DNA from: a virus
IMG/VR virus record: IMGVR_UViG_3300027898_000011
Span: 1 to 54,116 of that record
Strand: one strand, 5' to 3'
DNA length: 54,116 nucleotides
Part shown: positions 1 to 54,116 of the stretch, one piece after another
How positions within the stretch are numbered: position 1 is the first letter of the stretch
Layout: the number at the start of each line of letters is the position of its first letter
Position numbers and translations under genes: made by a program
Notes under the pieces: model-generated
Seen by the model: only the letters and a program-made list of their open reading frames with translations
Database searches by the model: none
What the model was told of the DNA's origin: nothing

Positions 1-1183
1 GCGACTCCGTTAGGTTATAGGGTTATTGTGACATGCGCCGCCATGCACGCAAGGCAAGCAGACAGCACGATATAAAGAAGGGAACCGGACACATCGCGCG
101 GCATGTTAGCGCGCCCCCTTGCTGGCATCGGCCACGGTCAGAACAAGAAGGCCGACGGCCAGGGCGGCAATGGCGAGCAGGGGAAGGTAAGACATAACAA
201 GACTCCGATTCATCTAGGCAAGATTGCCAGCCCCCTATCTAGTGCCCGGCTTGTTATATGTCTACCCCCTAAAACATTACAATTCGTAATCAAAACAAGT
301 CTCAAAACCTGAGATTTTGTTACGCATGCCGCACAAGTCTAGCATTCGAGCGCCTTTTGTAACGTAACGCACGCGGGCTTATCCGGCACCCCCTGCCAAG
401 CCGCTAGAATGCGCCAGGAAGCCGCTATAACGTTCTGGGGTGCTAGGGTAGCGACCCCCTCACTAACAATGGCTGTACGGCGATTCGTGTATATAACTGC
501 AAACTTTCGGACCATTTTACCACCTAGGGTTGCATTCTGCTACTTTTGCGCGAATCGTGTTAGTTAGCTAACAAAAGATAACACTTAAACCGTAACGGTG
601 GCCTGGCACCACCTAGCGTTGCATCCACCATAATGTAAGGATCACTCACATCCGCCTTGCAACCTGAACGCGAAAAGTTAAATCTCTTTTAACGTTACGC
701 AGTCTTGAAAGTGAGATTGCGCAATCCATATAACTAGACAGGCACGGCGCGTGGCATCGCCACCCAGCCCAGCCCCCTAAAAGCTAACGCACGTTATCAA
801 TTCCGCGCCGTATCATTGCGCGTAACGGTTTCGTTATGTTCCGGCTTGCTATCGGTCTAAAAAACTAGATGGTTTGTCTAAAAATCTGGATTTTGTCAAA
901 TTTTTCAGATTCTGCGCAATTTTTAGACGTTTGAGGCCAAAAACTTAGATTTTGTCTCGGATTTTGAGATTTTTCCAGATTTTTGGATGGCGGCGTCTCA
1001 AAATCGAGAAAACGTCTCGCCGGTTACAATTCGTCACATTTCTCCGTTTCCGGTGGGGGTGGTGTCGCATTGAGACTCAAAAAATTAAACGCTAAGCCAA
1101 ATCATACCATCGGCAAAAACCATTTTCATTTGACGATTTTGGCTCGGGGCCGAAAGCATAGGCTGGGCTGAAAATTTTGCAGT
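1..1183. other. Long non-coding left region
   Basis: I see no convincing gene on either strand in these 1.2 kb; the short open frames lack coding character and ribosome binding sites. In a genome otherwise packed with overlapping genes this is conspicuous. It holds a 17-bp direct repeat with one mismatch (519-535 and 608-624, accacctagSgttgcat), the palindromes GTTAGCTAAC (563-572) and ACCGTAACGGT (589-599), flanking inverted copies of GTGTTA/TAACAC (557-562 and 579-584), and an AT-rich motif array at 855-1020. If the genome is circular or circularly permuted, this region and 53589-54116 together form one large control region between the divergent early and late strands. Origin and promoter roles are inferred. 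Confidence 0.6.
855..1020. repeat. AT-rich patch with repeated GATTTT/GTCTAAAAA motifs
   Basis: Within 165 bases there are two copies of GTCTAAAAA followed by an AGAT/GGAT element (855-870 and 876-891), an inverted ATTTTTAGAC (919-928), several GATTTTG elements (889-895, 948-954, 960-966) and GTCTCAAAA at 995-1003. GTCTCAAAA also occurs at 299-307. The patch is much richer in A and T than its surroundings. Short degenerate repeats in an AT-rich stretch are typical of phage replication origins or arrays of repressor or activator sites. I cannot tell these apart from sequence alone. Confidence 0.45.
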
Positions 1184-1507
1184 CTACCTGTCCGCATCAG
1201 TGCGGCGAGCCCAACCCCCTTGCTCAAGCGCTGTCCTTCGACTGTGGCAAGAATGACACAGCGTTCGTAGGTTACTTGGCTCTAAACGCAAATCTGGACG
1301 CGAGCGCACCGACTGGATGTGATCAACATCTGTTGCTTTTTTGCCACAGCAGCACGTCGGAAAGCGGGCCAGCATAACAACCCTAAGGCGCTTCCAATCA
1401 GCATCGTAGTCCTTCGCCTTCTGCGCGTTGCGCGCCCGCTCGTCCCCCGGAGCCCGATGGACCGGGCGCGGGCCTGATTTCCCGTGGCTGGGCGGCTGAA
1501 ACGGCAT
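1184..1507 (-). CDS. HNH endonuclease, terminase-associated type
   Basis: 107-residue protein with a C-terminal HNH (beta-beta-alpha metal) nuclease core: paired cysteines near residue 53, the DVDHI motif, an asparagine in SNLRTLC, and a final CHSCHSRRT. The N-terminus is basic and proline-rich. Small HNH proteins of this kind in HK97-like phages are usually encoded just ahead of the terminase genes and take part in DNA packaging with the terminase. This gene lies on the same strand as the late genes and would be the first late gene on a circular map, although about 1.7 kb of non-coding DNA would separate it from the next one. The ribosome binding site is weak, so the start is uncertain. Confidence 0.75.
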   Translation of the reverse strand: MPFQPPSHGKSGPRPVHRAPGDERARNAQKAKDYDADWKRLRVVMLARFPTCCCGKKATDVDHIQSVRSRPDLRLEPSNLRTLCHSCHSRRTALEQGGWARRTDADR

Positions 1508-1907
1508 CCTCTGGCACCCCTATAGCCCCCAGACCGAACCCGCCCTGGGCGGCCAAAAAATCGACCTTTTTAAGCGTCACTACAACTAGACGCCCTGATC
1601 GTTATATACGTGTTCGGTGGGTTGGCTGACTTCAAGGGCTGTGGCCCTCCTTTTGTGCGCCTAGAACAGTGGGAACGTTTAGACCATCCCTTTTTGCCGG
1701 TGGGTGTCAGGTTCCACGGAATCTCTGGGCTTTTGGGTCCTTCGTGGTTTGCGACCCCGGCCCCCAGCCGGGAAAAGGGCGCAAATCCATCGAATGTTTA
1801 ATGACCAGAGCCCGTTGGCTTCTGCACGCGGCAGTAGGGCTAGAGGGGTTAGGGAAGAGATAGAGAATTTAGTAACTTAACAGGACTATTAGAATCGTAG
1901 ACTTAGA

Positions 1908-1947
1908 TGCTCTCGGATTTAACGCCCTATGGGGCTATCCGAGAGCA
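1908..1947 (+). other. Two-tier stem-loop in the early leader
   Basis: TGCTCTCGGAT (1908-1918) pairs perfectly with ATCCGAGAGCA (1937-1947), an 11-bp stem. Inside the loop, GCCC (1924-1927) pairs with GGGC (1932-1935) around TATG. No T-run follows, so this is not an ordinary terminator. It lies about 200 bases upstream of the first early gene and could be a structured RNA, a protein-binding cruciform or an antitermination element. Confidence 0.4.
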
Positions 1948-1970
1948 CTACTCTTTACCAATAAATAGTC

Positions 1971-1982
1971 TCAGTTAACTGA
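1971..1982. promoter_or_regulatory. 12-bp palindrome, operator-like
   Basis: TCAGTTAACTGA is a perfect inverted repeat upstream of the first early gene. Its TTAACTGA half resembles the GTTAGCTAAC palindrome at 563-572. Such symmetric sites suit a dimeric HTH protein, and two HTH-like proteins are encoded at 5305 and 5540. This is inference only. Confidence 0.25.
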
Positions 1983-2153
1983 CTAACTACCTTTAGGACA
2001 GATAGTACTATTAGACTCTAAGACGCGCACCCGTAGGCGCGCGGGCGCGCGTAGACCGGATTGGGGCGCTTTGTCAAGCACAAAAATAAAGTTTTTTGAG
2101 GGTTGAAGGTAGCTTGATTGCTACTAGATATGGCGGGCAGTTAGGAGAATGTC

Positions 2154-2480
2154 ATGCCCTGTTACGACGGCAGAGATATGTGGGATCGTCAATTGGCTGC
2201 GGGTCAAGCAGCGGTTGCCGAAGCGGCGCTTTGCGCTGTTTTGAAAGCGCTTAACAAGTCTGGCATAATGGGAGCAATCACGCCAGCCGGGGCAATCGCA
2301 GTCAGCAGCAACGACGGCCGCATTGTTTTTCATGCAGACCGCGTTGAGGACGCCATCCTCGCAGCCGCCGCGCCGGAGATGCGGGATTTGCTGGCACGCT
2401 TTGAGGCTGGCAAAATCCACTGGAAGGACGCACGGGATGAGGCCCGCGCCCTCCTGGCCAAGATCGAGGGGGAAGGGTGA
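2154..2480 (+). CDS. Hypothetical early protein
   Basis: First gene of the rightward early strand, 108 residues, with a good AGGAG ribosome binding site six bases before the ATG. Alanine-rich and largely helical in appearance. The C-terminal third carries an acidic/basic helix with the DEARALLAKIEGEG ending. I recognise no family. Its stop overlaps the start of the next gene (TGATG), so the two are probably translated together. Confidence 0.65.
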   Translation: MPCYDGRDMWDRQLAAGQAAVAEAALCAVLKALNKSGIMGAITPAGAIAVSSNDGRIVFHADRVEDAILAAAAPEMRDLLARFEAGKIHWKDARDEARALLAKIEGEG

Positions 2481-2644
2481 TGCGCAAACTGATCAAAGGC
2501 GAAATCGCCGCGCGGGCCATCAAGCGGCACGAGGCGGATCAGCTTTTTCCTAGCCGCAAAGACAGCGAAAAGCGGGATGAATATGTGGATTATTATTGGA
2601 TGACCGCATGGTGGGAACTTCCTCTTTGGGCGGTGCTGCCATGA
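2480..2644 (+). CDS. Small hypothetical protein, 54 aa
   Basis: Starts at the ATG overlapping the preceding stop and ends in a TGA overlapping the next ATG (ATGA). The N-terminal half is strongly charged (MRKLIKGEIAARAIKRHEAD), and the C-terminal half is aromatic and tryptophan-rich (YVDYYWMTAWWELPLW), which could be amphipathic or membrane-associated. I do not recognise a family. Support comes mainly from the coupled junctions on both sides. Confidence 0.55.
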   Translation: MRKLIKGEIAARAIKRHEADQLFPSRKDSEKRDEYVDYYWMTAWWELPLWAVLP

Positions 2645-3015
2645 CCCACTCAACCCCCAAGTCGTGCCCGTGTGAATGGGGACAGGACGACACAAAGCTG
2701 AACGACCACAAGGGCGAATGGTGCGTGCGTTGCGGCGGTTGCGGCCATCAGACTATGTATTGCCCCGACCCCGCCACCGCTGTCCGTGTCTGGAACGCCG
2801 GGGTTGACGCGGCGGACCCGGAGTGTGTGGGGATGGTGGGGCTGAAATGGGAGGTCAACGCCATAATGTTGAAGGCCTGCCCGTTGCCAATTGGCGGCGT
2901 GTATCAAGAGGGCGCTTATTGGATATGCGAACTTTTAGGCCTGACGCTGGGTGGTTACCACAAAACCGTTTTTGAAGCCCGCGCCGCGCTTCTCGCGCAT
3001 GTGATGGGGAGTTAG
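2641..3015 (+). CDS. Zinc-ribbon protein, Lar (restriction alleviation)-like
   Basis: 124 residues from the ATG at 2641, which overlaps the previous stop. An upstream in-frame ATG at 2596 lies inside the preceding gene and is less likely. The N-terminus has spaced cysteines (KSCPCEWG, then CVRCGGCG and YCPDP) followed by TAVRVWNAG. This matches the layout of Lar-type small zinc-ribbon proteins, in which a CPxCG knuckle, a second CxxCG knuckle and an A-x-x-WN ending occur in that order. Lar proteins modulate host type I restriction. The C-terminal 60 residues are an unrecognised extension. The Lar assignment is an inference from motif order. Confidence 0.5.
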   Translation: MTHSTPKSCPCEWGQDDTKLNDHKGEWCVRCGGCGHQTMYCPDPATAVRVWNAGVDAADPECVGMVGLKWEVNAIMLKACPLPIGGVYQEGAYWICELLGLTLGGYHKTVFEARAALLAHVMGS

Positions 3016-3019
3016 GGGG

Positions 3020-3274
3020 ATGCCGGATCACATCATCTGCGGTTGCGGCCGCACGCACGACATGCCCGAACTCACCCGATTGCGGGCGGAGGTGGAGAGG
3101 TTGAGGGAGACGCTGTTAAACACCCTTGCCAATCTTGTTGCGGCGCACAGTCTATTGTCTCGTGGCGGCAAAAAAGCAGCACCGTCTGACAAAATGTTTG
3201 CGCAGATGCTCGCTGATTACGAAGCGGCGATTGAACGCGCACGCGCAGCCCTGAAGGAGCCCGGCAATGAGTGA
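3020..3274 (+). CDS. Small coiled-coil protein with N-terminal Cys motif
   Basis: 84 residues starting with a CGCGRTHD knuckle, then a leucine/glutamate heptad-like helix ([20 protein letters not shown]) and a second helix ([14 protein letters not shown]). A strong G-rich ribosome binding site precedes the ATG. The C-terminus overlaps the next gene by eight bases. Small CxC plus coiled-coil proteins are common in phage early regions, but I know no function for this one. Confidence 0.6.
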
Positions 3275-3515
3275 GGAAGGCGGTTTGTCCCGCGCGCTCG
3301 CATTAGAAACGGCGGAGGTATGGGAAACTATGGCCGAAATGGAGAAGGGCGCGCATCCGGCCAGACGCGAAACGCTGCGGGCGTGTGCCGATATGCTGCG
3401 GATGCTGTCTGAGCCCAAGCCACGGTTAGATTGCCCGCACGCCGACCCGTTTCGCTATTGCCCTACCTGCGTTGTCAAACCTTGCCCCATTGGCCTTGGA
3501 GACAACACACCATGA
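3267..3515 (+). CDS. Hypothetical protein with C-terminal Cys cluster
   Basis: 82 residues. The ATG is preceded by AAGGAG at good spacing inside the previous gene. A helical N-terminal half is followed by a cysteine cluster ([14 protein letters not shown] and KPCP) that could bind one zinc ion. It ends in TGA overlapping the ATG of the next gene, and belongs to a run of cysteine-rich small proteins between 2641 and 4030. Confidence 0.6.
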
Positions 3516-3727
3516 CGGCTAACCCCTGCACCCCGCCGAAATGCCATGATTGCGGCAGGTTTATGAACGCCATGCAATCCGGCGTAGCGTGGAAAATGTG
3601 CTATAGCGGCTTTCCCCCAGAACCCGCTGAAGAAATCCACCGTTGCCTGGCATGCGTTGCCAAACTCGGCACGTTTACGCCGCAGCTTGGAATTGTGCCG
3701 GAGTATTCTTGCGGAGTTGTGTCATGA
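3512..3727 (+). CDS. Cys-rich small protein, first PCTPP-module gene
   Basis: 71 residues from the ATG at 3512, coupled by ATGA to the gene before. It begins [15 protein letters not shown]: the NPCTPP module shared with the next three genes, followed immediately by a CHDCG zinc-knuckle half. A second pair of cysteines (RCLAC) could complete a zinc ribbon. The longer open frame starting at 3431 overlaps the previous gene almost entirely and is rejected as the start. Function unknown. Confidence 0.65.
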
Positions 3728-3864
3728 CTAACCCGGCCCCCTGCACCCCGCCGTGTCCGAAAGCATGGCTGGACTCGCCGCTGTGCTGCAACTGGCAATG
3801 GCTCAAGACTGGCAGCGGTGACGTGTTTATGTGCCTGACCTGTGGAGCCACGCGCCATGACTAA
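3724..3864 (+). CDS. Cys-rich micro-protein, second PCTPP-module gene
   Basis: 46 residues from the ATG at 3724, again ATGA-coupled. It begins [15 protein letters not shown] and has further cysteine pairs (LCCNW and CLTCG), consistent with a small zinc ribbon. The first 30 bases match those of the next gene at 29 of 30 positions, while the remainder of the two proteins is unrelated. This points to duplication or transfer of the start module alone. Confidence 0.6.
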   Translation: MTNPAPCTPPCPKAWLDSPLCCNWQWLKTGSGDVFMCLTCGATRHD

Positions 3865-4030
3865 CCCCGCCCCCTGCACCCCGCCGCGCTGCAACGGCAT
3901 GGGCAGAAACGCCGAATGGCCGAAGTCGCTTCTGTTCTACTTCGACCGCGTGATGACGGACGATCAGATGCGCTATTTGCAAGAGGTTATGCAGCGGGCT
4001 TGTGCCTGCATGCCGGAGGATTTGCTGTGA
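3857..4030 (+). CDS. Small protein, third PCTPP-module gene
   Basis: 57 residues from the ATG at 3857, overlapping the previous gene by eight bases. It begins [16 protein letters not shown] and then continues as an unrelated, mostly helical protein (DQMRYLQEVMQRACACM). It lacks a complete zinc ribbon. The stop TGA overlaps the GTG start of the next gene. I recognise no family. Confidence 0.6.
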   Translation: MTNPAPCTPPRCNGMGRNAEWPKSLLFYFDRVMTDDQMRYLQEVMQRACACMPEDLL

Positions 4031-4491
4031 CAAGCACCCCCTGCACCCCGCCGAACGGAACACGGGAGGGGACGTGGCATGATTTCGTGCACGACGATCC
4101 CCGCAGGACACACAGATTGCGATGGAACGGCTCGCGGTATCAAGGCGTGGGTATAGGCGGATATTTGTCCCCCGAGGTTTTAGCAGCCAACGGGTTTCGT
4201 TATCTCGGCCGCGTGGAGGCGGAAAGCGCGACGGTGACGCTTACCAGCACAACACTTGACGGCGCATCTACAGGGCTCGTTGTTCCGACCGGTCCGGCGG
4301 ATTGGGAGCGCATGAAAGCCGCCCCCACCCCATCCCCCAGCGATGCGCTGCTGAGGGAGGTCGCGGACTGGATGGGTCACAAGATTGATTGCGCCGTATG
4401 GGAGACCAACGCGCGGACAGCCAACCGGCCAATAGACTGCACATGCGGGCGGGACGCGCTGCAAACCCGCATATTTCGCCACCTCGCGTGA
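4027..4491 (+). CDS. Hypothetical protein, fourth PCTPP-module gene
   Basis: 154 residues if started at the GTG at 4027, which overlaps the preceding stop (GTGA) and gives the N-terminus MTSTPCTPPNGT. This start is chosen because it places the shared PCTPP module at the same position as in the three genes before it. The open frame extends upstream to 3916, but that part lies within the previous gene. The middle (RLRWNGSRYQGVGIGGYL) is a possible small beta domain. The C-terminus has a cysteine pair (IDCTCG). No family recognised. Confidence 0.6.
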   Translation: MTSTPCTPPNGTREGTWHDFVHDDPRRTHRLRWNGSRYQGVGIGGYLSPEVLAANGFRYLGRVEAESATVTLTSTTLDGASTGLVVPTGPADWERMKAAPTPSPSDALLREVADWMGHKIDCAVWETNARTANRPIDCTCGRDALQTRIFRHLA

Positions 4492-4525
4492 TCGCCCGCA
4501 TCCGCCACCACCTAGGAGAGAAGAC

Positions 4526-5305
4526 GTGAAACCGTTTGAGTCAAAAGCCCTCGAAGGCGCAAGAAACGAAGCGGCGCGACTGTCGCAACCGCTGATCGAC
4601 GCCCTCACCACCCCGCCCGCCGAGCCGCCGTTGCCGGACCCTTGCCTAGCAAAGCGGGAGCCTAATGAGCCCATGTTCGTCCTGCTGGCCCGCGATAGCT
4701 GCGCACCGGCAACGCTTGAGTTTTGGTGCCAAGCCAGGCAGGCGCAGATAGCCACTGGCGTTCGGCCTGACACCGAAGGCGAGCGCGCCCACATCGCGGA
4801 AATCACGGCACGGGCGGCAGAGTTTCGCGCTTGGCGGGCAGCACACAGGCGGCCTCAATCGGAGCCGCCGGACCAAATTGCCACCCTGACCGCCCAGCTT
4901 GCCGAGGCGCGGGGGCTGTTGGATCGGCACATCAAATTCAGCAACAAGTTGTTTCGTGCGTCCAGCCTGCACCAAGACACTGTCGATTTCCTCTCCACCC
5001 CCGCGCCCGCCGGAACGGGTGGGCAATTGCGAGTGCCCGTTCCGAATTTAAGTTTAACAGACGTAGAGGCTCAACTAAAATGGCGCTGGGAACTAGACCT
5101 AAACGAGCCTCTTCTCTTTTTGCGTGACGAAGAACTTGGCGTTGCGTATGTTGAATACGAAAACGGTTATTTTTACGCTCAGATGTGGGACGAAGATAAC
5201 CGTCGCGGTCCTTTTGAAACCTACCAACAAGCGCAACGTTCTGTTATAAGTGCTTTTGATTTTAATCAACAAAAATACCGAAGCCCAACGGGAATCGACG
5301 CATAA
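4526..5305 (+). CDS. Two-part hypothetical phage protein
   Basis: 259 residues, GTG start with AGGAGAG five bases upstream. Residues about 48-110 (PMFVLLARDSCAP through AEFRAWRAAHR) resemble a small helical domain I have seen in many phage proteins that carry F-x-L-x-ARD and a later RxWR motif; its function is unknown to me. After a helix and linker, residues 165-259 form a different, acidic and aromatic domain. The DNA of this last part (from about 5040) is clearly poorer in G and C than the first part, suggesting that the C-terminal domain was acquired by recombination. Confidence 0.6.
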   Translation: MKPFESKALEGARNEAARLSQPLIDALTTPPAEPPLPDPCLAKREPNEPMFVLLARDSCAPATLEFWCQARQAQIATGVRPDTEGERAHIAEITARAAEFRAWRAAHRRPQSEPPDQIATLTAQLAEARGLLDRHIKFSNKLFRASSLHQDTVDFLSTPAPAGTGGQLRVPVPNLSLTDVEAQLKWRWELDLNEPLLFLRDEELGVAYVEYENGYFYAQMWDEDNRRGPFETYQQAQRSVISAFDFNQQKYRSPTGIDA

Positions 5306-5538
5306 TGCACCCACTTGTAAAAAAGATGGTTGAAATAAAAGCCACGTCAGGTATGACGTGGCTTGAAATCGTGAAGAAAAGCGGCGTGTTAAGAACAACT
5401 ATGTCGCGGTGGCGTAATCCGGGCCGCGACCCATACCTGGGCGCGTTCATAGCTGTGCTTAACACCCTGGGCTACGATCTGGCCATCGTTCCGCTTGAAA
5501 AGCCAGAACCGAAACCTCAATTGAAAAGCCGGTGGTGA
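5305..5538 (+). CDS. HTH DNA-binding protein, Cro/XRE-like
   Basis: 77 residues, TAATG-coupled to the preceding gene. Residues 15-60 have the shape of a lambda-repressor-type helix-turn-helix: a first helix ending WLEIVKKSG, then a short turn, VLRTTMSRWRNPGR as recognition region, and a third helix LGAFIAVLNTLG. The C-terminal tail is basic and proline-rich. It could be a Cro-like regulator of the early/late switch, acting on palindromes in 1-2153. The regulator role is inferred from fold and size only. Confidence 0.65.
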   Translation: MHPLVKKMVEIKATSGMTWLEIVKKSGVLRTTMSRWRNPGRDPYLGAFIAVLNTLGYDLAIVPLEKPEPKPQLKSRW

Positions 5539-5539
5539 T

Positions 5540-5968
5540 ATGAGCCTACTGATTGATTTTATTCACGCTGCGGGACCTCGCCCTTTGAGGCTTAGTCTGG
5601 AACAAACTCTATGGGACGATAGATTTGCTGCCTATTGCGGTGTGATGGGCGTGGGACTTGGCGAAGCGCGGGCGATCCTAGACGAACGCTTTAACCCAGC
5701 CGAGCCACCGGAACTGCCCGAGCCATGCGTCAGCCGCACAGCCCTGGCAGACGCCTATATCGCCTTCGGAGAAGCGACCAGCCTGCACCGGCAAGTCCTG
5801 GCCAAAGACCTAGGCGTGTCGATAGGGACTTTTGCGGGCTACATCAACACCGGCAAAGCGGCCAAGTGCAGCAAAGCTCAGGCAGCGCGCATGGCCGAAG
5901 AGTGCGAATGGCGTATTGAGTCCCTGCAAAGAGCCCTGGACGTGTTTAACAAGGTAAAGGAAAGTTAA
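5540..5968 (+). CDS. Putative HTH-containing protein
   Basis: 142 residues starting one base after the previous stop, with GGTGG upstream. The C-terminal half (VLAKDLGVSIGTFAGYINTG followed by a basic helix KCSKAQAARMAEE) looks like a helix-turn-helix with a trailing helix. The N-terminal half is not recognised. Its position directly after a Cro-like gene makes a regulatory role plausible. Family not identified. Confidence 0.55.
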   Translation: MSLLIDFIHAAGPRPLRLSLEQTLWDDRFAAYCGVMGVGLGEARAILDERFNPAEPPELPEPCVSRTALADAYIAFGEATSLHRQVLAKDLGVSIGTFAGYINTGKAAKCSKAQAARMAEECEWRIESLQRALDVFNKVKES

Positions 5969-5969
5969 T

Positions 5970-6137
5970 ATGCTATACTGCCTTGATAAACTGTCTCAAG
6001 CACTTATGTATATAAGCAACGCATGCTTGCTTTTGTATATTCGGCACGAGTTTCTGGGCAAACTGCCTATGGACCTAGCCGAGTGGTTCCTTGAACGAGC
6101 AGAAGACGTTGCGGAGTTTGTCCAGAGACATAGGTGA
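5970..6137 (+). CDS. Small hypothetical protein, 55 aa
   Basis: Starts at the ATG at 5970 with AAGGAAAG five bases upstream, and ends four bases before the next start. The N-terminal half is moderately hydrophobic (ALMYISNACLLLYIRHEF) and the C-terminal half acidic (LAEWFLERAEDVAEF). It may be a short membrane-associated protein. Supported by a good ribosome binding site and by filling the gap exactly. Confidence 0.55.
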   Translation: MLYCLDKLSQALMYISNACLLLYIRHEFLGKLPMDLAEWFLERAEDVAEFVQRHR

Positions 6138-6141
6138 TAAT

Positions 6142-6930
6142 ATGAGTGCTTATTCAGAGCTTACGGACTTTCCCGGCATCGATCTTTGCCAGCTATACGG
6201 CACGGGACGGCCTATGATTGCTTGGCTTGATTCTAAGCGCATGCAACGGGCTAAGAAAGAAATTCTTGACGCCGCGTATTACGCTGATTTTGTCAAATTT
6301 ATCGGGGATTCTGATCCCGATAAGCGCGGCGAGAAATGGCTTTTCTTGCCTGACAATCGTTCGCAAAGCACGCGCTTGGAGTCGCGCAAGCGCGTGATCT
6401 TGACCAGCAACCGCGACTGGTTTGACAAAGTTCAGATTCGACGCCCTTTCGGTGACGAAAAAGAATTTTCGATTACTTTGTATGGCGCTGACGTAACAGC
6501 GACTCATTTTGGGTTTAAGCTCCCTACCGACGCGCCTAAGAAAAACCCGGTTGTGGCTAAGGCCGCTTACAGTGGGTTTCCTGTTCTTGACCAAACAGGA
6601 GGTTTTATTGTGCCTGAGCTTCCTACGCAAATTCTGGCTCGGCAAAACCAATCTGAGCGGCGGCCAATAAATTCAATAGTTACAATCGAAGGCCGCAATC
6701 CGGACGAAAGTTTGGCAGACGCAGGTTTAGCCTTGCTGATTAGCGACGGCGAAGCAGTTAATCGATTGTTCTGGAATTACCACCGCGAAGGTGGTGTTTT
6801 CGGTGACTGCGGTGCTAATTGCATCGTGTGCGATGATTCTAGGCGCTATCCACTTGGTTCGTGCACTATGCAAGATTCGCCGCCCGACCCGTTGCCGCCA
6901 CCTACGCCGGTTTCTTGGGAAATGCAGTGA
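6142..6930 (+). CDS. Hypothetical protein, 262 aa
   Basis: ATG at 6142 with AGGTG upstream is chosen over the open-frame start at 6091, which lies inside the preceding gene. No domain recognised. Central positions include KEFSITLYGADVTATHFGFK, likely a beta-rich fold. The last third has a CGANCIVC cysteine cluster (about residues 225-235) and a proline-rich tail ending PPPTPVSWEMQ. The moderately large size and clean coding character make it a real gene, but I assign no role. Confidence 0.65.
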   Translation: MSAYSELTDFPGIDLCQLYGTGRPMIAWLDSKRMQRAKKEILDAAYYADFVKFIGDSDPDKRGEKWLFLPDNRSQSTRLESRKRVILTSNRDWFDKVQIRRPFGDEKEFSITLYGADVTATHFGFKLPTDAPKKNPVVAKAAYSGFPVLDQTGGFIVPELPTQILARQNQSERRPINSIVTIEGRNPDESLADAGLALLISDGEAVNRLFWNYHREGGVFGDCGANCIVCDDSRRYPLGSCTMQDSPPDPLPPPTPVSWEMQ

Positions 6931-6945
6931 CGGATTGTGGACACT

Positions 6946-7026
6946 ATGACAGGCCGATTGTATAACCCTTTTTGGTCTGACGAAGAACTTAATGAAGTTT
7001 ACCGCTTAAGGAATCAACCAGCGTGA
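6946..7026 (+). CDS. Micro-ORF, 26 aa, coupled to the resolvase gene
   Basis: Short open frame MTGRLYNPFWSDEELNEV and on, ending in TGA that overlaps the GTG start of the RuvC-like gene. The reading frame bridges the gap between the two larger genes, and a TGTGGA upstream could serve for ribosome binding. It may encode a peptide or simply deliver ribosomes to the next gene. Confidence 0.35.
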   Translation: MTGRLYNPFWSDEELNEVYRLRNQPA

Positions 7027-7523
7027 CGTTAGTATTAGGTGTTGATCCTGGGTTTTCGGGGGCGTTTGCGTGGCTAGACTACCGCGCCGCCGGGGATTAC
7101 GAAATCACACGTATCGAAGACATGCCGGTGGTTTCTAAGACGGTGGGGCGAGGCCAGAGAGCGCGGCTAGACATTGAAGGCGTACATTCTCTGTTGTCTC
7201 AAGCCACCGTCAAAGGTTGCGCTCTTGTGGTCATAGAAGACCCAGGAGCGCGACCAGCCCAGGCAGGAGCCATGGCGTTTGGGTTTGGTTTGGGCATCCT
7301 GCACGACGCTATTTGGGTGCAGAAACTTCGGTTAGAGACCATTGTGCCTACTAAGTGGAAACGAGAGCTTCGCGTACCGAAGGATAAAACAGAAGCGGTG
7401 CAGCGGGCTGACGAGTTGTTTCCCGCCCACAGAGCGCTGTTCAGAGGTCCGCGCGGCGGGCTGTTGGACGGTCGGGCCGAGGCGGCCATTATCGCCCTAT
7501 ACGGAGCAAAATTTTTGCTCTGA
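7023..7523 (+). CDS. ruvC: RuvC-like Holliday junction resolvase
   Basis: 166 residues, GTG start overlapping the preceding stop. The RNase H-like fold is clear: GVDPGFSGAFAWLD (Asp8), VVIEDPGARP with the second acidic residue near 72, and a C-terminal DGRAEAAIIALYG with the final acidic cluster. RuvC-type nucleases cut four-way junctions in recombination intermediates. Phage versions resolve branched replicative DNA before packaging. Length is typical for the family. It sits among small early genes upstream of the replication block. Confidence 0.85.
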   Translation: MTLVLGVDPGFSGAFAWLDYRAAGDYEITRIEDMPVVSKTVGRGQRARLDIEGVHSLLSQATVKGCALVVIEDPGARPAQAGAMAFGFGLGILHDAIWVQKLRLETIVPTKWKRELRVPKDKTEAVQRADELFPAHRALFRGPRGGLLDGRAEAAIIALYGAKFLL

Positions 7524-7576
7524 CGTTGAAACCCACCGCAACAGACCTAGTTATACATAGCTAATAGGAGAGTCAC

Positions 7577-7786
7577 ATGAACAGACGCAAGCGTTTGCCG
7601 CCACATATCGGTGGCAAAGTTGAGGTAGCCATCGGATTCGATTTTGGGCTTAACAAAGTTCTGACGGCTCTCATTCGCCCGGATAAGTCAATGAAGATGC
7701 CGCCGCGTCCGCTGACGGACAAAGATCGCGCGTATCTGCGCCCGGGCACCAGCAAGCGCCGTATGGACCGGAGGGCGGTAGCATGA
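7577..7786 (+). CDS. Small basic hypothetical protein
   Basis: 69 residues, strongly basic at both ends (MNRRKRLPPH and SKRRMDRRAVA), with AGGAGAG upstream of the ATG after a 53-base gap, so a new translational unit starts here. The middle (KVEVAIGFDFGLNKVLTALI) has a GFDFG motif. No family recognised. Overlaps the next gene by four bases (ATGA). Confidence 0.6.
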   Translation: MNRRKRLPPHIGGKVEVAIGFDFGLNKVLTALIRPDKSMKMPPRPLTDKDRAYLRPGTSKRRMDRRAVA

Positions 7787-8013
7787 CGGATATTTGCGTT
7801 GAATCGGCGGATGCTGTTATTTCTAGCCGCTATATGCTAGCCGGTGTAGAAGCCGACAAGCCAAAAACGGTGCGCTGGATTCAAAGCGTTTCGGTGGCCG
7901 CCGTAGGCCCGGAGCATGTACGCTATATCGTGGCCCTGTGTGACGATGGCACCCTTTGGGCTCTTGACGTGCGGGGTGTATGGGCCAAGCTGCCAGGAGT
8001 GCCGCAGACATGA
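7783..8013 (+). CDS. Hypothetical protein, 76 aa
   Basis: ATGA-coupled to the gene before and to the gene after. The C-terminal half reads like a small antiparallel sheet: a strand VRYIVALCDDGTLWALD followed by VRGVWAKLPG, reminiscent of single beta-propeller-like repeats in other phage proteins. No assignment. Confidence 0.6.
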   Translation: MTDICVESADAVISSRYMLAGVEADKPKTVRWIQSVSVAAVGPEHVRYIVALCDDGTLWALDVRGVWAKLPGVPQT

Positions 8014-8219
8014 CCGAATCCGACAACCAACTTTATGTTGAAATCATAGCTAAGATTATTTGTGAATGGATGGGGCACGACGAAGAAGATTGGGATTACT
8101 ATGCTGATCTTGCCAAAGAAATACTTGGCACCGCGCCTTGCGTTGGTTATTCTCAAGGCTACAAAAACGGCGTAGAAGACGAGGCCAAGCGACACGCGGA
8201 GGGTCTGGTCTATGACTGA
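8010..8219 (+). CDS. Acidic hypothetical protein, 69 aa
   Basis: ATG at 8010 overlaps the previous stop; the earlier in-frame ATG at 7980 lies within the preceding gene. Very acidic (WMGHDEEDWDYYADLAKEIL), which is a property of DNA-mimic and other anti-host proteins but is not specific. C-terminus YSQGYKNGVEDEAKRHAEG is helical. Overlaps the next gene by eight bases. Confidence 0.6.
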   Translation: MTESDNQLYVEIIAKIICEWMGHDEEDWDYYADLAKEILGTAPCVGYSQGYKNGVEDEAKRHAEGLVYD

Positions 8220-8406
8220 TCGCTTTGTCTGCATTCGCACCCAAGAAGGGCGGTTTCAGATCACCGACAAGAAATCCACGCACTACGTGCTGGATTGTCC
8301 TAACTACGAAGAGGCCGCGTGGATCACACGCCTTCTAAACCTAGGGAACAATATCAATGAGCGGGACGAACTTAACGACAAACCGACCTTACCTGACGCT
8401 TCTTAA
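8212..8406 (+). CDS. Small hypothetical protein, 64 aa
   Basis: Starts inside the end of the previous gene. Pattern RFVCIRTQEGRFQITDK then YVLDCPNYEEAAWITRLLN suggests two strands and a helix. The last 50 bases overlap the next gene, an unusually long overlap for this cluster. No family recognised. Confidence 0.55.
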   Translation: MTDRFVCIRTQEGRFQITDKKSTHYVLDCPNYEEAAWITRLLNLGNNINERDELNDKPTLPDAS

Positions 8407-8680
8407 GGAAGCCCTTCCGCATATCGCGGCTTCTACCCTATTCGGCGCTCAGGCTTTGGCCAAAGAAATTTCTGCCTACATCGATCAACCCACCGCAATC
8501 GACATTACCTGGGATGGCTTCGAGTGCAAGGTCGGTGGGGTGTTTGCCGGGCGCGTGGAAGAGCTTCCTGGCGGGATTGGCTGGGCTGTCAAAGATAGCT
8601 CGGTGCTGGTTACGTCCGTCTATCCTAGTTGGAGCGCGGCGGTTGACGCTTTGCAGGCGGCTGTTAGGGGCCAGTCATGA
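8357..8680 (+). CDS. Hypothetical protein, 107 aa
   Basis: Starts at ATG 8357 within the previous gene, with GGAAC upstream. After a helical N-terminus (PHIAASTLFGAQALAKEISA), residues 48-100 form an apparent small sheet-helix domain (ITWDGFECKVGGVFAGRVEE, then SWSAAVDALQAAV). Ends ATGA-coupled to the next gene. No known family. Confidence 0.6.
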   Translation: MSGTNLTTNRPYLTLLKEALPHIAASTLFGAQALAKEISAYIDQPTAIDITWDGFECKVGGVFAGRVEELPGGIGWAVKDSSVLVTSVYPSWSAAVDALQAAVRGQS

Positions 8681-8958
8681 TTAGCGTTGGCATTTTCATC
8701 AATGGGCGGCTGATTGAGCGCGTTGACGCGGTTAATAAAGGCCGCGCAACTCGAGACGGTCTTTGCACTCGTTATGAGGTTACAGACGGTTTGACGGACG
8801 AACCGCTGGGCCAGGTTTTGCATGAGCGTGAACGTGGAGCCGTGGCTCTTGCCAAAAAGCTGTTGGAGCATCTTCCAGAAAAGCGCTGGACGGAAAGCGA
8901 CGAGCTACGTTTGTTCATGGCAAATATGGACGACATTAAGGAAAGAACCGGCGCGTAA
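8677..8958 (+). CDS. Hypothetical protein, 93 aa
   Basis: ATGA-coupled. N-terminal beta hairpin-like segment (ISVGIFINGRLIERVDAV), then a helical C-terminal half with KRWTESDELRLFM. Its stop codon TAA overlaps the ATG of the helicase gene, so it is probably co-translated with the replication block. Confidence 0.6.
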   Translation: MISVGIFINGRLIERVDAVNKGRATRDGLCTRYEVTDGLTDEPLGQVLHERERGAVALAKKLLEHLPEKRWTESDELRLFMANMDDIKERTGA

Positions 8959-10319
8959 TGCCCCTTCAACTCCACCCTTATCAAGAAGAAGGCGCGTCCT
9001 TTCTCGCTCAGCGCCGTAGGGCGGGTCTGTTTGACGACATGGGCCTGGGCAAGACGGCGCAGACAATCCGCGCCCTTGACCTCCGTAGGGCGGTTAAAGG
9101 CATGGTGGTCTGTCCGGCTGCGGTGCGGCAGACATGGGTGGGCGAGTTCGCCAAGTTCTCTAGCCTTAACCGACGGGTAGCCAAGGCCACCACCATTCAC
9201 GATTTTAGGGCGTGGCAGCGCGGTCTGTATGATGTGATCATCGTTAGTTACGAAATGGCGGCCAAGTGGGCACCGTTAGTGGCCGCAGATTGCATCTGCA
9301 TGGATTTTGTAGTGCTGGACGAGTCTCACTACCTTAAGTCCATTGCGGCTGTCAGGACGCAGAAAATCCTTGGCCCAGAGGCGGCGGGCGATGGTTTAAC
9401 CGCCTGGGCGGATGCGGCGTGGTACTTGTCAGGGACGCCCGTGCCTAACGATCCTATAGACATTCACACTTTTCTCTACTCCACCGGAGCCACGCCGTTA
9501 AACCTTAACGAATTCCGCCGGGAGTATTTTACTAGCTACGCTCGGACGTTTAGCCCGGCGCACGAAGTTAATGAAGACAAAATTGACGAGCTTCGGGAAC
9601 TGTTAGACCGTTACCGCATTCGTAGAACACTAGCAACAGCGGGGCTCGAATTACCAGAAATCTTCATAACCGACACCGTCATTGACGGGGATACGTCAGC
9701 GGTTAAGCAGCTTTTGCTCGCCCATCCAGGGTTGGATCAGCTTATTGTTCAGGTACTTGAGCAAGGTTCCGGGTTGTCCGGTATTACTCTTGATGTTTCT
9801 GGGCATATTGCGACCCTGCGCCGCTTGATTGGCGAGGCAAAAGCACTACCTTACGCTAAGATGCTGCTAGAGGAACTTCACAGTGGAACAGAAAAAGCCG
9901 TTGTGTTCGGAATCCACAAGCAGTGCCTACAGATCGTGGCAGACTATCTTACAAGCCACGGGATTAGGTGCGTGTCTGTCACCGGAGACGTTAAGGAAGA
10001 CGACCGTGTTGCAAACATGGCCGAGTTCCAAAACGACCCGGCGTGCCGAGTTTTTCTCGGAAATATCAGGGCCGCCGGTGTCGGCCTGACTCTGACAGCC
10101 GCCAACCGGATTGACATGCTAGAAAGCGACTGGACGCCAGCGGGCAATGCGCAAGCGATTAAGCGCGTCCACCGTATCTCGCAGGTCAGGAACGTTCTCG
10201 CCCGTTTCATTACTTTGGCGAAGTCGTTTGACGAAACTGTTAACGCCATTGTGGCAGAGAAAACCCGCAGAATTGCGGCCATAGATGATGTAGGAGCTAT
10301 GTATGCCAACCCTGTTTAA
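8958..10319 (+). CDS. SNF2-family DNA helicase/ATPase
   Basis: 453 residues, a compact superfamily 2 SNF2-type motor. Motif I DDMGLGKTA at 26-34, motif II DESH at 121-124, motif III SGTP at 158-161. In the second RecA lobe: GNIRAAGVGLTLT (motif V) and QAIKRVHRISQ at 399-409 (motif VI). Phage SNF2 proteins of this size usually sit with DNA polymerase genes and are thought to help remodel or unwind DNA during replication or recombination. TAATG-coupled to the preceding gene; overlaps the next by 17 bases. No extra nuclease or HNH domain is attached. Confidence 0.88.
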   Translation: MPLQLHPYQEEGASFLAQRRRAGLFDDMGLGKTAQTIRALDLRRAVKGMVVCPAAVRQTWVGEFAKFSSLNRRVAKATTIHDFRAWQRGLYDVIIVSYEMAAKWAPLVAADCICMDFVVLDESHYLKSIAAVRTQKILGPEAAGDGLTAWADAAWYLSGTPVPNDPIDIHTFLYSTGATPLNLNEFRREYFTSYARTFSPAHEVNEDKIDELRELLDRYRIRRTLATAGLELPEIFITDTVIDGDTSAVKQLLLAHPGLDQLIVQVLEQGSGLSGITLDVSGHIATLRRLIGEAKALPYAKMLLEELHSGTEKAVVFGIHKQCLQIVADYLTSHGIRCVSVTGDVKEDDRVANMAEFQNDPACRVFLGNIRAAGVGLTLTAANRIDMLESDWTPAGNAQAIKRVHRISQVRNVLARFITLAKSFDETVNAIVAEKTRRIAAIDDVGAMYANPV

Positions 10320-10584
10320 CTACGACGAAATCCGCCGTCGGGTCGCTAATCAGAATCATGAAGACACGCCTATGGTGCTGGCCTTCTTTGCGCTGACTCA
10401 GGCGGTCTGCTTCGCTATTGAGAACGGTTGCGACATGGCCGATCTTAATGATGCGTTTTGGGAACTTGACGCCACCATGGCGGAAATTGACCTTAATGTT
10501 CCCGGCGACGACGCTCAAGTAGCGCAATTTGTATTGCGAGCTTTCCGTGATGCCGCTAATGCGGCGGGCGTGCTGAAGGAATAA
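10303..10584 (+). CDS. Hypothetical protein, 93 aa
   Basis: Overlaps the helicase gene by 17 bases. Entirely helical in appearance, acidic in the middle (NGCDMADLNDAFWELDATMAE), ending ALRNAA-like (FRDAANAAGVLKE). Placed between helicase and nuclease genes, so it may be an accessory replication factor, but no family is recognised. Confidence 0.55.
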   Translation: MPTLFNYDEIRRRVANQNHEDTPMVLAFFALTQAVCFAIENGCDMADLNDAFWELDATMAEIDLNVPGDDAQVAQFVLRAFRDAANAAGVLKE

Positions 10585-10589
10585 TCAGC

Positions 10590-11024
10590 ATGAAGATTCA
10601 TATTGAACTTGACACTGATTTTGGTGACGACGTTGCGGCGCTGCGTGCTATTGCCGGGGTTTTTGCCCCGGCGGTAGAGGTTAAGGTTCGTACGGGCACG
10701 TCTGAGTTAGCCGCTCAGCTTTTTAACCCGCCGGGAAACCAAGAACCGGCGAAAATTGCAGCTACTAGCGGCTACGTTACCGTTTTGCCCGACACGGACA
10801 AGACGCAACCGCGACAGGAAGCGGTTGTTGAGCCTTCTTCGGTCACTATTGACGACATGAAGGCGGTCATGGGGCGGTTTATCGCCACCCCCACGTCCGG
10901 TGGGCCTGCGGCTCTTGTGGCGCTGTTGAAGCCCTACGGCGCTTCGTGCCTGATTGGTGAAAATCAGCTTGATCCGAAGCACTATGCGGCGGTTAAAGCT
11001 GACATTGAGAAGGCGCTTGCATAA
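10590..11024 (+). CDS. Hypothetical replication-region protein, 144 aa
   Basis: Begins MKIHIELDTDFGDDVAAL. A linker rich in proline and threonine separates this from a C-terminal helical domain of about 60 residues (SVTIDDMKAVMGRFIA through VKADIEKALA). That C-terminal pattern, a helix followed by a GA-x-x-L turn and a final helix, resembles small C-terminal modules I know from phage ssDNA-annealing and accessory proteins. This is a loose similarity only. Stop overlaps the next start (TAATG-type). Confidence 0.5.
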   Translation: MKIHIELDTDFGDDVAALRAIAGVFAPAVEVKVRTGTSELAAQLFNPPGNQEPAKIAATSGYVTVLPDTDKTQPRQEAVVEPSSVTIDDMKAVMGRFIATPTSGGPAALVALLKPYGASCLIGENQLDPKHYAAVKADIEKALA

Positions 11025-11191
11025 TGGACGATGAAGCTTTTAAGCGCATGGTGATTAACTTAGAAGAGTTAGTTGCTGACGCCTCTGCTTTTGGCCGTGT
11101 TTACGGACCCAAAACCATTGAAATTATCGTTACCACAGACGACGGCGATGTGCTTACCACAACGCTTGAATTTGAAAAGGTCAAGAAGTAA
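11024..11191 (+). CDS. Small hypothetical protein, 55 aa
   Basis: ATG at 11024 overlaps the previous stop, and its TAA overlaps the ATG of the DUF2800 gene. Helical N-terminus (FKRMVINLEELVADA) followed by two predicted strands (TIEIIVTTDDGDVLTTTLEF). Coding support is positional and by codon usage; no family recognised. Confidence 0.55.
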   Translation: MDDEAFKRMVINLEELVADASAFGRVYGPKTIEIIVTTDDGDVLTTTLEFEKVKK

Positions 11192-12402
11192 TGTCTGACG
11201 GGCACGGCGAAAGAAAACACGCAAAATACAGTGGTTCTAATGTGTTTCGCTTTCGCCGCTGTCCGGCTCAGGCTCGCTTTGCGCGATCACTAAACCGGCC
11301 TGCGCGGGACACGCAATATGCCGAAGAAGGCACAAAAGTTCACGAGCTACTGGAATGGTGCCTGACGGAGGGCCACAACCCCACCGACCACGAGCATTAC
11401 AGCGAAAAACGTTACGCCAGCGTCGAGTATGTATTGAATTACGTGGCCGCGTTGCGCGTTACGCATCCCGATATTGTTATCCGTCAAGAGCAGATCGTTT
11501 ATTTTCCTCAAAACGTAGTGCCAAAAGACGATTGCTGCGGACTGGCGGATATTGTATGGTTTTCGCCCTCCGCCGGTGTCGGTGGGGTTATTGACTACAA
11601 GAACGGATACCAAATCGTCGATGATCCCGAATATAACGACCAGCTTTGGTTTTACGGCACTGCTGCTTTTTGGTCTTTACCTGTTTCTCGCGTCACTTTG
11701 GCTATCATTCAGCCAAACGGTCCTTGCGCGCCTGTCAGGGAACACACAATTGATGCGACAGAATTGTTGCAGTTTGCTGCCGACATTAACAAAGTTCTTA
11801 TGGATTGCGAAGCCTCAGACGCTCGGTTGGTCCCTGGCGATTGGTGCACGAGTTGCGGAGTCGGTGCGGAGTGCGGAGCGCGTGAGCGTGAAGCCATTGA
11901 AGCTTTGACCGGCAAGCCCGGCCCTCACACCTATCTTGCGGTGGACGAAATACCCAAGGCGGGTGAGATTGACGTTGCCCGCTGGGCGGCGATTAGGGCC
12001 AAGGCCAAGTTCATTCGTAAATGGCTAGACGACATTGACGACGCCGCGCTGGCTTACGCTTTAGAGGGCGGCGAAATCCCGGGCGAGAAACTCGTCCAGG
12101 CTAACCCGCGCCGTCAGTGGTCAGCAGGCCCCAGGGGCACCGCCGAGGCGCTCAGCGAGCTTTTGGGTGTTCCTGCTGAGCGGTTTTTAGAGACGGACGT
12201 TATCGGCATCACAAAAGCCGAGGCGTTAGTCAAGGAAGCCGCGAAGAAAGCTCCGAACCCTGACGATCTGCGCGAACGCTTTGCTCGCCTGACGTTTAAG
12301 CAATCGTCCGGTAATCTTTCTCTTGTTAGCGTGGACGATAAGCGTCCTGCGTATAACGCGGCTAAGTCTACGTTTGGCCTTGTTTTGCCAGCAGAGGAAT
12401 AA
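11191..12402 (+). CDS. DUF2800-type PD-(D/E)XK nuclease
   Basis: 403 residues. Early motif AEEGTKVHELLEW, then GLADIVWFSP (acidic residue), IDYKNGYQIVD with the D-x-K catalytic pair, and NDQLWFYGTAAF with the QxxxY helix, the order seen in Cas4/RecB-like PD-(D/E)XK nucleases. Cysteines in CTSCGVGAECGAR could form a small metal cluster. DUF2800 proteins are found next to DUF2815, SNF2 helicase and family A polymerase genes in many phages and are presumed recombination or replication exonucleases. The C-terminal 150 residues are helical. Confidence 0.85.
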   Translation: MSDGHGERKHAKYSGSNVFRFRRCPAQARFARSLNRPARDTQYAEEGTKVHELLEWCLTEGHNPTDHEHYSEKRYASVEYVLNYVAALRVTHPDIVIRQEQIVYFPQNVVPKDDCCGLADIVWFSPSAGVGGVIDYKNGYQIVDDPEYNDQLWFYGTAAFWSLPVSRVTLAIIQPNGPCAPVREHTIDATELLQFAADINKVLMDCEASDARLVPGDWCTSCGVGAECGAREREAIEALTGKPGPHTYLAVDEIPKAGEIDVARWAAIRAKAKFIRKWLDDIDDAALAYALEGGEIPGEKLVQANPRRQWSAGPRGTAEALSELLGVPAERFLETDVIGITKAEALVKEAAKKAPNPDDLRERFARLTFKQSSGNLSLVSVDDKRPAYNAAKSTFGLVLPAEE

Positions 12403-12405
12403 CTC

Positions 12406-12675
12406 ATGACAAGAAAACAAATAAAAAAGCGATTAGAAGAGATAAAAAAGAAGTATCAGTTGGCGCGCCTTGAAGAACTAAAACTTCAAACTGCTTGCCC
12501 TCACGCCGATTTAACCTATGTTTATTTAGGCAGCACCGGAAACTACGATCCAAGCGCAGATTCTACTTGGATTGATTGGAAATGTTCTGATTGCGAAAAA
12601 CAGTGGCGCACTCCGCAAGGGCGCGAGTTTTTAACTAAATATCCCCATGCGGTAGATAAAACATACAGCCGTTAA
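12406..12675 (+). CDS. Small zinc-finger-like hypothetical protein
   Basis: 89 residues, strongly basic N-terminal helix (MTRKQIKKRLEEIKKKYQ) followed by CPHADL and, 40 residues later, CSDCEKQW, a plausible CxH...CxxC zinc site. GAGGAATAA precedes the start. Richer in A and T than its neighbours. No named family. Confidence 0.6.
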   Translation: MTRKQIKKRLEEIKKKYQLARLEELKLQTACPHADLTYVYLGSTGNYDPSADSTWIDWKCSDCEKQWRTPQGREFLTKYPHAVDKTYSR

Positions 12676-12731
12676 CCCTTGAACTACGCTTAGACTTGAT
12701 TAGCTAATATGATTCCACAGGAGAGAAGGAT

Positions 12732-12920
12732 ATGATTTTGCCAGATGTTACGGTTGAGCGTAAGCTCACCTATGATGGCAAACCCTACGTTATTGTTACG
12801 GCAGCAGGCCGGGGTTACAATGACGACCGGGTTGCAGTTTTTAGCGGTCCCGACGCAGAAAAGTTAGCTTGGGCCTTTTCCGCAGCAGTGTACAACCACA
12901 GAAAAGAGGATAACACTTAA
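12732..12920 (+). CDS. Small hypothetical protein, 62 aa
   Basis: Follows a 56-base gap and has a strong AGGAGAGAAGG ribosome binding site, so it may open a new transcript. All-strand N-terminus (VTVERKLTYDGKPYVIVTAA) and helical end. Its stop overlaps the start of the DUF2815 gene, linking it to the single-strand binding protein. Confidence 0.55.
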   Translation: MILPDVTVERKLTYDGKPYVIVTAAGRGYNDDRVAVFSGPDAEKLAWAFSAAVYNHRKEDNT

Positions 12921-13633
12921 TGCCTATGAACCATTCCGCTAAGTCAGACGAGTGGATTAGTAAGGCCGTAGCGGCCAATCCGATTAAAGTGGCCGCCAAC
13001 GGCAACATCATCACTTGTCCGGTGCGGATTACCTACGCCAACGTTTTCCGGCCCGCACCGCCCCAGCGTGGGGAAGTTGCAGACCCGAACAAGACGCCTA
13101 AGTTTGGCGCTACGTTCTTGTTCCCGCCCGGAGTTGAAGGCCAGATTGAGAGTGTGATTAAGCCTGCTCTTCTTAACATGGCTCGCATCACGTTCCCGCG
13201 TAACTTTGACCCCGACACTGGCGAAGTGTCAGGTTTGCACTTTCCGATCCGTAGCCAAAGCGAAAAGATCGATCTTCAAGGTTTTACTCGTGGCGCGCTG
13301 TTCTTCAACGCAACCTCGAAGTATAAGCCGCAGATTGTCGATACGTCGATGAACGAAATCACTGACGAGTCCCGCATCTATAACGGTCTGTGGGTGCTGG
13401 CCGCGCTTAATCCGTACACATTTAATGATCCGAAGAAGAAGGGTCTTTCCCTTGGCCTTCAGATGCTTATGGTGTTCTCGGATGACACTAAGCTGGTTTC
13501 CGCTAAGGCCGATCCTGCCGCCGCGTTTGCGGGGGTAAAGATCGACTCTACGTTCGATGTGGACAATGCGTTCGGTCAGGCTAAGACTGAGCCGCCTGCT
13601 CGAACGGGTGCCGACACGACTAAGTTGTGGTAA
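12920..13633 (+). CDS. DUF2815 protein, presumed ssDNA-binding
   Basis: 237 residues. N-terminal segment VRITYANVFRPAPPQ, PKFGATFLFPPG, and a central IYNGLWVLAALNPYTFN match the DUF2815 pattern. This family has an OB-like single-strand DNA-binding fold and is encoded beside phage DNA polymerases. The C-terminus is acidic with a terminal tryptophan (ADTTKLW), comparable to the acidic tails by which SSB proteins recruit partners. Directly followed by a hairpin terminator and the polymerase gene. Confidence 0.8.
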   Translation: MPMNHSAKSDEWISKAVAANPIKVAANGNIITCPVRITYANVFRPAPPQRGEVADPNKTPKFGATFLFPPGVEGQIESVIKPALLNMARITFPRNFDPDTGEVSGLHFPIRSQSEKIDLQGFTRGALFFNATSKYKPQIVDTSMNEITDESRIYNGLWVLAALNPYTFNDPKKKGLSLGLQMLMVFSDDTKLVSAKADPAAAFAGVKIDSTFDVDNAFGQAKTEPPARTGADTTKLW

Positions 13634-13635
13634 TC

Positions 13636-13658
13636 AGAGGGGCTCCGGCCCCTCTTTT
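13636..13658 (+). terminator. Hairpin after the ssDNA-binding gene
   Basis: AGAGGGGC (13636-13643) pairs perfectly with GCCCCTCT (13648-13655) around a TCCG loop, followed by TTT. The short T-run suggests partial termination. It would lower polymerase expression relative to the abundant binding protein, a common arrangement. Confidence 0.6.
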
Positions 13659-13671
13659 ACTTGGAAATTCA

Positions 13672-15912
13672 GTGGACATTCTACACATAGATTTTGAGTC
13701 CGGTTCGGCAGTAGAACTAGGAGACGTCGGCGTTCACAAATACGCCGAGCATTGGTCTACGCACGTCTATTGCATGGCCTATCGTTTCAATGATGAAGAA
13801 AAACAAATTTGGTACATGTGGGAGTCTTTCCCGCAGCGCGTGATTGACCACGTTGCCGGTGGGGGGATTGTGGTAGCGCATAACGCTTCGTTCGAGCGCG
13901 CGCTTTGGAACGTAGTTCTGCCGCGACCTAACTTAATCGACGGCTACGATCCTATTCCGGTGCCCCGGATGCAGATAGACCAGATGGTCTGTACGATGGC
14001 CCGCGCCGCAGCACTGGCCCTTCCTGGCGGCTTGGATTACATCGCTCGGGTTATGGGGGCCGAATCCCGCAAGGACGACGTAGGCGGCAAGCTTATGATG
14101 AAGTTTGCCAAGCCGCTGACCCGCACCATGGGCGAAGACGGGCGCGAGACTTACACGTTTTACCGCGACCGTGAAGACATGCTGAAGGTGGGTGATTACT
14201 GCCTTCAGGACGTGGAAGTTGAAACGGAAATTGATCGCCTCCTGCTTCAGCACAAGCCGCGCGAGCGGTCTGTATGGTTGCTTGATCAAAAGATTAACGA
14301 CCGGGGCGTGAAGCTTGATTTGGAACTGGTCAAGGTGGCCACCGAAGTTGCCGACGTGGGCGAGGCGCGACTGCACAAGCGCATGGCCGAGATAACCGAG
14401 GGCGCGGTGCCGTCCTGCACCCAGGTTGCCAAGCTGGTAGCCTGGATCAATTCGCGGGGCATTCCGTGCACGTCAATCGCCAAGGGCGTGCAGACGGAGC
14501 TAATCGCTGCTGCCTCGGTCTTGGACCCCACCGTTGAGGAGGCCATACGGTTGCGCCAAGCGGCTGGAAAAGGCACGCCTACCAGCAAATATCAGACCAT
14601 GCTGGACTGCGCCGGTTTTGACGGCAAAGCGCGCGGTCAGCTTATGTACCACGGCGCTACTACAGGCCGGTGGGCCGGGCGGCTTATTCAGTTCCAGAAC
14701 CTTCCGGGGGTTGACCCTGACCGCGATCTAGCGAACGTCGAGGCGGTGGTGGCTATTTTGGGCTGCCCGCATCTGGGCGCGGAAGAAAAAGCTGACGCCA
14801 TACAGATGTTAACCGGCTCTATTATGCCGGTGCTGTCTAAGTCGCTGCGCCACATGCTTGTGGCGTCTGCGGGCTGTCGTTTCATCGGCGGGGACTTGTC
14901 TAACATTGAGGGCTGCGTTGCCGCGTGGCTGGCTGGCGAAGAATGGAAGGTTGAAGCCTACCGCGAGTATCAGGCCAAGCGCGGTCCTGATCTATACATA
15001 GCTACCTATTGTCGTACGTTTGGCGCGGATTTATCTGAGGTAGATAAGTTCCGTAGACAAATCGGTAAGGTTATCGAACTGGCTTGTGGTTTTGGCGGAG
15101 GAATAGGCGCTTTTATTTCAGCCGCTAAAATATACAATATCGATCTTAAAACGCTTGTGGCCCCGGTAAAAGCTATAACACAAGCTGAAGTTTGGGCTAA
15201 AGCGGAAAAACGCTACGAGACGACTTCTAGCGGTAACAGGTATGGTCTAGAGCTAGACGTGTGGTGCGCCGTACGTATAACTGTTGATAACTGGCGTAAC
15301 TCGCATCCGGCCATTACCGGAGGCTGGTACGACCTACAAGACGCGGCCATCCATGCTGTTAGCACGCCGGGCGAAGTTGTTGAAATATTTGGCGGCAAGG
15401 TCGCTTACGTCTACGCAAGGCAGGTGCTTTGGTGCAAGCTGCCAAGTGGCCGGGCTCTGGCCTACCACCGCCCATGGGTTAAAAAATCAACCACGGAAGT
15501 CTTGAAAAACGCTAACGGCGAGACAAAAGTAGTTGAAGAAGACGAAATTGTTGAGCATCTGAAAGACGGATGGGTCCAGACGGGCGAAAACGGCCCCGCG
15601 CGCTACCGTGTTATGTACGAGGGTTACGATAACACGTCGAAGCGCTGGACGCGGTTTAGCCTCTACGGTGGCCATCAGTTTGAGAACATAGTTCAGGCTA
15701 TTGCGAGGGACGTTATGGTTGAAGGTATGTTCCGGGCTGAAGCTAAGGGCTACCCGATTGTCTTGACGGTTCACGACGAACTGTTAACAGACGTGCCGGT
15801 AGGCCATGGTAGTGTGGCAGAATTGCAACAGATTATGTCTACGGTGCCTGATTGGGCAGAAGGGCTGCCTCTAGCAGCGAAAACTTGGGAGGATTTTAGG
15901 TATGCAAAATGA
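13672..15912 (+). CDS. Family A DNA polymerase with 3'-5' exonuclease
   Basis: 746 residues from the GTG at 13672; the open frame begins upstream at 13627 but that would run through the terminator hairpin. N-terminal proofreading domain: HIDFES (Asp7/Glu9), AHNASFERALW, and YCLQDVEVE as Exo III. Polymerase domain: GDLSNIEGCVAAWLAGE (motif A), RRQIGKVIELACGFGGG (motif B) and TVHDELLTDV (motif C). This is the phage replicative polymerase. Motif B has CGFGG where many relatives have a YGxG. The 3' end overlaps the next small gene by 11 bases. Confidence 0.93.
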   Translation: MDILHIDFESGSAVELGDVGVHKYAEHWSTHVYCMAYRFNDEEKQIWYMWESFPQRVIDHVAGGGIVVAHNASFERALWNVVLPRPNLIDGYDPIPVPRMQIDQMVCTMARAAALALPGGLDYIARVMGAESRKDDVGGKLMMKFAKPLTRTMGEDGRETYTFYRDREDMLKVGDYCLQDVEVETEIDRLLLQHKPRERSVWLLDQKINDRGVKLDLELVKVATEVADVGEARLHKRMAEITEGAVPSCTQVAKLVAWINSRGIPCTSIAKGVQTELIAAASVLDPTVEEAIRLRQAAGKGTPTSKYQTMLDCAGFDGKARGQLMYHGATTGRWAGRLIQFQNLPGVDPDRDLANVEAVVAILGCPHLGAEEKADAIQMLTGSIMPVLSKSLRHMLVASAGCRFIGGDLSNIEGCVAAWLAGEEWKVEAYREYQAKRGPDLYIATYCRTFGADLSEVDKFRRQIGKVIELACGFGGGIGAFISAAKIYNIDLKTLVAPVKAITQAEVWAKAEKRYETTSSGNRYGLELDVWCAVRITVDNWRNSHPAITGGWYDLQDAAIHAVSTPGEVVEIFGGKVAYVYARQVLWCKLPSGRALAYHRPWVKKSTTEVLKNANGETKVVEEDEIVEHLKDGWVQTGENGPARYRVMYEGYDNTSKRWTRFSLYGGHQFENIVQAIARDVMVEGMFRAEAKGYPIVLTVHDELLTDVPVGHGSVAELQQIMSTVPDWAEGLPLAAKTWEDFRYAK

Positions 15913-16081
15913 CCGAGATACGGTGCTAGCTGGTATTTCTTGGGAAAAACCCCTTGTATTTAGCTCTCTTGGTAACCTTATTGAGGCGTTCCCTGAGTTC
16001 GCAACGGCCAAACCGGTTGAAATGCTAGAGCAGGGCGGAAGACCCTGTTTTATCGACATGGGCGTTTTTACCTTCGAGTAA
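15902..16081 (+). CDS. Small hypothetical protein, 59 aa
   Basis: Begins at an ATG inside the end of the polymerase gene and continues without break for 59 codons (MQNDRDTVLAGISW and on, ending GVFTFE). It fills the gap to the next gene exactly, and AGGTATG precedes the start. No family recognised. Confidence 0.55.
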   Translation: MQNDRDTVLAGISWEKPLVFSSLGNLIEAFPEFATAKPVEMLEQGGRPCFIDMGVFTFE

Positions 16082-16094
16082 GTAGGAGAAGAAA

Positions 16095-16397
16095 ATGACA
16101 AAAGACGAAATTATCGACCAGTTTAAGAACAAGACGCACCGGTTCATGGCCGAAAAGTTCTTTGAAGGCGGCCCGTTTTTGATTGAACACGTTTTCGGCA
16201 TGTTTAACCGCACTCCGGGCGTTTACAGCCGCCGGGAGCAGCAGCAGCGTTGCGGCTATCAAATCAGCGCGCTGAACAAGGTTCTCATTCCTCACGGGTT
16301 GCGTATTGTTTCCGGCCACCCAAAGGGCTGTTACACGCTGGCCGAGATTGTTCCTGGCACGTCTGAGGTCAATCCTACAAGTATGAGCGCGGTCTAA
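16095..16397 (+). CDS. Putative winged-helix protein, 100 aa
   Basis: Good GTAGGAGAAG ribosome binding site. Helical start (DEIIDQFKNKTHRFMAEKFF), then a helix-turn-helix-like segment (SRREQQQRCGYQISALNKVL) and a wing-like strand pair (LRIVSGHPKGCYTLAE). The spacing suits a winged helix. Its stop overlaps the next start (TAATG). DNA binding is inferred. Confidence 0.5.
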   Translation: MTKDEIIDQFKNKTHRFMAEKFFEGGPFLIEHVFGMFNRTPGVYSRREQQQRCGYQISALNKVLIPHGLRIVSGHPKGCYTLAEIVPGTSEVNPTSMSAV

Positions 16398-16948
16398 TGG
16401 GGCGTTTTCACGAGAGGCACGAAGACGATTACTACAAGACCCCGCCTTCGTGCACTAGGGCGCTGCTTAACGTCGAAACTTTTTCCAACGTCATTGAAGA
16501 GCCTGCTTGCGGTGACGGTGCTATTTCTGAAGTTTTGCGGGACCGCGGCTATTTTGTTTGGAGCAGCGATCTGGTTGCTCGCGGTTACGGGGCGCAGGCC
16601 GATTTTCTGCAAAAAGACGAACGATTTTGCGATAGTCTTGTAACTAACCCACCGTACGCGTTAGCAGAGCAGTTCCTTCTGCACGCACAAGAGCTTGGTT
16701 ACCACAAGATTGCTCTGCTCCTACGTTTGGCTTGGTTAGAAGGCGAAAAACGCCGAGAAACTATTTTTTCGCGGTTTCCGCCAATCCGGATTCACGTTTT
16801 CAGCGCTCGACAGACTTTGTGGAAAGGCGACGACCCTAACGCCAGGACCACAGGCGGTATGGCAGCCTACGCTTGGTTTGTGTGGGAAAAAGATTTTACC
16901 GGAAAACCAACAATCGACTGGATTTCGCGCGAAGAGAGCGTCACTTAG
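16397..16948 (+). CDS. SAM-dependent DNA methyltransferase-like protein
   Basis: 183 residues. EPACGDGAISEVL is a SAM-binding motif I, SSDLVARGYG supplies the acidic motif II region, and VTNPPYALAEQF contains the NPPY catalytic motif of amino (N6-adenine or N4-cytosine) methyltransferases. The protein is short and lacks an obvious target recognition domain. It may protect phage DNA from restriction or act with a host partner. Sits between the polymerase and primase genes. Confidence 0.75.
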   Translation: MGRFHERHEDDYYKTPPSCTRALLNVETFSNVIEEPACGDGAISEVLRDRGYFVWSSDLVARGYGAQADFLQKDERFCDSLVTNPPYALAEQFLLHAQELGYHKIALLLRLAWLEGEKRRETIFSRFPPIRIHVFSARQTLWKGDDPNARTTGGMAAYAWFVWEKDFTGKPTIDWISREESVT

Positions 16949-17012
16949 CGCTCTTGCGCTTATGTTCAGGCGCACCTAGATATTCAGTCCACTAATAACT
17001 ACCAGGGAAATT

Positions 17013-18995
17013 GTGAGCAAACTACAAGTAGCCCTGGATTTTGCGCGCCGTGGCTACGAGGTTTTTCGCCTCGGAGTTAACAGCAAATACCCGCTCCCGG
17101 GCAGCCACGGCCATCTTGACGCAACCTCCGACGAAACAACAATCCGTAGCTGGTGGACGGGCGCGCTAGGCGAGGCGTTAGACTATAACGTCGGCCTGCG
17201 CATCCCTTCTGGCGTGGTCTTGATTGACCTTGACCAGAAAAAGGGCCGCAATGGCATAGGCGAGTTCTTGGCGCTAGGCGGGGTGCTAGACGGCCTTGTG
17301 GTCCGCACCCCCACGAACGGCTACCACGTATTCGCCACCGGCCCAGACAGCCAAAATACCCAGGGCACGATAGCGCCAGGGGTAGACAGTCGTGGTCAGG
17401 ATGGCTACGGAGTTGCGCCCGGATCGACCATTGACGGCGTGCCTTACGAGATTGTTTCCGACAACCCGCTGTTGCCAGTGCCGGAAGCCATCCTTTCGCG
17501 CTTGCCGCCCCGCCGCATCCGCACAGCGTCTGTCACCACGCACAACGTTGACGATGACTTGCCCGCTAACATTGAGCGGTTCCGTCAAGCTTGTGAGCGC
17601 GCGCCCGGCTCCGTCTCGGGTAGCTGGCACGCGGACACGCTGCGGCTAGTTGCGGAAGCGGTGCGGCTGGCTATCTCATGCGAGACAGCCACCGAAATCA
17701 TGCTTGAAGTCTGGGTGCCGAAAGGGACAGGCTTCTATGAGGATGGGCGCAATGAACGCTGGCCGGGCGATGTATCTGCGTCCTACGATTGGGCTATGCG
17801 CCAGGGCGAGCACGGCATGCACTCTGCCGATGCAGCCTACATAACGTTTAGTGGCATAAATGTCACAGTGCCCGAGGAAGATGTGGCAGAAAAACCACAG
17901 CTTCGGATTATGTATTCGCGCTCTTGGGCCGAGGGTTTGGCTAAGCGCGCCGAGCCGGTCCCCTACTTGATTAAAGGGCTTGTGGGGCCGGGTGACCAGA
18001 TGGCGGTGCTAGGCGGCCCAGGCTGCGGCAAGTCGGTCTTGCTGCCTTACCTAGCCTTCTGCGTAGCCACCGGAACGCCGTTCCTAGAGCGCAAAGTCAA
18101 ACAGGCCCGGGTGCTCTATTTTGCCACCGAAAACGGGGAAGGTTTGGAGCGCCGCTTGCAGGTTTTAGGCGACCGTATGGGCGATCCTGGCGAGTTCTTG
18201 CGTGTGTTTCCGCTGCCTATGAACCTATCGGCTAACAGCGAGGATTGCGAGGCGTTTGCTAACACCCTGAACTATTGGCAGCCCGGGCTTGTTATCATAG
18301 ATACACTGTTCGCGGGTTTTCCTGAGACAGACCTTACAGATCGTGGCGAGTTCGGCATTAACTACGTCGTAAAAGCGTCTAAGGCGTTTACTAACCGGGA
18401 GTCGAGACCGGTGGTTGCCTACGGGCACCATACGCCTAAAAGTGGCGAAGACGCTTATGGCGGCCAGCAGCTACAGGCTATGTTCGACACCACCCTGTTC
18501 GTCAAAGGCAGTTTGAAAGAAGACCGCACCGTAACAGTTCGTAAGAACCGCATGGGGCCAGATGGCGACGATTACACGTTCCGCATAGCATCCGCGCCAG
18601 TATGTGTTGACGAAGAGGGGGACACGATAACAGCGCCCATTATTGAGTGGGTGGAGACACGCAGCGAAGAAGAGCGCTCGCAGGCCGAAAACGACAAGTG
18701 GCTGGCAGAAGTTACAACGGGCGCGCGTAACGTGCTTGATATGCTGCGCCGCTCCACAGAGTTTGAGGTTAAGGAAGGGCGCGGCTGTAGCTTGGCTGAT
18801 CAGCTTGGCGGCGGCCCGAAGGCCCGCATATCTCGTGAGAGCTTGTGCGACGATCTGGTGGCTTTTGGGTTGTTAGAGCCAACCGCGACTCCGGCAGTGC
18901 GCAATCGCGTGGCGGATAAGTTTCTTAGCGATCTTAAGAAACACGGTTTTGTAGACTACGATAGCACGAACGTATGGATTACTCGCCAAAGTTGA
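17013..18995 (+). CDS. Bifunctional primase-polymerase and RecA-like helicase
   Basis: 660 residues, GTG start with AGGGAA. N-terminal primase-polymerase domain (about 1-190): RGYEVFRLGVNSKYPL, the metal-binding IDLD (71-74) and TPTNGYHVFA. Central RepA-like ATPase: Walker A GGPGCGKS near residue 334, LYFATENGEG, Walker B VIIDTLFAG near 427, then GHHTPKSGEDAYGG. The C-terminal 100 residues look like a winged helix (SRESLCDDLVAFGLL). Together these make RNA or DNA primers and unwind the fork, the phage counterpart of DnaG plus DnaB. Transcribed alone after a 64-base gap. Confidence 0.88.
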   Translation: MSKLQVALDFARRGYEVFRLGVNSKYPLPGSHGHLDATSDETTIRSWWTGALGEALDYNVGLRIPSGVVLIDLDQKKGRNGIGEFLALGGVLDGLVVRTPTNGYHVFATGPDSQNTQGTIAPGVDSRGQDGYGVAPGSTIDGVPYEIVSDNPLLPVPEAILSRLPPRRIRTASVTTHNVDDDLPANIERFRQACERAPGSVSGSWHADTLRLVAEAVRLAISCETATEIMLEVWVPKGTGFYEDGRNERWPGDVSASYDWAMRQGEHGMHSADAAYITFSGINVTVPEEDVAEKPQLRIMYSRSWAEGLAKRAEPVPYLIKGLVGPGDQMAVLGGPGCGKSVLLPYLAFCVATGTPFLERKVKQARVLYFATENGEGLERRLQVLGDRMGDPGEFLRVFPLPMNLSANSEDCEAFANTLNYWQPGLVIIDTLFAGFPETDLTDRGEFGINYVVKASKAFTNRESRPVVAYGHHTPKSGEDAYGGQQLQAMFDTTLFVKGSLKEDRTVTVRKNRMGPDGDDYTFRIASAPVCVDEEGDTITAPIIEWVETRSEEERSQAENDKWLAEVTTGARNVLDMLRRSTEFEVKEGRGCSLADQLGGGPKARISRESLCDDLVAFGLLEPTATPAVRNRVADKFLSDLKKHGFVDYDSTNVWITRQS

Positions 18996-19027
18996 AGTAA
19001 GCTGGAATTTATCTTTGGGAGGTTAAT

Positions 19028-19300
19028 ATGACAGCAGCTTCTAACAAGCAAACCATCGCTACCGCTGGCGGAACGCCTATCGTGGCTGAAGTTGGCGGCG
19101 GAGTCGGGCACGACGCAAGCGTAAAAGTTACGTTGTCGTCTAGTGTAACTTTTACTTTGCCTGTAGGGTTCCCGCAGTCCCCGCATCAGACTGGCGCTGA
19201 AGTCGCCAAAAAGACCAGTGTTTTTGGCAGCGGAACGGTCTTATCCGAGTATACGACTTCGGCGGCTGCTTTGGTTGCTGCTGGCAAGGCGCATTACTAA
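19028..19300 (+). CDS. Hypothetical protein, 90 aa, last early gene
   Basis: GGGAGG ribosome binding site. Composition differs from the other early genes: rich in Ala, Thr, Val and Gly with alternating strand pattern (ASVKVTLSSSVTFTLPVGF), similar in style to phage virion decoration proteins. It lies on the early strand right before the bidirectional terminator. A virion component made from the early strand would be unusual. No family assigned. Confidence 0.6.
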   Translation: MTAASNKQTIATAGGTPIVAEVGGGVGHDASVKVTLSSSVTFTLPVGFPQSPHQTGAEVAKKTSVFGSGTVLSEYTTSAAALVAAGKAHY

Positions 19301-19305
19301 AAGAA

Positions 19306-19335
19306 AAGCCCGTATCTTGCAATACGGGCTTTTTT
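19306..19335. terminator. Bidirectional terminator between converging strands
   Basis: AAGCCCGTAT (19306-19315) pairs with ATACGGGCTT (19322-19331) around a six-base loop. On the plus strand it is followed by a run of T (TTTTTTC), and on the minus strand by TTTTC and TTTT. It ends rightward early and leftward late transcription at their meeting point. Confidence 0.9.
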
Positions 19336-19372
19336 CGGCCTGAATACTCAGACCCCGGCGACTTACCGCATT

Positions 19373-19564
19373 TTAGGAATTTTGGAGCGCCTGATGTGCC
19401 GCGTCCAGCGCTGCGTCAATGGCGGCTTGCTGAGCGGCAGTCGGAGCGGTTCCGCTGTTAAAAGCAGCAATCTCCATCTTCGCGGCGTTGATGATTGAAA
19501 CGGCAACAGGGATACCCTGTTCGATAAGCTGTAGAACGGTCAGCGCAAGAGTAATCTGGGGCAT
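19373..19564 (-). CDS. Small hydrophobic protein, 63 aa, end of late strand
   Basis: Last gene of the late strand, with AAGGAA upstream of the ATG. The first 30 residues are hydrophobic (PQITLALTVLQLIEQGIPVA), the rest an alanine-rich helix. Its place after endolysin, a membrane protein and a lipoprotein suggests a lysis-related or virion accessory role, but no family is identified. Confidence 0.6.
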   Translation of the reverse strand: MPQITLALTVLQLIEQGIPVAVSIINAAKMEIAAFNSGTAPTAAQQAAIDAALDAAHQALQNS

Positions 19565-19576
19565 GTTATACGTTCC

Positions 19577-19960
19577 TTAGTTCGTGGTGGCGGGCTGAGC
19601 AGCCGGAAGCACCGGGATAGTCGAGCTCAGCGCTGAAACGGCCGTAAGCGCCTGAGTCGCGGTTGCGGTGCCCGCTTCTGCGGCTTTAACCTGCGCGTAG
19701 GCGATCTGGTCAGCGTTCTTGATCTTCTGCTTAACATAGGCGTCGGCGCATACCGCGACCGTCTTGGGCGTCGTGCATACCGGCAGGCTTGTGTAGAGAG
19801 TTGCGGTTTGCTCAGCGGCGGTCAGGGCTACTTCAGCCGCGTCCACCGTGTTCATAGCGGTTGCGGTAACCGTTGTTAGCGGGCTGGTGCCGGTGGGGTT
19901 CTGGCAGCCGGTAAGGCACGTCAGAAACGCAGCGGTTAGAATGGTTGCAGAGATTTTCAT
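19577..19960 (-). CDS. Lipoprotein, possible outer-membrane spanin
   Basis: 127 residues with a clear lipoprotein signal: positive N-terminus, hydrophobic core AAFLTCLTGC and lipobox LTGC with acceptor Cys19. The mature part is rich in Ala and Thr, with a disulfide-capable pair (VCTT and VCADAY). Being next to the endolysin, it could be the outer-membrane spanin, but it is longer than most, and a matching inner-membrane partner with a periplasmic coiled coil is not obvious. Good AAAAGGA ribosome binding site. Confidence 0.65.
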   Translation of the reverse strand: MKISATILTAAFLTCLTGCQNPTGTSPLTTVTATAMNTVDAAEVALTAAEQTATLYTSLPVCTTPKTVAVCADAYVKQKIKNADQIAYAQVKAAEAGTATATQALTAVSALSSTIPVLPAAQPATTN

Positions 19961-19961
19961 G

Positions 19962-20282
19962 TTACTGTCCTTTTACCGGAAAAGACGCAGCGATGCCGGT
20001 AATTGTGGGTTGAAGCGCAGGGGAAGCGTGCGCTACCCCCATCTTGTATGCCTCGATGACTTTTTCAATGTCTGAGGCTGCGGTAACAGTGTTGTTAACA
20101 ACGGCGTTTGCGTTGGTGTTTTGCGGAAACAAAATCAAAAACACACCCATCAGCGCAGCGATAAACGCCGAGTGAGGATCAAGTTTGCCGTCTGCAAAAG
20201 CCGCGATAGTTCCGCTTAACAGCGCCGCGCCTTGGCCGGTGGTTGAACTGCGCAACCAGCCCATAAGATCGATAGAGGCCAT
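19962..20282 (-). CDS. Single-TM membrane protein, holin candidate
   Basis: 106 residues from the ATG at 20282, chosen for its CAGGAG ribosome binding site; an earlier ATG at 20303 lies inside the endolysin gene. One strong membrane segment (HSAFIAALMGVFLILFP, about residues 36-53), preceded by a weaker hydrophobic stretch. It is located immediately after the endolysin gene, where phages often place the holin. One-TM holins exist, but the long, polar C-terminus is not typical, so the holin role is tentative. Confidence 0.6.
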   Translation of the reverse strand: MASIDLMGWLRSSTTGQGAALLSGTIAAFADGKLDPHSAFIAALMGVFLILFPQNTNANAVVNNTVTAASDIEKVIEAYKMGVAHASPALQPTITGIAASFPVKGQ

Positions 20283-20283
20283 G

Positions 20284-20796
20284 TTACACTCCTGCGGCTG
20301 CAAGGGCGGCTTCTTTGCGCAACTGAGTGCGGCTCAACCAGCCCCGGCCAAAAATTGGAAAGTTCGAGAGAGATTTATAATACGCAACTTGAGAATCTGC
20401 AAGCTGTAGGATAGTTTCTATGGTCGGAGACGCCAAGGCAGCGTGGATTGTCATGTTACCTATCTCGCCGTCAGGGTTCGTTCCGACAACGGATTGCAGC
20501 ACCTTGGCCGACCGAGAACATCCGGCGTTAACACCAAAATCGAACACCATGAGGTCTACGCCGTGCGGCAAGCTATCGCAGTCCAGGCGGTCCCAATACG
20601 TTGTCTGGTAGATCGCTTGCACTGTGTCGGGCGATACGTTTTGAATATCTTCGACGGTGCAGGGGCGTTTCAGATACGTTTGCAAAGTGTCCAGCGTGAT
20701 GCCGAAATTTGTCGCCCCACCGGGATCGTGCGGGTTGTTAACAAAACCGCCTTCGGCTTTAAGCGTGAACGCCAGACAATCGGTAAACCTAGACAT
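20284..20796 (-). CDS. Endolysin, GH108 N-acetylmuramidase
   Basis: 170 residues. N-terminal EGGFVNNPHDPGGATNFGIT (from Glu15) is the signature of glycoside hydrolase family 108 with its catalytic glutamate. A C-terminal region with DFGVNAGCSRSAKVLQ matches the peptidoglycan-binding half of this fold. It degrades the glycan strands for release of progeny. No signal peptide or signal-anchor is visible, so it needs a holin. Its start lies only 15 bases after a terminator, with AAGGGG as ribosome binding site. Confidence 0.9.
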   Translation of the reverse strand: MSRFTDCLAFTLKAEGGFVNNPHDPGGATNFGITLDTLQTYLKRPCTVEDIQNVSPDTVQAIYQTTYWDRLDCDSLPHGVDLMVFDFGVNAGCSRSAKVLQSVVGTNPDGEIGNMTIHAALASPTIETILQLADSQVAYYKSLSNFPIFGRGWLSRTQLRKEAALAAAGV

Positions 20797-20810
20797 GCTG
20801 CGCCCCTTAG

Positions 20811-20838
20811 AAAAAACCCCGCCCCTTTCGGAGCGGGG
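20811..20838 (-). terminator. Terminator just upstream of the endolysin gene
   Basis: Read on the minus strand, CCCCGCTCC pairs with GGGGCGGGG (one G-T pair) around a GAAA tetraloop, followed by six T residues. The stop of the upstream gene (20850) and the endolysin start (20796) flank it closely, so endolysin transcripts must read through this terminator. Confidence 0.88.
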
Positions 20839-20849
20839 TAGTATACTAC

Positions 20850-21197
20850 TTACTTGAAGGAAAACCCGGCGGGGTCGAACACCACCGTCTCCGTGGGCAG
20901 CGGCTGCCAGGTAACGGCAACGTCCTGCTCGTCCACCCCGTTGACCGAACCGCTCACTAGATAGGTGCCGGTGGCGTTCGGGCTAGACACAGTGAACGGC
21001 TGCGGCCAGATGTTCGTGCCCGGGTTGGGGCCGGTCGGAGCCGGACCAGCGGTAACCACCGCGCCCGGGGCGTTAGTCGTGATAGACAGGATAGACGGGT
21101 TGAACGAAGCGCCCCCTGGCACCGTAACCAGCATCGTGCCGTAGAGCGTCTGGCCAATAAAACCAGAAGGCGTAGCAGTATTAACAGGAATGGTCAT
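20850..21197 (-). CDS. Hypothetical Ig-like small protein
   Basis: 115 residues, rich in Pro, Thr, Val and Gly, with an alternating strand pattern (TLYGTMLVTVPGG, SILSITTNAPGAVV, GTYLVSGSVNG, DVAVTWQPLP) suggesting a single immunoglobulin-like sandwich. Such small domains often decorate virions. The late-strand location supports a virion role. Family not recognised. Confidence 0.6.
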   Translation of the reverse strand: MTIPVNTATPSGFIGQTLYGTMLVTVPGGASFNPSILSITTNAPGAVVTAGPAPTGPNPGTNIWPQPFTVSSPNATGTYLVSGSVNGVDEQDVAVTWQPLPTETVVFDPAGFSFK

Positions 21198-21277
21198 TTA
21201 ATTCTCCGTGGGTTTACCGCTTCCGGCGGCCCGCATTTTCTACCACACTAGGGGTAGCAGCTTCAAGCAATGGACGT

Positions 21278-21883
21278 TTATTTAGTCCTTAGTTCCTCGT
21301 AGGCTTCTAGGAATTTAGCCTCGGCATACTCAGGCAGCCAGGGCTCTACTAGTTCCAAAGGAAGCGGCTCGGGCCACTCAGGAGCAAGCCACCAAGGCGT
21401 AGAGCCGTCAAACAAAACGCGCGCCTCGGTCACCAAAAGCACGTTGTCGATTTGTTTCACTGCCGGTGGCAGTGGGTGGGTCAGTCCGAACTGCTCGGAC
21501 GCGGCGGCCATAATCAACTCTTCCATTTCATAGTAGCCTGGAAGAAACTGCTTGGCTGGGCGCGCAATGTCCTGAACGTAAGCCTCGGAACAATCGTGCA
21601 TTAGCGCATCAAAACGCATCTGCCGTTCAATCTGGGAACCGCTGTAATCAAAAAACACATCCGTAACGTAACGGGAGCAAAGCACGGAATGCTGGGCTAC
21701 CGAATAGCGGTAGCGTCCTTGTCCGGCAAATCGGTTAGCAGAAGCAAGGCCCGCCGCAATGTCGTAAATGTCAAAGTCGCCTGGGCGCGGATCAGCCGCC
21801 CAGAACTTGCGTCCGCTCTGCATAAGCATCCAGTCGCAAGGCTTTCCATAGCTGCCTTTAAGGCGGCTGCGTCTTTCTGTCAT
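21278..21883 (-). CDS. HD-domain phosphohydrolase, YfbR-like
   Basis: 201 residues. His65 (YSVAQHSVLCS), the His96-Asp97 doublet in DALMHDCSEAYVQDIARP and a later Asp in VKQIDNVLLVTEA form the HD metal site. The arrangement is that of the YfbR/HD hydrolase type, which dephosphorylates nucleoside monophosphates; phage members are thought to adjust nucleotide pools. It sits in the late strand beside DUF6378 and a metallophosphoesterase rather than with early replication genes. Confidence 0.8.
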   Translation of the reverse strand: MTERRSRLKGSYGKPCDWMLMQSGRKFWAADPRPGDFDIYDIAAGLASANRFAGQGRYRYSVAQHSVLCSRYVTDVFFDYSGSQIERQMRFDALMHDCSEAYVQDIARPAKQFLPGYYEMEELIMAAASEQFGLTHPLPPAVKQIDNVLLVTEARVLFDGSTPWWLAPEWPEPLPLELVEPWLPEYAEAKFLEAYEELRTK

Positions 21884-21884
21884 A

Positions 21885-22145
21885 TTAGTTATTTCTCCAC
21901 TTTAAGGCCATAGCAAGCCATATAACGTTGCTGGTGACGATCACCAACCCACCGGTAAAGCTCGCCCATTGGCCTAGGCTTGGGTAGTAGTAAAGGTTCC
22001 AGAACCCCCAGGTGGTAAACAGACCCGCCGACCACAAGCTAACGCCGCGAACTTTTCGATCTTTGTAGACCTGAAAACAGTTGCGGAGGGCACTAGCGCC
22101 CCCCGCAAACTCAAACAAGCCGTTAACTACGTCATTAGCTGTCAT
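21885..22145 (-). CDS. Three-helix membrane protein, SemiSWEET/PQ-loop-like
   Basis: 86 residues with three probable membrane helices: an N-terminal one (VVNGLFEFAGGASALRNC), VRGVSLWSAGLFTTWGFWN, and a last one (FTGGLVIVTSNVIWLAMAL). The VRGVSLWS loop and the triple-helix size recall the PQ-loop/SemiSWEET half-transporter fold. I know similar small membrane proteins from other phages without an assigned role. Transport function is inference. Confidence 0.65.
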   Translation of the reverse strand: MTANDVVNGLFEFAGGASALRNCFQVYKDRKVRGVSLWSAGLFTTWGFWNLYYYPSLGQWASFTGGLVIVTSNVIWLAMALKWRNN

Positions 22146-22215
22146 CGCGGTCCCACAGCACCCAATAGAGAAACAAAGCAGCCATGCAAGTTGCCAAATA
22201 GAGTGGGTAAGGCAT
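22135..22215 (-). CDS. 26-aa membrane peptide
   Basis: Too short for routine annotation, but it starts at ATG 22215 with GGAGG seven bases upstream. It encodes MPYPLYLATCMAALFLYWVL followed by WDRDDS, a single hydrophobic helix with an acidic tail. The stop lies inside the next gene's start (overlap of 11 bases), so it is translationally coupled. Phage micro-peptides of this type can modulate membrane proteins; no specific role is known. Confidence 0.5.
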   Translation of the reverse strand: MPYPLYLATCMAALFLYWVLWDRDDS

Positions 22216-22216
22216 G

Positions 22217-22699
22217 TTAAGTGCCTCCGCTTCCGCCGCCTGGACCAGCGGCAGTCCCTCTTCGGGTGTCCGCCATCATAAGCACACCGTAGTTGGCCAT
22301 ATCGACAAAGTTATCGTCATGACCTTTGTTGCCGGTGGCGTAACGGGCCATTTTGGTAGCAATGTTCGAGAAGCAATGGTACTGCGTCTCGGTCATGCCG
22401 TCCGGCAGCTTGACGCCCAGGGCGGTCATAATCTGCGTAAAGACCCGCGAATTGTCCGCAATGTCCGCATAATTCTTGCCGCGCTCAACCAGCACTTCGC
22501 GCATATCGGCCAGTGCTTTGTCAAGATAGGTAAAAAGCGCTTCTCGTTCCATTTTGGCCTTAAAGGTATTTCCTACGCGCAATCCAGGCGAAACGCAATC
22601 AATTAACGGCTCTGTCATGATAAATGTTGGTTGCTTACAATTCAAACAAACTCCTTCTATATTAGAATAAGTAAAACCGCAATTTGTGCATCGTCTCAT
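22217..22699 (-). CDS. DUF6378 protein with N-terminal zinc ribbon
   Basis: 160 residues from the ATG at 22699, which has AGAGG upstream; the longer frame to 22771 overlaps the previous gene. N-terminus MRRCTNCGFTYSNIEGVCLN with a second CxxC is a zinc ribbon. The C-terminal 90 residues (VLVERGKNYADIADNSRVF, then IATKMARYATGN and DDNFVDMANYG) match the DUF6378 pattern, a helical domain common in phages that resembles all-alpha nucleotide pyrophosphohydrolases. The fusion with a zinc ribbon is less usual. Confidence 0.7.
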   Translation of the reverse strand: MRRCTNCGFTYSNIEGVCLNCKQPTFIMTEPLIDCVSPGLRVGNTFKAKMEREALFTYLDKALADMREVLVERGKNYADIADNSRVFTQIMTALGVKLPDGMTETQYHCFSNIATKMARYATGNKGHDDNFVDMANYGVLMMADTRRGTAAGPGGGSGGT

Positions 22700-22701
22700 G
22701 T

Positions 22702-23043
22702 TTACCTCTTTTTCATGCTGGTTGTATCTTTGCCCGTTCGGGCGTATTGATCGCTTCCGTCTTCTAGGCAATCAGCAAACCCCATTGCCCAACCAAGAAA
22801 CGCGATGCTTCCGACCGGATACGGGTTGCCTTTGCCGTGGAAAGGAAACTGGCCTTCTAAATAACCCTGATAGTAGGGCTCGGTGGGTTTCTTTCGGACG
22901 GTAAACTTTCTCACGCCGAAAACCCTTTCAAACTGCGAGTTTACTGTTTCCAAGACACCCAATTTGTTGTCTCGGCGGTAACCGGAGTGCTGACTTTGAC
23001 GGGCATTGTAAACGTAATGCCGTGAACCGGATGGGTCAGCCAC
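22702..23043 (-). CDS. Small Rmf/CrpP-like protein
   Basis: Up to 113 residues; the true start is uncertain because the frame overlaps the metallophosphoesterase gene by 103 bases, and a TTG start near 22965 would remove most of that overlap. The core YYQGYLEGQFPFHGKGNPYP followed by a W-x-x-GF helix is the layout of ribosome modulation factor and CrpP-like proteins (GY-x-x-G ... CPY/NPY ... W-x-x-G). Two other late genes here share parts of this pattern. Ribosome binding or host-modulating function is inference. Confidence 0.5.
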   Translation of the reverse strand: MADPSGSRHYVYNARQSQHSGYRRDNKLGVLETVNSQFERVFGVRKFTVRKKPTEPYYQGYLEGQFPFHGKGNPYPVGSIAFLGWAMGFADCLEDGSDQYARTGKDTTSMKKR

Positions 23044-24206
23044 AGAGCCTGCCTGGGCTCTTCAAAACCAAAGTTGTTATTGTAGGCGTATTCGTCATAA
23101 CCTTTTAGGCTTCCGTTAACGATCAGTCTTTCAAGCATAATGTACTGGTGCCAGTGCCCCAGGATCATCGTGTCGTAAGACTCACCAATCTGCGTCTGGC
23201 GACTTCGTTTCTTATGGTCTCCACGGATGATAGGGCCGAGGGCTCCAATCATGCCGTCACCACCGCGAAACTGGTCGCCATGTGTCAACAGGTAGGTGTG
23301 ATCGTAGACCTTGTAAAGAGCGTCGGGACCGTTAGGGATAAAAAACTGGACCCGCTTATCGTGCTCAAAATGCTTGGCCAAGAAGCAATAGATCAGCCAG
23401 TCAAAACTGGTAAAGTTACGGTTCTTAGCCCAGATTTTATGAGTGTTACGCCCGTGATTGCCTGATACGCAAGGCACAAACACGTTGCCAAAGTTGTCGG
23501 CCAGCGTCGTAATCGCCCACACAAGCACACCGTAAAGGTCTAATACGGTGGGCATAATATCGACTTCGTTAGTAGCCACTAGCTCTTCGTGAATGTTGCC
23601 GGTAACCATATCGCCGCCTAGCGGAAACACAATGCCCGGATAGTTTGGGTTAATCATGTGGTTTTTGAGAAGATCAATCGCCACTTCAATCATGCGCCGA
23701 GCCCGGGCGTGTGCGATGGTCAGATCGTATTCGTTAACTCCGCCGATCTGGCTAGGGTCCACCACTTCAGCCCAATGCCAGTCTGAAGCAAACAGCGTAG
23801 GAACGCCCGGGGAACCCTTTGTGCTGAGCGACGTATCGATCAGCCACCGGGGCGGAGAAACCGGTTCCTGGGCCAGCTTATACAGCTTGCGGCGTATGTA
23901 TTCTTCGGTGGACGAATTGGCCCGCAACGCGGCTAGCTCGGCCCGCATAGCGCGCAGTTCAATATCCGCGTCTGTCTGGATTTGTTCGGCTAACGCCGGG
24001 CCATGTGGCAAATTTGTCACACCCGGAACTGGTTTGCGAGCTTCTGGGCCGAACCGGTGGTTGGCTTCGCTAAGCCAAGCCTGCACCGCCGACCTAGAAA
24101 CAGCGCGCTTTCGCGCCAGCACGGTCTGATTGTAGCCGCAGGCGGCAAAATCCTCCCTAACCCCGCGAAAGAAATCGTCGGGGTACGTGTCTTTCGGATA
24201 GCTCAT
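22941..24206 (-). CDS. Metallophosphoesterase with N-terminal HTH
   Basis: 421 residues, AAGGACG before the ATG. Residues 1-50 read as a helix-turn-helix (YNQTVLARKRAVSRSAVQAW), followed by a coiled linker. The calcineurin-like phosphoesterase domain has ASDWHWAE (Asp142, His144), LGGDMVTG (Asp199), GNHGR (249-253), THGDQFRGG and GHWHQY, a full dinuclear metal site. Relatives in phages are annotated as phosphoesterases or nucleases of the SbcD/Mre11 type. The DNA-binding-like N-terminus suggests a DNA substrate, but this is inference. Confidence 0.82.
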   Translation of the reverse strand: MSYPKDTYPDDFFRGVREDFAACGYNQTVLARKRAVSRSAVQAWLSEANHRFGPEARKPVPGVTNLPHGPALAEQIQTDADIELRAMRAELAALRANSSTEEYIRRKLYKLAQEPVSPPRWLIDTSLSTKGSPGVPTLFASDWHWAEVVDPSQIGGVNEYDLTIAHARARRMIEVAIDLLKNHMINPNYPGIVFPLGGDMVTGNIHEELVATNEVDIMPTVLDLYGVLVWAITTLADNFGNVFVPCVSGNHGRNTHKIWAKNRNFTSFDWLIYCFLAKHFEHDKRVQFFIPNGPDALYKVYDHTYLLTHGDQFRGGDGMIGALGPIIRGDHKKRSRQTQIGESYDTMILGHWHQYIMLERLIVNGSLKGYDEYAYNNNFGFEEPRQALWLTHPVHGITFTMPVKVSTPVTAETTNWVSWKQ

Positions 24207-24215
24207 TTTTCGTCC

Positions 24216-24392
24216 TTAGAGCGGGAAGGCTTCAGGTTCCGTGGGCGGCACCGAAAGGCGGTTATCTCGCTCTTTCTGCTCCCAAGCTTCTAATTGGCGT
24301 TGAAGGTCCTGAATCAGGATTTCTTGACGGTCGCAAATATCGCGCAAGCGCCTCATTTCGTCGCCCGCGTCATGAAGAATTCTAGGCTGCAT
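24216..24392 (-). CDS. Small coiled-coil protein, 58 aa
   Basis: ATG at 24392, ends ten bases before the metallophosphoesterase start. Central charged helix with heptad character (EMRRLRDICDRQEILIQDLQ continuing to RQLEAWEQKERD). No membrane segment. The frame fills the space between two genes, and codon usage fits. No family recognised. Confidence 0.55.
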   Translation of the reverse strand: MQPRILHDAGDEMRRLRDICDRQEILIQDLQRQLEAWEQKERDNRLSVPPTEPEAFPL

Positions 24393-24393
24393 G

Positions 24394-24627
24394 TTACTTC
24401 CTTATGGTAGCGCCGTGAGCGCCATGAAACATGGAGATAACGTAAAAAGCCCCGGCGGCAAGGGCAGAAAGGAAAAATACAGCCTGCCAAGCCATTCTTC
24501 CTAGTCTCCCCATGGCCATCCAGTTGTTAGTAAACTCCCGGAGAGCTTCAACTTCCTTTTGGGACCAACCACTTAGGTCCGGCAGACTAGCTTTTTCTTC
24601 GGTGTCAAAATCCGGATTGTGCGTCAT
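24394..24627 (-). CDS. Small membrane protein, 77 aa
   Basis: ATG at 24627 with GGGG upstream is preferred over 24663. Soluble acidic N-terminal half, then WMAMGRLGRMAWQAVFFLSA and on as a C-terminal membrane segment, ending in a short basic tail. This topology (soluble head, C-terminal anchor) resembles some small phage membrane proteins near tail genes, including holin-like ones. Role unknown. Confidence 0.6.
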   Translation of the reverse strand: MTHNPDFDTEEKASLPDLSGWSQKEVEALREFTNNWMAMGRLGRMAWQAVFFLSALAAGAFYVISMFHGAHGATIRK

Positions 24628-24700
24628 GTGGTGCCCCAATAGAACGATACAAGAGGTAACCACTTATAGATAAGAAGTCTGTACTGTTCAACCGGCTGGG

Positions 24701-27631
24701 TTAGCCGCCAGCTATGTTAACGCCATACAAAGTCGCAGTTTGAGAAGTAACAGGGAAGCCTGAACTATCAAAAGTGTCGGCGGTGCCACCTGCGTTATAG
24801 GTAACCACCGACACAATAACATCAGCGGTGAAAGAGCCAAGGCCATGATATATAACGTTTAGGCTCTGTGAAGTGTAATGATTAGTCGGAGCCGCAAAAA
24901 GTTGGCTGGCGACAGTAGCCCCCATGTGGCCCACAGGCTTAAAAAATATTTTGTAATAGGTCGGTTGGTTCCCGCCAAAATAACCCCAAGACACGCTAAC
25001 GCTGTTGTCGGAGTTTAGAGTGGCCGTCAAAGTAAAAGTGATAAGCGGAGCGTAGATCGGGTTGTCTACTAGCGTGGACCTTAACGTAACCAGAGAGGAA
25101 GAATTTTTGTACAGCGCCTGTATGCCCGGAGCGGGAAACCCACCCGGTTCCGTTGCGTTAGGTCCTATAGACAGAGTGGTGGCTGAACCCGGCACCGAAA
25201 CAGCACTAGGAAAGCCAACTCCTATAACAAAAGAAGACGGAGTGGGCGCTCCGCTTGGCATCGTCCAGTTAAAAACGCGCCCGGCAGAAGAGCCATCAGA
25301 ATTATAAGTCGCGGTTTCTGTCAGGCTAGTCGGAGCCGGGGCGTAGCTATCGGCAGAAAAAACCCCATTTTGGGCAGACGCGATCTGGATATAAGCAAAG
25401 TCGGTATCCGGCTCCGTAGTGCCAAGCACGGATAGGGTGGCAGAATTAGTGCCCGCAAAATCAAAGCTGTATTCGTAAGTTTGTCCAGAAGTGCCCGCTG
25501 GCTCCGAAGACCACCGTAGCTGATATGTACCAGTGTTTGTATTGGCAGGCGCGTCCCAAGTAGCCACCAAATCCGTTAGGATCGGTTCCGCAGCCGCGCC
25601 TCCGTGCGAATCAACGTTCCCGTAGTTTCTAAATACTTGCAGGTTGGTCGGATTAGCCCCGACCGGCGTAAAGGCGTAAGCCGTGCAGTCTGCCAAAGAC
25701 TGCGCCTGATTAAGAAATACGTTAACGCTTGGAAACTTAAAATTTAACAGGACTCCCAAATAAGAAGGGGGAATGCTGTATTCAAACACTTTGGTTGAAT
25801 CGATGCGAGCAAACGAAGCGCCCGCAGAATGCGCGGCGGGAGACGTGCCGTACAGTCCGCGCCGCAAATATTTAAGATCGTTTGTGTATTCGCCAGTTGG
25901 CGTTACGTTACCGTAAGCCATAAGCTCTTGGTCAACTAAAATAAGAGTGCGGTAGGCATCAGCGTCAGCGTAAGTAGCCGTCGCAGGAAGAACTCCTTGC
26001 GATAAAGCCAAATCAATCGACAAGACGTTTGTTGTGTCCAAACCAGACGTTAGCGGCAAAGAAGCCGTTAAAGTTCCCTGTAAAGAAGCCGTTTCTATCT
26101 CGCCTACTTGAGTGTAGTTCGTGCCGCTGTCAAATGAAATGAACACTCCGCAACCGCCCCAATCCGGAGCCCCGCTTAGGGCTATCCACAACTGAGAAAG
26201 ATTCTGCGTGAGAGACAACGGCGGCTGCAAAAAAGCAGGGGCGTTTGTAGAGCTAGGCGTAGAATTAGTTTGAAAGGGAGACGACCCCGCCCACTGCTCG
26301 TAAGCTTGAATAGAAGCTGTGCCGATTCCTTGCGTAAACTGTTCCGCCACAAACGACAGAACGTACTTGTCGTCTTCGTCTACTTGTTTGATGCGGACAG
26401 GGACTTTTGTAAAACCGAGCAGCGGATCGGTCAACGTTACAATATCGCCGGGTTCCAGCAAAACAAAATTATACGGCAGTTTGAACGAATAATCGTTACG
26501 AATATACTGTTGTCTTTTGCCGATTAACGACACCACGACAGCGGCAACGCTATCGGTGCATATCTCGCTACTGCTAATCGTGTTAGGGGCCTGAACGCCT
26601 ACGTGGTCGATAGAAGTCTGATCCTGCCACCGGTACGGACGATCTTGATAGGCGGGCGCGGTGGGGCCTGAGCCGGTAGAGCGGATGGAACAATTAAGCT
26701 GAACCTGATTGTAGCCATCCGCCGGGTCTTTTCTTGTAACCTTGATGCGAGGTTCGTTTTTGTTGCTGTTTCTGTCTGCCACTACAAAATTATCAGGGGT
26801 AAGGTCGTACACAGGCGTTATGTTCGGAGTAAACGTAACGCCGTTGCCCGTAATCGTAGTGTCGCCCAGGCACACAACTTTAAGCGCGGTGCCGGACCAG
26901 AAAATCCAAAAATTACCTACGGTGGCCCAACGCTGAAGAAGCGACGTAACTTGCTCGGCGTCTTTTAACAACGGGGACACAAAAATCCCCGCCGCAAGAT
27001 GATATTGCGTAAGAGTGTCAAAACCTTCCAGATATTGCGCCGGAAAATTCAAAGTGTAGCGAGGGTTGGTTAAGAAATCCGGTATAACGTCTCCAAAGTT
27101 AGCGTCGGGCGATCCCGCCGCGACATTTTTGCCGCTGTAGGTGCTGTAAAGTTCAAAGTTAAAATTCGGCAGGTTTGCGCTAGCGCCTAGATCAAGGTTA
27201 GCGTGCGCATAGTAGCAGGTGTAAGGATAAGAAAGCGTGTGGCCTATCGCAGCCGCTGTGGACCACGCTGCTTGATTAGCCGTGCCTGGAAATATACCCC
27301 CGCCGATGCCATGGGGAGCCACACCGATGATAGTTTCGTTTTGGCCGTTCCAAACTCGGCCTACTTGAATGGTGTAACCATCCGAAGCGCCTTCGCAAAG
27401 AGCGAGCATAACCGACGCGGTATAGGTGTAATTGCCCCCGCCTTTGCCGCCTTTACCTTTGCTTTGGCTATGTTTTTGAAAATTGAAATAATCAATACAG
27501 TTACCGCTCAAACGATTGGCACCCCACAGGATAGGGATGGGCAATCCTTGAGCGCTAGTTTGCAACTGCAAGCTAGTGTAGACCGGCGGTTTAGTTTGTT
27601 TGACGCCCGAAGCGCCGCCAAAAAGACCCAT
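24701..27631 (-). CDS. Tail tip protein, GTA gp15/lambda J-like
   Basis: 976 residues, the largest tail-tip protein. The N-terminal section (TSAQGLPIPILWGANRLSGN and following) and a middle section with LTPDNFVVADRNSNKNEPRI and KVTRKDPADGYNQVQLN match the phage-tail_3 type central tip fold. The C-terminal 300 residues look like three fibronectin/Ig-like modules (for example TDLVATWDAPANTNTGTYQL). It builds the tip of the tail and probably contacts the host receptor through the C-terminal modules. It lies directly behind the NlpC/P60 gene, in the order known from gene transfer agents. Confidence 0.85.
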   Translation of the reverse strand: MGLFGGASGVKQTKPPVYTSLQLQTSAQGLPIPILWGANRLSGNCIDYFNFQKHSQSKGKGGKGGGNYTYTASVMLALCEGASDGYTIQVGRVWNGQNETIIGVAPHGIGGGIFPGTANQAAWSTAAAIGHTLSYPYTCYYAHANLDLGASANLPNFNFELYSTYSGKNVAAGSPDANFGDVIPDFLTNPRYTLNFPAQYLEGFDTLTQYHLAAGIFVSPLLKDAEQVTSLLQRWATVGNFWIFWSGTALKVVCLGDTTITGNGVTFTPNITPVYDLTPDNFVVADRNSNKNEPRIKVTRKDPADGYNQVQLNCSIRSTGSGPTAPAYQDRPYRWQDQTSIDHVGVQAPNTISSSEICTDSVAAVVVSLIGKRQQYIRNDYSFKLPYNFVLLEPGDIVTLTDPLLGFTKVPVRIKQVDEDDKYVLSFVAEQFTQGIGTASIQAYEQWAGSSPFQTNSTPSSTNAPAFLQPPLSLTQNLSQLWIALSGAPDWGGCGVFISFDSGTNYTQVGEIETASLQGTLTASLPLTSGLDTTNVLSIDLALSQGVLPATATYADADAYRTLILVDQELMAYGNVTPTGEYTNDLKYLRRGLYGTSPAAHSAGASFARIDSTKVFEYSIPPSYLGVLLNFKFPSVNVFLNQAQSLADCTAYAFTPVGANPTNLQVFRNYGNVDSHGGAAAEPILTDLVATWDAPANTNTGTYQLRWSSEPAGTSGQTYEYSFDFAGTNSATLSVLGTTEPDTDFAYIQIASAQNGVFSADSYAPAPTSLTETATYNSDGSSAGRVFNWTMPSGAPTPSSFVIGVGFPSAVSVPGSATTLSIGPNATEPGGFPAPGIQALYKNSSSLVTLRSTLVDNPIYAPLITFTLTATLNSDNSVSVSWGYFGGNQPTYYKIFFKPVGHMGATVASQLFAAPTNHYTSQSLNVIYHGLGSFTADVIVSVVTYNAGGTADTFDSSGFPVTSQTATLYGVNIAGG

Positions 27632-28134
27632 TACTTTTTCCTTAACCGCGCCCAGATATCGAAGTAGCGCTTCTCGCGTTTGGCTAGTTCGGGCCAGGAC
27701 AGCAAGGTTTCAATGACCTTACCTTCATTAGCATAAGCGTGCACCAAATTATTTTCGTCCGACATAATGCCTGAGTGCCCGAAACATCTGCCAATTTTGT
27801 AAGCGACAATATCGCCTGGTTTTGGCGCTGACACTTCTTCGCCAATGGTTTCTAACCACGCAATATACTTTTCTTCGCTGCGATGCAAAAACCAAGTGGG
27901 GGAGTATGGGCGCGGATCAAACGGCTTAAAGACCCGGCTTTCTACAAGAGCGGCTACTAGCAGCATGCTGCAATCCACGCAGCCCTTTGGCCCTTTAACG
28001 TAGCCTAACTGCCTGTAAGGCGTACCGATCCAAGAACGCGCGGCGGCTATGGCGTTAGCCCGCTGCCACGCTTCTGTTTGAGCGTCTACGTCCGTAAGAA
28101 CTGGCGTAGGATAGAAAGGAGTCGGTTCGGTCAT
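27631..28134 (-). CDS. NlpC/P60 tail peptidase, GTA gp14-like
   Basis: 167 residues. Catalytic Cys55 in GCVDCSMLLVA, His120 in CFGHSGIM and a following His132 form the NlpC/P60 triad. Phage tail versions cleave cell-wall peptides during DNA entry. Its stop overlaps the ATG of the tip protein gene, and it follows the DUF2163 hub gene by two bases. Confidence 0.88.
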   Translation of the reverse strand: MTEPTPFYPTPVLTDVDAQTEAWQRANAIAAARSWIGTPYRQLGYVKGPKGCVDCSMLLVAALVESRVFKPFDPRPYSPTWFLHRSEEKYIAWLETIGEEVSAPKPGDIVAYKIGRCFGHSGIMSDENNLVHAYANEGKVIETLLSWPELAKREKRYFDIWARLRKK

Positions 28135-28136
28135 AA

Positions 28137-29027
28137 TTACACTCCGTATTCCGGGGGCGGAATGTAGGGAAAACCACGATAATGCAGCAGATTGTTATAG
28201 AATTGGCAGCCGTTAGGCCCGCGCGATCTATCGCATCCCGTGGTTACGGTATAAGTATCGCCAACCGAGCTAGCCTGGAACAGCGGGTAGACCAACGTAA
28301 AGTAGCCCGACGTGGCCGTTTCAATGCCTACGGTGGTGCCTTTGTTGACGCCGCTTGTAAACGTAACGTAGCCCAAAGGAAGATTGGCGTAAATACTTGG
28401 GGCGGTAGAGCCCCAGAAAATTTGGCTAGTGGACGAGCCAGCCCCCACCGTATTTGTGTAGGTGTTAGCCGCCCTAGACGGCCCTCCGTTAGGTTGACCG
28501 GGATTAGGCGCGCAGCCGGTATCGTACAAACTATGCGTGCATCCAATGTTATAAGTATTACGAGGCATATATTGCGCTAACTGATGATTAGCGCCTTTTA
28601 CACTTAGCGTAATAGATATGTCGTCTATCGTTACTTCCGCTGTGTTGCCCATAAAGAGATCGACGGTGCCCAGCGAAGTGTCGCCTTCCACAGGCATGAA
28701 CACACGAGACAACAAAAACGTCGAGTAGTCAAAAAATCCGTTATGCGCCAACAGTTTGATGTTGGAGCCATCCGGCATGTCCGATCCATTGGACATGATG
28801 ATGACTTCCATTTCGGGAACGTCGATAACGTTTTTTATGCCCCATTTAGAACGGTCAATAATAGGCCCTAACGCCGAATAGGTGTAAGGGCCTATTACTA
28901 AATCTTTGTCATGCGAAGTCCAAGTCAGCACCGTGCCGTCAGACAAAGTTATGGTGAACAAATCCGCCATAATACTTGTTCTGCCGGTGGCTAAAAACGC
29001 GGCCAAAGAAGCGTTAGCTTTTCTCAT
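28137..29027 (-). CDS. DUF2163 tail hub protein, GTA gp13-like
   Basis: 296 residues from the ATG at 29027; the frame is open further upstream to 29219 but that part overlaps the 89-aa gene in another frame. N-terminus LAAFLATGRTSIMADLFTIT, followed by TWTSHDKDLVIGPYTYSALG, is typical of DUF2163 (phage BR0599 family), as are cysteines in IGCTHSLYDTGC and CDRSRGPNGCQFYNN near the end, the region known to bind an iron-sulfur cluster in relatives. It forms the hub between distal tail protein and tip. Confidence 0.85.
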   Translation of the reverse strand: MRKANASLAAFLATGRTSIMADLFTITLSDGTVLTWTSHDKDLVIGPYTYSALGPIIDRSKWGIKNVIDVPEMEVIIMSNGSDMPDGSNIKLLAHNGFFDYSTFLLSRVFMPVEGDTSLGTVDLFMGNTAEVTIDDISITLSVKGANHQLAQYMPRNTYNIGCTHSLYDTGCAPNPGQPNGGPSRAANTYTNTVGAGSSTSQIFWGSTAPSIYANLPLGYVTFTSGVNKGTTVGIETATSGYFTLVYPLFQASSVGDTYTVTTGCDRSRGPNGCQFYNNLLHYRGFPYIPPPEYGV

Positions 29028-29283
29028 TATCGTCTCGTTTTGTAAACTTAAGCGACAGATCGCCGTCTGCCCGCACCGAAAAAACCACGTCATAAAACGG
29101 CACCACGGCGCTGGTTTTAACCAAATCAAACTCAGGGCACACTGCGACCCATTCATAGGAATCGCGGTCGTAAAGCGGGGAACGCACGTACCAACGCAGT
29201 GCGCGCTCAAGCAATTCACGTTCTTTTTCAGAAAGCGTTTTTTCGTTAACGATAAACTTTCCGATGTGCAGCGACGTTTTCAA
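29014..29283 (-). CDS. Hypothetical protein, 89 aa, in tail-tip module
   Basis: Lies between the DUF2460 and DUF2163 genes and overlaps the latter by 14 bases. Helical start (SEKERELLERALRWYVRSPL) followed by strands with EFDLVKTSAVVPFYDVVFSV. Not a standard member of the gene transfer agent tail module. Coding character is good, function unknown. Confidence 0.55.
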   Translation of the reverse strand: MKTSLHIGKFIVNEKTLSEKERELLERALRWYVRSPLYDRDSYEWVAVCPEFDLVKTSAVVPFYDVVFSVRADGDLSLKFTKRDDNEKS

Positions 29284-29289
29284 CTCGTA

Positions 29290-31659
29290 TTAACCTTTCA
29301 AAGAGAACAGCGTGACTTTGGCTTCCCACAGGTTATTATACACTTTGTTAAACGAATAGCTGTCGTCCTTAAAGCGGCACAAATACCAAAAACTGAAAGA
29401 AGCCGTAATAACCGCACCCACCGCCGGTGGGGTCGTAAACTGAATGTAGTTATTCACCGGGGTTAGAGTGCTGATCGAATACCCGGTGGTTTGCGCTACG
29501 TTATCCACATAGATTGTAAGGGGCTTGTCGAGTTCAACCCCGCCAACATTTTCTGTTTCTTCAAAAGAGCCCAGACCAAAAGTGCGGACGAATGGGAAAA
29601 TCGTGGTGACCCCGTCGCCCACACCGAGAGCTTGCTTAGTTACCGTGTTGTCGTCGGGATCGCGGAAATAGAAAGGTTGCAACCCGCCTTGAACAGTCAA
29701 AAAGAAACCCATTAAAGTGCGAATATCCGACGACGTAGAGCCAGTGAAAGCCCCGTTGTCCGCAAGAATGTCGTAAGTTAGCTCCCACTCAAACTGAGGC
29801 GTAGCCCAATAGCCAACGCGTACTTCTCGTCCCGAAGAACCGACCCCGGTGCCGGTGCTTTGCTTCAGACTCTTTACGATCTTTGGCGTAAGACCGATTA
29901 ACTGAGGGTAGACCTGAACCACAGGAATCTCCGAATAAGGAACCAGCGCCTCTACGACAAACTGGCTGACACGTATATTGAAAGGCAAATCCGTGCTTAC
30001 AAGGGCTTCGGCGGCTAACTGAGAAGCTCTTACCGCGTTAGTAGGAGAAGCCAAAGTCTCTAGCGTAAGTTGCGCGGCCCGCGCGCCTTTGGAGCCTTTT
30101 GATAGCGATTCCAGCACCACCTGAGAAACTCTCGGCGCTAGATTCTGACCGCCCCCGTAGACGTAATGCGGGCCTCTACGCCCTTGATATTTTGGCTGCG
30201 TAAAGTGAGTCGCAACCGTCCGAGCTAGGCGCTGCGCGGCGTTATATGGACGCGGCGGAACGGGCGGCACCGGGCGCGGCCCTAAGCCGACACGAGTCGC
30301 TTGGTGGCCTTGATAAGGGGTGCGAGTAAAGTGCGCCGCAATCTTTCTGGCGAGCCGCTGGGCGGCGTCGTAAGGTTTGGGCGGCACTACTACCGTGCCG
30401 GGCGGTGCCTTGGCTACGCGAAGCGTCTGGTGCCCTGCGTAGCGCTTGTGCTTAAAGTGCGAACGAACTAAACGCTGAAGCGGGGACAGATAAGGAAGTT
30501 GCGGCGTAGCCCCACCGGAAGTGCCGTAGGGAAAATTGCCAAAGCCGGTGGGTGGCGTGTGAGCGTAAGCAATCTGGCCGCTGTTAAGCGTAATATTAAC
30601 ATAGTCGTTATATGGCAAGTAAGCCGCAAACGGCGTAAGGGGAAACGTCACGCCGGAAATATCAATGCCGCCTACGCCGGTTGCCGGGTTTGCGGTGCCG
30701 CTTCCGTTCCAATTGCCCCCTGCGTCGTTAATCCAGATAAGCTTGGCCGTTGCATCAATAGCTATGCCAAGCTGGGCAAAACCGCCGCCAGGAGTAAGAA
30801 CTTTTGTTCCGTTAACGTATATGTCGCCGTTACTAGCGACAAGTATGCCGGGAGTGGAGCTAACAGAATTTAGTGGATTACCGCCAGAATAATTTGTCGG
30901 TATGAGTCCAATAAGTTTATCAAACCCGTCGCCCGCTACAACGTATATTTCGCAATAATATTTACCAGACGAAACACCGCTATAGGCAAGGACGGTGGCG
31001 TCTGGCCCGTTTGAACTAGAAGTGACGGTGAATTCAAGATTACCGCTTGAAAGAGCATAGTTGCCCTGGTAGCCGTAGGGGTGGCTATCCCAAACGTAAC
31101 CGCTAATGTTTGAGAACCCAGACGGCGCGGTGCCCGCAAACGTAGTGGTGTTTAGCGTGCAGTCAATCGCGTTGCCGGACGTGCTAACAAAAGGCGCGAG
31201 CGGCGCGGCCAAGGCCGACACATCAAAACCACCGGCACCGGTAGCCGGGTTAGCGCTTCCGCCTGCGTTCCAACTTCCCGAGCCTACGACCGTAAACCAA
31301 ACCAATTTTGCGGTCGGATCGTAGGCTATACCTACGGCGGTCGTGCCGGGGCTGGATATACTAGTGCCAGAGTACCCGCCGTTAATAAAAATTGCGCCGT
31401 TTTCGGCTACCCACGCGGTGTTGCTTGTGCTGTTGTAATTCTGACGTGTATTAGGCCCGTTATACTTCCAGCTTGATAGCCCTAAGCACCATTGACCCGA
31501 CGCCGAGTTAACGACGATTTCAAAATACACTTTGCCGGAAAACGCCGTCCCGACAGCCTCCACCTGCGAGCCAGCAAAGATGTTGGCGACAGTGAAGTTG
31601 TCGGGACGAAATTTAGGGTAGCCCTCATACGCAGGGCTAATCCACGCCGGGTAACTCAC
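29290..31659 (-). CDS. DUF2460 distal tail protein with SPRY-like and repeat domains
   Basis: 789 residues, GTG start with AGAAGG. Only the C-terminal 210 residues (QLIGLTPKIVKSLKQSTGTG, GYWATPQFEWELTYDILAD, GGLQPFYFRDPDDNTVT and on) correspond to DUF2460, the distal tail protein (GTA gp12), whose usual length is about 210. Ahead of it are two SPRY-like beta domains (residues about 20-190 and 195-375, both with GIA-D-TAKL-W and AGG-ANPATG motifs), then three copies of an AQRLAR-x-AHFT-x-YQGH element (385-500), then four copies of an R-x-SQ-x-x-E-ALV element (500-575). The extra parts probably decorate the tail end. Confidence 0.75.
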   Translation of the reverse strand: MSYPAWISPAYEGYPKFRPDNFTVANIFAGSQVEAVGTAFSGKVYFEIVVNSASGQWCLGLSSWKYNGPNTRQNYNSTSNTAWVAENGAIFINGGYSGTSISSPGTTAVGIAYDPTAKLVWFTVVGSGSWNAGGSANPATGAGGFDVSALAAPLAPFVSTSGNAIDCTLNTTTFAGTAPSGFSNISGYVWDSHPYGYQGNYALSSGNLEFTVTSSSNGPDATVLAYSGVSSGKYYCEIYVVAGDGFDKLIGLIPTNYSGGNPLNSVSSTPGILVASNGDIYVNGTKVLTPGGGFAQLGIAIDATAKLIWINDAGGNWNGSGTANPATGVGGIDISGVTFPLTPFAAYLPYNDYVNITLNSGQIAYAHTPPTGFGNFPYGTSGGATPQLPYLSPLQRLVRSHFKHKRYAGHQTLRVAKAPPGTVVVPPKPYDAAQRLARKIAAHFTRTPYQGHQATRVGLGPRPVPPVPPRPYNAAQRLARTVATHFTQPKYQGRRGPHYVYGGGQNLAPRVSQVVLESLSKGSKGARAAQLTLETLASPTNAVRASQLAAEALVSTDLPFNIRVSQFVVEALVPYSEIPVVQVYPQLIGLTPKIVKSLKQSTGTGVGSSGREVRVGYWATPQFEWELTYDILADNGAFTGSTSSDIRTLMGFFLTVQGGLQPFYFRDPDDNTVTKQALGVGDGVTTIFPFVRTFGLGSFEETENVGGVELDKPLTIYVDNVAQTTGYSISTLTPVNNYIQFTTPPAVGAVITASFSFWYLCRFKDDSYSFNKVYNNLWEAKVTLFSLKG

Positions 31660-31680
31660 AGGTTTAGCCTTCTAAAGAAC

Positions 31681-32148
31681 TTAGAAAAGCTCTTCAACTA
31701 CCACGGTAGCAGTCATTGTTTCGGTCGTGCTGGGGGCAGTGTCCAGGCTCACAACAAAAGCTTGGCCCGGGCCGATCACCAGACGATCTTCTTCCGGCGG
31801 CAGATAAAGGTAGCCATTGACCACGTTAAACACGTCGCCATAAACTGTTGCGGTGCCGCTGGTAGAAGCCTGCGTGGTGTCGTTAGCGTGCGCAGTGACC
31901 GTGGCTGCCGTGTCGTTCGGGCTAACCGGGAACAAAGCAGGCGTGGTGCCGCCGGACCCGGCAGTTACCGTGGCGGGCAGGCGCTTAAGAGAAAGGTTCA
32001 GGTTGCCGACCGCCGTGGCGCTAATCTGCCCGATGGTAACGCTGTGAACCTTGAACGCTTTAACCGAGCCCGCGTAAACCGCGAGCAAATCTTGAACTGC
32101 ACTTACCGCAACGTTTCGGGCGGTGGCAATATAAACGCGACCTGTCAT
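31681..32148 (-). CDS. Hypothetical tail-associated protein, 155 aa
   Basis: AGAGG ribosome binding site. Beta-rich with repeated Thr/Val/Ala strands (ATVTAHANDTTQASTSGTAT) and a terminal EDRLVIGPGQAFVVSLDTAP segment. Similar to small tail or fibre-associated proteins encoded next to tape measure genes in alphaproteobacterial phages; the exact family is not recognised. Confidence 0.6.
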   Translation of the reverse strand: MTGRVYIATARNVAVSAVQDLLAVYAGSVKAFKVHSVTIGQISATAVGNLNLSLKRLPATVTAGSGGTTPALFPVSPNDTAATVTAHANDTTQASTSGTATVYGDVFNVVNGYLYLPPEEDRLVIGPGQAFVVSLDTAPSTTETMTATVVVEELF

Positions 32149-32158
32149 AACGAACCTC

Positions 32159-33265
32159 TTAGCTGTTGAGCTTGTAACCGGCGATTAAGGAGTTGACCGA
32201 AGTAGGCGTCCAGCTTGCCGAAGTATTAGGGTCTAGCACGGTTCCGTCTACGATGTAAGTATAACCTAGGCTTAGCACATGCGGAGTAGCGCTCGTAAAA
32301 GTAGAAGACCCGGATTTGACAATCTGAACAATGGTTTGCGCGCTGGCGTCAAGCTTGCGGTAGGCACCGACAACTTGAACAGAGAACACAACAGACACAT
32401 CAGTTGGTAGCGACCCGAACGTAAACAAGTCCGTGTAGCCAATAGTGGTCGCGTAGTTATAGCTGCTGTCGCCCGGGAACTGCGTATGGCCTACTTCTTG
32501 CCAGTTTGCGTTAGCCAGCGGAGTCCACTGAACCGAGTTATTCGCTGCGGTGTAAAGCGTGCGCGTAGCACAATCCCCAAGAAACGTGTTGCAAGGGTAG
32601 GTGCCCGGGCCGGTGGTGCTGTCGCACAGATAAAAATCGTCCAGATAAGCGGCGATGACGCCGCCGCCGCCAGAGTTAGCAAAAGACCAAGAAACTCCGT
32701 TAAACCAGTTATTAAGGCCGCCTAAGTTAGAAATGGTGCCTATGGTGCGAACGCCCGACATAGAAAACACGGAGTTACCGTTTACGTGTATGTCAAACGA
32801 TCCTGAATTGCTTGGTACATAGCCAAGCTCAAAAAAGTTATAGACGTAAGGATTAAAGGTGTTCGGTTTTGACGAGCCTAAATCATTAGGCATAGATGCC
32901 GGAACGTCAGGATCGCCGTTATAGGCAACAATAGTCCCAGAACTTAGATAAAACCTAAAAGTCATTTGAACCATTTGATTTGCGTAATCGTAGAGCCGCA
33001 TATCAAAATAAGGCGTTCCGATAGGCGCTAGCAGTATCGCAATACCTAAAAAGCCTGACGTGTAGTTATGAGCAAAAGAAGCGCCCAAAGAGCCTGCGGT
33101 GGCGGTGCCGTTGTCGTTTATGGCCACAGCTTGCCCGTAGCCCCCGCGTCCGGTTACGAACGAGTTGAACCCGCTTACTGTGTTCCACAGCAAATCGCCC
33201 TGCCGGGCTTGTAGATCGGACTGCCCGGCATAGTGGTCTAGGCCATCATGAACAATTACCGCCAC
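32159..33265 (-). CDS. Tail protein with concanavalin-like domain
   Basis: 368 residues, GTG start with GGGAGG five bases upstream, overlapping the tape measure stop. Starts IVHDGLDHYAGQSDLQARQG, a pattern I know from phage tail proteins that begin with a duplicated jelly-roll/LamG-like domain. YFDMRLYDYANQMVQMTFRF, SFDIHVNGNSVFSMSG and VIAAYLDDFYLCDSTTG are the core strands. The C-terminal 130 residues form a second domain (WQEVGHTQFPGDSSYNY). Likely a tail surface or carbohydrate-binding protein. Confidence 0.65.
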   Translation of the reverse strand: MAVIVHDGLDHYAGQSDLQARQGDLLWNTVSGFNSFVTGRGGYGQAVAINDNGTATAGSLGASFAHNYTSGFLGIAILLAPIGTPYFDMRLYDYANQMVQMTFRFYLSSGTIVAYNGDPDVPASMPNDLGSSKPNTFNPYVYNFFELGYVPSNSGSFDIHVNGNSVFSMSGVRTIGTISNLGGLNNWFNGVSWSFANSGGGGVIAAYLDDFYLCDSTTGPGTYPCNTFLGDCATRTLYTAANNSVQWTPLANANWQEVGHTQFPGDSSYNYATTIGYTDLFTFGSLPTDVSVVFSVQVVGAYRKLDASAQTIVQIVKSGSSTFTSATPHVLSLGYTYIVDGTVLDPNTSASWTPTSVNSLIAGYKLNS

Positions 33266-36200
33266 GTTTTCCTCCCGGGCAGCGTAACAGCGTTGTTACC
33301 ATACCAGTTGTTAATGTTGTGGTACAAATCGTCTCGGCCTGCTTTTAGCGCGTTAGCCATCGCGGCGGAAACCCCTGCTCCGGTGGCATTGATGACCGGA
33401 GCGTGGTTGATGTTTATCGTGTGCGAAACGTCGCCGCTGCTGTTTACTACACTGCTCGTGCCGGGTGCGGTAAGCCGCGCGGGTTGCGGCAGCGACGGGC
33501 CGGAGGCTACCATGTTGCGCACGCCCTCCGCAAGATCGCGCGGAAGTACCATTTCGTCTTGGTGAAGCACTGCCGGTGCGCCGTCGTAAGGCACGCGATC
33601 CCAGCCGCCTTCAGCAGACGCGATGGTTTCATAGCCCGCTACCGCCGCAAACGCGCCCGCAGCGGCCACGGGGGCAATAATAGGACCAATGATAGGGATA
33701 CCGGCGAGGGCCGCGTAAGTGCCAGAAAACGCCTTAGAGGCATCGCCTATGATGGTCTTAGAGTTGGCGGCGGCCTGCTGCGCGGCTCCCGCAGCGGCGG
33801 CCTGCCCTTTCACGGCTGTCTGCACGGACGTTCCGGCGATCACCGCGCCCGTTTTGGCCGATTCAGCCGCGACAAACTTAGCTACCTGCGCGGTTAAACC
33901 AGCGATTTCTTTTTGAGTCGCTTGATCCGAGCTTTGGCCTTGAGCCGCATCGCTGGCTTTACCAAGCAGCAACATTCGGAGCTCTGCTGCGGCTTTCTTT
34001 TCTACGACTTGCAGCAAGCTTTTCGCCCAGGATTGAAGCACACTAGCAGCCGCTTGCGCTTCAACTTGGCGTATGTTCTGACCGCCCTTAACTGCCGCGC
34101 CCAAAATACTATCAAAAGCGTTGCCGATGGGAGAAACTATCTTTTCCCATGATTTTTCAACCGCGTCGGCGGTTTGCTCATTGAGACGTTGAACGTTATC
34201 CAAATAAGACTTTAACTTTGCGGTTTCGGTGGCGTAATCGCTAGCCGCCCCCTGTTTATCGCCCGCGGCCAGTTTTTCGTTAATAGCTTGATTAAGCCCG
34301 GCAATCTCATCTTCCAGTCCTTTGCGCAAAATAGCAATCTTAGCGGCTACGTCAGCCTGAAGCGCGCCAGGGTCGATAGCAATAGACAAAGAGGGCGCAA
34401 AATCTATCTTGCCCTTACCCCCGATTTCGTCAAGGTTAGCTTGGGCCTGCGCCAAAGAACGCTGAATATCGGCAGCTTTTATGCGCTCTTCCGTGACGCG
34501 CTTTATCTGCTCGTTTTGAAACTCAGCGGCTCTCTTAGCTACTTCCAAAGCTTGCGCAGAGTCCGCCCCGTATATTTGGGCAGCCCGAGCGGTCCAAGCG
34601 CGCAAGATGGCTTCTTGCTCAAAGATGTTATCCTTAAACTTTGCCAGTTTTAACTCTTCAGCTTTGGCAAAATCTTGATATTCGGTATTTTTGTCTTTTA
34701 TCGCCTCTGTGCGGTTTGCACGATTAAGGCGCATGGTTGTTTGGCTTATCTCGTCGTTAAGCTGCTGCGCGGCTTCCGCAGTTAACCGCTGATCGGCCAA
34801 ACCAGCTTTGTACACGGCAAGTTCGGCGGCTGCCTGATCTTTACGATCCGCCACCGCAGCCGCGCCCGCCGCAAGCGCCTTTTGTCTAATGTCTTTAAGG
34901 GCCTGATCCGCCGCCGTTTCTTGGTAGCTATAATCGACGCTTTTAAACAAACGAGATATAGCGGGATCGTCGCTAATATCTTTTAAGCCGCGAAGGTAAT
35001 CAACCTGTTCCTTAAGACGCGCAAAAGGAAGCAACGCGGGCTGCTGATTAATTTCTTCCAGACGCTCGTGAATAGCGGTTAGATCAGGAGAAAGTTTTGG
35101 ACTTGAAGCTATGTAAGCCTCGAAATCTTTAATAGCCGCCAAGGTGCGCTTGGCGGAATCTTCAACACGCGATTGCGCCCACGCTTCGCCTAAACCGTCT
35201 GTTTTCTGCTTAAACTGAGAAAGCGGGTCTAGCAGAGCAGCGACAGAAGGCACCAAATTACCCCAGGCTCGAGCAGAACTGGCCGCCGTAGAGTCCAGGC
35301 TGGTGCCGTATTCGCGCACTCCCGCCGCTATGGTCTTTAGAAAAAAAGCCCTCTGCTGAAGGGGTTCTAGGGCCAAACTATTAAAAGTTTTCTCCGCTTG
35401 GCCTGTTTTGTCAAACTCTTCGCTTAGCAGTTTGGCGGCTTCGGCAGGGCTGCGCAGGGCTGAAGCAAGAACCGCTGCGCCGTCTTCTGCTGATTTGGCA
35501 CCGATCCGGGCAGAGAAATCAGGTAGCAAGTTTACCAGCCCGCCGATAAGGTCGGGGGTGGCGCGATTTATCTTTGCAAAGCTGCGAATAATCTTATCAA
35601 CTTGAGCGTCGGTAAGATCGCCCAAAGCACGAACAGAGTAACCCGCATCGAGAAGCATGCGGCGGTAGCTCTGCACCACATCTGCGGGTATGTTGAGATT
35701 TTCGGTTTTGAAAGAAGCGCTTAAATCGGCAGAATCACGAGCTTCTTCTAAACGGTGGGCGTAGTAGGCCACGCCCGCCGCCGCCGAGGCAACCGCCGCG
35801 CCTATCAGGCCGAATTGAACAAGAGTAGAAGCGGAAATAGTATTGAAAGAACTAAGAGCTTGGCCGACGCGAAAAAACTCTTCGCTAAAAATACGGGCTG
35901 GGCTAATACCGGCGGCCAGCCCATCCGCCACAGCGCGAACCGAGTGCTCCAACTCGGCAAACGCAACTCGATTTTGCGCGATAACGCCGCCAAACTTGGC
36001 GTGTTCTTCGTTATGTTTTTTACTTGATTCTGTGGCTTCTTCTAAAGCGGGGCGAAGTTTGCCCCGAAGTTCCGCCGCCATGGCGTTAATCTCGGCTTTG
36101 CCGCGTGCTACCTTTTCGGCAAGTTGCTGCACCGCCGGGTTCATAGACGAAGAAATGCTGGACCCGGTGGCTTGCGCTTCCCGGGCCAGCTTGTTCAGTT

Positions 36201-36300
36201 CGTTAGAATTAGCATTAAAAGCAGCGCGAGCGGCGGCGAGCTTCGTTTGAAGATCGGTTACATCCGCCGTTACGGCTACGGTAAGAACTGGTCCGGCCAT
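33256..36300 (-). CDS. Tail tape measure protein
   Basis: 1014 residues, mostly long alpha helices with heptads. Starts VLTVAVTADVTDLQTKLAAA, and the C-terminal third has a glycine/alanine-rich hydrophobic stretch (GIPIIGPIIAPVAAAGAFAA) followed by EGGWDRVPYDGAPAVLHQDE and VLPRDLAEGVRNM, the typical tape measure ending. By the usual relation of about 0.15 nm per residue the tail would be near 150 nm. It follows the frameshifted chaperone genes. Confidence 0.92.
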   Translation of the reverse strand: MAGPVLTVAVTADVTDLQTKLAAARAAFNANSNELNKLAREAQATGSSISSSMNPAVQQLAEKVARGKAEINAMAAELRGKLRPALEEATESSKKHNEEHAKFGGVIAQNRVAFAELEHSVRAVADGLAAGISPARIFSEEFFRVGQALSSFNTISASTLVQFGLIGAAVASAAAGVAYYAHRLEEARDSADLSASFKTENLNIPADVVQSYRRMLLDAGYSVRALGDLTDAQVDKIIRSFAKINRATPDLIGGLVNLLPDFSARIGAKSAEDGAAVLASALRSPAEAAKLLSEEFDKTGQAEKTFNSLALEPLQQRAFFLKTIAAGVREYGTSLDSTAASSARAWGNLVPSVAALLDPLSQFKQKTDGLGEAWAQSRVEDSAKRTLAAIKDFEAYIASSPKLSPDLTAIHERLEEINQQPALLPFARLKEQVDYLRGLKDISDDPAISRLFKSVDYSYQETAADQALKDIRQKALAAGAAAVADRKDQAAAELAVYKAGLADQRLTAEAAQQLNDEISQTTMRLNRANRTEAIKDKNTEYQDFAKAEELKLAKFKDNIFEQEAILRAWTARAAQIYGADSAQALEVAKRAAEFQNEQIKRVTEERIKAADIQRSLAQAQANLDEIGGKGKIDFAPSLSIAIDPGALQADVAAKIAILRKGLEDEIAGLNQAINEKLAAGDKQGAASDYATETAKLKSYLDNVQRLNEQTADAVEKSWEKIVSPIGNAFDSILGAAVKGGQNIRQVEAQAAASVLQSWAKSLLQVVEKKAAAELRMLLLGKASDAAQGQSSDQATQKEIAGLTAQVAKFVAAESAKTGAVIAGTSVQTAVKGQAAAAGAAQQAAANSKTIIGDASKAFSGTYAALAGIPIIGPIIAPVAAAGAFAAVAGYETIASAEGGWDRVPYDGAPAVLHQDEMVLPRDLAEGVRNMVASGPSLPQPARLTAPGTSSVVNSSGDVSHTININHAPVINATGAGVSAAMANALKAGRDDLYHNINNWYGNNAVTLPGRKTWR

Positions 36301-36318
36301 CGCTATACTCTGACAGGT

Positions 36319-36959
36319 TTACATACCGGGAGCAAGAGCCGTTCCCTTTGTGGCTTTAGCCCACCGCGCAAACTCTGCCGGTCCCATTGCGTTTGGATCA
36401 GGTTTAGTAACTTCCCCGATTTTAGGAACAGGTTTGTAGTCCATATACATAGCGGCGAGGTCGTCTACGGTGGGGTGAAGACGCCATTCTTCTTCAAAAG
36501 CATCCCACATCGCCATAGTTATTGTGTTCTCTACCGTTTCCCAAGTCCAACCCAGGCGGCGGCAAAGCCGGGCTGTTATTAAGTCCCAATTGGGGGGCTC
36601 TGCTCCCCCTGAGCTTCCCCCGGCGCGGCAGTCTTTCGATACAGACCTGATTGTTCCATGACCACAAGCAGAGCAGACACAAGCTCCACTACGCCGATAG
36701 GCATTTCATCCATTTCCTCAACGGTGATCTGCGGATGGGCGCGAGAAAGAGCAATAAAAGCGATCTGTGACAAATCTGCCACATCTTGCTCGGTCAGACC
36801 GTCAAGGGTAATTCCGTCTCGCAGAATCTTGCCCGAAACGTTTTTGAACAAACCTTGCAACTTGCGGTTTTGCTTCAAAGTCATAGGCGGCACCGGCCAA
36901 TCGAAGCCGCCCAAAGAAACAACAGGCCAGTTTTCGGTGTTAACCGCTGGAAGAGTCAT
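36319..36959 (-). CDS. Tail assembly chaperone, frameshifted long form (G-T)
   Basis: Fusion of the 126-aa upstream frame with a downstream frame reached by a -1 shift at CCCCCCA (36591-36597). After the slip the protein continues NWDLITARLCRRLGWTWETV and on through MAMWDAFEEEWRLH to GTALAPGM, giving about 213 residues. The continuation reads as good coding sequence from the slip site onward, well before the first ATG in that frame (36516), which argues that it is normally reached by frameshifting. The lambda G/GT pair is the model: both forms bind the tape measure during tail tube assembly. Frameshift and product are inferred. Confidence 0.75.
36579..36959 (-). CDS. Tail assembly chaperone, short form (G)
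   Basis: 126 residues in the unshifted frame. N-terminus TLPAVNTENWPVVSLGGFDW, PPMTLKQNRKLQGLFKNVSG and ALSRAHPQITVEEMDEMPIG are typical of phage tail chaperones (core domain like lambda gpG). It starts immediately at the stop of the preceding small gene and terminates three codons after the slippery site. Needed in excess over the fused form. Confidence 0.82.
   Translation of the reverse strand: MTLPAVNTENWPVVSLGGFDWPVPPMTLKQNRKLQGLFKNVSGKILRDGITLDGLTEQDVADLSQIAFIALSRAHPQITVEEMDEMPIGVVELVSALLVVMEQSGLYRKTAAPGEAQGEQSPPIGT
36591..36597 (-). promoter_or_regulatory. -1 ribosomal frameshift site C CCC CCA
   Basis: In the chaperone frame the codons are AGC CCC CCA ATT. Slipping back by one base keeps P-site and A-site tRNAs on CCC CCC and continues with AAT TGG GAC. 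The run fits the X XXY YYZ rule. The zero-frame stop follows nine bases later. I did not identify a convincing stimulatory hairpin. Confidence 0.7.
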
Positions 36960-37135
36960 TAGCTACGATCCTTTGAGAAATCAGCTTCCGCTTGCTCGGC
37001 GCTATCCCGCTCGATGCCGCAAGAGAAAAAGTAGTAGGCGTAGGCGCGGTCGATAACCTCGTCTACGCTAAGATCGCCGCTCTTAGCGGCATCTTCTCGC
37101 GCCCAATTAAGCGCCAGCACGCACATATTGTCCAT
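36959..37135 (-). CDS. Small hypothetical protein, 58 aa
   Basis: ATG at 37135 (GACGGAAAC upstream) is preferred over 37174. Located between tail tube and chaperone genes; acidic and helical (SVDEVIDRAYAYYFFSCG then DSAEQAEADFSKD). The stop overlaps the chaperone start (TAATG). May be a tail assembly accessory; no family recognised. Confidence 0.55.
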   Translation of the reverse strand: MDNMCVLALNWAREDAAKSGDLSVDEVIDRAYAYYFFSCGIERDSAEQAEADFSKDRS

Positions 37136-37207
37136 TTTGTTTCCGTCACTAAAGCAGTTGCAGACCACCTGCAACTGCTTATCTAGTGAGGCTCAACGCA
37201 ATGTCAA

Positions 37208-37966
37208 TTAGCCAACGTCAGCGTAAGACACTTCGTAAATGTTACCAGCCGCGTTAGCCGAAATGTTGAAGTCCAATTCCGGCATCATGAAGTCGGTCAG
37301 TTTGAACGACTGCGCCAGCTTGGTGCAGATGACGTTATACAGGCGCAAGTAGTAAGACTTGCCCTGGAAAACGGTAACGTAATCAAGCTGGAACGTCGGA
37401 GCGTAACCGATAAGCTGGTTGTTAACGATCTGCGTCTGGCCACCGTCAGCGCTCACGGTGTCGTTATAGGCGTAGGACAGTTTGACCGCCGCACCCGCAT
37501 CGATTGAGTCGAACGTGTAGGTGCCATTGCTGCTGTAGTATTCACCAGCCGCGCCAAGCAGAGAAGCCGCGCCTTCCGCAATCAGCGGCAGGCCGGTGCC
37601 GCTATAGATAACGCCCAGATCGGAGTTAAACGTCGCGGCATGCGCGCCAGCCACCGTGTACGGAGAAGTGCCGGGCACCGTCGCAGCCTCGCCCAGCGAA
37701 GCTTTAAGCTGGCCCGCGCTAAACGTATTGCCATGGAAAATGTTTAGCGCCTGACCGCTAATAACAGCGGCCTTAGCCTTGCCTGTGCACTTGATCGTGC
37801 CACGGGCCACCGCCAGCGGATACTGGTAGGAGCCAAACAGTTCCTTGGTTTCGCCCGTCTCGTCGAGGCTAAATTCCTGAGCGTAGCCAATGTTAATCGG
37901 CGTCGGGTTGGTAATATCAGTGCGAGTAGCGTAGAGCGCGCCAGGACCGAAAACTGCGAAAGCCAT
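37208..37966 (-). CDS. Major tail tube protein
   Basis: 252 residues. Starts FAVFGPGALYATRTDITNP, with TPINIGYAQEFSLDETGETK and FGSYQYPLAVARGTIKCTGK, the strand pattern of tail tube proteins of this phage group, and ends ELDFNISANAAGNIYEVSYA. It polymerises around the tape measure to form the tail tube. Position between tail completion and chaperone genes agrees. Confidence 0.82.
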   Translation of the reverse strand: MAFAVFGPGALYATRTDITNPTPINIGYAQEFSLDETGETKELFGSYQYPLAVARGTIKCTGKAKAAVISGQALNIFHGNTFSAGQLKASLGEAATVPGTSPYTVAGAHAATFNSDLGVIYSGTGLPLIAEGAASLLGAAGEYYSSNGTYTFDSIDAGAAVKLSYAYNDTVSADGGQTQIVNNQLIGYAPTFQLDYVTVFQGKSYYLRLYNVICTKLAQSFKLTDFMMPELDFNISANAAGNIYEVSYADVG

Positions 37967-38061
37967 GCCTGTATTCCTTCAACGGGTTGGTCGCGCCCTC
38001 CCGGCGCTACTTAGAAGCCTTTAAGCAATACTCGCATAGACGGGGTATTGCAATACCTTCA

Positions 38062-38514
38062 TTATGAAGAGCCTAACTGCCCCACCACAGCTATATGAAC
38101 CGGAACAAGACACACGACTTGGTCGCCCATTTCGCCTTGAGAATATGTGGCTTGGCCTTCGCGCCATGCGTGCTCAATCAAGTCTGGGTAGCCGAGAGTT
38201 TGGCGACCATCAAAGGTTGAGTTTGCCGCCAGCGCGGTATCTATCGCGTCCAGCAAGGGCAAAAACACATCTTCGGGGTAATCATCAACGCCGACCTTTG
38301 CGTAAAGCCAAAGTTCAACGTGCATCGTTACACGCTGCGGCAAGCCGTAAGCCGGTAGCGGTTCGTGCGTCTCGCCTACAAGGCGCTGGAAGATAGCGGG
38401 CTGCTCGATGGTGCTGGTCCAGGGCACCAGCCGCCTTTCTGCGGTCTTCCAAGCCGAAGAAGCGCTTACCAGGGAGAACAGAGCGTTTAATACGGTGGCT
38501 CGCTGCAAGGTCAT
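38062..38514 (-). CDS. Tail terminator/completion protein
   Basis: 150 residues. Helical start (TLQRATVLNALFSLVSAS), WKTAERRLVPW, and a central VTMHVELWLYAKV, the pattern of gpU/gp17-like tail terminators that cap the tail and join it to the head. Overlaps the previous gene by four bases. Assignment rests on pattern plus position between connector and tail tube genes. Confidence 0.68.
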   Translation of the reverse strand: MTLQRATVLNALFSLVSASSAWKTAERRLVPWTSTIEQPAIFQRLVGETHEPLPAYGLPQRVTMHVELWLYAKVGVDDYPEDVFLPLLDAIDTALAANSTFDGRQTLGYPDLIEHAWREGQATYSQGEMGDQVVCLVPVHIAVVGQLGSS

Positions 38515-39005
38515 TCTGTAGCCTCCACGGCTGCGTTAACTGCGGCTTCGGCAGCGTCCAAAAAGGGCGCTCCTAGTTGCTCTAAAGGCGCGCGCAGGAA
38601 CATCTGAGCCGCTATATTAGATTGCCGGGTGTAGGCCCCCACCAGCACCTGCATAGGCGCTATGTAATGACCGTAAACGGTGCGAAGCGTGCGCCCGGCT
38701 TTTTCTTTAACTTGAATGCCTTTATTTGAGCCGTATTCAAGCGCGACGGCTTGCAGAATCTTGGCCCGATCTTTGCCCGCGACGTTAACCCAGCCGCGCA
38801 CGCGGTTAGGGCCGTTTTCCACGCCCCCGTCTACGGTACTGGCCAAAGCGCCTGTTTTAACCGGTATCTTGTCGGCTACGGCAGATTGTAGTTGCTGCTG
38901 AAAATCTGTTACGACTTCCAGCAGCTTATCGTGCGCTATGTCGGGAAAAGTCTCAAAGCGTAGCGCTACGCGGCGTTCGCCTATAACTTTTACGCCTATT
39001 TGCAT
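38511..39005 (-). CDS. Head-tail joining protein, HK97 gp10-like
   Basis: 164 residues. IGVKVIGERRVALRFETFPD followed by IPVKTGALASTVDGGV and a YGSNKGIQVKEKAGRT segment match the HK97 gp10/minor tail component family (the PVxTGxL motif is characteristic). C-terminal amphipathic helix FLDAAEAAVNAAV. Coupled to both neighbours. Confidence 0.8.
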   Translation of the reverse strand: MQIGVKVIGERRVALRFETFPDIAHDKLLEVVTDFQQQLQSAVADKIPVKTGALASTVDGGVENGPNRVRGWVNVAGKDRAKILQAVALEYGSNKGIQVKEKAGRTLRTVYGHYIAPMQVLVGAYTRQSNIAAQMFLRAPLEQLGAPFLDAAEAAVNAAVEATE

Positions 39006-39706
39006 TACTGCACCGTAGGAACGCGGTACTTCGCCAGAAGCTCGGTTATCTCTGGCTCAAATTGCGTTTCTTTTGCACTCGGAATCCAATAAACTTGACG
39101 GCCCAAACCGGGCTGTTCGTTTTCCTTAAGCATGGGGTCGCGTTTCCGGCCCTGGTAAGCTCCCGCGATCCAAAGAAGAATTGCTTGCTCGAGGTCAGAA
39201 GGTATGGTTGCGTAACCGGCTTGGTAAGTGACGGCGGTGGGGGCTCCGTCCCAATTTGTCGGAAAAGTTGTCCAGACGTTTAGACGAATTAGCTCACCAT
39301 TTTTGGCGTCAAGGTAATAGTCGGTTCCGGCAGTAAGCGTTTGAGTATAGCCGTTGCCCTGATTGACCGACACGCTCGTTACGCTAATTACCGGCCAGCG
39401 AGTTAAACGAAGAGGGGCCACAACCCCAGGCACCTGATACGGATAGGCATCTGATTGCAGCCAGATTTGATCCTGCACCGTCTCAGGCGGAAAAACTCGG
39501 TTACAATAATTAGAAAAAGCCGCCGAGCCACGAGTAATTGCCCGGCCAATCCAGACGTCTTGGCTTGTGTCGGAGTCAGGAATACCTAGCTCGTTTTTGA
39601 CCACTTCTAGCGTTGTTAAATCGTATGGATTGGCTACGGTGGTGCCTTCGGCAGTCATAGCTCCCGTGGCGGGCGTAACAACAGTAGTTGTGATCGTCTG
39701 GCGCAT
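39005..39706 (-). CDS. Head-tail connector, gp6-like
   Basis: 233 residues. YDLTTLEVVKNELGIPDSDT and WIGRAITRGSAAFSNYCNR are the helical start of the gp6/SPP1 gp15-like adaptor family. A beta insertion (RWPVISVTSVSVNQGNGYTQ) and a closing helix QAILLWIAGAYQGRKRD follow. It attaches under the portal to receive the tail. Overlaps neighbours by one base. Confidence 0.78.
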   Translation of the reverse strand: MRQTITTTVVTPATGAMTAEGTTVANPYDLTTLEVVKNELGIPDSDTSQDVWIGRAITRGSAAFSNYCNRVFPPETVQDQIWLQSDAYPYQVPGVVAPLRLTRWPVISVTSVSVNQGNGYTQTLTAGTDYYLDAKNGELIRLNVWTTFPTNWDGAPTAVTYQAGYATIPSDLEQAILLWIAGAYQGRKRDPMLKENEQPGLGRQVYWIPSAKETQFEPEITELLAKYRVPTVQ

Positions 39707-40029
39707 TAGTTAGTCATCACCGCGCACTGCTTATTGGCGGTGCCCACAACGGTAAAAGGCCCGCTGGTGAAAAAGCCGGTGACATAGCTGTTGAACACCC
39801 CGCCCGCCGCGCCCGCAGAGCCCGCAGGAGCCAGAGAGATTGTGCCGCTAGTGCTGGTGCCATCGGAAGCTTTCACGGCGGGCAAAACAATCGTCAGTGC
39901 CGTGGTGTCGAGGTTCTGCACATAAATGCCCTGACGGTAGGGCTCGGCGGTTACCGTGATAGTTCCGCCCGCAGACGTAGTGCCCGCCCCGTTCGTCCAG
40001 TCCGTAGGGACCGCCTTACCCTGCATCAT
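39706..40029 (-). CDS. Small head-associated protein, 107 aa
   Basis: Beta-rich, Thr/Ser/Gly/Ala rich (GGTITVTAEPYRQGIYVQNL then LTIVLPAVKASDGTSTSGTI). One small Ig-like or jelly-roll domain; a candidate decoration protein. TAATG junction with the preceding gene. No family recognised. Confidence 0.6.
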   Translation of the reverse strand: MMQGKAVPTDWTNGAGTTSAGGTITVTAEPYRQGIYVQNLDTTALTIVLPAVKASDGTSTSGTISLAPAGSAGAAGGVFNSYVTGFFTSGPFTVVGTANKQCAVMTN

Positions 40030-40238
40030 TACTTTTTACCCCTTACTTTTGTGAGGTATTCGCCAGTCAGCTTCAGCAGACCGGGCTTGTCGGGCACTTC
40101 GCCTTGGCCACGAACGTAGCTAACTGCGTCCTTGCCTTCGCCACTCGCCACAATACTGTCGGCCACCGCATCTGGCAAGGGGACTCTATCCCCGCTGCGC
40201 CAGGGCCGCATGTCTTTAGTTAGAGTTACCATTTTCAT
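40029..40238 (-). CDS. Small head-region protein, 69 aa
   Basis: ATG at 40238 with GAGG six bases upstream is chosen over 40250. MKMVTLTKDMRPWRSGDRVP with a later GLLKLTGEYLTKVRG is a pattern seen in short head-completion region proteins. Overlaps the glycosyltransferase gene by 23 bases. Function unknown. Confidence 0.55.
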   Translation of the reverse strand: MKMVTLTKDMRPWRSGDRVPLPDAVADSIVASGEGKDAVSYVRGQGEVPDKPGLLKLTGEYLTKVRGKK

Positions 40239-41613
40239 TGGGTGCCTCAAAAATTTCTGTGATGGAGCCCGAATAGGAATGCGAACCTACGTGAGTCAGC
40301 GCAATCTCAGGGTCAATCCAAACACTATTGCCTAGACTACGCCACGTATTGCAAAAATGATAGTCCTCGCCTACGCACTCGCCGTTAGGGCCATCAGCAA
40401 AGCGAAAATAATCATAAAACTGCTCGCCTACCCGTTCCGACATATGCGCGAGGGGGCGGCGTTTACGGTGGGGTTCAGCGGCAGCGATCTTTTCAAAAGC
40501 TGAACGATCAATTTTAAGAAAGCCTGTTCCTACGCCGCCCACTTTGATCGCCCCGTGCGCGTCTGTTTCAAGGTCCTGGCCTTCAAACCAAGCGCACCAC
40601 ACGTTAGGGTCGGAGTTAGGCTTGTCAGTGCGCTTACGCCCGACCGCACCAATAACTTCGTGTTCCGAGGCCAGGAGGCGCAGCACGTCGTTAGGCACCC
40701 AGCCCATGTCGCTGTCGATAAACAACATCGTAGAGCAATCAGAAGCCATAAACTCGGCTACAAGCTCGTTACGAGCGCGAGGAAGGTTAGAGTTGCCGAT
40801 AACCATCTGGCACCGGTGATGCGCGCCAAAACGATCAAGCGTAATAGCGGTGTCCACCAAAGCCCGCACATACTGCCATGCGCAGTCCCTATAAACCGGC
40901 GTGCAGATCATCACAGAGGAACGATTAGCCCGGCTCATACGCCGGGCGTTTGGCTCTCGTGTGATAACCTGCTCCGCTTTAGCTACCGCTTCTTCAAGGC
41001 CCCCGTTTCTCAGCCATTCGTTAAAAACTCCCCTATCTTCGTCAAAACTGTCGTAAGCGATTTTGTAGGTCTTATCTTCCGGGGCTTTCCCGTTCGCTGC
41101 GTGGTTGTGTTCGACCAGAATGTTATTATGAAACGTCCAGTTTCCAAGCTTCCGGCCTAAGCGTTCCCACACATCGTCGCAGAAAGAATGCTTAGACCCC
41201 TTCAGTGCCCAGAACCCAATCGCCCGGAGTAAATCCCCGCCAAATACCACCGCGCCGTGCATGCGCGGTCCCGAATTGAAGTTATCCGCGCTGTTAGCGA
41301 ATCCATCTTTGCCTGCCGAGGCCACGAGAGTAGTGTCCCAGCCACGGGAACGCACAACAGAATCGTCTGAGATAAATCCATACCATTCCTCCGAGTACCA
41401 CCGGCTCAGGGCGTAGTTGAGCACGGCGCATACACCGACTCTATCGCTCAGCTTGTGGAGGTGCCAGCCCTCGGGCAGACGGAGCGTGTCGTAACGCGGA
41501 TCGGGGTCGCCGTCCACAATAACAACACCGGACGTAGAAACGCCCGACTCAAATAATGAGTCGAGCGTTTGTTGGCATCGCTCAGGACGCCCATAAGTCG
41601 GGAGAACCCACAT
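40216..41613 (-). CDS. Two-domain GT-A glycosyltransferase
   Basis: 465 residues. First domain (1-215): WVLPTYGRPERCQQTL, SGVVIVDGDPDPR, FISDDSVV as metal-binding acidic cluster, and a late CDDVWERLG. Second domain (230-465): VMICTPVYRDCAW, QMVIGNSNLPRARNELVAEF, LFIDSDMGW (the DxD motif) and ECVGEDYHFCN. Both have the GT-A layout, so the protein is a tandem of two family 2-like enzymes. It sits in the head gene cluster between two putative head proteins, which suggests that it glycosylates virion proteins. Substrate unknown; alternatively it modifies host surface sugars. Confidence 0.75.
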   Translation of the reverse strand: MWVLPTYGRPERCQQTLDSLFESGVSTSGVVIVDGDPDPRYDTLRLPEGWHLHKLSDRVGVCAVLNYALSRWYSEEWYGFISDDSVVRSRGWDTTLVASAGKDGFANSADNFNSGPRMHGAVVFGGDLLRAIGFWALKGSKHSFCDDVWERLGRKLGNWTFHNNILVEHNHAANGKAPEDKTYKIAYDSFDEDRGVFNEWLRNGGLEEAVAKAEQVITREPNARRMSRANRSSVMICTPVYRDCAWQYVRALVDTAITLDRFGAHHRCQMVIGNSNLPRARNELVAEFMASDCSTMLFIDSDMGWVPNDVLRLLASEHEVIGAVGRKRTDKPNSDPNVWCAWFEGQDLETDAHGAIKVGGVGTGFLKIDRSAFEKIAAAEPHRKRRPLAHMSERVGEQFYDYFRFADGPNGECVGEDYHFCNTWRSLGNSVWIDPEIALTHVGSHSYSGSITEIFEAPNENGNSN

Positions 41614-41622
41614 ACCCTACAA

Positions 41623-42096
41623 TTAGGTAGGCGAGGCCAGTCTGTCAAACCCTGCGAAGAAGCCCGTCGAAATTAAAGTGACGGTATCGGTGCCAATAGC
41701 GCTCAGCGTCGGGACCGTCAACAGGCGAACGTAGCGATATGCGCCCGTAAGGTTGACGTTAAAAGCCACCTGGCCTTGCACCGCGCCACCGCCGCTCGGG
41801 CCAGTAGCAGCCACGACAGCCGCCGAAGTGGCGAAGTCGGTAAAGGTGCTGTTATTCGTGCTGTGCTGAAGATCAAACGTCACCGACAGCGTCTTGCCAC
41901 TCTGCAACGTAGTGTCAAACAGCGCGGCAAACTCCGCAGAACGAGGCAGGGAGCCGCCAGAGAAGCCGCCACGGTCAATCGTCACGCCCGTAATGGTGGC
42001 GGTCGCACCGGCAGTCTGCGCGCCCGTGCCCGCAGGAGACATGCGGCGGGTCGTGCCCTCCGCACCAATATTCGTAACGTAAACAATATCAGCCAT
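41623..42096 (-). CDS. Putative capsid decoration protein
   Basis: 157 residues with a strong GGAGGA ribosome binding site, immediately after the capsid gene. Ser/Thr/Gly rich beta protein (GKTLSVTFDLQHSTNNSTFT and YRYVRLLTVPTLSAIGTDTV), compatible with an Ig-like or jelly-roll capsid cement protein. It is rich in Ser/Thr residues, possible targets for the neighbouring glycosyltransferase. Family not recognised. Confidence 0.6.
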   Translation of the reverse strand: MADIVYVTNIGAEGTTRRMSPAGTGAQTAGATATITGVTIDRGGFSGGSLPRSAEFAALFDTTLQSGKTLSVTFDLQHSTNNSTFTDFATSAAVVAATGPSGGGAVQGQVAFNVNLTGAYRYVRLLTVPTLSAIGTDTVTLISTGFFAGFDRLASPT

Positions 42097-42115
42097 GGAT
42101 TCCTCCGAAAGTGAT

Positions 42116-42144
42116 GGTCAGGGACTTTCGTCCCCGACCTTTTT
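42116..42144 (+). terminator. Antisense-oriented hairpin after the capsid gene
   Basis: GGTCAGGGAC (42116-42125) pairs with GTCCCCGACC (42130-42139, one G-T pair) around TTTC, followed by five T residues on the plus strand. All genes here run on the minus strand, where the same stem has a GAAA tetraloop but no T-run behind it. It can end rightward (antisense) transcription, and in the late mRNA it forms a stable stem between capsid and decoration genes. Confidence 0.6.
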
Positions 42145-42162
42145 AACCTACCCGCGCCTCAA

Positions 42163-43539
42163 TTACGAGATAGCGGGAGCCCAGCGAACAAACTGCGCGA
42201 CAGCCACAGACGCATCATGGCGAATTTGGAAGTCGTGCTCAGCAATAGCGCGGATCAGCGTTTGGTCATTGCTGAAAGCGCTCTGCGTAGCGCCGCTGGC
42301 ATCGATATAGGTGCCGTCGCGGGACACAGCCAATTCAAGCTGCATCGAATCAAGGATCATCGTCTCGGACATTTCCGCGAGGAAGATGAACGAGCAATCC
42401 TGATTAGTGCCGGTCGCATCCCAGATGTTAATCGGAATCTGGGTGCTGCAACGGAACGGATAACCCAGCAGCTTGCCCTGGTTAATTTCGTCACGATACA
42501 CGTAAACGCCCAGGCTGTTCTGCACATTGTACAAGTAGTTCTTCGTCCGAGGATGGAAGAACCAAACGCGCTTAATGTCCGGAACGTTTGCGGTATCCAG
42601 CTTGTTCATCAAGCCGCCGAGTTCCTGAGCGGCGGTGGACAGCGTGTAGGTGCCGTTCGAGGTAATCCAGTTGCCGCCAGAAGCCGCAGTGGAGTTAGCG
42701 CCCGTGTTCCACACGCCCGCCGTGCCGCCGTTGGCGGTGGCGTAGCCGTTGGCAAAGGACGTATAGCCGCGCGGCGTATTCTGCGTGCCGTCGCCCAGCA
42801 AGAAAGCGAGGTCTTCGCGCAAGGCGATGATCTTAACCAAGTCGTCTCGCACGAAAGCGTCAACCGCCGGATCGGCGTAGCGCATCATGTCGTTAGTCAC
42901 CGGAACCAGCGCGGTCAGCTTCTTGTAGCTGGCCACAATCTGATTCAGGGTTTGCTGAGACGAACCAATCGTAACCAGTTCGTTACCGTAGGACGCGGTG
43001 GCCGCAGACGCCTGACCCGGCAGAGTCATGGTGCCGCGCGGCATCGGGAGCACACGGGGACCGGCATTACGAACCTGCGCCATAGGACGCAACAGTTCGA
43101 TAATCTCGTTCATGTAGTCGGGCGGAATGATGAAACCACCGGCAGAGCCCGTGGAAGCGTTCAGCGCACGAGTAACAGGGTGGTTTTCGCCATAAAGCTC
43201 GGCAGCCTCGACGCGAGACGCGCGCAGATTACCGTTGCCCAGGCCGACCATCTTAGCGATGCCGCCGAGAACCAGAGTGCGGTCCTTAACGTAACGATCA
43301 TTTTCCACAGTGGCGGGCACCGTAGACGACTGACCAGCAACCGGCTGAGCGGAAGCGGCGGACATTTCGCGCGCCTTGCTAACGCGCTCAATCTGGCCAT
43401 CAAGCGACTTAATCTCGGTTTCCAGCGCGGAAAAACGAGCTTCCTGCTCGGTCGTCAGCGTGGCGCTTTCCGCCAAGCTAGCGAACTCCGTGTAAGCCTT
43501 TTCACGCTGATTGCGGAGGTCCGCTACTTTAATAGTCAT
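42163..43539 (-). CDS. Major capsid protein, HK97 fold
   Basis: 458 residues. Residues 1-60 form the coiled-coil delta (scaffold) domain (LRNQREKAYTEFASLAESAT, EQEARFSALETEIKSLDGQI) removed by the protease. The mature coat starts before AGGFIIPPDYMNEIIELLRP. AGPRVLPMPRGTMTLPGQAS, MRYADPAVDAFVRDDLVKII and FLLGDGTQNTPRGY are standard HK97-fold landmarks. AAGGAG before the start predicts high expression. I do not see the Lys/Asn crosslink context clearly enough to claim covalent chain mail. Confidence 0.93.
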   Translation of the reverse strand: MTIKVADLRNQREKAYTEFASLAESATLTTEQEARFSALETEIKSLDGQIERVSKAREMSAASAQPVAGQSSTVPATVENDRYVKDRTLVLGGIAKMVGLGNGNLRASRVEAAELYGENHPVTRALNASTGSAGGFIIPPDYMNEIIELLRPMAQVRNAGPRVLPMPRGTMTLPGQASAATASYGNELVTIGSSQQTLNQIVASYKKLTALVPVTNDMMRYADPAVDAFVRDDLVKIIALREDLAFLLGDGTQNTPRGYTSFANGYATANGGTAGVWNTGANSTAASGGNWITSNGTYTLSTAAQELGGLMNKLDTANVPDIKRVWFFHPRTKNYLYNVQNSLGVYVYRDEINQGKLLGYPFRCSTQIPINIWDATGTNQDCSFIFLAEMSETMILDSMQLELAVSRDGTYIDASGATQSAFSNDQTLIRAIAEHDFQIRHDASVAVAQFVRWAPAIS

Positions 43540-43634
43540 GGAAGCTAGGCTCCTTCAAGTGGGATTGTGGCCTGTCGTCTCGACGGTCACTAAGTCAGCC
43601 TTGCCCAAGGGCCGATTTGGGCTAGTAGCGAACC

Positions 43635-44891
43635 TTAAGCTCTCGAAACTTTGAGCATTCGGGCACGCTGCATACGTTGCTCTTTTGTAAGCGGGGTGTC
43701 AATACCCTTCTTAGAGGTAGTGCCTTCCTCTCCGATTACACCGTCGCTGTCGGTGGTGCGAATGTTTTCGTCCTGAGTAGAACTGCCTTCTTCAGGCATT
43801 AGCTCAGCCATGGATTTCATGCACTTGCTGTGCATCATCAGCGCGCCGCTTAGTGCTTCGTGGCTATCCATAGCGCTGCGAATTACCGGTGCGGCGTCAC
43901 CGGGAACGACCCCGGGAGTCGCGGCGGCCTTGGTCATGCCTTCCGGCATGCACATTTCTTCCATGTCTTTCATGCACTTGGCATGAACTTTGTGCATCGC
44001 CATGACAGCGTTATGCGTGTCCATTGCGTCACCGATTTTTTCGGCGGTGGCTTTGGAAACGGCACGTCCTGCCTTGGACACAACTACGCCTGCGCGGAAC
44101 TTGCGGATCGCCGGGTTAGTGGACTTACCGGTGCCGTCTGGTACTTCTACGTCCGCGTGCGCATCTACCTGGGCGAGCATTTCGCCCACTTCTTCCTGCG
44201 TCATGGCCAGAAGCGCTTCGCCTGCCATGTGGATAAGCTCAGCCAGCTTGCCCGGAAGCTCGCTATCGTCGCCCTCCATTTCCTTTTCCCAAACGGATTC
44301 ACAGTGCATCCATCCAAGCTCGTTAAGCAACTGCGCGAAATCGCCTACTTGATACAGACCCTTGAAAGCCAGCTTCGGGAGTTCTTTGGCCATAACTTTT
44401 ACCTCGGGGGAAGCGCCCTCTTGGGCTTTTGATTTTTCCGTTACCCGGGCGTCAGAATTAGCCGGGATCGACACCACACTCAATTCAAACAGAACGCTCT
44501 TGTTATAACGCTGCGGCCCGCGAGGGCGGGAAGGATCGATGGGGGTGGCGTCTTCGGGTTGAAAACCGATAGAGAACGATTTAACCACCCCTTCTTTAAT
44601 AAGAGCGTAGGCTTCTTTGGCTTTTTGACTGGCGTTAACCGCAATCTTGACGGTGCCGCAGAGTTTGCCGCCGACCACACCTATTTCCGTTACCGTTCCA
44701 ATCGGGTGTAGGGGGTCATGGTTCCATAACAAAATAGGATTCTGCATAAACTGAGTAAGGTCAATGCCTTCTTGCAGAACCACGTCACCCATTTCGTCTA
44801 CATTAGGAGACGAAAAGACACCTTTGACCACGCCTTCTTCAAGCGCTTCAAGGCCACCCGGGGCGGTAAGAAGTTTACGAACCAGAGACAT
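43635..44891 (-). CDS. Prohead protease (S78) with long C-terminal extension
   Basis: 418 residues. Protease domain in the first 155: VVKGVFSSPNVDEMGDVV, LLWNHDPLHPIG (His58), KSFSIGF (catalytic serine near 105-107), LFELSVVSIPAN, all standard HK97 prohead protease motifs. Proteases of this family are usually 200-250 residues. The extra 260 residues are helical, rich in Met and Lys (MAMHKVHAKCMKDMEEMCMP) with two similar AMDxHxA...MH-KCMK segments (about 290 and 350), perhaps a scaffold-like or metal-binding tail. Confidence 0.88.
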   Translation of the reverse strand: MSLVRKLLTAPGGLEALEEGVVKGVFSSPNVDEMGDVVLQEGIDLTQFMQNPILLWNHDPLHPIGTVTEIGVVGGKLCGTVKIAVNASQKAKEAYALIKEGVVKSFSIGFQPEDATPIDPSRPRGPQRYNKSVLFELSVVSIPANSDARVTEKSKAQEGASPEVKVMAKELPKLAFKGLYQVGDFAQLLNELGWMHCESVWEKEMEGDDSELPGKLAELIHMAGEALLAMTQEEVGEMLAQVDAHADVEVPDGTGKSTNPAIRKFRAGVVVSKAGRAVSKATAEKIGDAMDTHNAVMAMHKVHAKCMKDMEEMCMPEGMTKAAATPGVVPGDAAPVIRSAMDSHEALSGALMMHSKCMKSMAELMPEEGSSTQDENIRTTDSDGVIGEEGTTSKKGIDTPLTKEQRMQRARMLKVSRA

Positions 44892-44917
44892 ACCGGTTAT
44901 TCCTATCAGAACGCTTT

Positions 44918-45130
44918 TTACTGCGCAATACCGCGCCGCAATCTATCTGAAGGCGAGGCCATTACGCATTCTACCTTGTCCACCCGGTAGTTAGGGTGCG
45001 CGTCATGAAACACCGCAATAAGACGAGTTGCTTCCGTATCACAAGCTGTTTCTGTTTCGATATATTCTGTTACGCGATCGGTTTTACCTGAATGCAAGTT
45101 TAACATGAATATGACGAGCAAGAATTTCAT
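44918..45130 (-). CDS. Small secreted or membrane-anchored protein, 70 aa
   Basis: Starts MKFLLVIFMLNLHSG, a short hydrophobic signal-like segment, followed by an acidic Thr/Glu-rich part with two cysteines (ETACDTEA and KVECVMA). The ATG overlaps the portal stop (TAATG). Small exported proteins in the head operon are seen in other phages and may act in superinfection exclusion; nothing specific supports that here. Confidence 0.5.
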   Translation of the reverse strand: MKFLLVIFMLNLHSGKTDRVTEYIETETACDTEATRLIAVFHDAHPNYRVDKVECVMASPSDRLRRGIAQ

Positions 45131-46488
45131 TAGCTTTGATCCGGTGTGTCGTTATCGTCCACTGGTTTTGATCCGGGCTGCTCGCCGCCCGTAGATAATC
45201 CCGGGTTCGGTGCGTTGCCGCCCGCTGGCCTGCCGCCCCCGTCCGCTCCGGTGCCCGTCATATCCGAGCCTAGGGCCGCCGTGTTAGAAGGCACCAGCAG
45301 TTCGTCCGCCATCGGTGCGTCTTTGGGCGGCAGCCCTTCGGCCTTGCGCGCCTCGTTCGGCGTCAAAATACCCGAGGTAACGCCGATGCGATAAGTATTG
45401 TAGCGGGTAAGAATGTCTGCGCGTAACAGGCGGCTAATGTCGAACTCAACGCCCAGGCCCTCGTCTTGCAGGCCAAGGCTTTTAGCCAAGATTGCTTCCC
45501 ATCTGTCGAGGTCTGGGGCCACTGTGTTGTTTGCATAGTCTTGATCCTGTTGCGGAATGTTCATAGACGCTGCACGGTCGGCCACCGCGACCTTGTGCGG
45601 GGGCACACGGAAAAAACGGCAAACGTCCAGCACGGACATTTCCCGTTGAGCAATGAACTGAAGGTCAACCGAGCTAAGTTGAAGCTGCTTCCATTGGATG
45701 CCGTCTTCCAGCACGGCGGTCCCGCCGACGTTCTGGATGCCTCCCACAAAGTCTTGCCACGCCTGTTTAAGGCGGTTGGCCGCTTCGGCGGTCAGAACCT
45801 TGTCCGACATAAGGACGCCAGACGGGCGGGCACCGTTACCCACCCAGCGGCTAGCCTGCTGGCTCAGGCCCATATCTAGGCCGATGGTGTCGCGGGCTAG
45901 GCCGATGGTAGAGACGGCCACCAGGGCGTTAAACGACAAACCCCGGATATGCAGAATGTCTTCCGATGGGATGGCCACCGGAAACGGCTCTAGCATGGCG
46001 GTCTGCCATAGACCGATACGATTGACGTTATAGAACCAAGAGCCGTCAGCGGCTTCTAGGACCATAACAGCGTCTGGATTGATCGGAATCAGACGGATAG
46101 GGTCGCCCTTGCTGTTGCGAATGATCGCGGCATAGGCGTTACCCCGAAGCAGATAACCCGTGTGCATCTGCTCGACAAACTCGAACCATGTCTGAGGAAG
46201 GTTGGGGTTTTCAAATAGTTTTGCTACCGGATGGTCTTTGACGTAGACCTTAGTTCCGTCAGCTTGCATTTTATACAGTTTGGGAGCGCAACGAGCTACG
46301 TCTAACGCACGACGAGTAACACAGGCGTAGACGGTGGGGACCGTCATCGCTGTGGACTGGCTGATTTGCAAGCCGCTGGCGGAAGACACCGACCCTAGAG
46401 GCGGTATCATACCGTAAGATGGAACAGAAGCGCTGCTACGTGTTACGGTGGGGGCGAAGCCGCGCGCTACGCGATCAAATAGACCCAC
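45130..46488 (-). CDS. Portal protein, HK97 family
   Basis: 452 residues, GTG start with AGGG. SQSTAMTVPTVYACVTRRAL is the conserved N-terminal region. RGNAYAAIIRNSKGDPIRLI, PSEDILHIRGLSFNALVAVS, GARPSGVLMSDK and LDVCRFFRVPPHKVAVADRA follow in family order. The C-terminal tail is Gly/Pro/Asp-rich. Forms the dodecameric DNA entry vertex. Confidence 0.93.
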   Translation of the reverse strand: MGLFDRVARGFAPTVTRSSASVPSYGMIPPLGSVSSASGLQISQSTAMTVPTVYACVTRRALDVARCAPKLYKMQADGTKVYVKDHPVAKLFENPNLPQTWFEFVEQMHTGYLLRGNAYAAIIRNSKGDPIRLIPINPDAVMVLEAADGSWFYNVNRIGLWQTAMLEPFPVAIPSEDILHIRGLSFNALVAVSTIGLARDTIGLDMGLSQQASRWVGNGARPSGVLMSDKVLTAEAANRLKQAWQDFVGGIQNVGGTAVLEDGIQWKQLQLSSVDLQFIAQREMSVLDVCRFFRVPPHKVAVADRAASMNIPQQDQDYANNTVAPDLDRWEAILAKSLGLQDEGLGVEFDISRLLRADILTRYNTYRIGVTSGILTPNEARKAEGLPPKDAPMADELLVPSNTAALGSDMTGTGADGGGRPAGGNAPNPGLSTGGEQPGSKPVDDNDTPDQS

Positions 46489-46503
46489 TAAACCCTGCCT
46501 TTG

Positions 46504-46698
46504 TTACGTCTGCTCCGACCGCGCCATAAGGAACGCGACACCTGCAAGCAGCACCCCGGCGACGATAAAGCCAGCGGGAGGGTAAGTCAACCACGCACCG
46601 TAAGAAATACTAGCCATACCAGCAAGCCCGGTTAAGTCTCGTAACAAAACAAGAAACATTGACCAAACCGAACCAATAAACCGTCCAAACTTTTTCAT
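46504..46698 (-). CDS. Small two-TM membrane protein, 64 aa
   Basis: MKKFGRFIGSVWSMFLVLLR then two hydrophobic stretches (LAGMASISYGAWLTY and GFIVAGVLLAGVAFLMARS). Located between the tRNA array and the portal gene. Could be a holin by size and topology, but it is far from the endolysin; role unknown. Confidence 0.55.
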   Translation of the reverse strand: MKKFGRFIGSVWSMFLVLLRDLTGLAGMASISYGAWLTYPPAGFIVAGVLLAGVAFLMARSEQT

Positions 46699-46712
46699 GC
46701 TTACTCCTAGTT

Positions 46713-46795
46713 TGGTGCCCGTGGAGGGACTTGAACCCCCACTCCGAAAAAGCGGAGCTTAAATCCGCTGCGTCTACCAATTCCGCCACACGGGC
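46713..46795 (-). tRNA. tRNA-Leu (UAA)
   Basis: Class II tRNA of 83 bases including an encoded CCA. Acceptor stem GCCCGTG/CACGGGC, A discriminator, D arm with GGTAGA, anticodon loop TTTAAGC between GCGGA and TCCGC, a variable arm, and T loop TTCAAGT. Reads UUA. Confidence 0.93.
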
Positions 46796-46799
46796 TCTC

Positions 46800-46873
46800 T
46801 GGTTCCGGGGGCTGGATTTGAACCAACATAACAAAGACCAAAGCCTTGTGTCCTACCATTAGACGACCCCGGA
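46800..46873 (-). tRNA. tRNA-Gln (UUG)
   Basis: 74 bases with encoded CCA. Acceptor TCCGGGG/CCCCGGA, U8 present, D arm GTCTAATGGTAGGAC, anticodon loop CTTTGGT (anticodon TTG), T loop TTCAAAT. The U1-A72 pair is a known feature of glutamine tRNAs. Reads CAA. Confidence 0.92.
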
Positions 46874-46878
46874 ATATC

Positions 46879-46954
46879 TGGACCCCCAGACAGGACTCGA
46901 ACCTGCATCCTCCGAACTAGAAAATCAGCGCTCGCCCAGTTGAGCTACTGAGGG
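46879..46954 (-). tRNA. tRNA-Arg (UCU)
   Basis: 76 bases with encoded CCA. Acceptor CCCTCAG/CTGGGGG with a G-T pair, D arm GCTCAACTGGGCGAGC, anticodon loop TTTCTAG (anticodon TCT), T loop TTCGAGT. The closing pair of the anticodon stem is T-T, and the discriminator base is T, so charging may be atypical. Reads AGA. Confidence 0.85.
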
Positions 46955-46959
46955 TAAGC

Positions 46960-47035
46960 TGGCGTCCCTTGCAGGAGTCGAACCTACGTTTGCCCCCTGA
47001 GAAGGGGCTGTCCTAAGCCGCTAGACGAAAGGGAC
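46960..47035 (-). tRNA. tRNA-Glu (CUC)
   Basis: 76 bases with encoded CCA. Acceptor GTCCCTT/AAGGGAC, G discriminator, D arm beginning TCGTCTAG as in bacterial glutamate tRNAs, anticodon loop TTCTCAG between GCCCC and GGGGC (anticodon CTC). Reads GAG. Confidence 0.92.
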
Positions 47036-47040
47036 TAACT

Positions 47041-47116
47041 TGGAGCCCGGGGCGGGACTTGAACCCGCAACCTGCGGTTTACAAAACCGCTACTCTGCCA
47101 TTGAGCTACCCAGGGC
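47041..47116 (-). tRNA. tRNA-Thr (UGU)
   Basis: 76 bases with encoded CCA. Acceptor GCCCTGG/CCCGGGC with one mismatch at pair 5-68, anticodon stem GCGGT/ACCGC around TTTGTAA (anticodon TGT), T loop TTCAAGT. Reads ACA. Confidence 0.9.
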
Positions 47117-47175
47117 GTATTCGGTCGGTTGCAAGTATGGACCCATGCAACCGGAGGCCCGACGAGCCCCTTGTC

Positions 47176-47217
47176 AAAAAGCGGGTTCAGAGGGGAACTG
47201 TGCAAACCTCTGAACCC
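47176..47217 (-). terminator. Strong hairpin inside the tRNA array
   Basis: On the minus strand GGGTTCAGAGG (47217-47207) pairs perfectly over 11 bases with CCTCTGAACCC (47193-47183) around a 13-base loop, followed by GC and five T residues. It sits between the CAU tRNA and the threonine tRNA. It fits an intrinsic terminator, or an RNA-processing hairpin separating the two halves of the array. Confidence 0.65.
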
Positions 47218-47346
47218 AAAGACCGTATCCGCCCACACGCCGACACGGCCTAACTTTGGCGCACGGGGTTGTCGAAGTCCCGCCGCCTATCCCTCCCTCA
47301 CATATGGGGGAGGGACTACCCGGGTGGAGTCAGGCCCGGGTCGTGT

Positions 47347-47423
47347 TGGTGGCGGGAACCGGATTTGAACCGGTAACCAAGTCGTTATGAGCGACCCGCT
47401 CTGCCTGATTGAGCTATCCCGCG
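47347..47423 (-). tRNA. tRNA with CAU anticodon (Met or Ile2)
   Basis: 77 bases with encoded CCA and A discriminator. Anticodon loop CTCATAA, identical to that of bacterial initiator tRNA. Aligned on U8, the first base is C facing C72, an unpaired 1-72 position as in initiators; but the anticodon stem lacks the three G-C pairs of initiators and the D stem is elongator-like. It could be elongator Met, Ile2 (after modification) or an initiator-like hybrid. Confidence 0.88.
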
Positions 47424-47429
47424 TTTATA

Positions 47430-47505
47430 TGGCTGGCAAGGTAGGACTCGAACCTACGATGGGCACATTAACAGTGTGCTGCTTTACCGACTAAGCTACT
47501 TGCCA
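47430..47505 (-). tRNA. tRNA-Asn (GUU)
   Basis: 76 bases with encoded CCA. Acceptor TGGCAAG/CTTGCCA, G discriminator, anticodon stem GCACA/TGTGC around CTGTTAA (anticodon GTT), T arm GTAGG TTCGAGT CCTAC. Reads AAC and AAU. Confidence 0.93.
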
Positions 47506-47632
47506 AAGTTTAATCCGTCTCTCCGGATTGCCGCACCACTTTCATCCCTGGTAGGTGTCACCCCCTCTCTAGGCACGTTAGATCATATAAGACGGTTTAG
47601 TGCGTTTACAAGAGGGTCGGCTAACTTTTTGG

Positions 47633-47713
47633 GGGGCAGGGAAAGAATTTGCACTTTCACAGTTTACCGGCGGTTTTACAGACCGTTGGGCTCACTCATG
47701 CCCAGCCTGCCCC
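47633..47713 (-). tRNA. Degenerate tRNA-Tyr-like element (GUA)
   Basis: Minus strand: acceptor-like GGGGCAGG pairs over eight bases with CCTGCCCC. A D-arm-like hairpin TGGGC/GCCCA follows, then an anticodon arm with loop CTGTAAA (anticodon GTA, the same loop as bacterial tyrosine tRNAs), a long variable arm and a T-arm-like hairpin GAAAG/CTTTC with an eight-base loop. It lacks U8, a canonical D loop, a TTCRA T loop and a proper CCA. It is either a decayed tRNA-Tyr or a tRNA mimic. Confidence 0.55.
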
Positions 47714-47744
47714 TTCAACACATATAGAGCGGTTGCGGTGTGCT

Positions 47745-47978
47745 TCAACCCCCGGCCTTGCAAGTTATTTCCGGCGTATAGACCGGGTTGACCAGAGGGT
47801 TCCAAGGATGCGGGGTATAAGGCACCGCAGGGGAAGGATTAGGCGGATAGACCGGCAGCGGGTTCGTAGGCGGCAAAAGAATAGGCATTGGATAAGGCTT
47901 ACTTGCCTTCAAACCAGCTTTGAAGCCTTTGTCGAAACCGGTGGAAAAACCACGCTCGTAATCTGTTTCGTCTGCCAT
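47745..47978 (-). CDS. Small proline-rich protein with Gly-Phe repeat start
   Basis: 77 residues from the ATG at 47978, eight residues into which begins YERGFSTGFDKGFKAGLKAS, a pseudo-repeat of GF-x-KG/AG, followed by a proline-rich tail (PILLPPTNPLPVYPPNPSPA) ending in EITCKAGG. The frame opens further upstream, but that part is in the methyltransferase gene. Low-complexity composition makes function prediction impossible. Comes last before the tRNA array. Confidence 0.55.
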   Translation of the reverse strand: MADETDYERGFSTGFDKGFKAGLKASKPYPMPILLPPTNPLPVYPPNPSPAVPYTPHPWNPLVNPVYTPEITCKAGG

Positions 47979-47982
47979 GACT

Positions 47983-48552
47983 TTATAACCTACAAAAAAT
48001 AGTAACAACTCGGAACCGGTGGTTGGTGCTTTTTACCATGCCCACTACGCCTTCAATACGAAACGTATCCTTGCGGTACATCGGCAACACTTGATCCAGC
48101 CATACGACGTGAGCGCCGCTCTGCAAACGGCTTAAAGCCGCCATGACTTTGTTACGTTTCACCATAGTTGTTTGGTAGTGCTCGCAATCTTCTACGCTGT
48201 AAGGCGGATCGGCCAGCACCAGATCATAATTCTCTAGGGGCACCGCCAACAAGCTCTGGGCATCGTCAACGTAAGTAGCGCCTAGCTCGCCGTTAATGTC
48301 TACCGTATCGCCCGGCAGCACAGATTGATCTACCCGACCGCTAAACAAGTGCAGCACTGAGCTTTTGTCGGGAAAAAGCGCTTTTACCCGGCGAAGATAG
48401 CCCGCCGGGTAACCACCATAGTAGCCCGACTTAACCCGGTAATCTTGGCCCATAATCCACGTTCCGACGATCCGCCCGTCTTCTGAAACAAACAGAGAAC
48501 GCGGGTAGTCAGTTGTGGCAACATAGCTATCAACTCGATCTTGTAGGTTCAC
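47983..48552 (-). CDS. DNA adenine methyltransferase-like protein
   Basis: 189 residues, GTG start overlapping the previous stop (GTGA). SVLHLFSGRVD is a SAM-binding motif I, and LVLADPPYSVEDC contains the DPPY catalytic motif of N6-adenine methyltransferases. No target recognition domain is evident. The second methyltransferase of this phage (the other at 16397, early strand). It probably modifies phage DNA, for example against restriction, late in infection. Confidence 0.75.
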   Translation of the reverse strand: MNLQDRVDSYVATTDYPRSLFVSEDGRIVGTWIMGQDYRVKSGYYGGYPAGYLRRVKALFPDKSSVLHLFSGRVDQSVLPGDTVDINGELGATYVDDAQSLLAVPLENYDLVLADPPYSVEDCEHYQTTMVKRNKVMAALSRLQSGAHVVWLDQVLPMYRKDTFRIEGVVGMVKSTNHRFRVVTIFCRL

Positions 48553-48764
48553 GACGTTTCCTTTTTATAACGGCGATGCTCTTTCAGCAAAGCGGCAATC
48601 GCGGCTTCTTCGGTTTCCTCCATCTGCCGCCAATCTGTTAGCTTGTGATGCCACCGAAAGCCCGGGCCACGAGGATACAACTCGCCTACCAAACAAGGTC
48701 GCCCTTCGGCGTCTTCCTCGTATAGCAGCCAAAACGTATCTTCGTATTCTTCAAGCTTTATCAT
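48549..48764 (-). CDS. Small hypothetical protein, 71 aa
   Basis: ATG overlaps the terminase stop (ATGA), and its stop overlaps the methyltransferase start (GTGA), so the three are coupled. Acidic, with aromatic strands (EEYEDTFWLLYEEDAEGRPC) and a C-terminal helix ending RRYKKETS. No family recognised. Confidence 0.6.
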   Translation of the reverse strand: MIKLEEYEDTFWLLYEEDAEGRPCLVGELYPRGPGFRWHHKLTDWRQMEETEEAAIAALLKEHRRYKKETS

Positions 48765-51076
48765 ATAACTAACAATCCTCGACTCTCATAAGGCGACCGA
48801 ACCGGTCCGGTGTCCAAGGTGGCCCGGCCTACGCACATAATCAAGGCTACCGGACTATCGATTTTCTTACTTTCCTGTTCTTTTACCGGGTACACGTTGT
48901 CCTTGTTGTCCCGGCGCGACACCACGTTGCCAATTTGCCACGTCATAGGGTCCGAGGCACCGCAGTTATGGTGCAGCTTTCCGCCGATGATCCACGAGTC
49001 CAGCGTCTTCATAGGGTCCGACATGGTTTGAATCGTCTGGCGATACTCCACCATGTTGACGCCCTGCTCCATAAGGCGCGTGGCAACGTACGTGGCCTGG
49101 AACGGATCGTAGCAGCAATCCGCCACCGCAAACTTTTTACAGGCGTCCAGCACATCCTCTTCTATCCGGCTGTAGTCGATGATGTTGCCATCCGTTACGT
49201 CCAGCAAGCCCTCTTCGCGCCATTGCTGATAGTGCGCGTTTTTTGGGTCTTCTACTGTAAACTCTGGCAGATAAACCTTGCCGTAGCGAGCATAGTGACC
49301 GTCTCCGAGCGGGAACAGCATTTCCAGGGCGGCCAAGTCCACCTTGGAGGCCAAGTCAAGAGCGATCCAGCACCGCATACCACGCATAGACTCTAACGGT
49401 GGGGCTGCGGGACATTTAGCCCAAGACTCTACGTTGAAATAGGCTTGGCGGCTGTTAACCCACATATTCAGGTGCTTTGTCTTGAACCGGCCCTGGTCGC
49501 GCGGGTTGCGAATAGCCGCCTGCTGCATGTCAAGCAGGTATTCTTCACCCACCGACACACCCATGTTAGGGTTTGCTTTGCGTAGCGAAGCAGGATCGGC
49601 CCAATCGTCTGCCGGAAAGCTTACTTTAAGACCGGATTCGGTCCATTCTGCTGCCTGTGTTTTGCAAATATTCCAATGCCGCTCTGACGCCCTCTTCGCT
49701 ATCTCCAAGAAAGCCAATCGCCGCGTTGCACTGCCTGCAAAGCAGTCCCCTAACATTTCCTCCGCTGTGGCAGTGATCCACGCAAAGGTCTTTTTCCATT
49801 TTGCAGACGGGGCATCTTCCTTGACATTCCGAGTGTAACTTGTCGTATTGCTCAGAAGTAAGTCCGTATTTTCTAAGTCTGGCTCTTTCCCTAACGTATT
49901 CTCGATTGCCTTGCCTCCAACGCTCCGAATTGTTGTGTACGGCGTCTGGCTTCTCGTCGGCGTATTTTCGCCTAGCAAGTCTGAGATTTTCTTTTCGGGT
50001 CGGGCTTGTTCTAAGTAACTCTTTGTCGTAGCAATATTTGCAGAGTCCTTTGACCTTAGCGAGTCTGTCCGGGTGGTTGGGACAAGTGGGTTTGCCTTCG
50101 TCTGATTGCGCAGCGTGACAGCTTTTTCCTGACATATCTCTAACCAAGTGTCCTTTAGCCATTGCTCGTCTAACTGAGCACCATTGTCTACTAAAAATTT
50201 TAGCGCTTCTACCCCAGACAAATGAGCGTCGTAAGGCGCGGAGTCAAGCGTGTATATAAGGGCAAACGATCTTTCATCTTCTATAGCCCCAGACAAAACA
50301 TCTTGCATAACAAGTTGTTTGTTATAGCAAGGGCCTGCAAGATTATCACCAGCAGTAGTAATAATCCACAAAATAGGTTGGTCACGAGCGCCCATGCCTG
50401 TGATCATTGTGTCGTGGGCTTCAGAAGTATCGTGCTGGTGATACTCGTCAATCGCAGCAAAACTAGGGCTAGAACCATCCCCCGGCTTGCCAATAACAGG
50501 CTCAAACTTGCTGTTAGTTGCTGGTATGTTAATATTGCTAGCATTAACTCTTATGCCTTTGGCGGCCATCAAGTTAGGGCTATTGGCCACCATAGTTTTA
50601 GCGGGATTAAAAACTTCCCATGCTTGTTTTTCAGTGGTGGCGTTACAATAAATCTCTGCGCCGTTTTCGTTGTCGTATGCAAGCATGTAGACGCCAACAC
50701 CAGCAGTCAACAGAGACTTGCCATTTTTTCTCGGTATCAAAATGAAAACTTCGCGGAACCGTCGAAACCCGGTGCGCCGGTCCACCCAGCCAAACACCGA
50801 GCAAATAATGAACGCTTCCCAGGGTTCTAGGTGAATTAGCTCTTTGGACGCCGCCCACTTACCTTTGGTGTGAGGCAGTAGCTCCACCACCTTGCAGGGC
50901 CGCTCTGCCTTGACCGGATCAAACACCCAGCGAAAACCGCCTTGCTCTGCCCGCAGCATGTCGTTTTTATGCCGCTGGCAGGCAAGACGGACCCACCTGC
51001 AAGCGGGCTCTTTGCCGCTCAGCACGTCTTCTACATACTGAAACGCTTTGGTTACGTTAGGCGTTTTGTCGGTCAT
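48761..51076 (-). CDS. terL: Large terminase (TerL), with large internal insertion
   Basis: 771 codons as one open frame. ATPase: IPRKNGKS (114-121, Walker A), SFAAIDEYHQH (205-215, Walker B), WIITTAGDN (motif III). Nuclease: WIALDLASKVDLAAL (first Asp near 574), CCYDPFQATY and a final acidic region. HK97-type TerL proteins are about 550-570 residues and normally pass directly from IYTLD to DDW-x-x-KANPN. Here IYTLD ends at 278 and DDW begins at 490, so about 211 codons (roughly 49610-50242) appear inserted. An endonuclease VII-like gene occupies most of that stretch in another frame. Confidence 0.9.
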   Translation of the reverse strand: MTDKTPNVTKAFQYVEDVLSGKEPACRWVRLACQRHKNDMLRAEQGGFRWVFDPVKAERPCKVVELLPHTKGKWAASKELIHLEPWEAFIICSVFGWVDRRTGFRRFREVFILIPRKNGKSLLTAGVGVYMLAYDNENGAEIYCNATTEKQAWEVFNPAKTMVANSPNLMAAKGIRVNASNINIPATNSKFEPVIGKPGDGSSPSFAAIDEYHQHDTSEAHDTMITGMGARDQPILWIITTAGDNLAGPCYNKQLVMQDVLSGAIEDERSFALIYTLDSAPYDAHLSGVEALKFLVDNGAQLDEQWLKDTWLEICQEKAVTLRNQTKANPLVPTTRTDSLRSKDSANIATTKSYLEQARPEKKISDLLGENTPTRSQTPYTTIRSVGGKAIENTLGKEPDLENTDLLLSNTTSYTRNVKEDAPSAKWKKTFAWITATAEEMLGDCFAGSATRRLAFLEIAKRASERHWNICKTQAAEWTESGLKVSFPADDWADPASLRKANPNMGVSVGEEYLLDMQQAAIRNPRDQGRFKTKHLNMWVNSRQAYFNVESWAKCPAAPPLESMRGMRCWIALDLASKVDLAALEMLFPLGDGHYARYGKVYLPEFTVEDPKNAHYQQWREEGLLDVTDGNIIDYSRIEEDVLDACKKFAVADCCYDPFQATYVATRLMEQGVNMVEYRQTIQTMSDPMKTLDSWIIGGKLHHNCGASDPMTWQIGNVVSRRDNKDNVYPVKEQESKKIDSPVALIMCVGRATLDTGPVRSPYESRGLLVI
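49626..50162 (-). CDS. Endonuclease VII-like HNH nuclease nested in terL
   Basis: 178 residues, out of frame with the terminase gene and wholly inside it. N-terminal zinc-finger pattern (CPNHPDRLAKVKGLCKYCYD) and a C-terminal recombination endonuclease VII core: CPVCKMEKDLCVDHCHSGG, VRGLLCRQCNAAIGFLGDSE, with DHCH and the closing CxxCN intact. The conserved motif set makes the gene certain as a protein family match. Free-standing members of this family behave as homing endonucleases. It stops about 15 bases before terminase homology resumes. I do not see group I intron core elements around it. Confidence 0.82.
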   Translation of the reverse strand: MAKGHLVRDMSGKSCHAAQSDEGKPTCPNHPDRLAKVKGLCKYCYDKELLRTSPTRKENLRLARRKYADEKPDAVHNNSERWRQGNREYVRERARLRKYGLTSEQYDKLHSECQGRCPVCKMEKDLCVDHCHSGGNVRGLLCRQCNAAIGFLGDSEEGVRAALEYLQNTGSRMDRIRS

Positions 51077-51390
51077 GCGCGGCGCTTAGGCGGCTCCGGT
51101 GGGGTTGGCGGCTCTTCAGGGCGCAACGATCTGATCGGCGTCAAGTGGCCAGGAACCTTGGTAGGGCTAGGGCCATAATGCTTCTCAATCGTCGCGTAGA
51201 GCGCTTTGCGGGCTTCCATTTCAGCCACCGACAAGACAGCGAAGCGAGTCTTAATCAGATGACCTTGTGGGTTCAGCGCGCCGTCTTTGTCGGCTAGATG
51301 ATTGCCGTGCTCGTCCACCCACTCGCGGTGCTCCACCGCGTCGTAAGCGCGCCACCAGACAACCAGCGCGTCTTCAATCTCAGCGTGCAT
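51073..51390 (-). CDS. Hypothetical protein upstream of TerL, 105 aa
   Basis: ATG at 51390 (GGGA nine bases upstream) preferred over 51423. Helical N-terminus (EIEDALVVWWRAYDAVEHRE), basic and proline-rich C-terminus (SLRPEEPPTPPEPPKRRA). TGA overlaps the TerL start. Its position between TerS and TerL suits a packaging accessory protein, but there is no family match. Confidence 0.6.
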   Translation of the reverse strand: MHAEIEDALVVWWRAYDAVEHREWVDEHGNHLADKDGALNPQGHLIKTRFAVLSVAEMEARKALYATIEKHYGPSPTKVPGHLTPIRSLRPEEPPTPPEPPKRRA

Positions 51391-51823
51391 CGCCAAACGT
51401 CCCGGCTGCTTCGTAATTGCCATAAACCCATTGCTCTAGGTTGTTCACGCGATTGACGGTGCTGCTTACAACGTCACCGCAGTAGTCGGACCACCCGCAT
51501 AAACTTTCGATTTGCTCCGAATGGTCGTTAACAAGCGGGGCGAGCGTGCCAATACGATCCGTCAAAGCGATCACAAGACGTTCAAGATCGGCCACCCTGG
51601 CTTCTAGCTTGGCTTTATCCACAACATCGCTGTCGTAATCCATATCACTATCTCCAAGAAGGCGAGTTGCCCGCGCTTCCTCACGGACGCTAACCCAGCC
51701 TTTGTCCCACGCTCTATAAGAAGCCGCCTGGGTTTGCGCATCATAAGGGTTACTTTGAATTGAACAGTGGTTTGCAAAAGCCCATTCACCATCTTGGTAG
51801 GCTAAACTTTGTTTGACGTTCAT
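51380..51823 (-). CDS. Hypothetical protein with Rmf-like motif and coiled coil
   Basis: 147 residues. The start (LAYQDGEWAFANHC) resembles that of the protein at 53292 (LIYQGGNWCSAYKT). NPYDAQTQAASYRAWDKGWV has the NPY...W-x-x-GW layout of Rmf/CrpP-like proteins. The second half is a coiled coil (KAKLEARVADLERLVIALTD) with a tail that may oligomerise. Role unknown. Confidence 0.58.
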   Translation of the reverse strand: MNVKQSLAYQDGEWAFANHCSIQSNPYDAQTQAASYRAWDKGWVSVREEARATRLLGDSDMDYDSDVVDKAKLEARVADLERLVIALTDRIGTLAPLVNDHSEQIESLCGWSDYCGDVVSSTVNRVNNLEQWVYGNYEAAGTFGDAR

Positions 51824-51824
51824 A

Positions 51825-52247
51825 TTAGACTCCTATGTTCTTTGGTTTGACGCAGGACGCAAGGAACCTGCGTATATCTGTCTCAGCCTCATCAAACGCC
51901 TTATAGGCGGCGTTGGTGGGTTCTAGGCTTGATTCTATCGTTTCAGCCGCTTCGGCCCACCGTAACAAGACTTCCATCAGCTTGCGCGAGCGCCCTGGTT
52001 TTGGCGTTCGGTATTGCACGCCCCGGGATATAAGCGGCGCATCGCCTGGGCGCACAGGATCGTCCAGCAGGGATTCCAGCACGTCATCCGCAACCGCGTA
52101 TAGGTTGGCGCTGGCTTTCGCTAACCCCGCTGTAGCCGCGTCTTTTCGTAGCTCTGCCGTCAAGCTCCCATCCGTCTTATTAGCGTCTCGCAACGCCTCA
52201 TACGCATTCAACCATAACGACAAAGCTACGCGAAGATCGGCGTTCAC
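51825..52247 (-). CDS. Hypothetical helical protein, 140 aa
   Basis: The GTG at 52247 is chosen as start: AGGA lies six bases upstream and GTGA overlaps the stop of the 31-aa membrane peptide. The open frame goes back to 52322, but that would overlay the peptide gene. All-helical, N-terminus NADLRVALSLWLNAYEALRD. No family recognised. Confidence 0.58.
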   Translation of the reverse strand: MNADLRVALSLWLNAYEALRDANKTDGSLTAELRKDAATAGLAKASANLYAVADDVLESLLDDPVRPGDAPLISRGVQYRTPKPGRSRKLMEVLLRWAEAAETIESSLEPTNAAYKAFDEAETDIRRFLASCVKPKNIGV

Positions 52248-52339
52248 CCGTGATCCTCTCCCGAACCCGCAACATAAGCGAGAAGCGTTAGATACCAAAA
52301 GAACCCGGTGACGAGCAACCAAAAAGCTCCGTGGATCAT
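52244..52339 (-). CDS. 31-aa membrane peptide
   Basis: ATG at 52339 preceded by AGGAGAGG at ideal spacing. Encodes MIHGAFWLLVTGFFWYLTLL followed by AYVAGSGEDHG, one aromatic membrane helix with a polar tail. Stop GGGTGA overlaps the GTG start of the following gene. The strong ribosome binding site and coupling argue for real translation. Confidence 0.55.
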   Translation of the reverse strand: MIHGAFWLLVTGFFWYLTLLAYVAGSGEDHG

Positions 52340-52392
52340 AGTTCCTCTCCTATGCAGACTACTGCTATAACAATACATATAACAACAGTCAT
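52336..52392 (-). CDS. 18-aa hydrophobic peptide (tentative)
   Basis: ATG at 52392, ten bases after the stop of the 74-aa protein. Encodes MTVVICIVIAVVCIGEEL; its TGA overlaps the next ATG (ATGA). The frame is open upstream to a TTG at 52542 that overlaps the 74-aa gene, so a longer product is possible. No good ribosome binding site. Confidence 0.3.
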   Translation of the reverse strand: MTVVICIVIAVVCIGEEL

Positions 52393-52402
52393 TAAAACTT
52401 GG

Positions 52403-52627
52403 TTAGTCAAAGGTCCAAGCGGCCCCAACGCAGCGCAAGAAAATGTAGGCCCAAAAACCCATAAAAGCGTCCACCATCCAAGCAAAAGGGTTACTAAAGC
52501 CAAACGACAAGCAAGCAAAAAACCCCGATCCAAAACACCCAAACAGAAAAAGAAACAGAAGGCTGACCAGCAGACGAAGGCGAAAACTTGGATTATGATT
52601 TTTGCGGGGTGTATGTGCGTATGTCAT
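52403..52627 (-). CDS. Membrane protein, 74 aa, after small terminase
   Basis: ATG at 52627, one base after the TerS stop, with GAGG in the TerS end. Basic N-terminus (MTYAHTPRKNHNPSFRLR), then two hydrophobic segments (LLVSLLFLFLFGCFGSGFFA and AFMGFWAYIFLRCVGAAW). A competing frame overlaps its second half, so confidence is moderate. Role unknown. Confidence 0.45.
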   Translation of the reverse strand: MTYAHTPRKNHNPSFRLRLLVSLLFLFLFGCFGSGFFACLSFGFSNPFAWMVDAFMGFWAYIFLRCVGAAWTFD

Positions 52628-52628
52628 G

Positions 52629-53129
52629 TTATATATCCTCAAACTCGTTGTTAGCTTTCTTGTCCATTACTGCGGCAACGCGCATTCTGGCCGCAGGAGT
52701 AAGTCCAAACTGAGCCGCAAGCTGAGCAAAACGCCTGCTGGCATCAGCGGCCACACCGACAGCGGGGTGAACTTTATGCACGATTTCTTTGTTTCGGTTT
52801 TCGGAAGTGTAATAGATACCTCCGAGGTTGCGTATTTCCTGACGGGCATCGACAATTTCCGCGTAAGTTTCCACCAATTCCGTTAGCATAGGGCCGTCAG
52901 CTTCAGTCAACACGCCCATGTTATACAAAATGTCGGCAAAGGTGCCCCAAAGCTTTTGGGCGGTGGGCGACAAGTGCGCGAGACTTTCATCTAGGTCATT
53001 ATCAAGCGCTTTCAAGATGCAGTCAGGCTTTTTAGGGTCCAACTGCGGCTCGTACGGATTCATCCGGCAAGGCTGCACGGTTCCTTCCAGGCGCTTCAGC
53101 GCGGATGGCTTTTTAGGCGGACCCGGCAA
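52629..53129 (-). CDS. terS: Small terminase, P27 family
   Basis: 166 residues. Start MPGPPKKPSALKRLEGTVQP is the hallmark of P27-type small terminases; it requires a TTG start codon at 53129 with AGGAG about nine bases upstream. SPTAQKLWGTFADILYNMGV and DGPMLTELVETYAEIVDARQ are the oligomerisation helices; GLTPAARMRVAAVMDKK is the conserved C-terminal helix. It recognises phage DNA and loads TerL. Confidence 0.88.
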   Translation of the reverse strand: MPGPPKKPSALKRLEGTVQPCRMNPYEPQLDPKKPDCILKALDNDLDESLAHLSPTAQKLWGTFADILYNMGVLTEADGPMLTELVETYAEIVDARQEIRNLGGIYYTSENRNKEIVHKVHPAVGVAADASRRFAQLAAQFGLTPAARMRVAAVMDKKANNEFEDI

Positions 53130-53292
53130 AATGACGCTCTCCTGCTTCGTACGCTTTATCGATATTAACAGCAGCGCGAGCTAGCCAATCGTGGCCCAAG
53201 AACATATTTCCGCGCGTCCGCGCAATCTCGAAACTTTGTTCAGCTATATTGGCGTGATAAACAGCATCGGCGTTATCATCACTGTGGTTCAT
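53113..53292 (-). CDS. Small hypothetical protein, 59 aa
   Basis: ATG at 53292 with AGGAG seven bases upstream, overlapping the preceding stop (TAATG). Its last 17 bases overlap the TerS start. Reads MNHSDDNADAVYHANIAEQS and on as an amphipathic, mostly helical protein. No family recognised, but junctions and ribosome binding site are good. Confidence 0.55.
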   Translation of the reverse strand: MNHSDDNADAVYHANIAEQSFEIARTRGNMFLGHDWLARAAVNIDKAYEAGERHFAGSA

Positions 53293-53588
53293 TAGGCCGC
53301 TCCTGATTCATTAAAAGCTTTGTCCGCTCCACAATCCCACGCTTTTTGCAGCGGGCTGGTTGCATCGTAAGGGCACACGGGAGGGGCAAAACAAAACCGC
53401 AAAGCGTCACGGTACGCCTTGTAACCTTCGTCAAACGCCTTACGTTCTGCGTCGGCTCTTGACGCTGCTTGCTTTGCCGACCGTTCGGTCTTGTAAGCCG
53501 AGCACCAGTTGCCGCCTTGATAGATAAGCGTTTTGCGTTGTTCTAAAGGTCGCATGTTAAAGCAATCATCTTGTATGTTGGTTAGCAT
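53292..53588 (-). CDS. Small protein with Rmf/CrpP-like C-terminus
   Basis: 98 residues from 53588 (GGA upstream) or 87 from 53555; the second start lines up better with the similar gene at 51380. The C-terminal CPYDATSPLQKAWDCGADKA matches the CPY...W-x-x-G layout of ribosome modulation factor. The middle is a charged helix (KQAASRADAERKAFDEGYKA). First gene of the late string visible at this end of the window. Confidence 0.58.
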   Translation of the reverse strand: MLTNIQDDCFNMRPLEQRKTLIYQGGNWCSAYKTERSAKQAASRADAERKAFDEGYKAYRDALRFCFAPPVCPYDATSPLQKAWDCGADKAFNESGAA

Positions 53589-54005
53589 ATAGTCCGTTTT
53601 CGGTGGGTTTCAATGGCGAATTTAGAAAAAGCGCAAAATATAACGTTTGTCACGCACAACCAGGCACACTGTTGCAAATATGTCACAGTTAACGGGCAAC
53701 TTGCACGCGGCAAAATTTGACCCAACACCGGTTGCTCGGTTACAGCTATGCGTCAGGCGAAACCCCACCCCTCCATCCATGCGCCAGACGCGGGGCTTGC
53801 CTACCTGCGGTTGCAATTTACAACCTGCGGTTGCCGTAGGCTCTGCACCGCAGAGTCATCTGGCATGGTTATTGATTCGTTGCGTGGCACGCGCCTTGCA
53901 TTGGCATGACCGATTGGTCAGCGTAATAGAAACTTATTCGATTATGCAGGCGGTATGATGTGCTGCGTTAGTGAACAATGGTAAGTTAACCGCGTTAAGG
54001 CTGGC
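53589..54005. other. Non-coding region at the right end
   Basis: About 400 bases without a convincing gene. Contains the 12-bp direct repeat ACCTGCGGTTGC at 53803-53814 and 53823-53834. The late promoter for the leftward genes should lie here, but I cannot assign a reliable -35/-10 pair. Probably one unit with positions 1-1183 if the genome is circular or circularly permuted. Confidence 0.5.
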
Positions 54006-54116
54006 GGTGCTGGGGCTGCCTGGGGCGTGCGGTCAGGCCGGTGCTGGGGCTGCCTGGGGCGTGCGGTCAGGCCGGTGCTGGGGCTGCCAGGGGCGTGCGG
54101 TCAGGCCGGTGCTGGG
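54006..54116. repeat. 34-bp tandem repeats at the window end
   Basis: Unit GGTGCTGGGGCTGCCTGGGG followed by CGTGCGGTCAGGCC. Copies at 54006-54039, 54040-54073 (identical) and 54074-54107 (one change, CCTGG to CCAGG), then the first nine bases of a fourth copy at the very end. GC-rich and direct. The array may continue beyond the window; it could be an origin, a packaging/terminal element, or the point where assembly stopped. Confidence 0.85.

Follow-up and report, generated by a model that had tools for sequence, protein, structure and literature searches.

A gene start repeated in frame on four overlapping phage genes, probably copied from the last gene of the array

Mobile regulatory cassettes of T4-type phages are intergenic pieces of DNA that bear promoters. 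In phage mosaicism by illegitimate recombination and partial duplication of a gene's 5' end, non-homologous bodies are joined to a common end at a domain border. In cluster K mycobacteriophages, the start-associated sequence (SAS, with the related ESAS) is a 13-bp sequence (GGGATAGGAGCCC) that contains AGGAG and is located 3-7 bp before the start codon; SAS has 11-19 copies per genome and is conserved across phages (PMC3203893). It is established that bacteria can couple translation where stop and start codons overlap (PMC6728339, PMC10666635). The window analysed here is a whole viral record of 54,116 bases. It comes from a tailed phage that carries head genes of the HK97 type, a set of replication genes, and seven tRNA genes. 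Four of its consecutive genes, termed A to D, begin with copies of one short module:

3267..3515, plus strand: gene upstream of A; 82 aa, its stop overlapping the start of A (ATGA)
3512..3727, plus strand: gene A; 71 aa, CxxC...CxxC zinc-finger-like, N-terminus MTANPCTPP
3512..3538, plus strand: start module, copy 1 (gene A), ATGACGGCTAACCCCTGCACCCCGCCG; stops in both other frames
3724..3864, plus strand: gene B; 46 aa, Cys-rich
3724..3753, plus strand: start module, copy 2 (gene B), ATGACTAACCCGGCCCCCTGCACCCCGCCG
3857..4030, plus strand: gene C; 57 aa, body resembling the C-terminal module of phrog_36186-type proteins
3857..3886, plus strand: start module, copy 3 (gene C), ATGACTAACCCCGCCCCCTGCACCCCGCCG; provides the TAA stop of gene B
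4027..4491, plus strand: gene D; 154 aa, GTG start, first ~62 aa a small-protein family with a native CxPP N-terminus
4027..4053, plus strand: start module, copy 4 (gene D), probable ancestral copy, GTGACAAGCACCCCCTGCACCCCGCCG

Elsewhere in the record, the tRNA cluster occupies 46713-47505 on the minus strand (Leu, Gln, Arg, Glu, Thr, Met, and Asn), and its tRNAs were the sole matches in an Rfam search. The large terminase ORF (48761-51076, minus strand) contains an in-frame insertion of ~200 codons, such that TerL matches break at about residue 281 and resume at about residue 489, and this insertion is overlapped by an endonuclease VII-type HNH gene in a different frame (49626-50162, minus strand). 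The insertion had no Rfam match at E<=1, and has the appearance of an inserted homing endonuclease or intron through which the TerL frame has stayed open by chance. On its right, the record ends with a 34-bp tandem repeat of more than three copies (54005-54116), which may be an assembly end.

The first-pass annotation of this DNA had reported a 15-bp repeat (CCCTGCACCCCGCCG) occurring exactly four times, at 3524, 3739, 3872, and 4039, in frame in A, B, C, and D, and we confirmed this; no fifth copy was found anywhere in the 54-kb record with up to two mismatches allowed. The repeat had been assigned to codons 4-10, of which the early in-frame position stands but the exact codons do not, as PCTPP is encoded by codons 5-9 in A and D and by codons 6-10 in B and C. 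The core common to all four copies is 16 bp long (CCCCTGCACCCCGCCG). Genes A and D have 18 bp in common with equal spacing, and the two central copies, in B and C, are identical at 29 of 30 bases from the start codon, as had been noted, or at 30 of 31 when the preceding C is counted. In 200 mononucleotide shuffles of the record no 15-mer occurred more than twice. Given the peptide and the codon usage of the phage, four independent PCTPP peptides would be written with the same five codons with P = 3.5e-7, indicating that the module DNA was probably copied. Across the four copies there is no synonymous change in the 15-bp core. This codon identity argues for shared DNA ancestry or for a constraint at the DNA or RNA level, and not for convergence of the peptide; selection on the mRNA or DNA could also have kept the four copies identical.

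The start of each gene overlaps the preceding stop, through ATGA at A and B, through the 8-nt ATGACTAA at C, and through GTGA at D, the stop used being TGA before A, B, and D and the TAA of gene B before C. GGAG is found 7-10 nt upstream of all four starts and, together with the start itself, is the only feature that the sequences 5' of A-D have in common. For A, C, and D, and likewise for the three genes upstream, the annotated frame is the one favoured by codon usage; for B, this support is weak and another frame scores better. In the A, B, and C copies, each of the two alternative frames meets a stop within 12 nt of the start, the stop-bearing letters being ATGACTAA in B and C and ATGACGGCTAA in A, and the D copy has one such stop. 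Two-frame stops near the start were found at 4 of 40 other starts of the phage. From these stops, the A, B, and C copies are predicted to terminate an upstream gene whichever of the two other frames it uses and to restart translation at the same place, and would thus fit most upstream genes.

Comparable in this with the SAS, the module might be a functional start element, a translation-enhancing role having been suggested in the first-pass annotation, and might be kept identical because it serves to initiate or couple translation, whether as an RNA or protein target or through early Pro-Pro pausing. That identity extends to synonymous sites, and that the module always sits at an overlapping stop and start with GGAG upstream, would agree with such a role. 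However, no other gene of the phage has a copy, folding of the start regions of A-D yielded no common structure, and the module lies inside the coding sequence whereas SAS lies upstream of the start, and we therefore consider this explanation quite unlikely. The resemblance to SAS is that of a short, non-palindromic repeat at the starts of several unrelated small genes in a non-structural region; the module differs in its sequence, in its location at codons 5-10, in its four adjacent copies, and in having a probable source gene. Judged by sequence and position, it is not a member of SAS, which is the nearest described phenomenon and is much more widespread. Like termination-reinitiation pairs, A-D all have overlapping stop and start codons, but such overlaps are very common, and here part of the overlap is the repeated module itself. 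The mobile regulatory cassettes of T4-type phages similarly involve a small regulatory piece that moves between genes, although here the module is a coding start. The process at this locus is partial gene duplication within ordinary phage mosaicism. It differs from the usual mosaic junction in that one start appears to have been copied before three consecutive neighbours, and this threefold use of one start on consecutive genes, together with an identifiable donor, is what is unusual.

The donor is probably gene D, as judged from its homologues. The D protein begins MTSTPCTPP-NGTREGTWH, and a search with it returned two homologues from genomes in the order of Acetobacter oeni, both with the native motif (MNERNCMPPDDEAWRTWHW and MTDLACLPPDGTTWNTLHW); further homologues were obtained by profile searches in smaller groups of that bacterial family. 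The family spans ~60 residues with the pattern MTxxxCxPP[DEN]GTxxxTxHWL...W...RYxGPCxPP, and CxPP is present in nine homologues (L131, L132, L134, L138, L135, L145, L146, L147, and L150), in which the peptide is conserved while its codons vary. CxPP is absent from the relatives L133, L148, L151, and L153-L158, and a more distant branch has another Pro-rich N-terminus; D itself has CxPP near codons 6-9 followed by [DEN]GT, as the family pattern specifies. A profile built from nine homologues with D left out recovered D at 31.6 bits (E 4e-7 among 50,333 ORFs). The body of D alone scored 19 bits against the family profile, the module contributing ~16 bits more, while A, B, and C scored 0.3, -2.7, and -2.6 bits, with alignment restricted to the module, placing their bodies outside the D family. 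As the D homologues came from queries that included the N-terminus and were thus biased towards CxPP-bearing matches, they were re-ranked on the body only to guard against this bias. This revealed that the top two, L131 and L132 (z 11.9 and 8.9), carry CxPP at the same codons, and that the third, L151, does not. The family's own N-terminus, M-T-x-x-x-C-x-P-P-[DEN]-G-T...HW, indicates that CTPP is native to D. Two D-family paralogues on separate contigs of one genome (L134 and L138, genome G692) have nearly identical first 20 residues and an RYVGPCVPPQ end, with divergent middles.

The homologues of A and C, which are few and distant, lack this N-terminus. An unannotated ORF on the Bradyrhizobium sp. 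ISRA432 plasmid NZ_CP094518 matches residues 9-70 of A (tblastn E 2e-7, 42% identity); it begins MNDMPRCDRCGRF (MNDMPRCDRCGRFHNS...), has no CxPP, and in the alignment its native Pro-Arg-Cys start falls precisely where the module of A ends. The body of C matches the phrog_36186 profile weakly on its own (P0003 E 0.002, residues 8-48), an assignment backed by its homologue L139, which matches at the same profile positions with E 1e-4. L139 encodes a protein of 126 aa in a genome of the same bacterial family as the D relatives (E 2e-8), running MTDTQKTITPHQ...RVRGVGRVADEP without CxPP. Gene C also resembles the C-terminal module of Pseudomonas phage proteins, mostly much larger and likewise without CxPP, and all of its homologues have another, longer sequence in place of the module region. 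Directly 5' of the C homologue, L139 contains a short stretch similar to the C-terminus of A (E 0.005), an indication that A and C already lay side by side when neither had acquired the module. Gene B yielded no confident homologue, and the weak matches of A and B within the same bacterial family were mostly attributable to chance. Among the Pseudomonas phage proteins, L019-L024 are of very unequal lengths and have one module in common (PEVSGIGRD...PTDDDLRAIHDGLRSLAAAPGK); these small early genes form a modular patchwork.

These comparisons bear on two further explanations. If the repeat encoded a peptide signal common to the four N-termini, serving in targeting or cleavage, as had also been proposed, or in the binding of a partner, the conservation of CxPP as protein with varying codons in the D family would be in keeping with it, but that N-terminus is missing from the A and C homologues, and exact codon identity is not expected from selection on the peptide alone; we judge such a signal very improbable. 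Whole-gene tandem duplication followed by divergence of the bodies would account for the tandem arrangement and for the Cys-rich bodies of A and B with their CLxC motif. Yet the homologues of the bodies belong to different families, with the 15-bp core free of synonymous change, and beyond the module neither DNA nor protein of A-D is convincingly similar (p 0.05-0.8), making this explanation extremely improbable. The earlier statements that the proteins differ after the module, and that only the start region and N-terminus are repeated so that this is not ordinary gene duplication, are thus upheld, and the finding that had been named as pointing to plain duplication, four genes otherwise homologous, was not obtained.

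We also searched for the module outside this record. The exact module had a single match in IMG/VR, L005, where the 15-mer is read in another frame of a ParB-like gene, and a degenerate peptide start pattern returned 12 stretches, mostly frame-broken and none convincing as a relative. Single-protein searches of viral and genome contigs identified no close relatives of A, C, D, or the DNA polymerase; no closely related phage was found, and hence no ancestral arrangement lacking the module was seen. With the SNF2-type helicase as query, phage relatives were recovered at 12 loci (best identity 55%), and the module was present at none of them. A TerL search of genome contigs gave 80 prophages of many hosts, none of which was assigned as host. 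In 1.6 Mb around these 80 prophage TerL genes, one pair of neighbours shares 15 in-frame start bases, and the internal-codon control also gave one; in 297 kb surrounding 19 loci of the D or C family, there was again one such pair, with none in the control. The shared-start signature is rare. The pair from the second set, L149 (reverse strand 345-575 and 1486-2745, the same as L195), lies in an Acetobacter-related genome and consists of genes 1.1 kb apart with 27 of 28 bases (PPAEHEGAP) in common near their starts and unrelated continuations. One of the two genes matches the D-family profile with E 1.9e-6 in one search and only 0.002 in another, and by sequence this pair may have arisen independently from a donor of a similar kind. 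In a Halomonas prophage (L098, positions 334 and 2376), two genes begin MNTAFQ with 15 identical bases and then differ.

According to the first-pass annotation, the repeated start could be a recombination seam for swapping small accessory genes. In its recurrent form, such a seam would be a standing site at which different small genes are exchanged, with the repeat serving as homology. The layout of a module and a body four times over, with unrelated bodies, would suit this idea, and L149/L195 is a possible second case. However, in the searches of viral contigs, none of which was a close relative, the exact module was found at the start of no other gene, so that no different gene was seen behind it, and the signature occurs in only 1 of 19 regions around D-family and C-family loci and 1 of 80 TerL loci, the latter with a control of 1. 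Since our searches recovered the exact module at no gene start outside this record, the data lend no support to a standing system of cassette exchange, which we consider unlikely.

The explanation that best accounts for these data, and which we consider probable from sequence comparison, is that illegitimate recombination placed copies of the 5' end of D on A, B, and C. The module would be the native 5' end of D, and the start codon and first nine codons of D, possibly with the ribosome-binding region, would have been copied onto the three small genes ahead of it through illegitimate or short-homology recombination. The B/C pair, with its 29 of 30 bp in common, would be the latest step, either from C to B or from B to C. 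Each acceptor would have lost its own N-terminus, so that in A the module now directly precedes a native P-K/R-C-x-x-C-G-R-F zinc-finger start, and in C it precedes what in relatives is the C-terminal module of longer proteins. The copies may have been tolerated as ready stop/start junctions that enable translational coupling by termination-reinitiation, leaving the starts of A-D overlapping and probably translationally coupled. We infer these recombination events, their order, and the tolerance of the copies from the present-day sequence.

A broader and rather unlikely possibility is that the 5' ends of D-family genes act as a recurrent mobile gene start. Such a piece, short and equipped with a start codon, a brief Pro-rich N-terminus, and stops in the two other frames, would, when inserted out of frame, terminate the gene upstream and begin a new gene coupled to it. 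Were this true, phages would make new small genes from internal modules of larger ones, as for C, and L149/L195 would be an independent instance. The birth of tiny phage genes without assigned function is poorly understood. Here a probable donor and three acceptors can be named and the limits of the copied segment drawn, and this locus offers a concrete example of gene birth by start capture, and its signature, neighbouring overlapping genes with an identical in-frame start region and unrelated bodies, may be used to screen other phages.

Follow-up and report, generated by a model that had tools for sequence, protein, structure and literature searches.

An endonuclease VII-family gene nested out of frame within an open insertion of phage large terminase genes

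Introduction

Homing endonuclease genes are thought to persist in essential genes mainly by means of introns or inteins. The case examined here is terL, the large terminase gene, of a virus whose terminase frame stays open across a nuclease gene. The locus lies on the minus strand of IMG/VR record IMGVR_UViG_3300027898_000011, and the whole stretch analysed (54,116 nt) is referred to below as the window. The original prediction described a 771-codon TerL frame in which the IYTLD and DDW motifs are split by about 211 codons, with an endonuclease VII-like gene in another frame between them. It offered two explanations: either TerL is translated through an insertion that overlies a nuclease gene, or a splicing element that escaped recognition removes it.

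The terL gene carries an insertion between its ATPase and nuclease domains

The ORF scan detected no stop anywhere in the 771-codon TerL frame (48761-51076, minus strand), insertion included. The end of IYTLD (50243) and the start of DDW (49609) are separated by 211 codons, as had been predicted; in the alignment of eight uninserted homologues, only about 2 residues separate the two motifs. The best placement of the junctions was D278|S279 and F487|P488, which defines an insertion of 627 nt or 209 TerL-frame codons (49616-50242, minus strand), no more than two codons from the boundary first proposed at 49610. This stretch is missing in the uninserted homologues, and comparison of another carrier, L286, with phage D3 likewise revealed an empty site (see below). 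The insertion divides terL into a 5′ part with the ATPase domain up to IYTLD (50243-51076, minus strand) and a 3′ part with the nuclease domain, starting from P488-ADDW (48761-49615, minus strand), and Pfam matches to TerL_ATPase and TerL_nuclease flank it. Its first 21 codons (50180-50242, minus strand) form a leader that precedes the ancestral nuclease start and is of equal length in nearly all lineages.

With both domains and the conserved motifs present, the window TerL satisfied the criteria for an HK97-type terminase, and the HK97 large terminase (PDB 6Z6D), which lacks an insertion at the IYTxD/DDW loop, was the best structural match for the flanking domains. Since the window carries a single TerL copy with small terminase and portal genes nearby, we infer that this is presumably the working terminase. 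A cluster of seven tRNA genes (46713-47505) lies between portal and terL. We also observed that TerL codons 121-278, just upstream of the insertion (50243-50716), have a GC3 of 0.33-0.5, compared with 0.6-0.78 in the rest of terL; this tract is perhaps a converted flank, which is an inference only.

The insertion is nearly filled by an endonuclease VII-family gene

An HNH/His-Me nuclease ORF in another frame nearly fills the insertion. The nested gene (49626-50162, minus strand; 178 codons from the ATG at 50162) matched Pfam Endonuclease_7 (PF02945) with an E-value of 2e-19 and 69.6 bits against a cut-off of 23.6, and the first base of its frame falls on TerL codon position 3. The catalytic core (CxxC ... 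VDHCH ... RGLLCxxCN; 49665-49814, minus strand) also encodes the conserved C-terminal half of a TerL-frame mini-domain described below. V-D-H-x-H and C-x-x-C-N were invariant across 12 nested copies, and both the Pfam match and these catalytic residues agree with the intact core that had been recognised in the window. The zinc-binding CxxC pairs and the DH and N of the core align with those of T4 endonuclease VII (PF02945; PDB 1E7D). However, T4 gp49 is a free-standing junction resolvase, whereas the nested copies bear N-terminal zinc fingers of the CxxHP...CxxCY type. In the window copy the first zinc finger is degenerate and the ancestral ATG position is lost, so that its nuclease could be impaired or weaker. 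In the L011 copy, AAAAGGA stands immediately ahead of the nuclease ATG.

The nested arrangement recurs in 14 phage lineages

We identified an endonuclease VII gene nested at the same TerL site and in the same phase in 13 further phage lineages, giving 14 in total, with TerL identities mostly of 30-55%. Site, phase and an insert length that is a multiple of three were shared by all 12 lineages measured, L284 and L286 having been added later. A TerL search of viral contigs, in which the 771-residue query matched straight through the insertion, recovered L010 and L011; L093 came from querying with the TerL-frame peptide, and L284 and L286 from a zinc-finger search. A nuclease-only search was used as well to avoid a bias towards open frames, and its 12 nearest endonuclease VII loci, several of them already known, all lay within terL at the same site and phase. 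The contigs with nested copies are metagenomic except for L286, which lies in a contig of 61 kb and is inferred from its record number to be an isolate genome. Chimeric tblastn of annotated phages gave no nested copies among the matches listed, scans of bacterial genome contigs gave no terL-nested copy (one of them gave L174, described below), and none was found in 399 genomes of the order to which a Variovorax locus belongs. Thus the architecture in the original prediction was borne out, but it is not unique to this phage.

The TerL frame was fully open in 13 of the 14 lineages. The exception, L100, carries one TAG (L100:1629-1631); stop recoding was rejected as its cause, as TAG terminates other genes in the same contig. 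A terminase with the same residues but without a nuclease would have refuted the prediction. The TerL-frame peptide search, however, found solely nuclease-bearing copies, and the possibility that the insert is native TerL sequence was rejected.

Stops are avoided in the TerL frame across the insertion

To assess openness, codons were shuffled within the nuclease gene while its protein and codon usage were kept. The window gene contained no host-frame stop compared with 3.3 expected (P = 0.007). Over 12 lineages there was 1 stop against 26.8 expected (p = 1.8e-7), and over all 14 there was 1 against 29.6 (p = 1.8e-7). By comparison, 85 non-nested endonuclease VII genes contained 521 stops with 501 expected, and none of the 85 was open in the host frame. 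In the 63-nt leader, 0 stops were found in 12 lineages against 13.2 expected, and TerL codon position 3 was the most variable there (codon-position signal, p = 0.006). A chance open frame is rejected by the shuffles and the non-nested controls, indicating that selection keeps the TerL frame open in 13 of the 14 lineages. The original prediction took the open frame to suggest selection for read-through; stop avoidance supports the selected openness, and translation itself is inferred.

The TerL-frame peptide is conserved beyond the demands of the nuclease frame

Silent sites were over-conserved in the nuclease core across 13 lineages (ratio 1.32), compared with 1.03 for the upstream part of the gene and 1.04 for controls. 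At fourfold sites, which correspond to TerL codon position 2, the E3 ratio reached 1.92 in nested genes versus 1.07 in controls. The first positions of Leu/Arg codons, which correspond to TerL wobble positions, gave only 1.09. An excess at TerL codon position 2 and not at wobble positions indicates that it is the TerL-frame peptide, and not the RNA, that is under selection. Furthermore, TerL-frame similarity over the nuclease core was far above that of synonymous shuffles (z = 13.1; controls 0.0), and it was also raised upstream of the core (z = 6.1), where stop avoidance contributes. As judged from these substitution patterns, the TerL-frame peptide is conserved as a protein to a degree for which the nuclease frame does not account, chiefly over the HNH core.

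The dN/dS analysis that had been proposed for both frames was conducted for one pair of carriers, L097 and L098. The ratios were 0.07 and 0.13 for the two TerL parts and 0.14 for the nuclease, demonstrating, within the scope of this codon comparison, purifying selection on TerL and endonuclease VII. The naive host-frame ratio over the insert was about 1; where two frames overlap, however, changes that are silent for the host mostly alter the nuclease, and this biases the estimate. In the same pair, divergence of the insert was about 10% at its ends (first 60 nt and last 180 nt) and 33% in the middle, with about 17% in the flanking terL. Silent sites in the leader of this pair were conserved as well, a pattern for which selection on the host protein does not account by itself.

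The two insert ends are predicted to fold together

AlphaFold models gave a pLDDT above 90 for the TerL core domains. The insert ends reached about 80-90, as strand-helix-helix and helix-helix-strand-strand, and the middle, which is also poorly conserved in sequence, was below 50 and disordered. The insert modelled alone adopted the same fold as within TerL. According to these models, the two ends are predicted to fold together around the disordered middle, so that the chain re-enters the surface loop that it left. A PDB search found no match for the insert fold, and the mini-domain model was built on 11 sequences only.

The insert is unlikely to be removed or merely tolerated

We considered whether an unrecognised self-splicing RNA, a degenerate or new intron, excises the insert from the terL transcript, in which case the frame would be open only incidentally. 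This is conceivable, as endonuclease VII genes do sit in a group I intron in rV5-like terL and the silent sites at the insert ends are conserved in L097/L098. However, the insert leaves only about 60 nt upstream and 4-35 nt downstream of the nuclease ORF, and a group I core would not fit into so little sequence. Rfam gave no intron match in 12 nested loci (the window, L010, L011 and nine others), while the positive control, the rV5-like intron with endonuclease VII in terL of L188, was detected as Intron_gpI (E = 2e-9). A group I intron was therefore rejected, in agreement with the original prediction, which saw no such core. RNA folding identified no leader-tail pairing common to the nested loci. 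Moreover, stops are avoided although an intron would not require an open frame, and the surplus conservation falls on host codon position 2 rather than on wobble positions. RNA splicing thus appears improbable, and of the two explanations first offered, the translated insertion is favoured by the sequence evidence.

It is equally improbable that the insert is passively tolerated as a disordered loop of 200 residues, with a frame that is merely open and a TerL-frame peptide without conserved structure. The disordered, poorly conserved middle and the naive host-frame dN/dS of about 1 in L097/L098 would fit this possibility. That ratio is biased by the overlapping frames, however, and passive tolerance does not account for fourfold sites of the nuclease core that are over-conserved in nested genes only, or for host-frame similarity (z of 13 in the core and 6 upstream) that is absent from controls.

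Excision at the protein level, with the conserved ends acting as a new protein-splicing domain similar to split intein halves, would be suggested by two conserved ends around a variable middle, as in inteins, and by a first residue that is S or T in several copies. We consider it very unlikely, because the first residue is L, I, E, D or N in other copies, the last residues vary, and a search for intein signs found no conserved C-terminal Asn/Gln, no downstream nucleophile and no HINT-like structure match; an intein as such was rejected on the variable terminal residues and the missing HINT match. Least probable of all is a split terL with ATPase and nuclease halves made separately by internal initiation and endonuclease VII between them: split genes around homing endonucleases do occur in T4-like phages and L100 has an insert stop followed by an open frame, but 13 of the 14 lineages lack a stop and selection acts against stops and on the host-frame peptide.

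An empty site and a scattered distribution imply mobility

L286 carries a D3-like terL with a nested nuclease (L286:2030-4453). Its terL flanks share 90% and 95.5% DNA identity with Pseudomonas phage D3 on either side of the insert, and D3 terL represents the empty site, without the 676-nt stretch present in L286. The GC content of this insert is 0.47 compared with 0.58 in the flanks. A TerL tree built from 82 sequences required 9 parsimony changes for 12 carriers, against 11.4 with shuffled labels. The carriers were polyphyletic, and several were sister to uninserted phages including phiKM1, L013 and L001. This scatter among uninserted terminases implies mobility, with the reservation that the uninserted set was taken from a best-hit search and is not an unbiased survey. 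Taken with the empty site, the distribution suggests that the insert and its nuclease come and go at a fixed site, as homing predicts. Homing of the nested element is inferred, as there are no cleavage data. A single origin of the nested nuclease could not be established, since the nuclease tree was unresolved and its 103 columns are too short to prove it.

A proposed dual-coded homing element in an essential gene

We propose that the insert is a homing-type mobile element that resides in the essential terL without intron or intein splicing, and that one of its frames encodes a nuclease while the other supplies a domain compatible with TerL. We consider this probable; L100, with its host-frame TAG, stands against it as the one exception among 14 lineages. 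Ribosomes would read TerL straight through the insert to yield a terminase with about 180-225 extra residues, and some ribosomes would start the nuclease at an internal ATG. The endonuclease VII-family (HNH/His-Me) nuclease would cut empty terL alleles, into which repair or recombination would copy the element. TerL may tolerate the insert because a closing mini-domain, made up of the host-frame ends, sits on a surface loop and leaves the ATPase and nuclease domains able to form. Sequence comparison demonstrates the architecture, its recurrence at one site in 14 lineages, the scattered distribution, the selected openness and the conservation of the overprinted frame. There are no expression, proteomic or cleavage data, so ribosomal read-through of the insert, a functional terminase, internal initiation of the nuclease and homing are inferred. 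The D3-like copy, whose empty site is known, allows homing and terminase function to be tested directly in a laboratory phage.

The closest precedent is the ShiLan domain, in which a mycobacteriophage methylase gene conceals an HNH nuclease in a different frame (Arsenault, Gosselin and Gogarten 2025, PMC11855218). Both have a stop-free host frame over the insertion with the nuclease in another frame (the third frame in ShiLan), no detected intron or intein, a disjunct distribution and a conserved site between codons. However, the ShiLan host is a non-essential DNA methylase of mycobacteriophages, whereas the present host is terL, and the nested endonuclease VII model gave no match in the ShiLan gp65 frames, so that homology to the ShiLan HNH was not supported. 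The nested endonuclease VII gene is thus of the same kind but not of the same family. The ShiLan paper infers passive tolerance and gives a low-confidence structure (PMC11855218), whereas the nested endonuclease VII recurs in 14 lineages with selection measured on both frames. What is new is the essential host gene, the endonuclease VII family, the 14-lineage recurrence with a near-identical empty site and the quantified selection on both frames.

Another comparison is provided by rV5-like Vequintavirinae (MaxBurger, rV5_ev158, APECc02), which also carry an endonuclease VII-family nuclease within terL on the same strand. That case is a true group I intron, with an Intron_gpI match and a host frame that is closed at once, and its position is at Walker B, in a terminase of another family. 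In rV5-like E. coli phages this intron (L188:1099-1941) is annotated as a join or as split genes, depending on the record.

The nested element appears to pay its way by two-protein coding, in a gene that ranks among the most conserved of phages. As such it can be tested as an example of mobile-element overprinting and of the emergence of a protein domain in a shifted nuclease frame. On balance, we favour the view that, besides splicing of RNA or of protein, homing elements have a third means of residing in an essential gene, namely dual coding, with a nuclease in one frame and a purpose-evolved closing mini-domain in the host frame, and that variants exist in other host genes (helicase-methylases and a dATP/dGTP hydrolase).

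In L174:2725-3297, L218:3291-3893 and L253:3270-3845, endonuclease VII genes lie out of frame, in another phase, within open helicase or DNA methylase genes. Their host frames are stop-free, with Pfam matches to N6_N4_Mtase and Helicase_C for L253 and L218, and they are apparently ShiLan/Pacc40-like hosts but with endonuclease VII. In L288, an endonuclease VII gene (2965-3582) lies out of frame in a dATP/dGTP diphosphohydrolase gene (host frame L288:2735-3772), with dGTP_diPhyd_N split around the insert and 0 host-frame stops compared with 3.7 expected.
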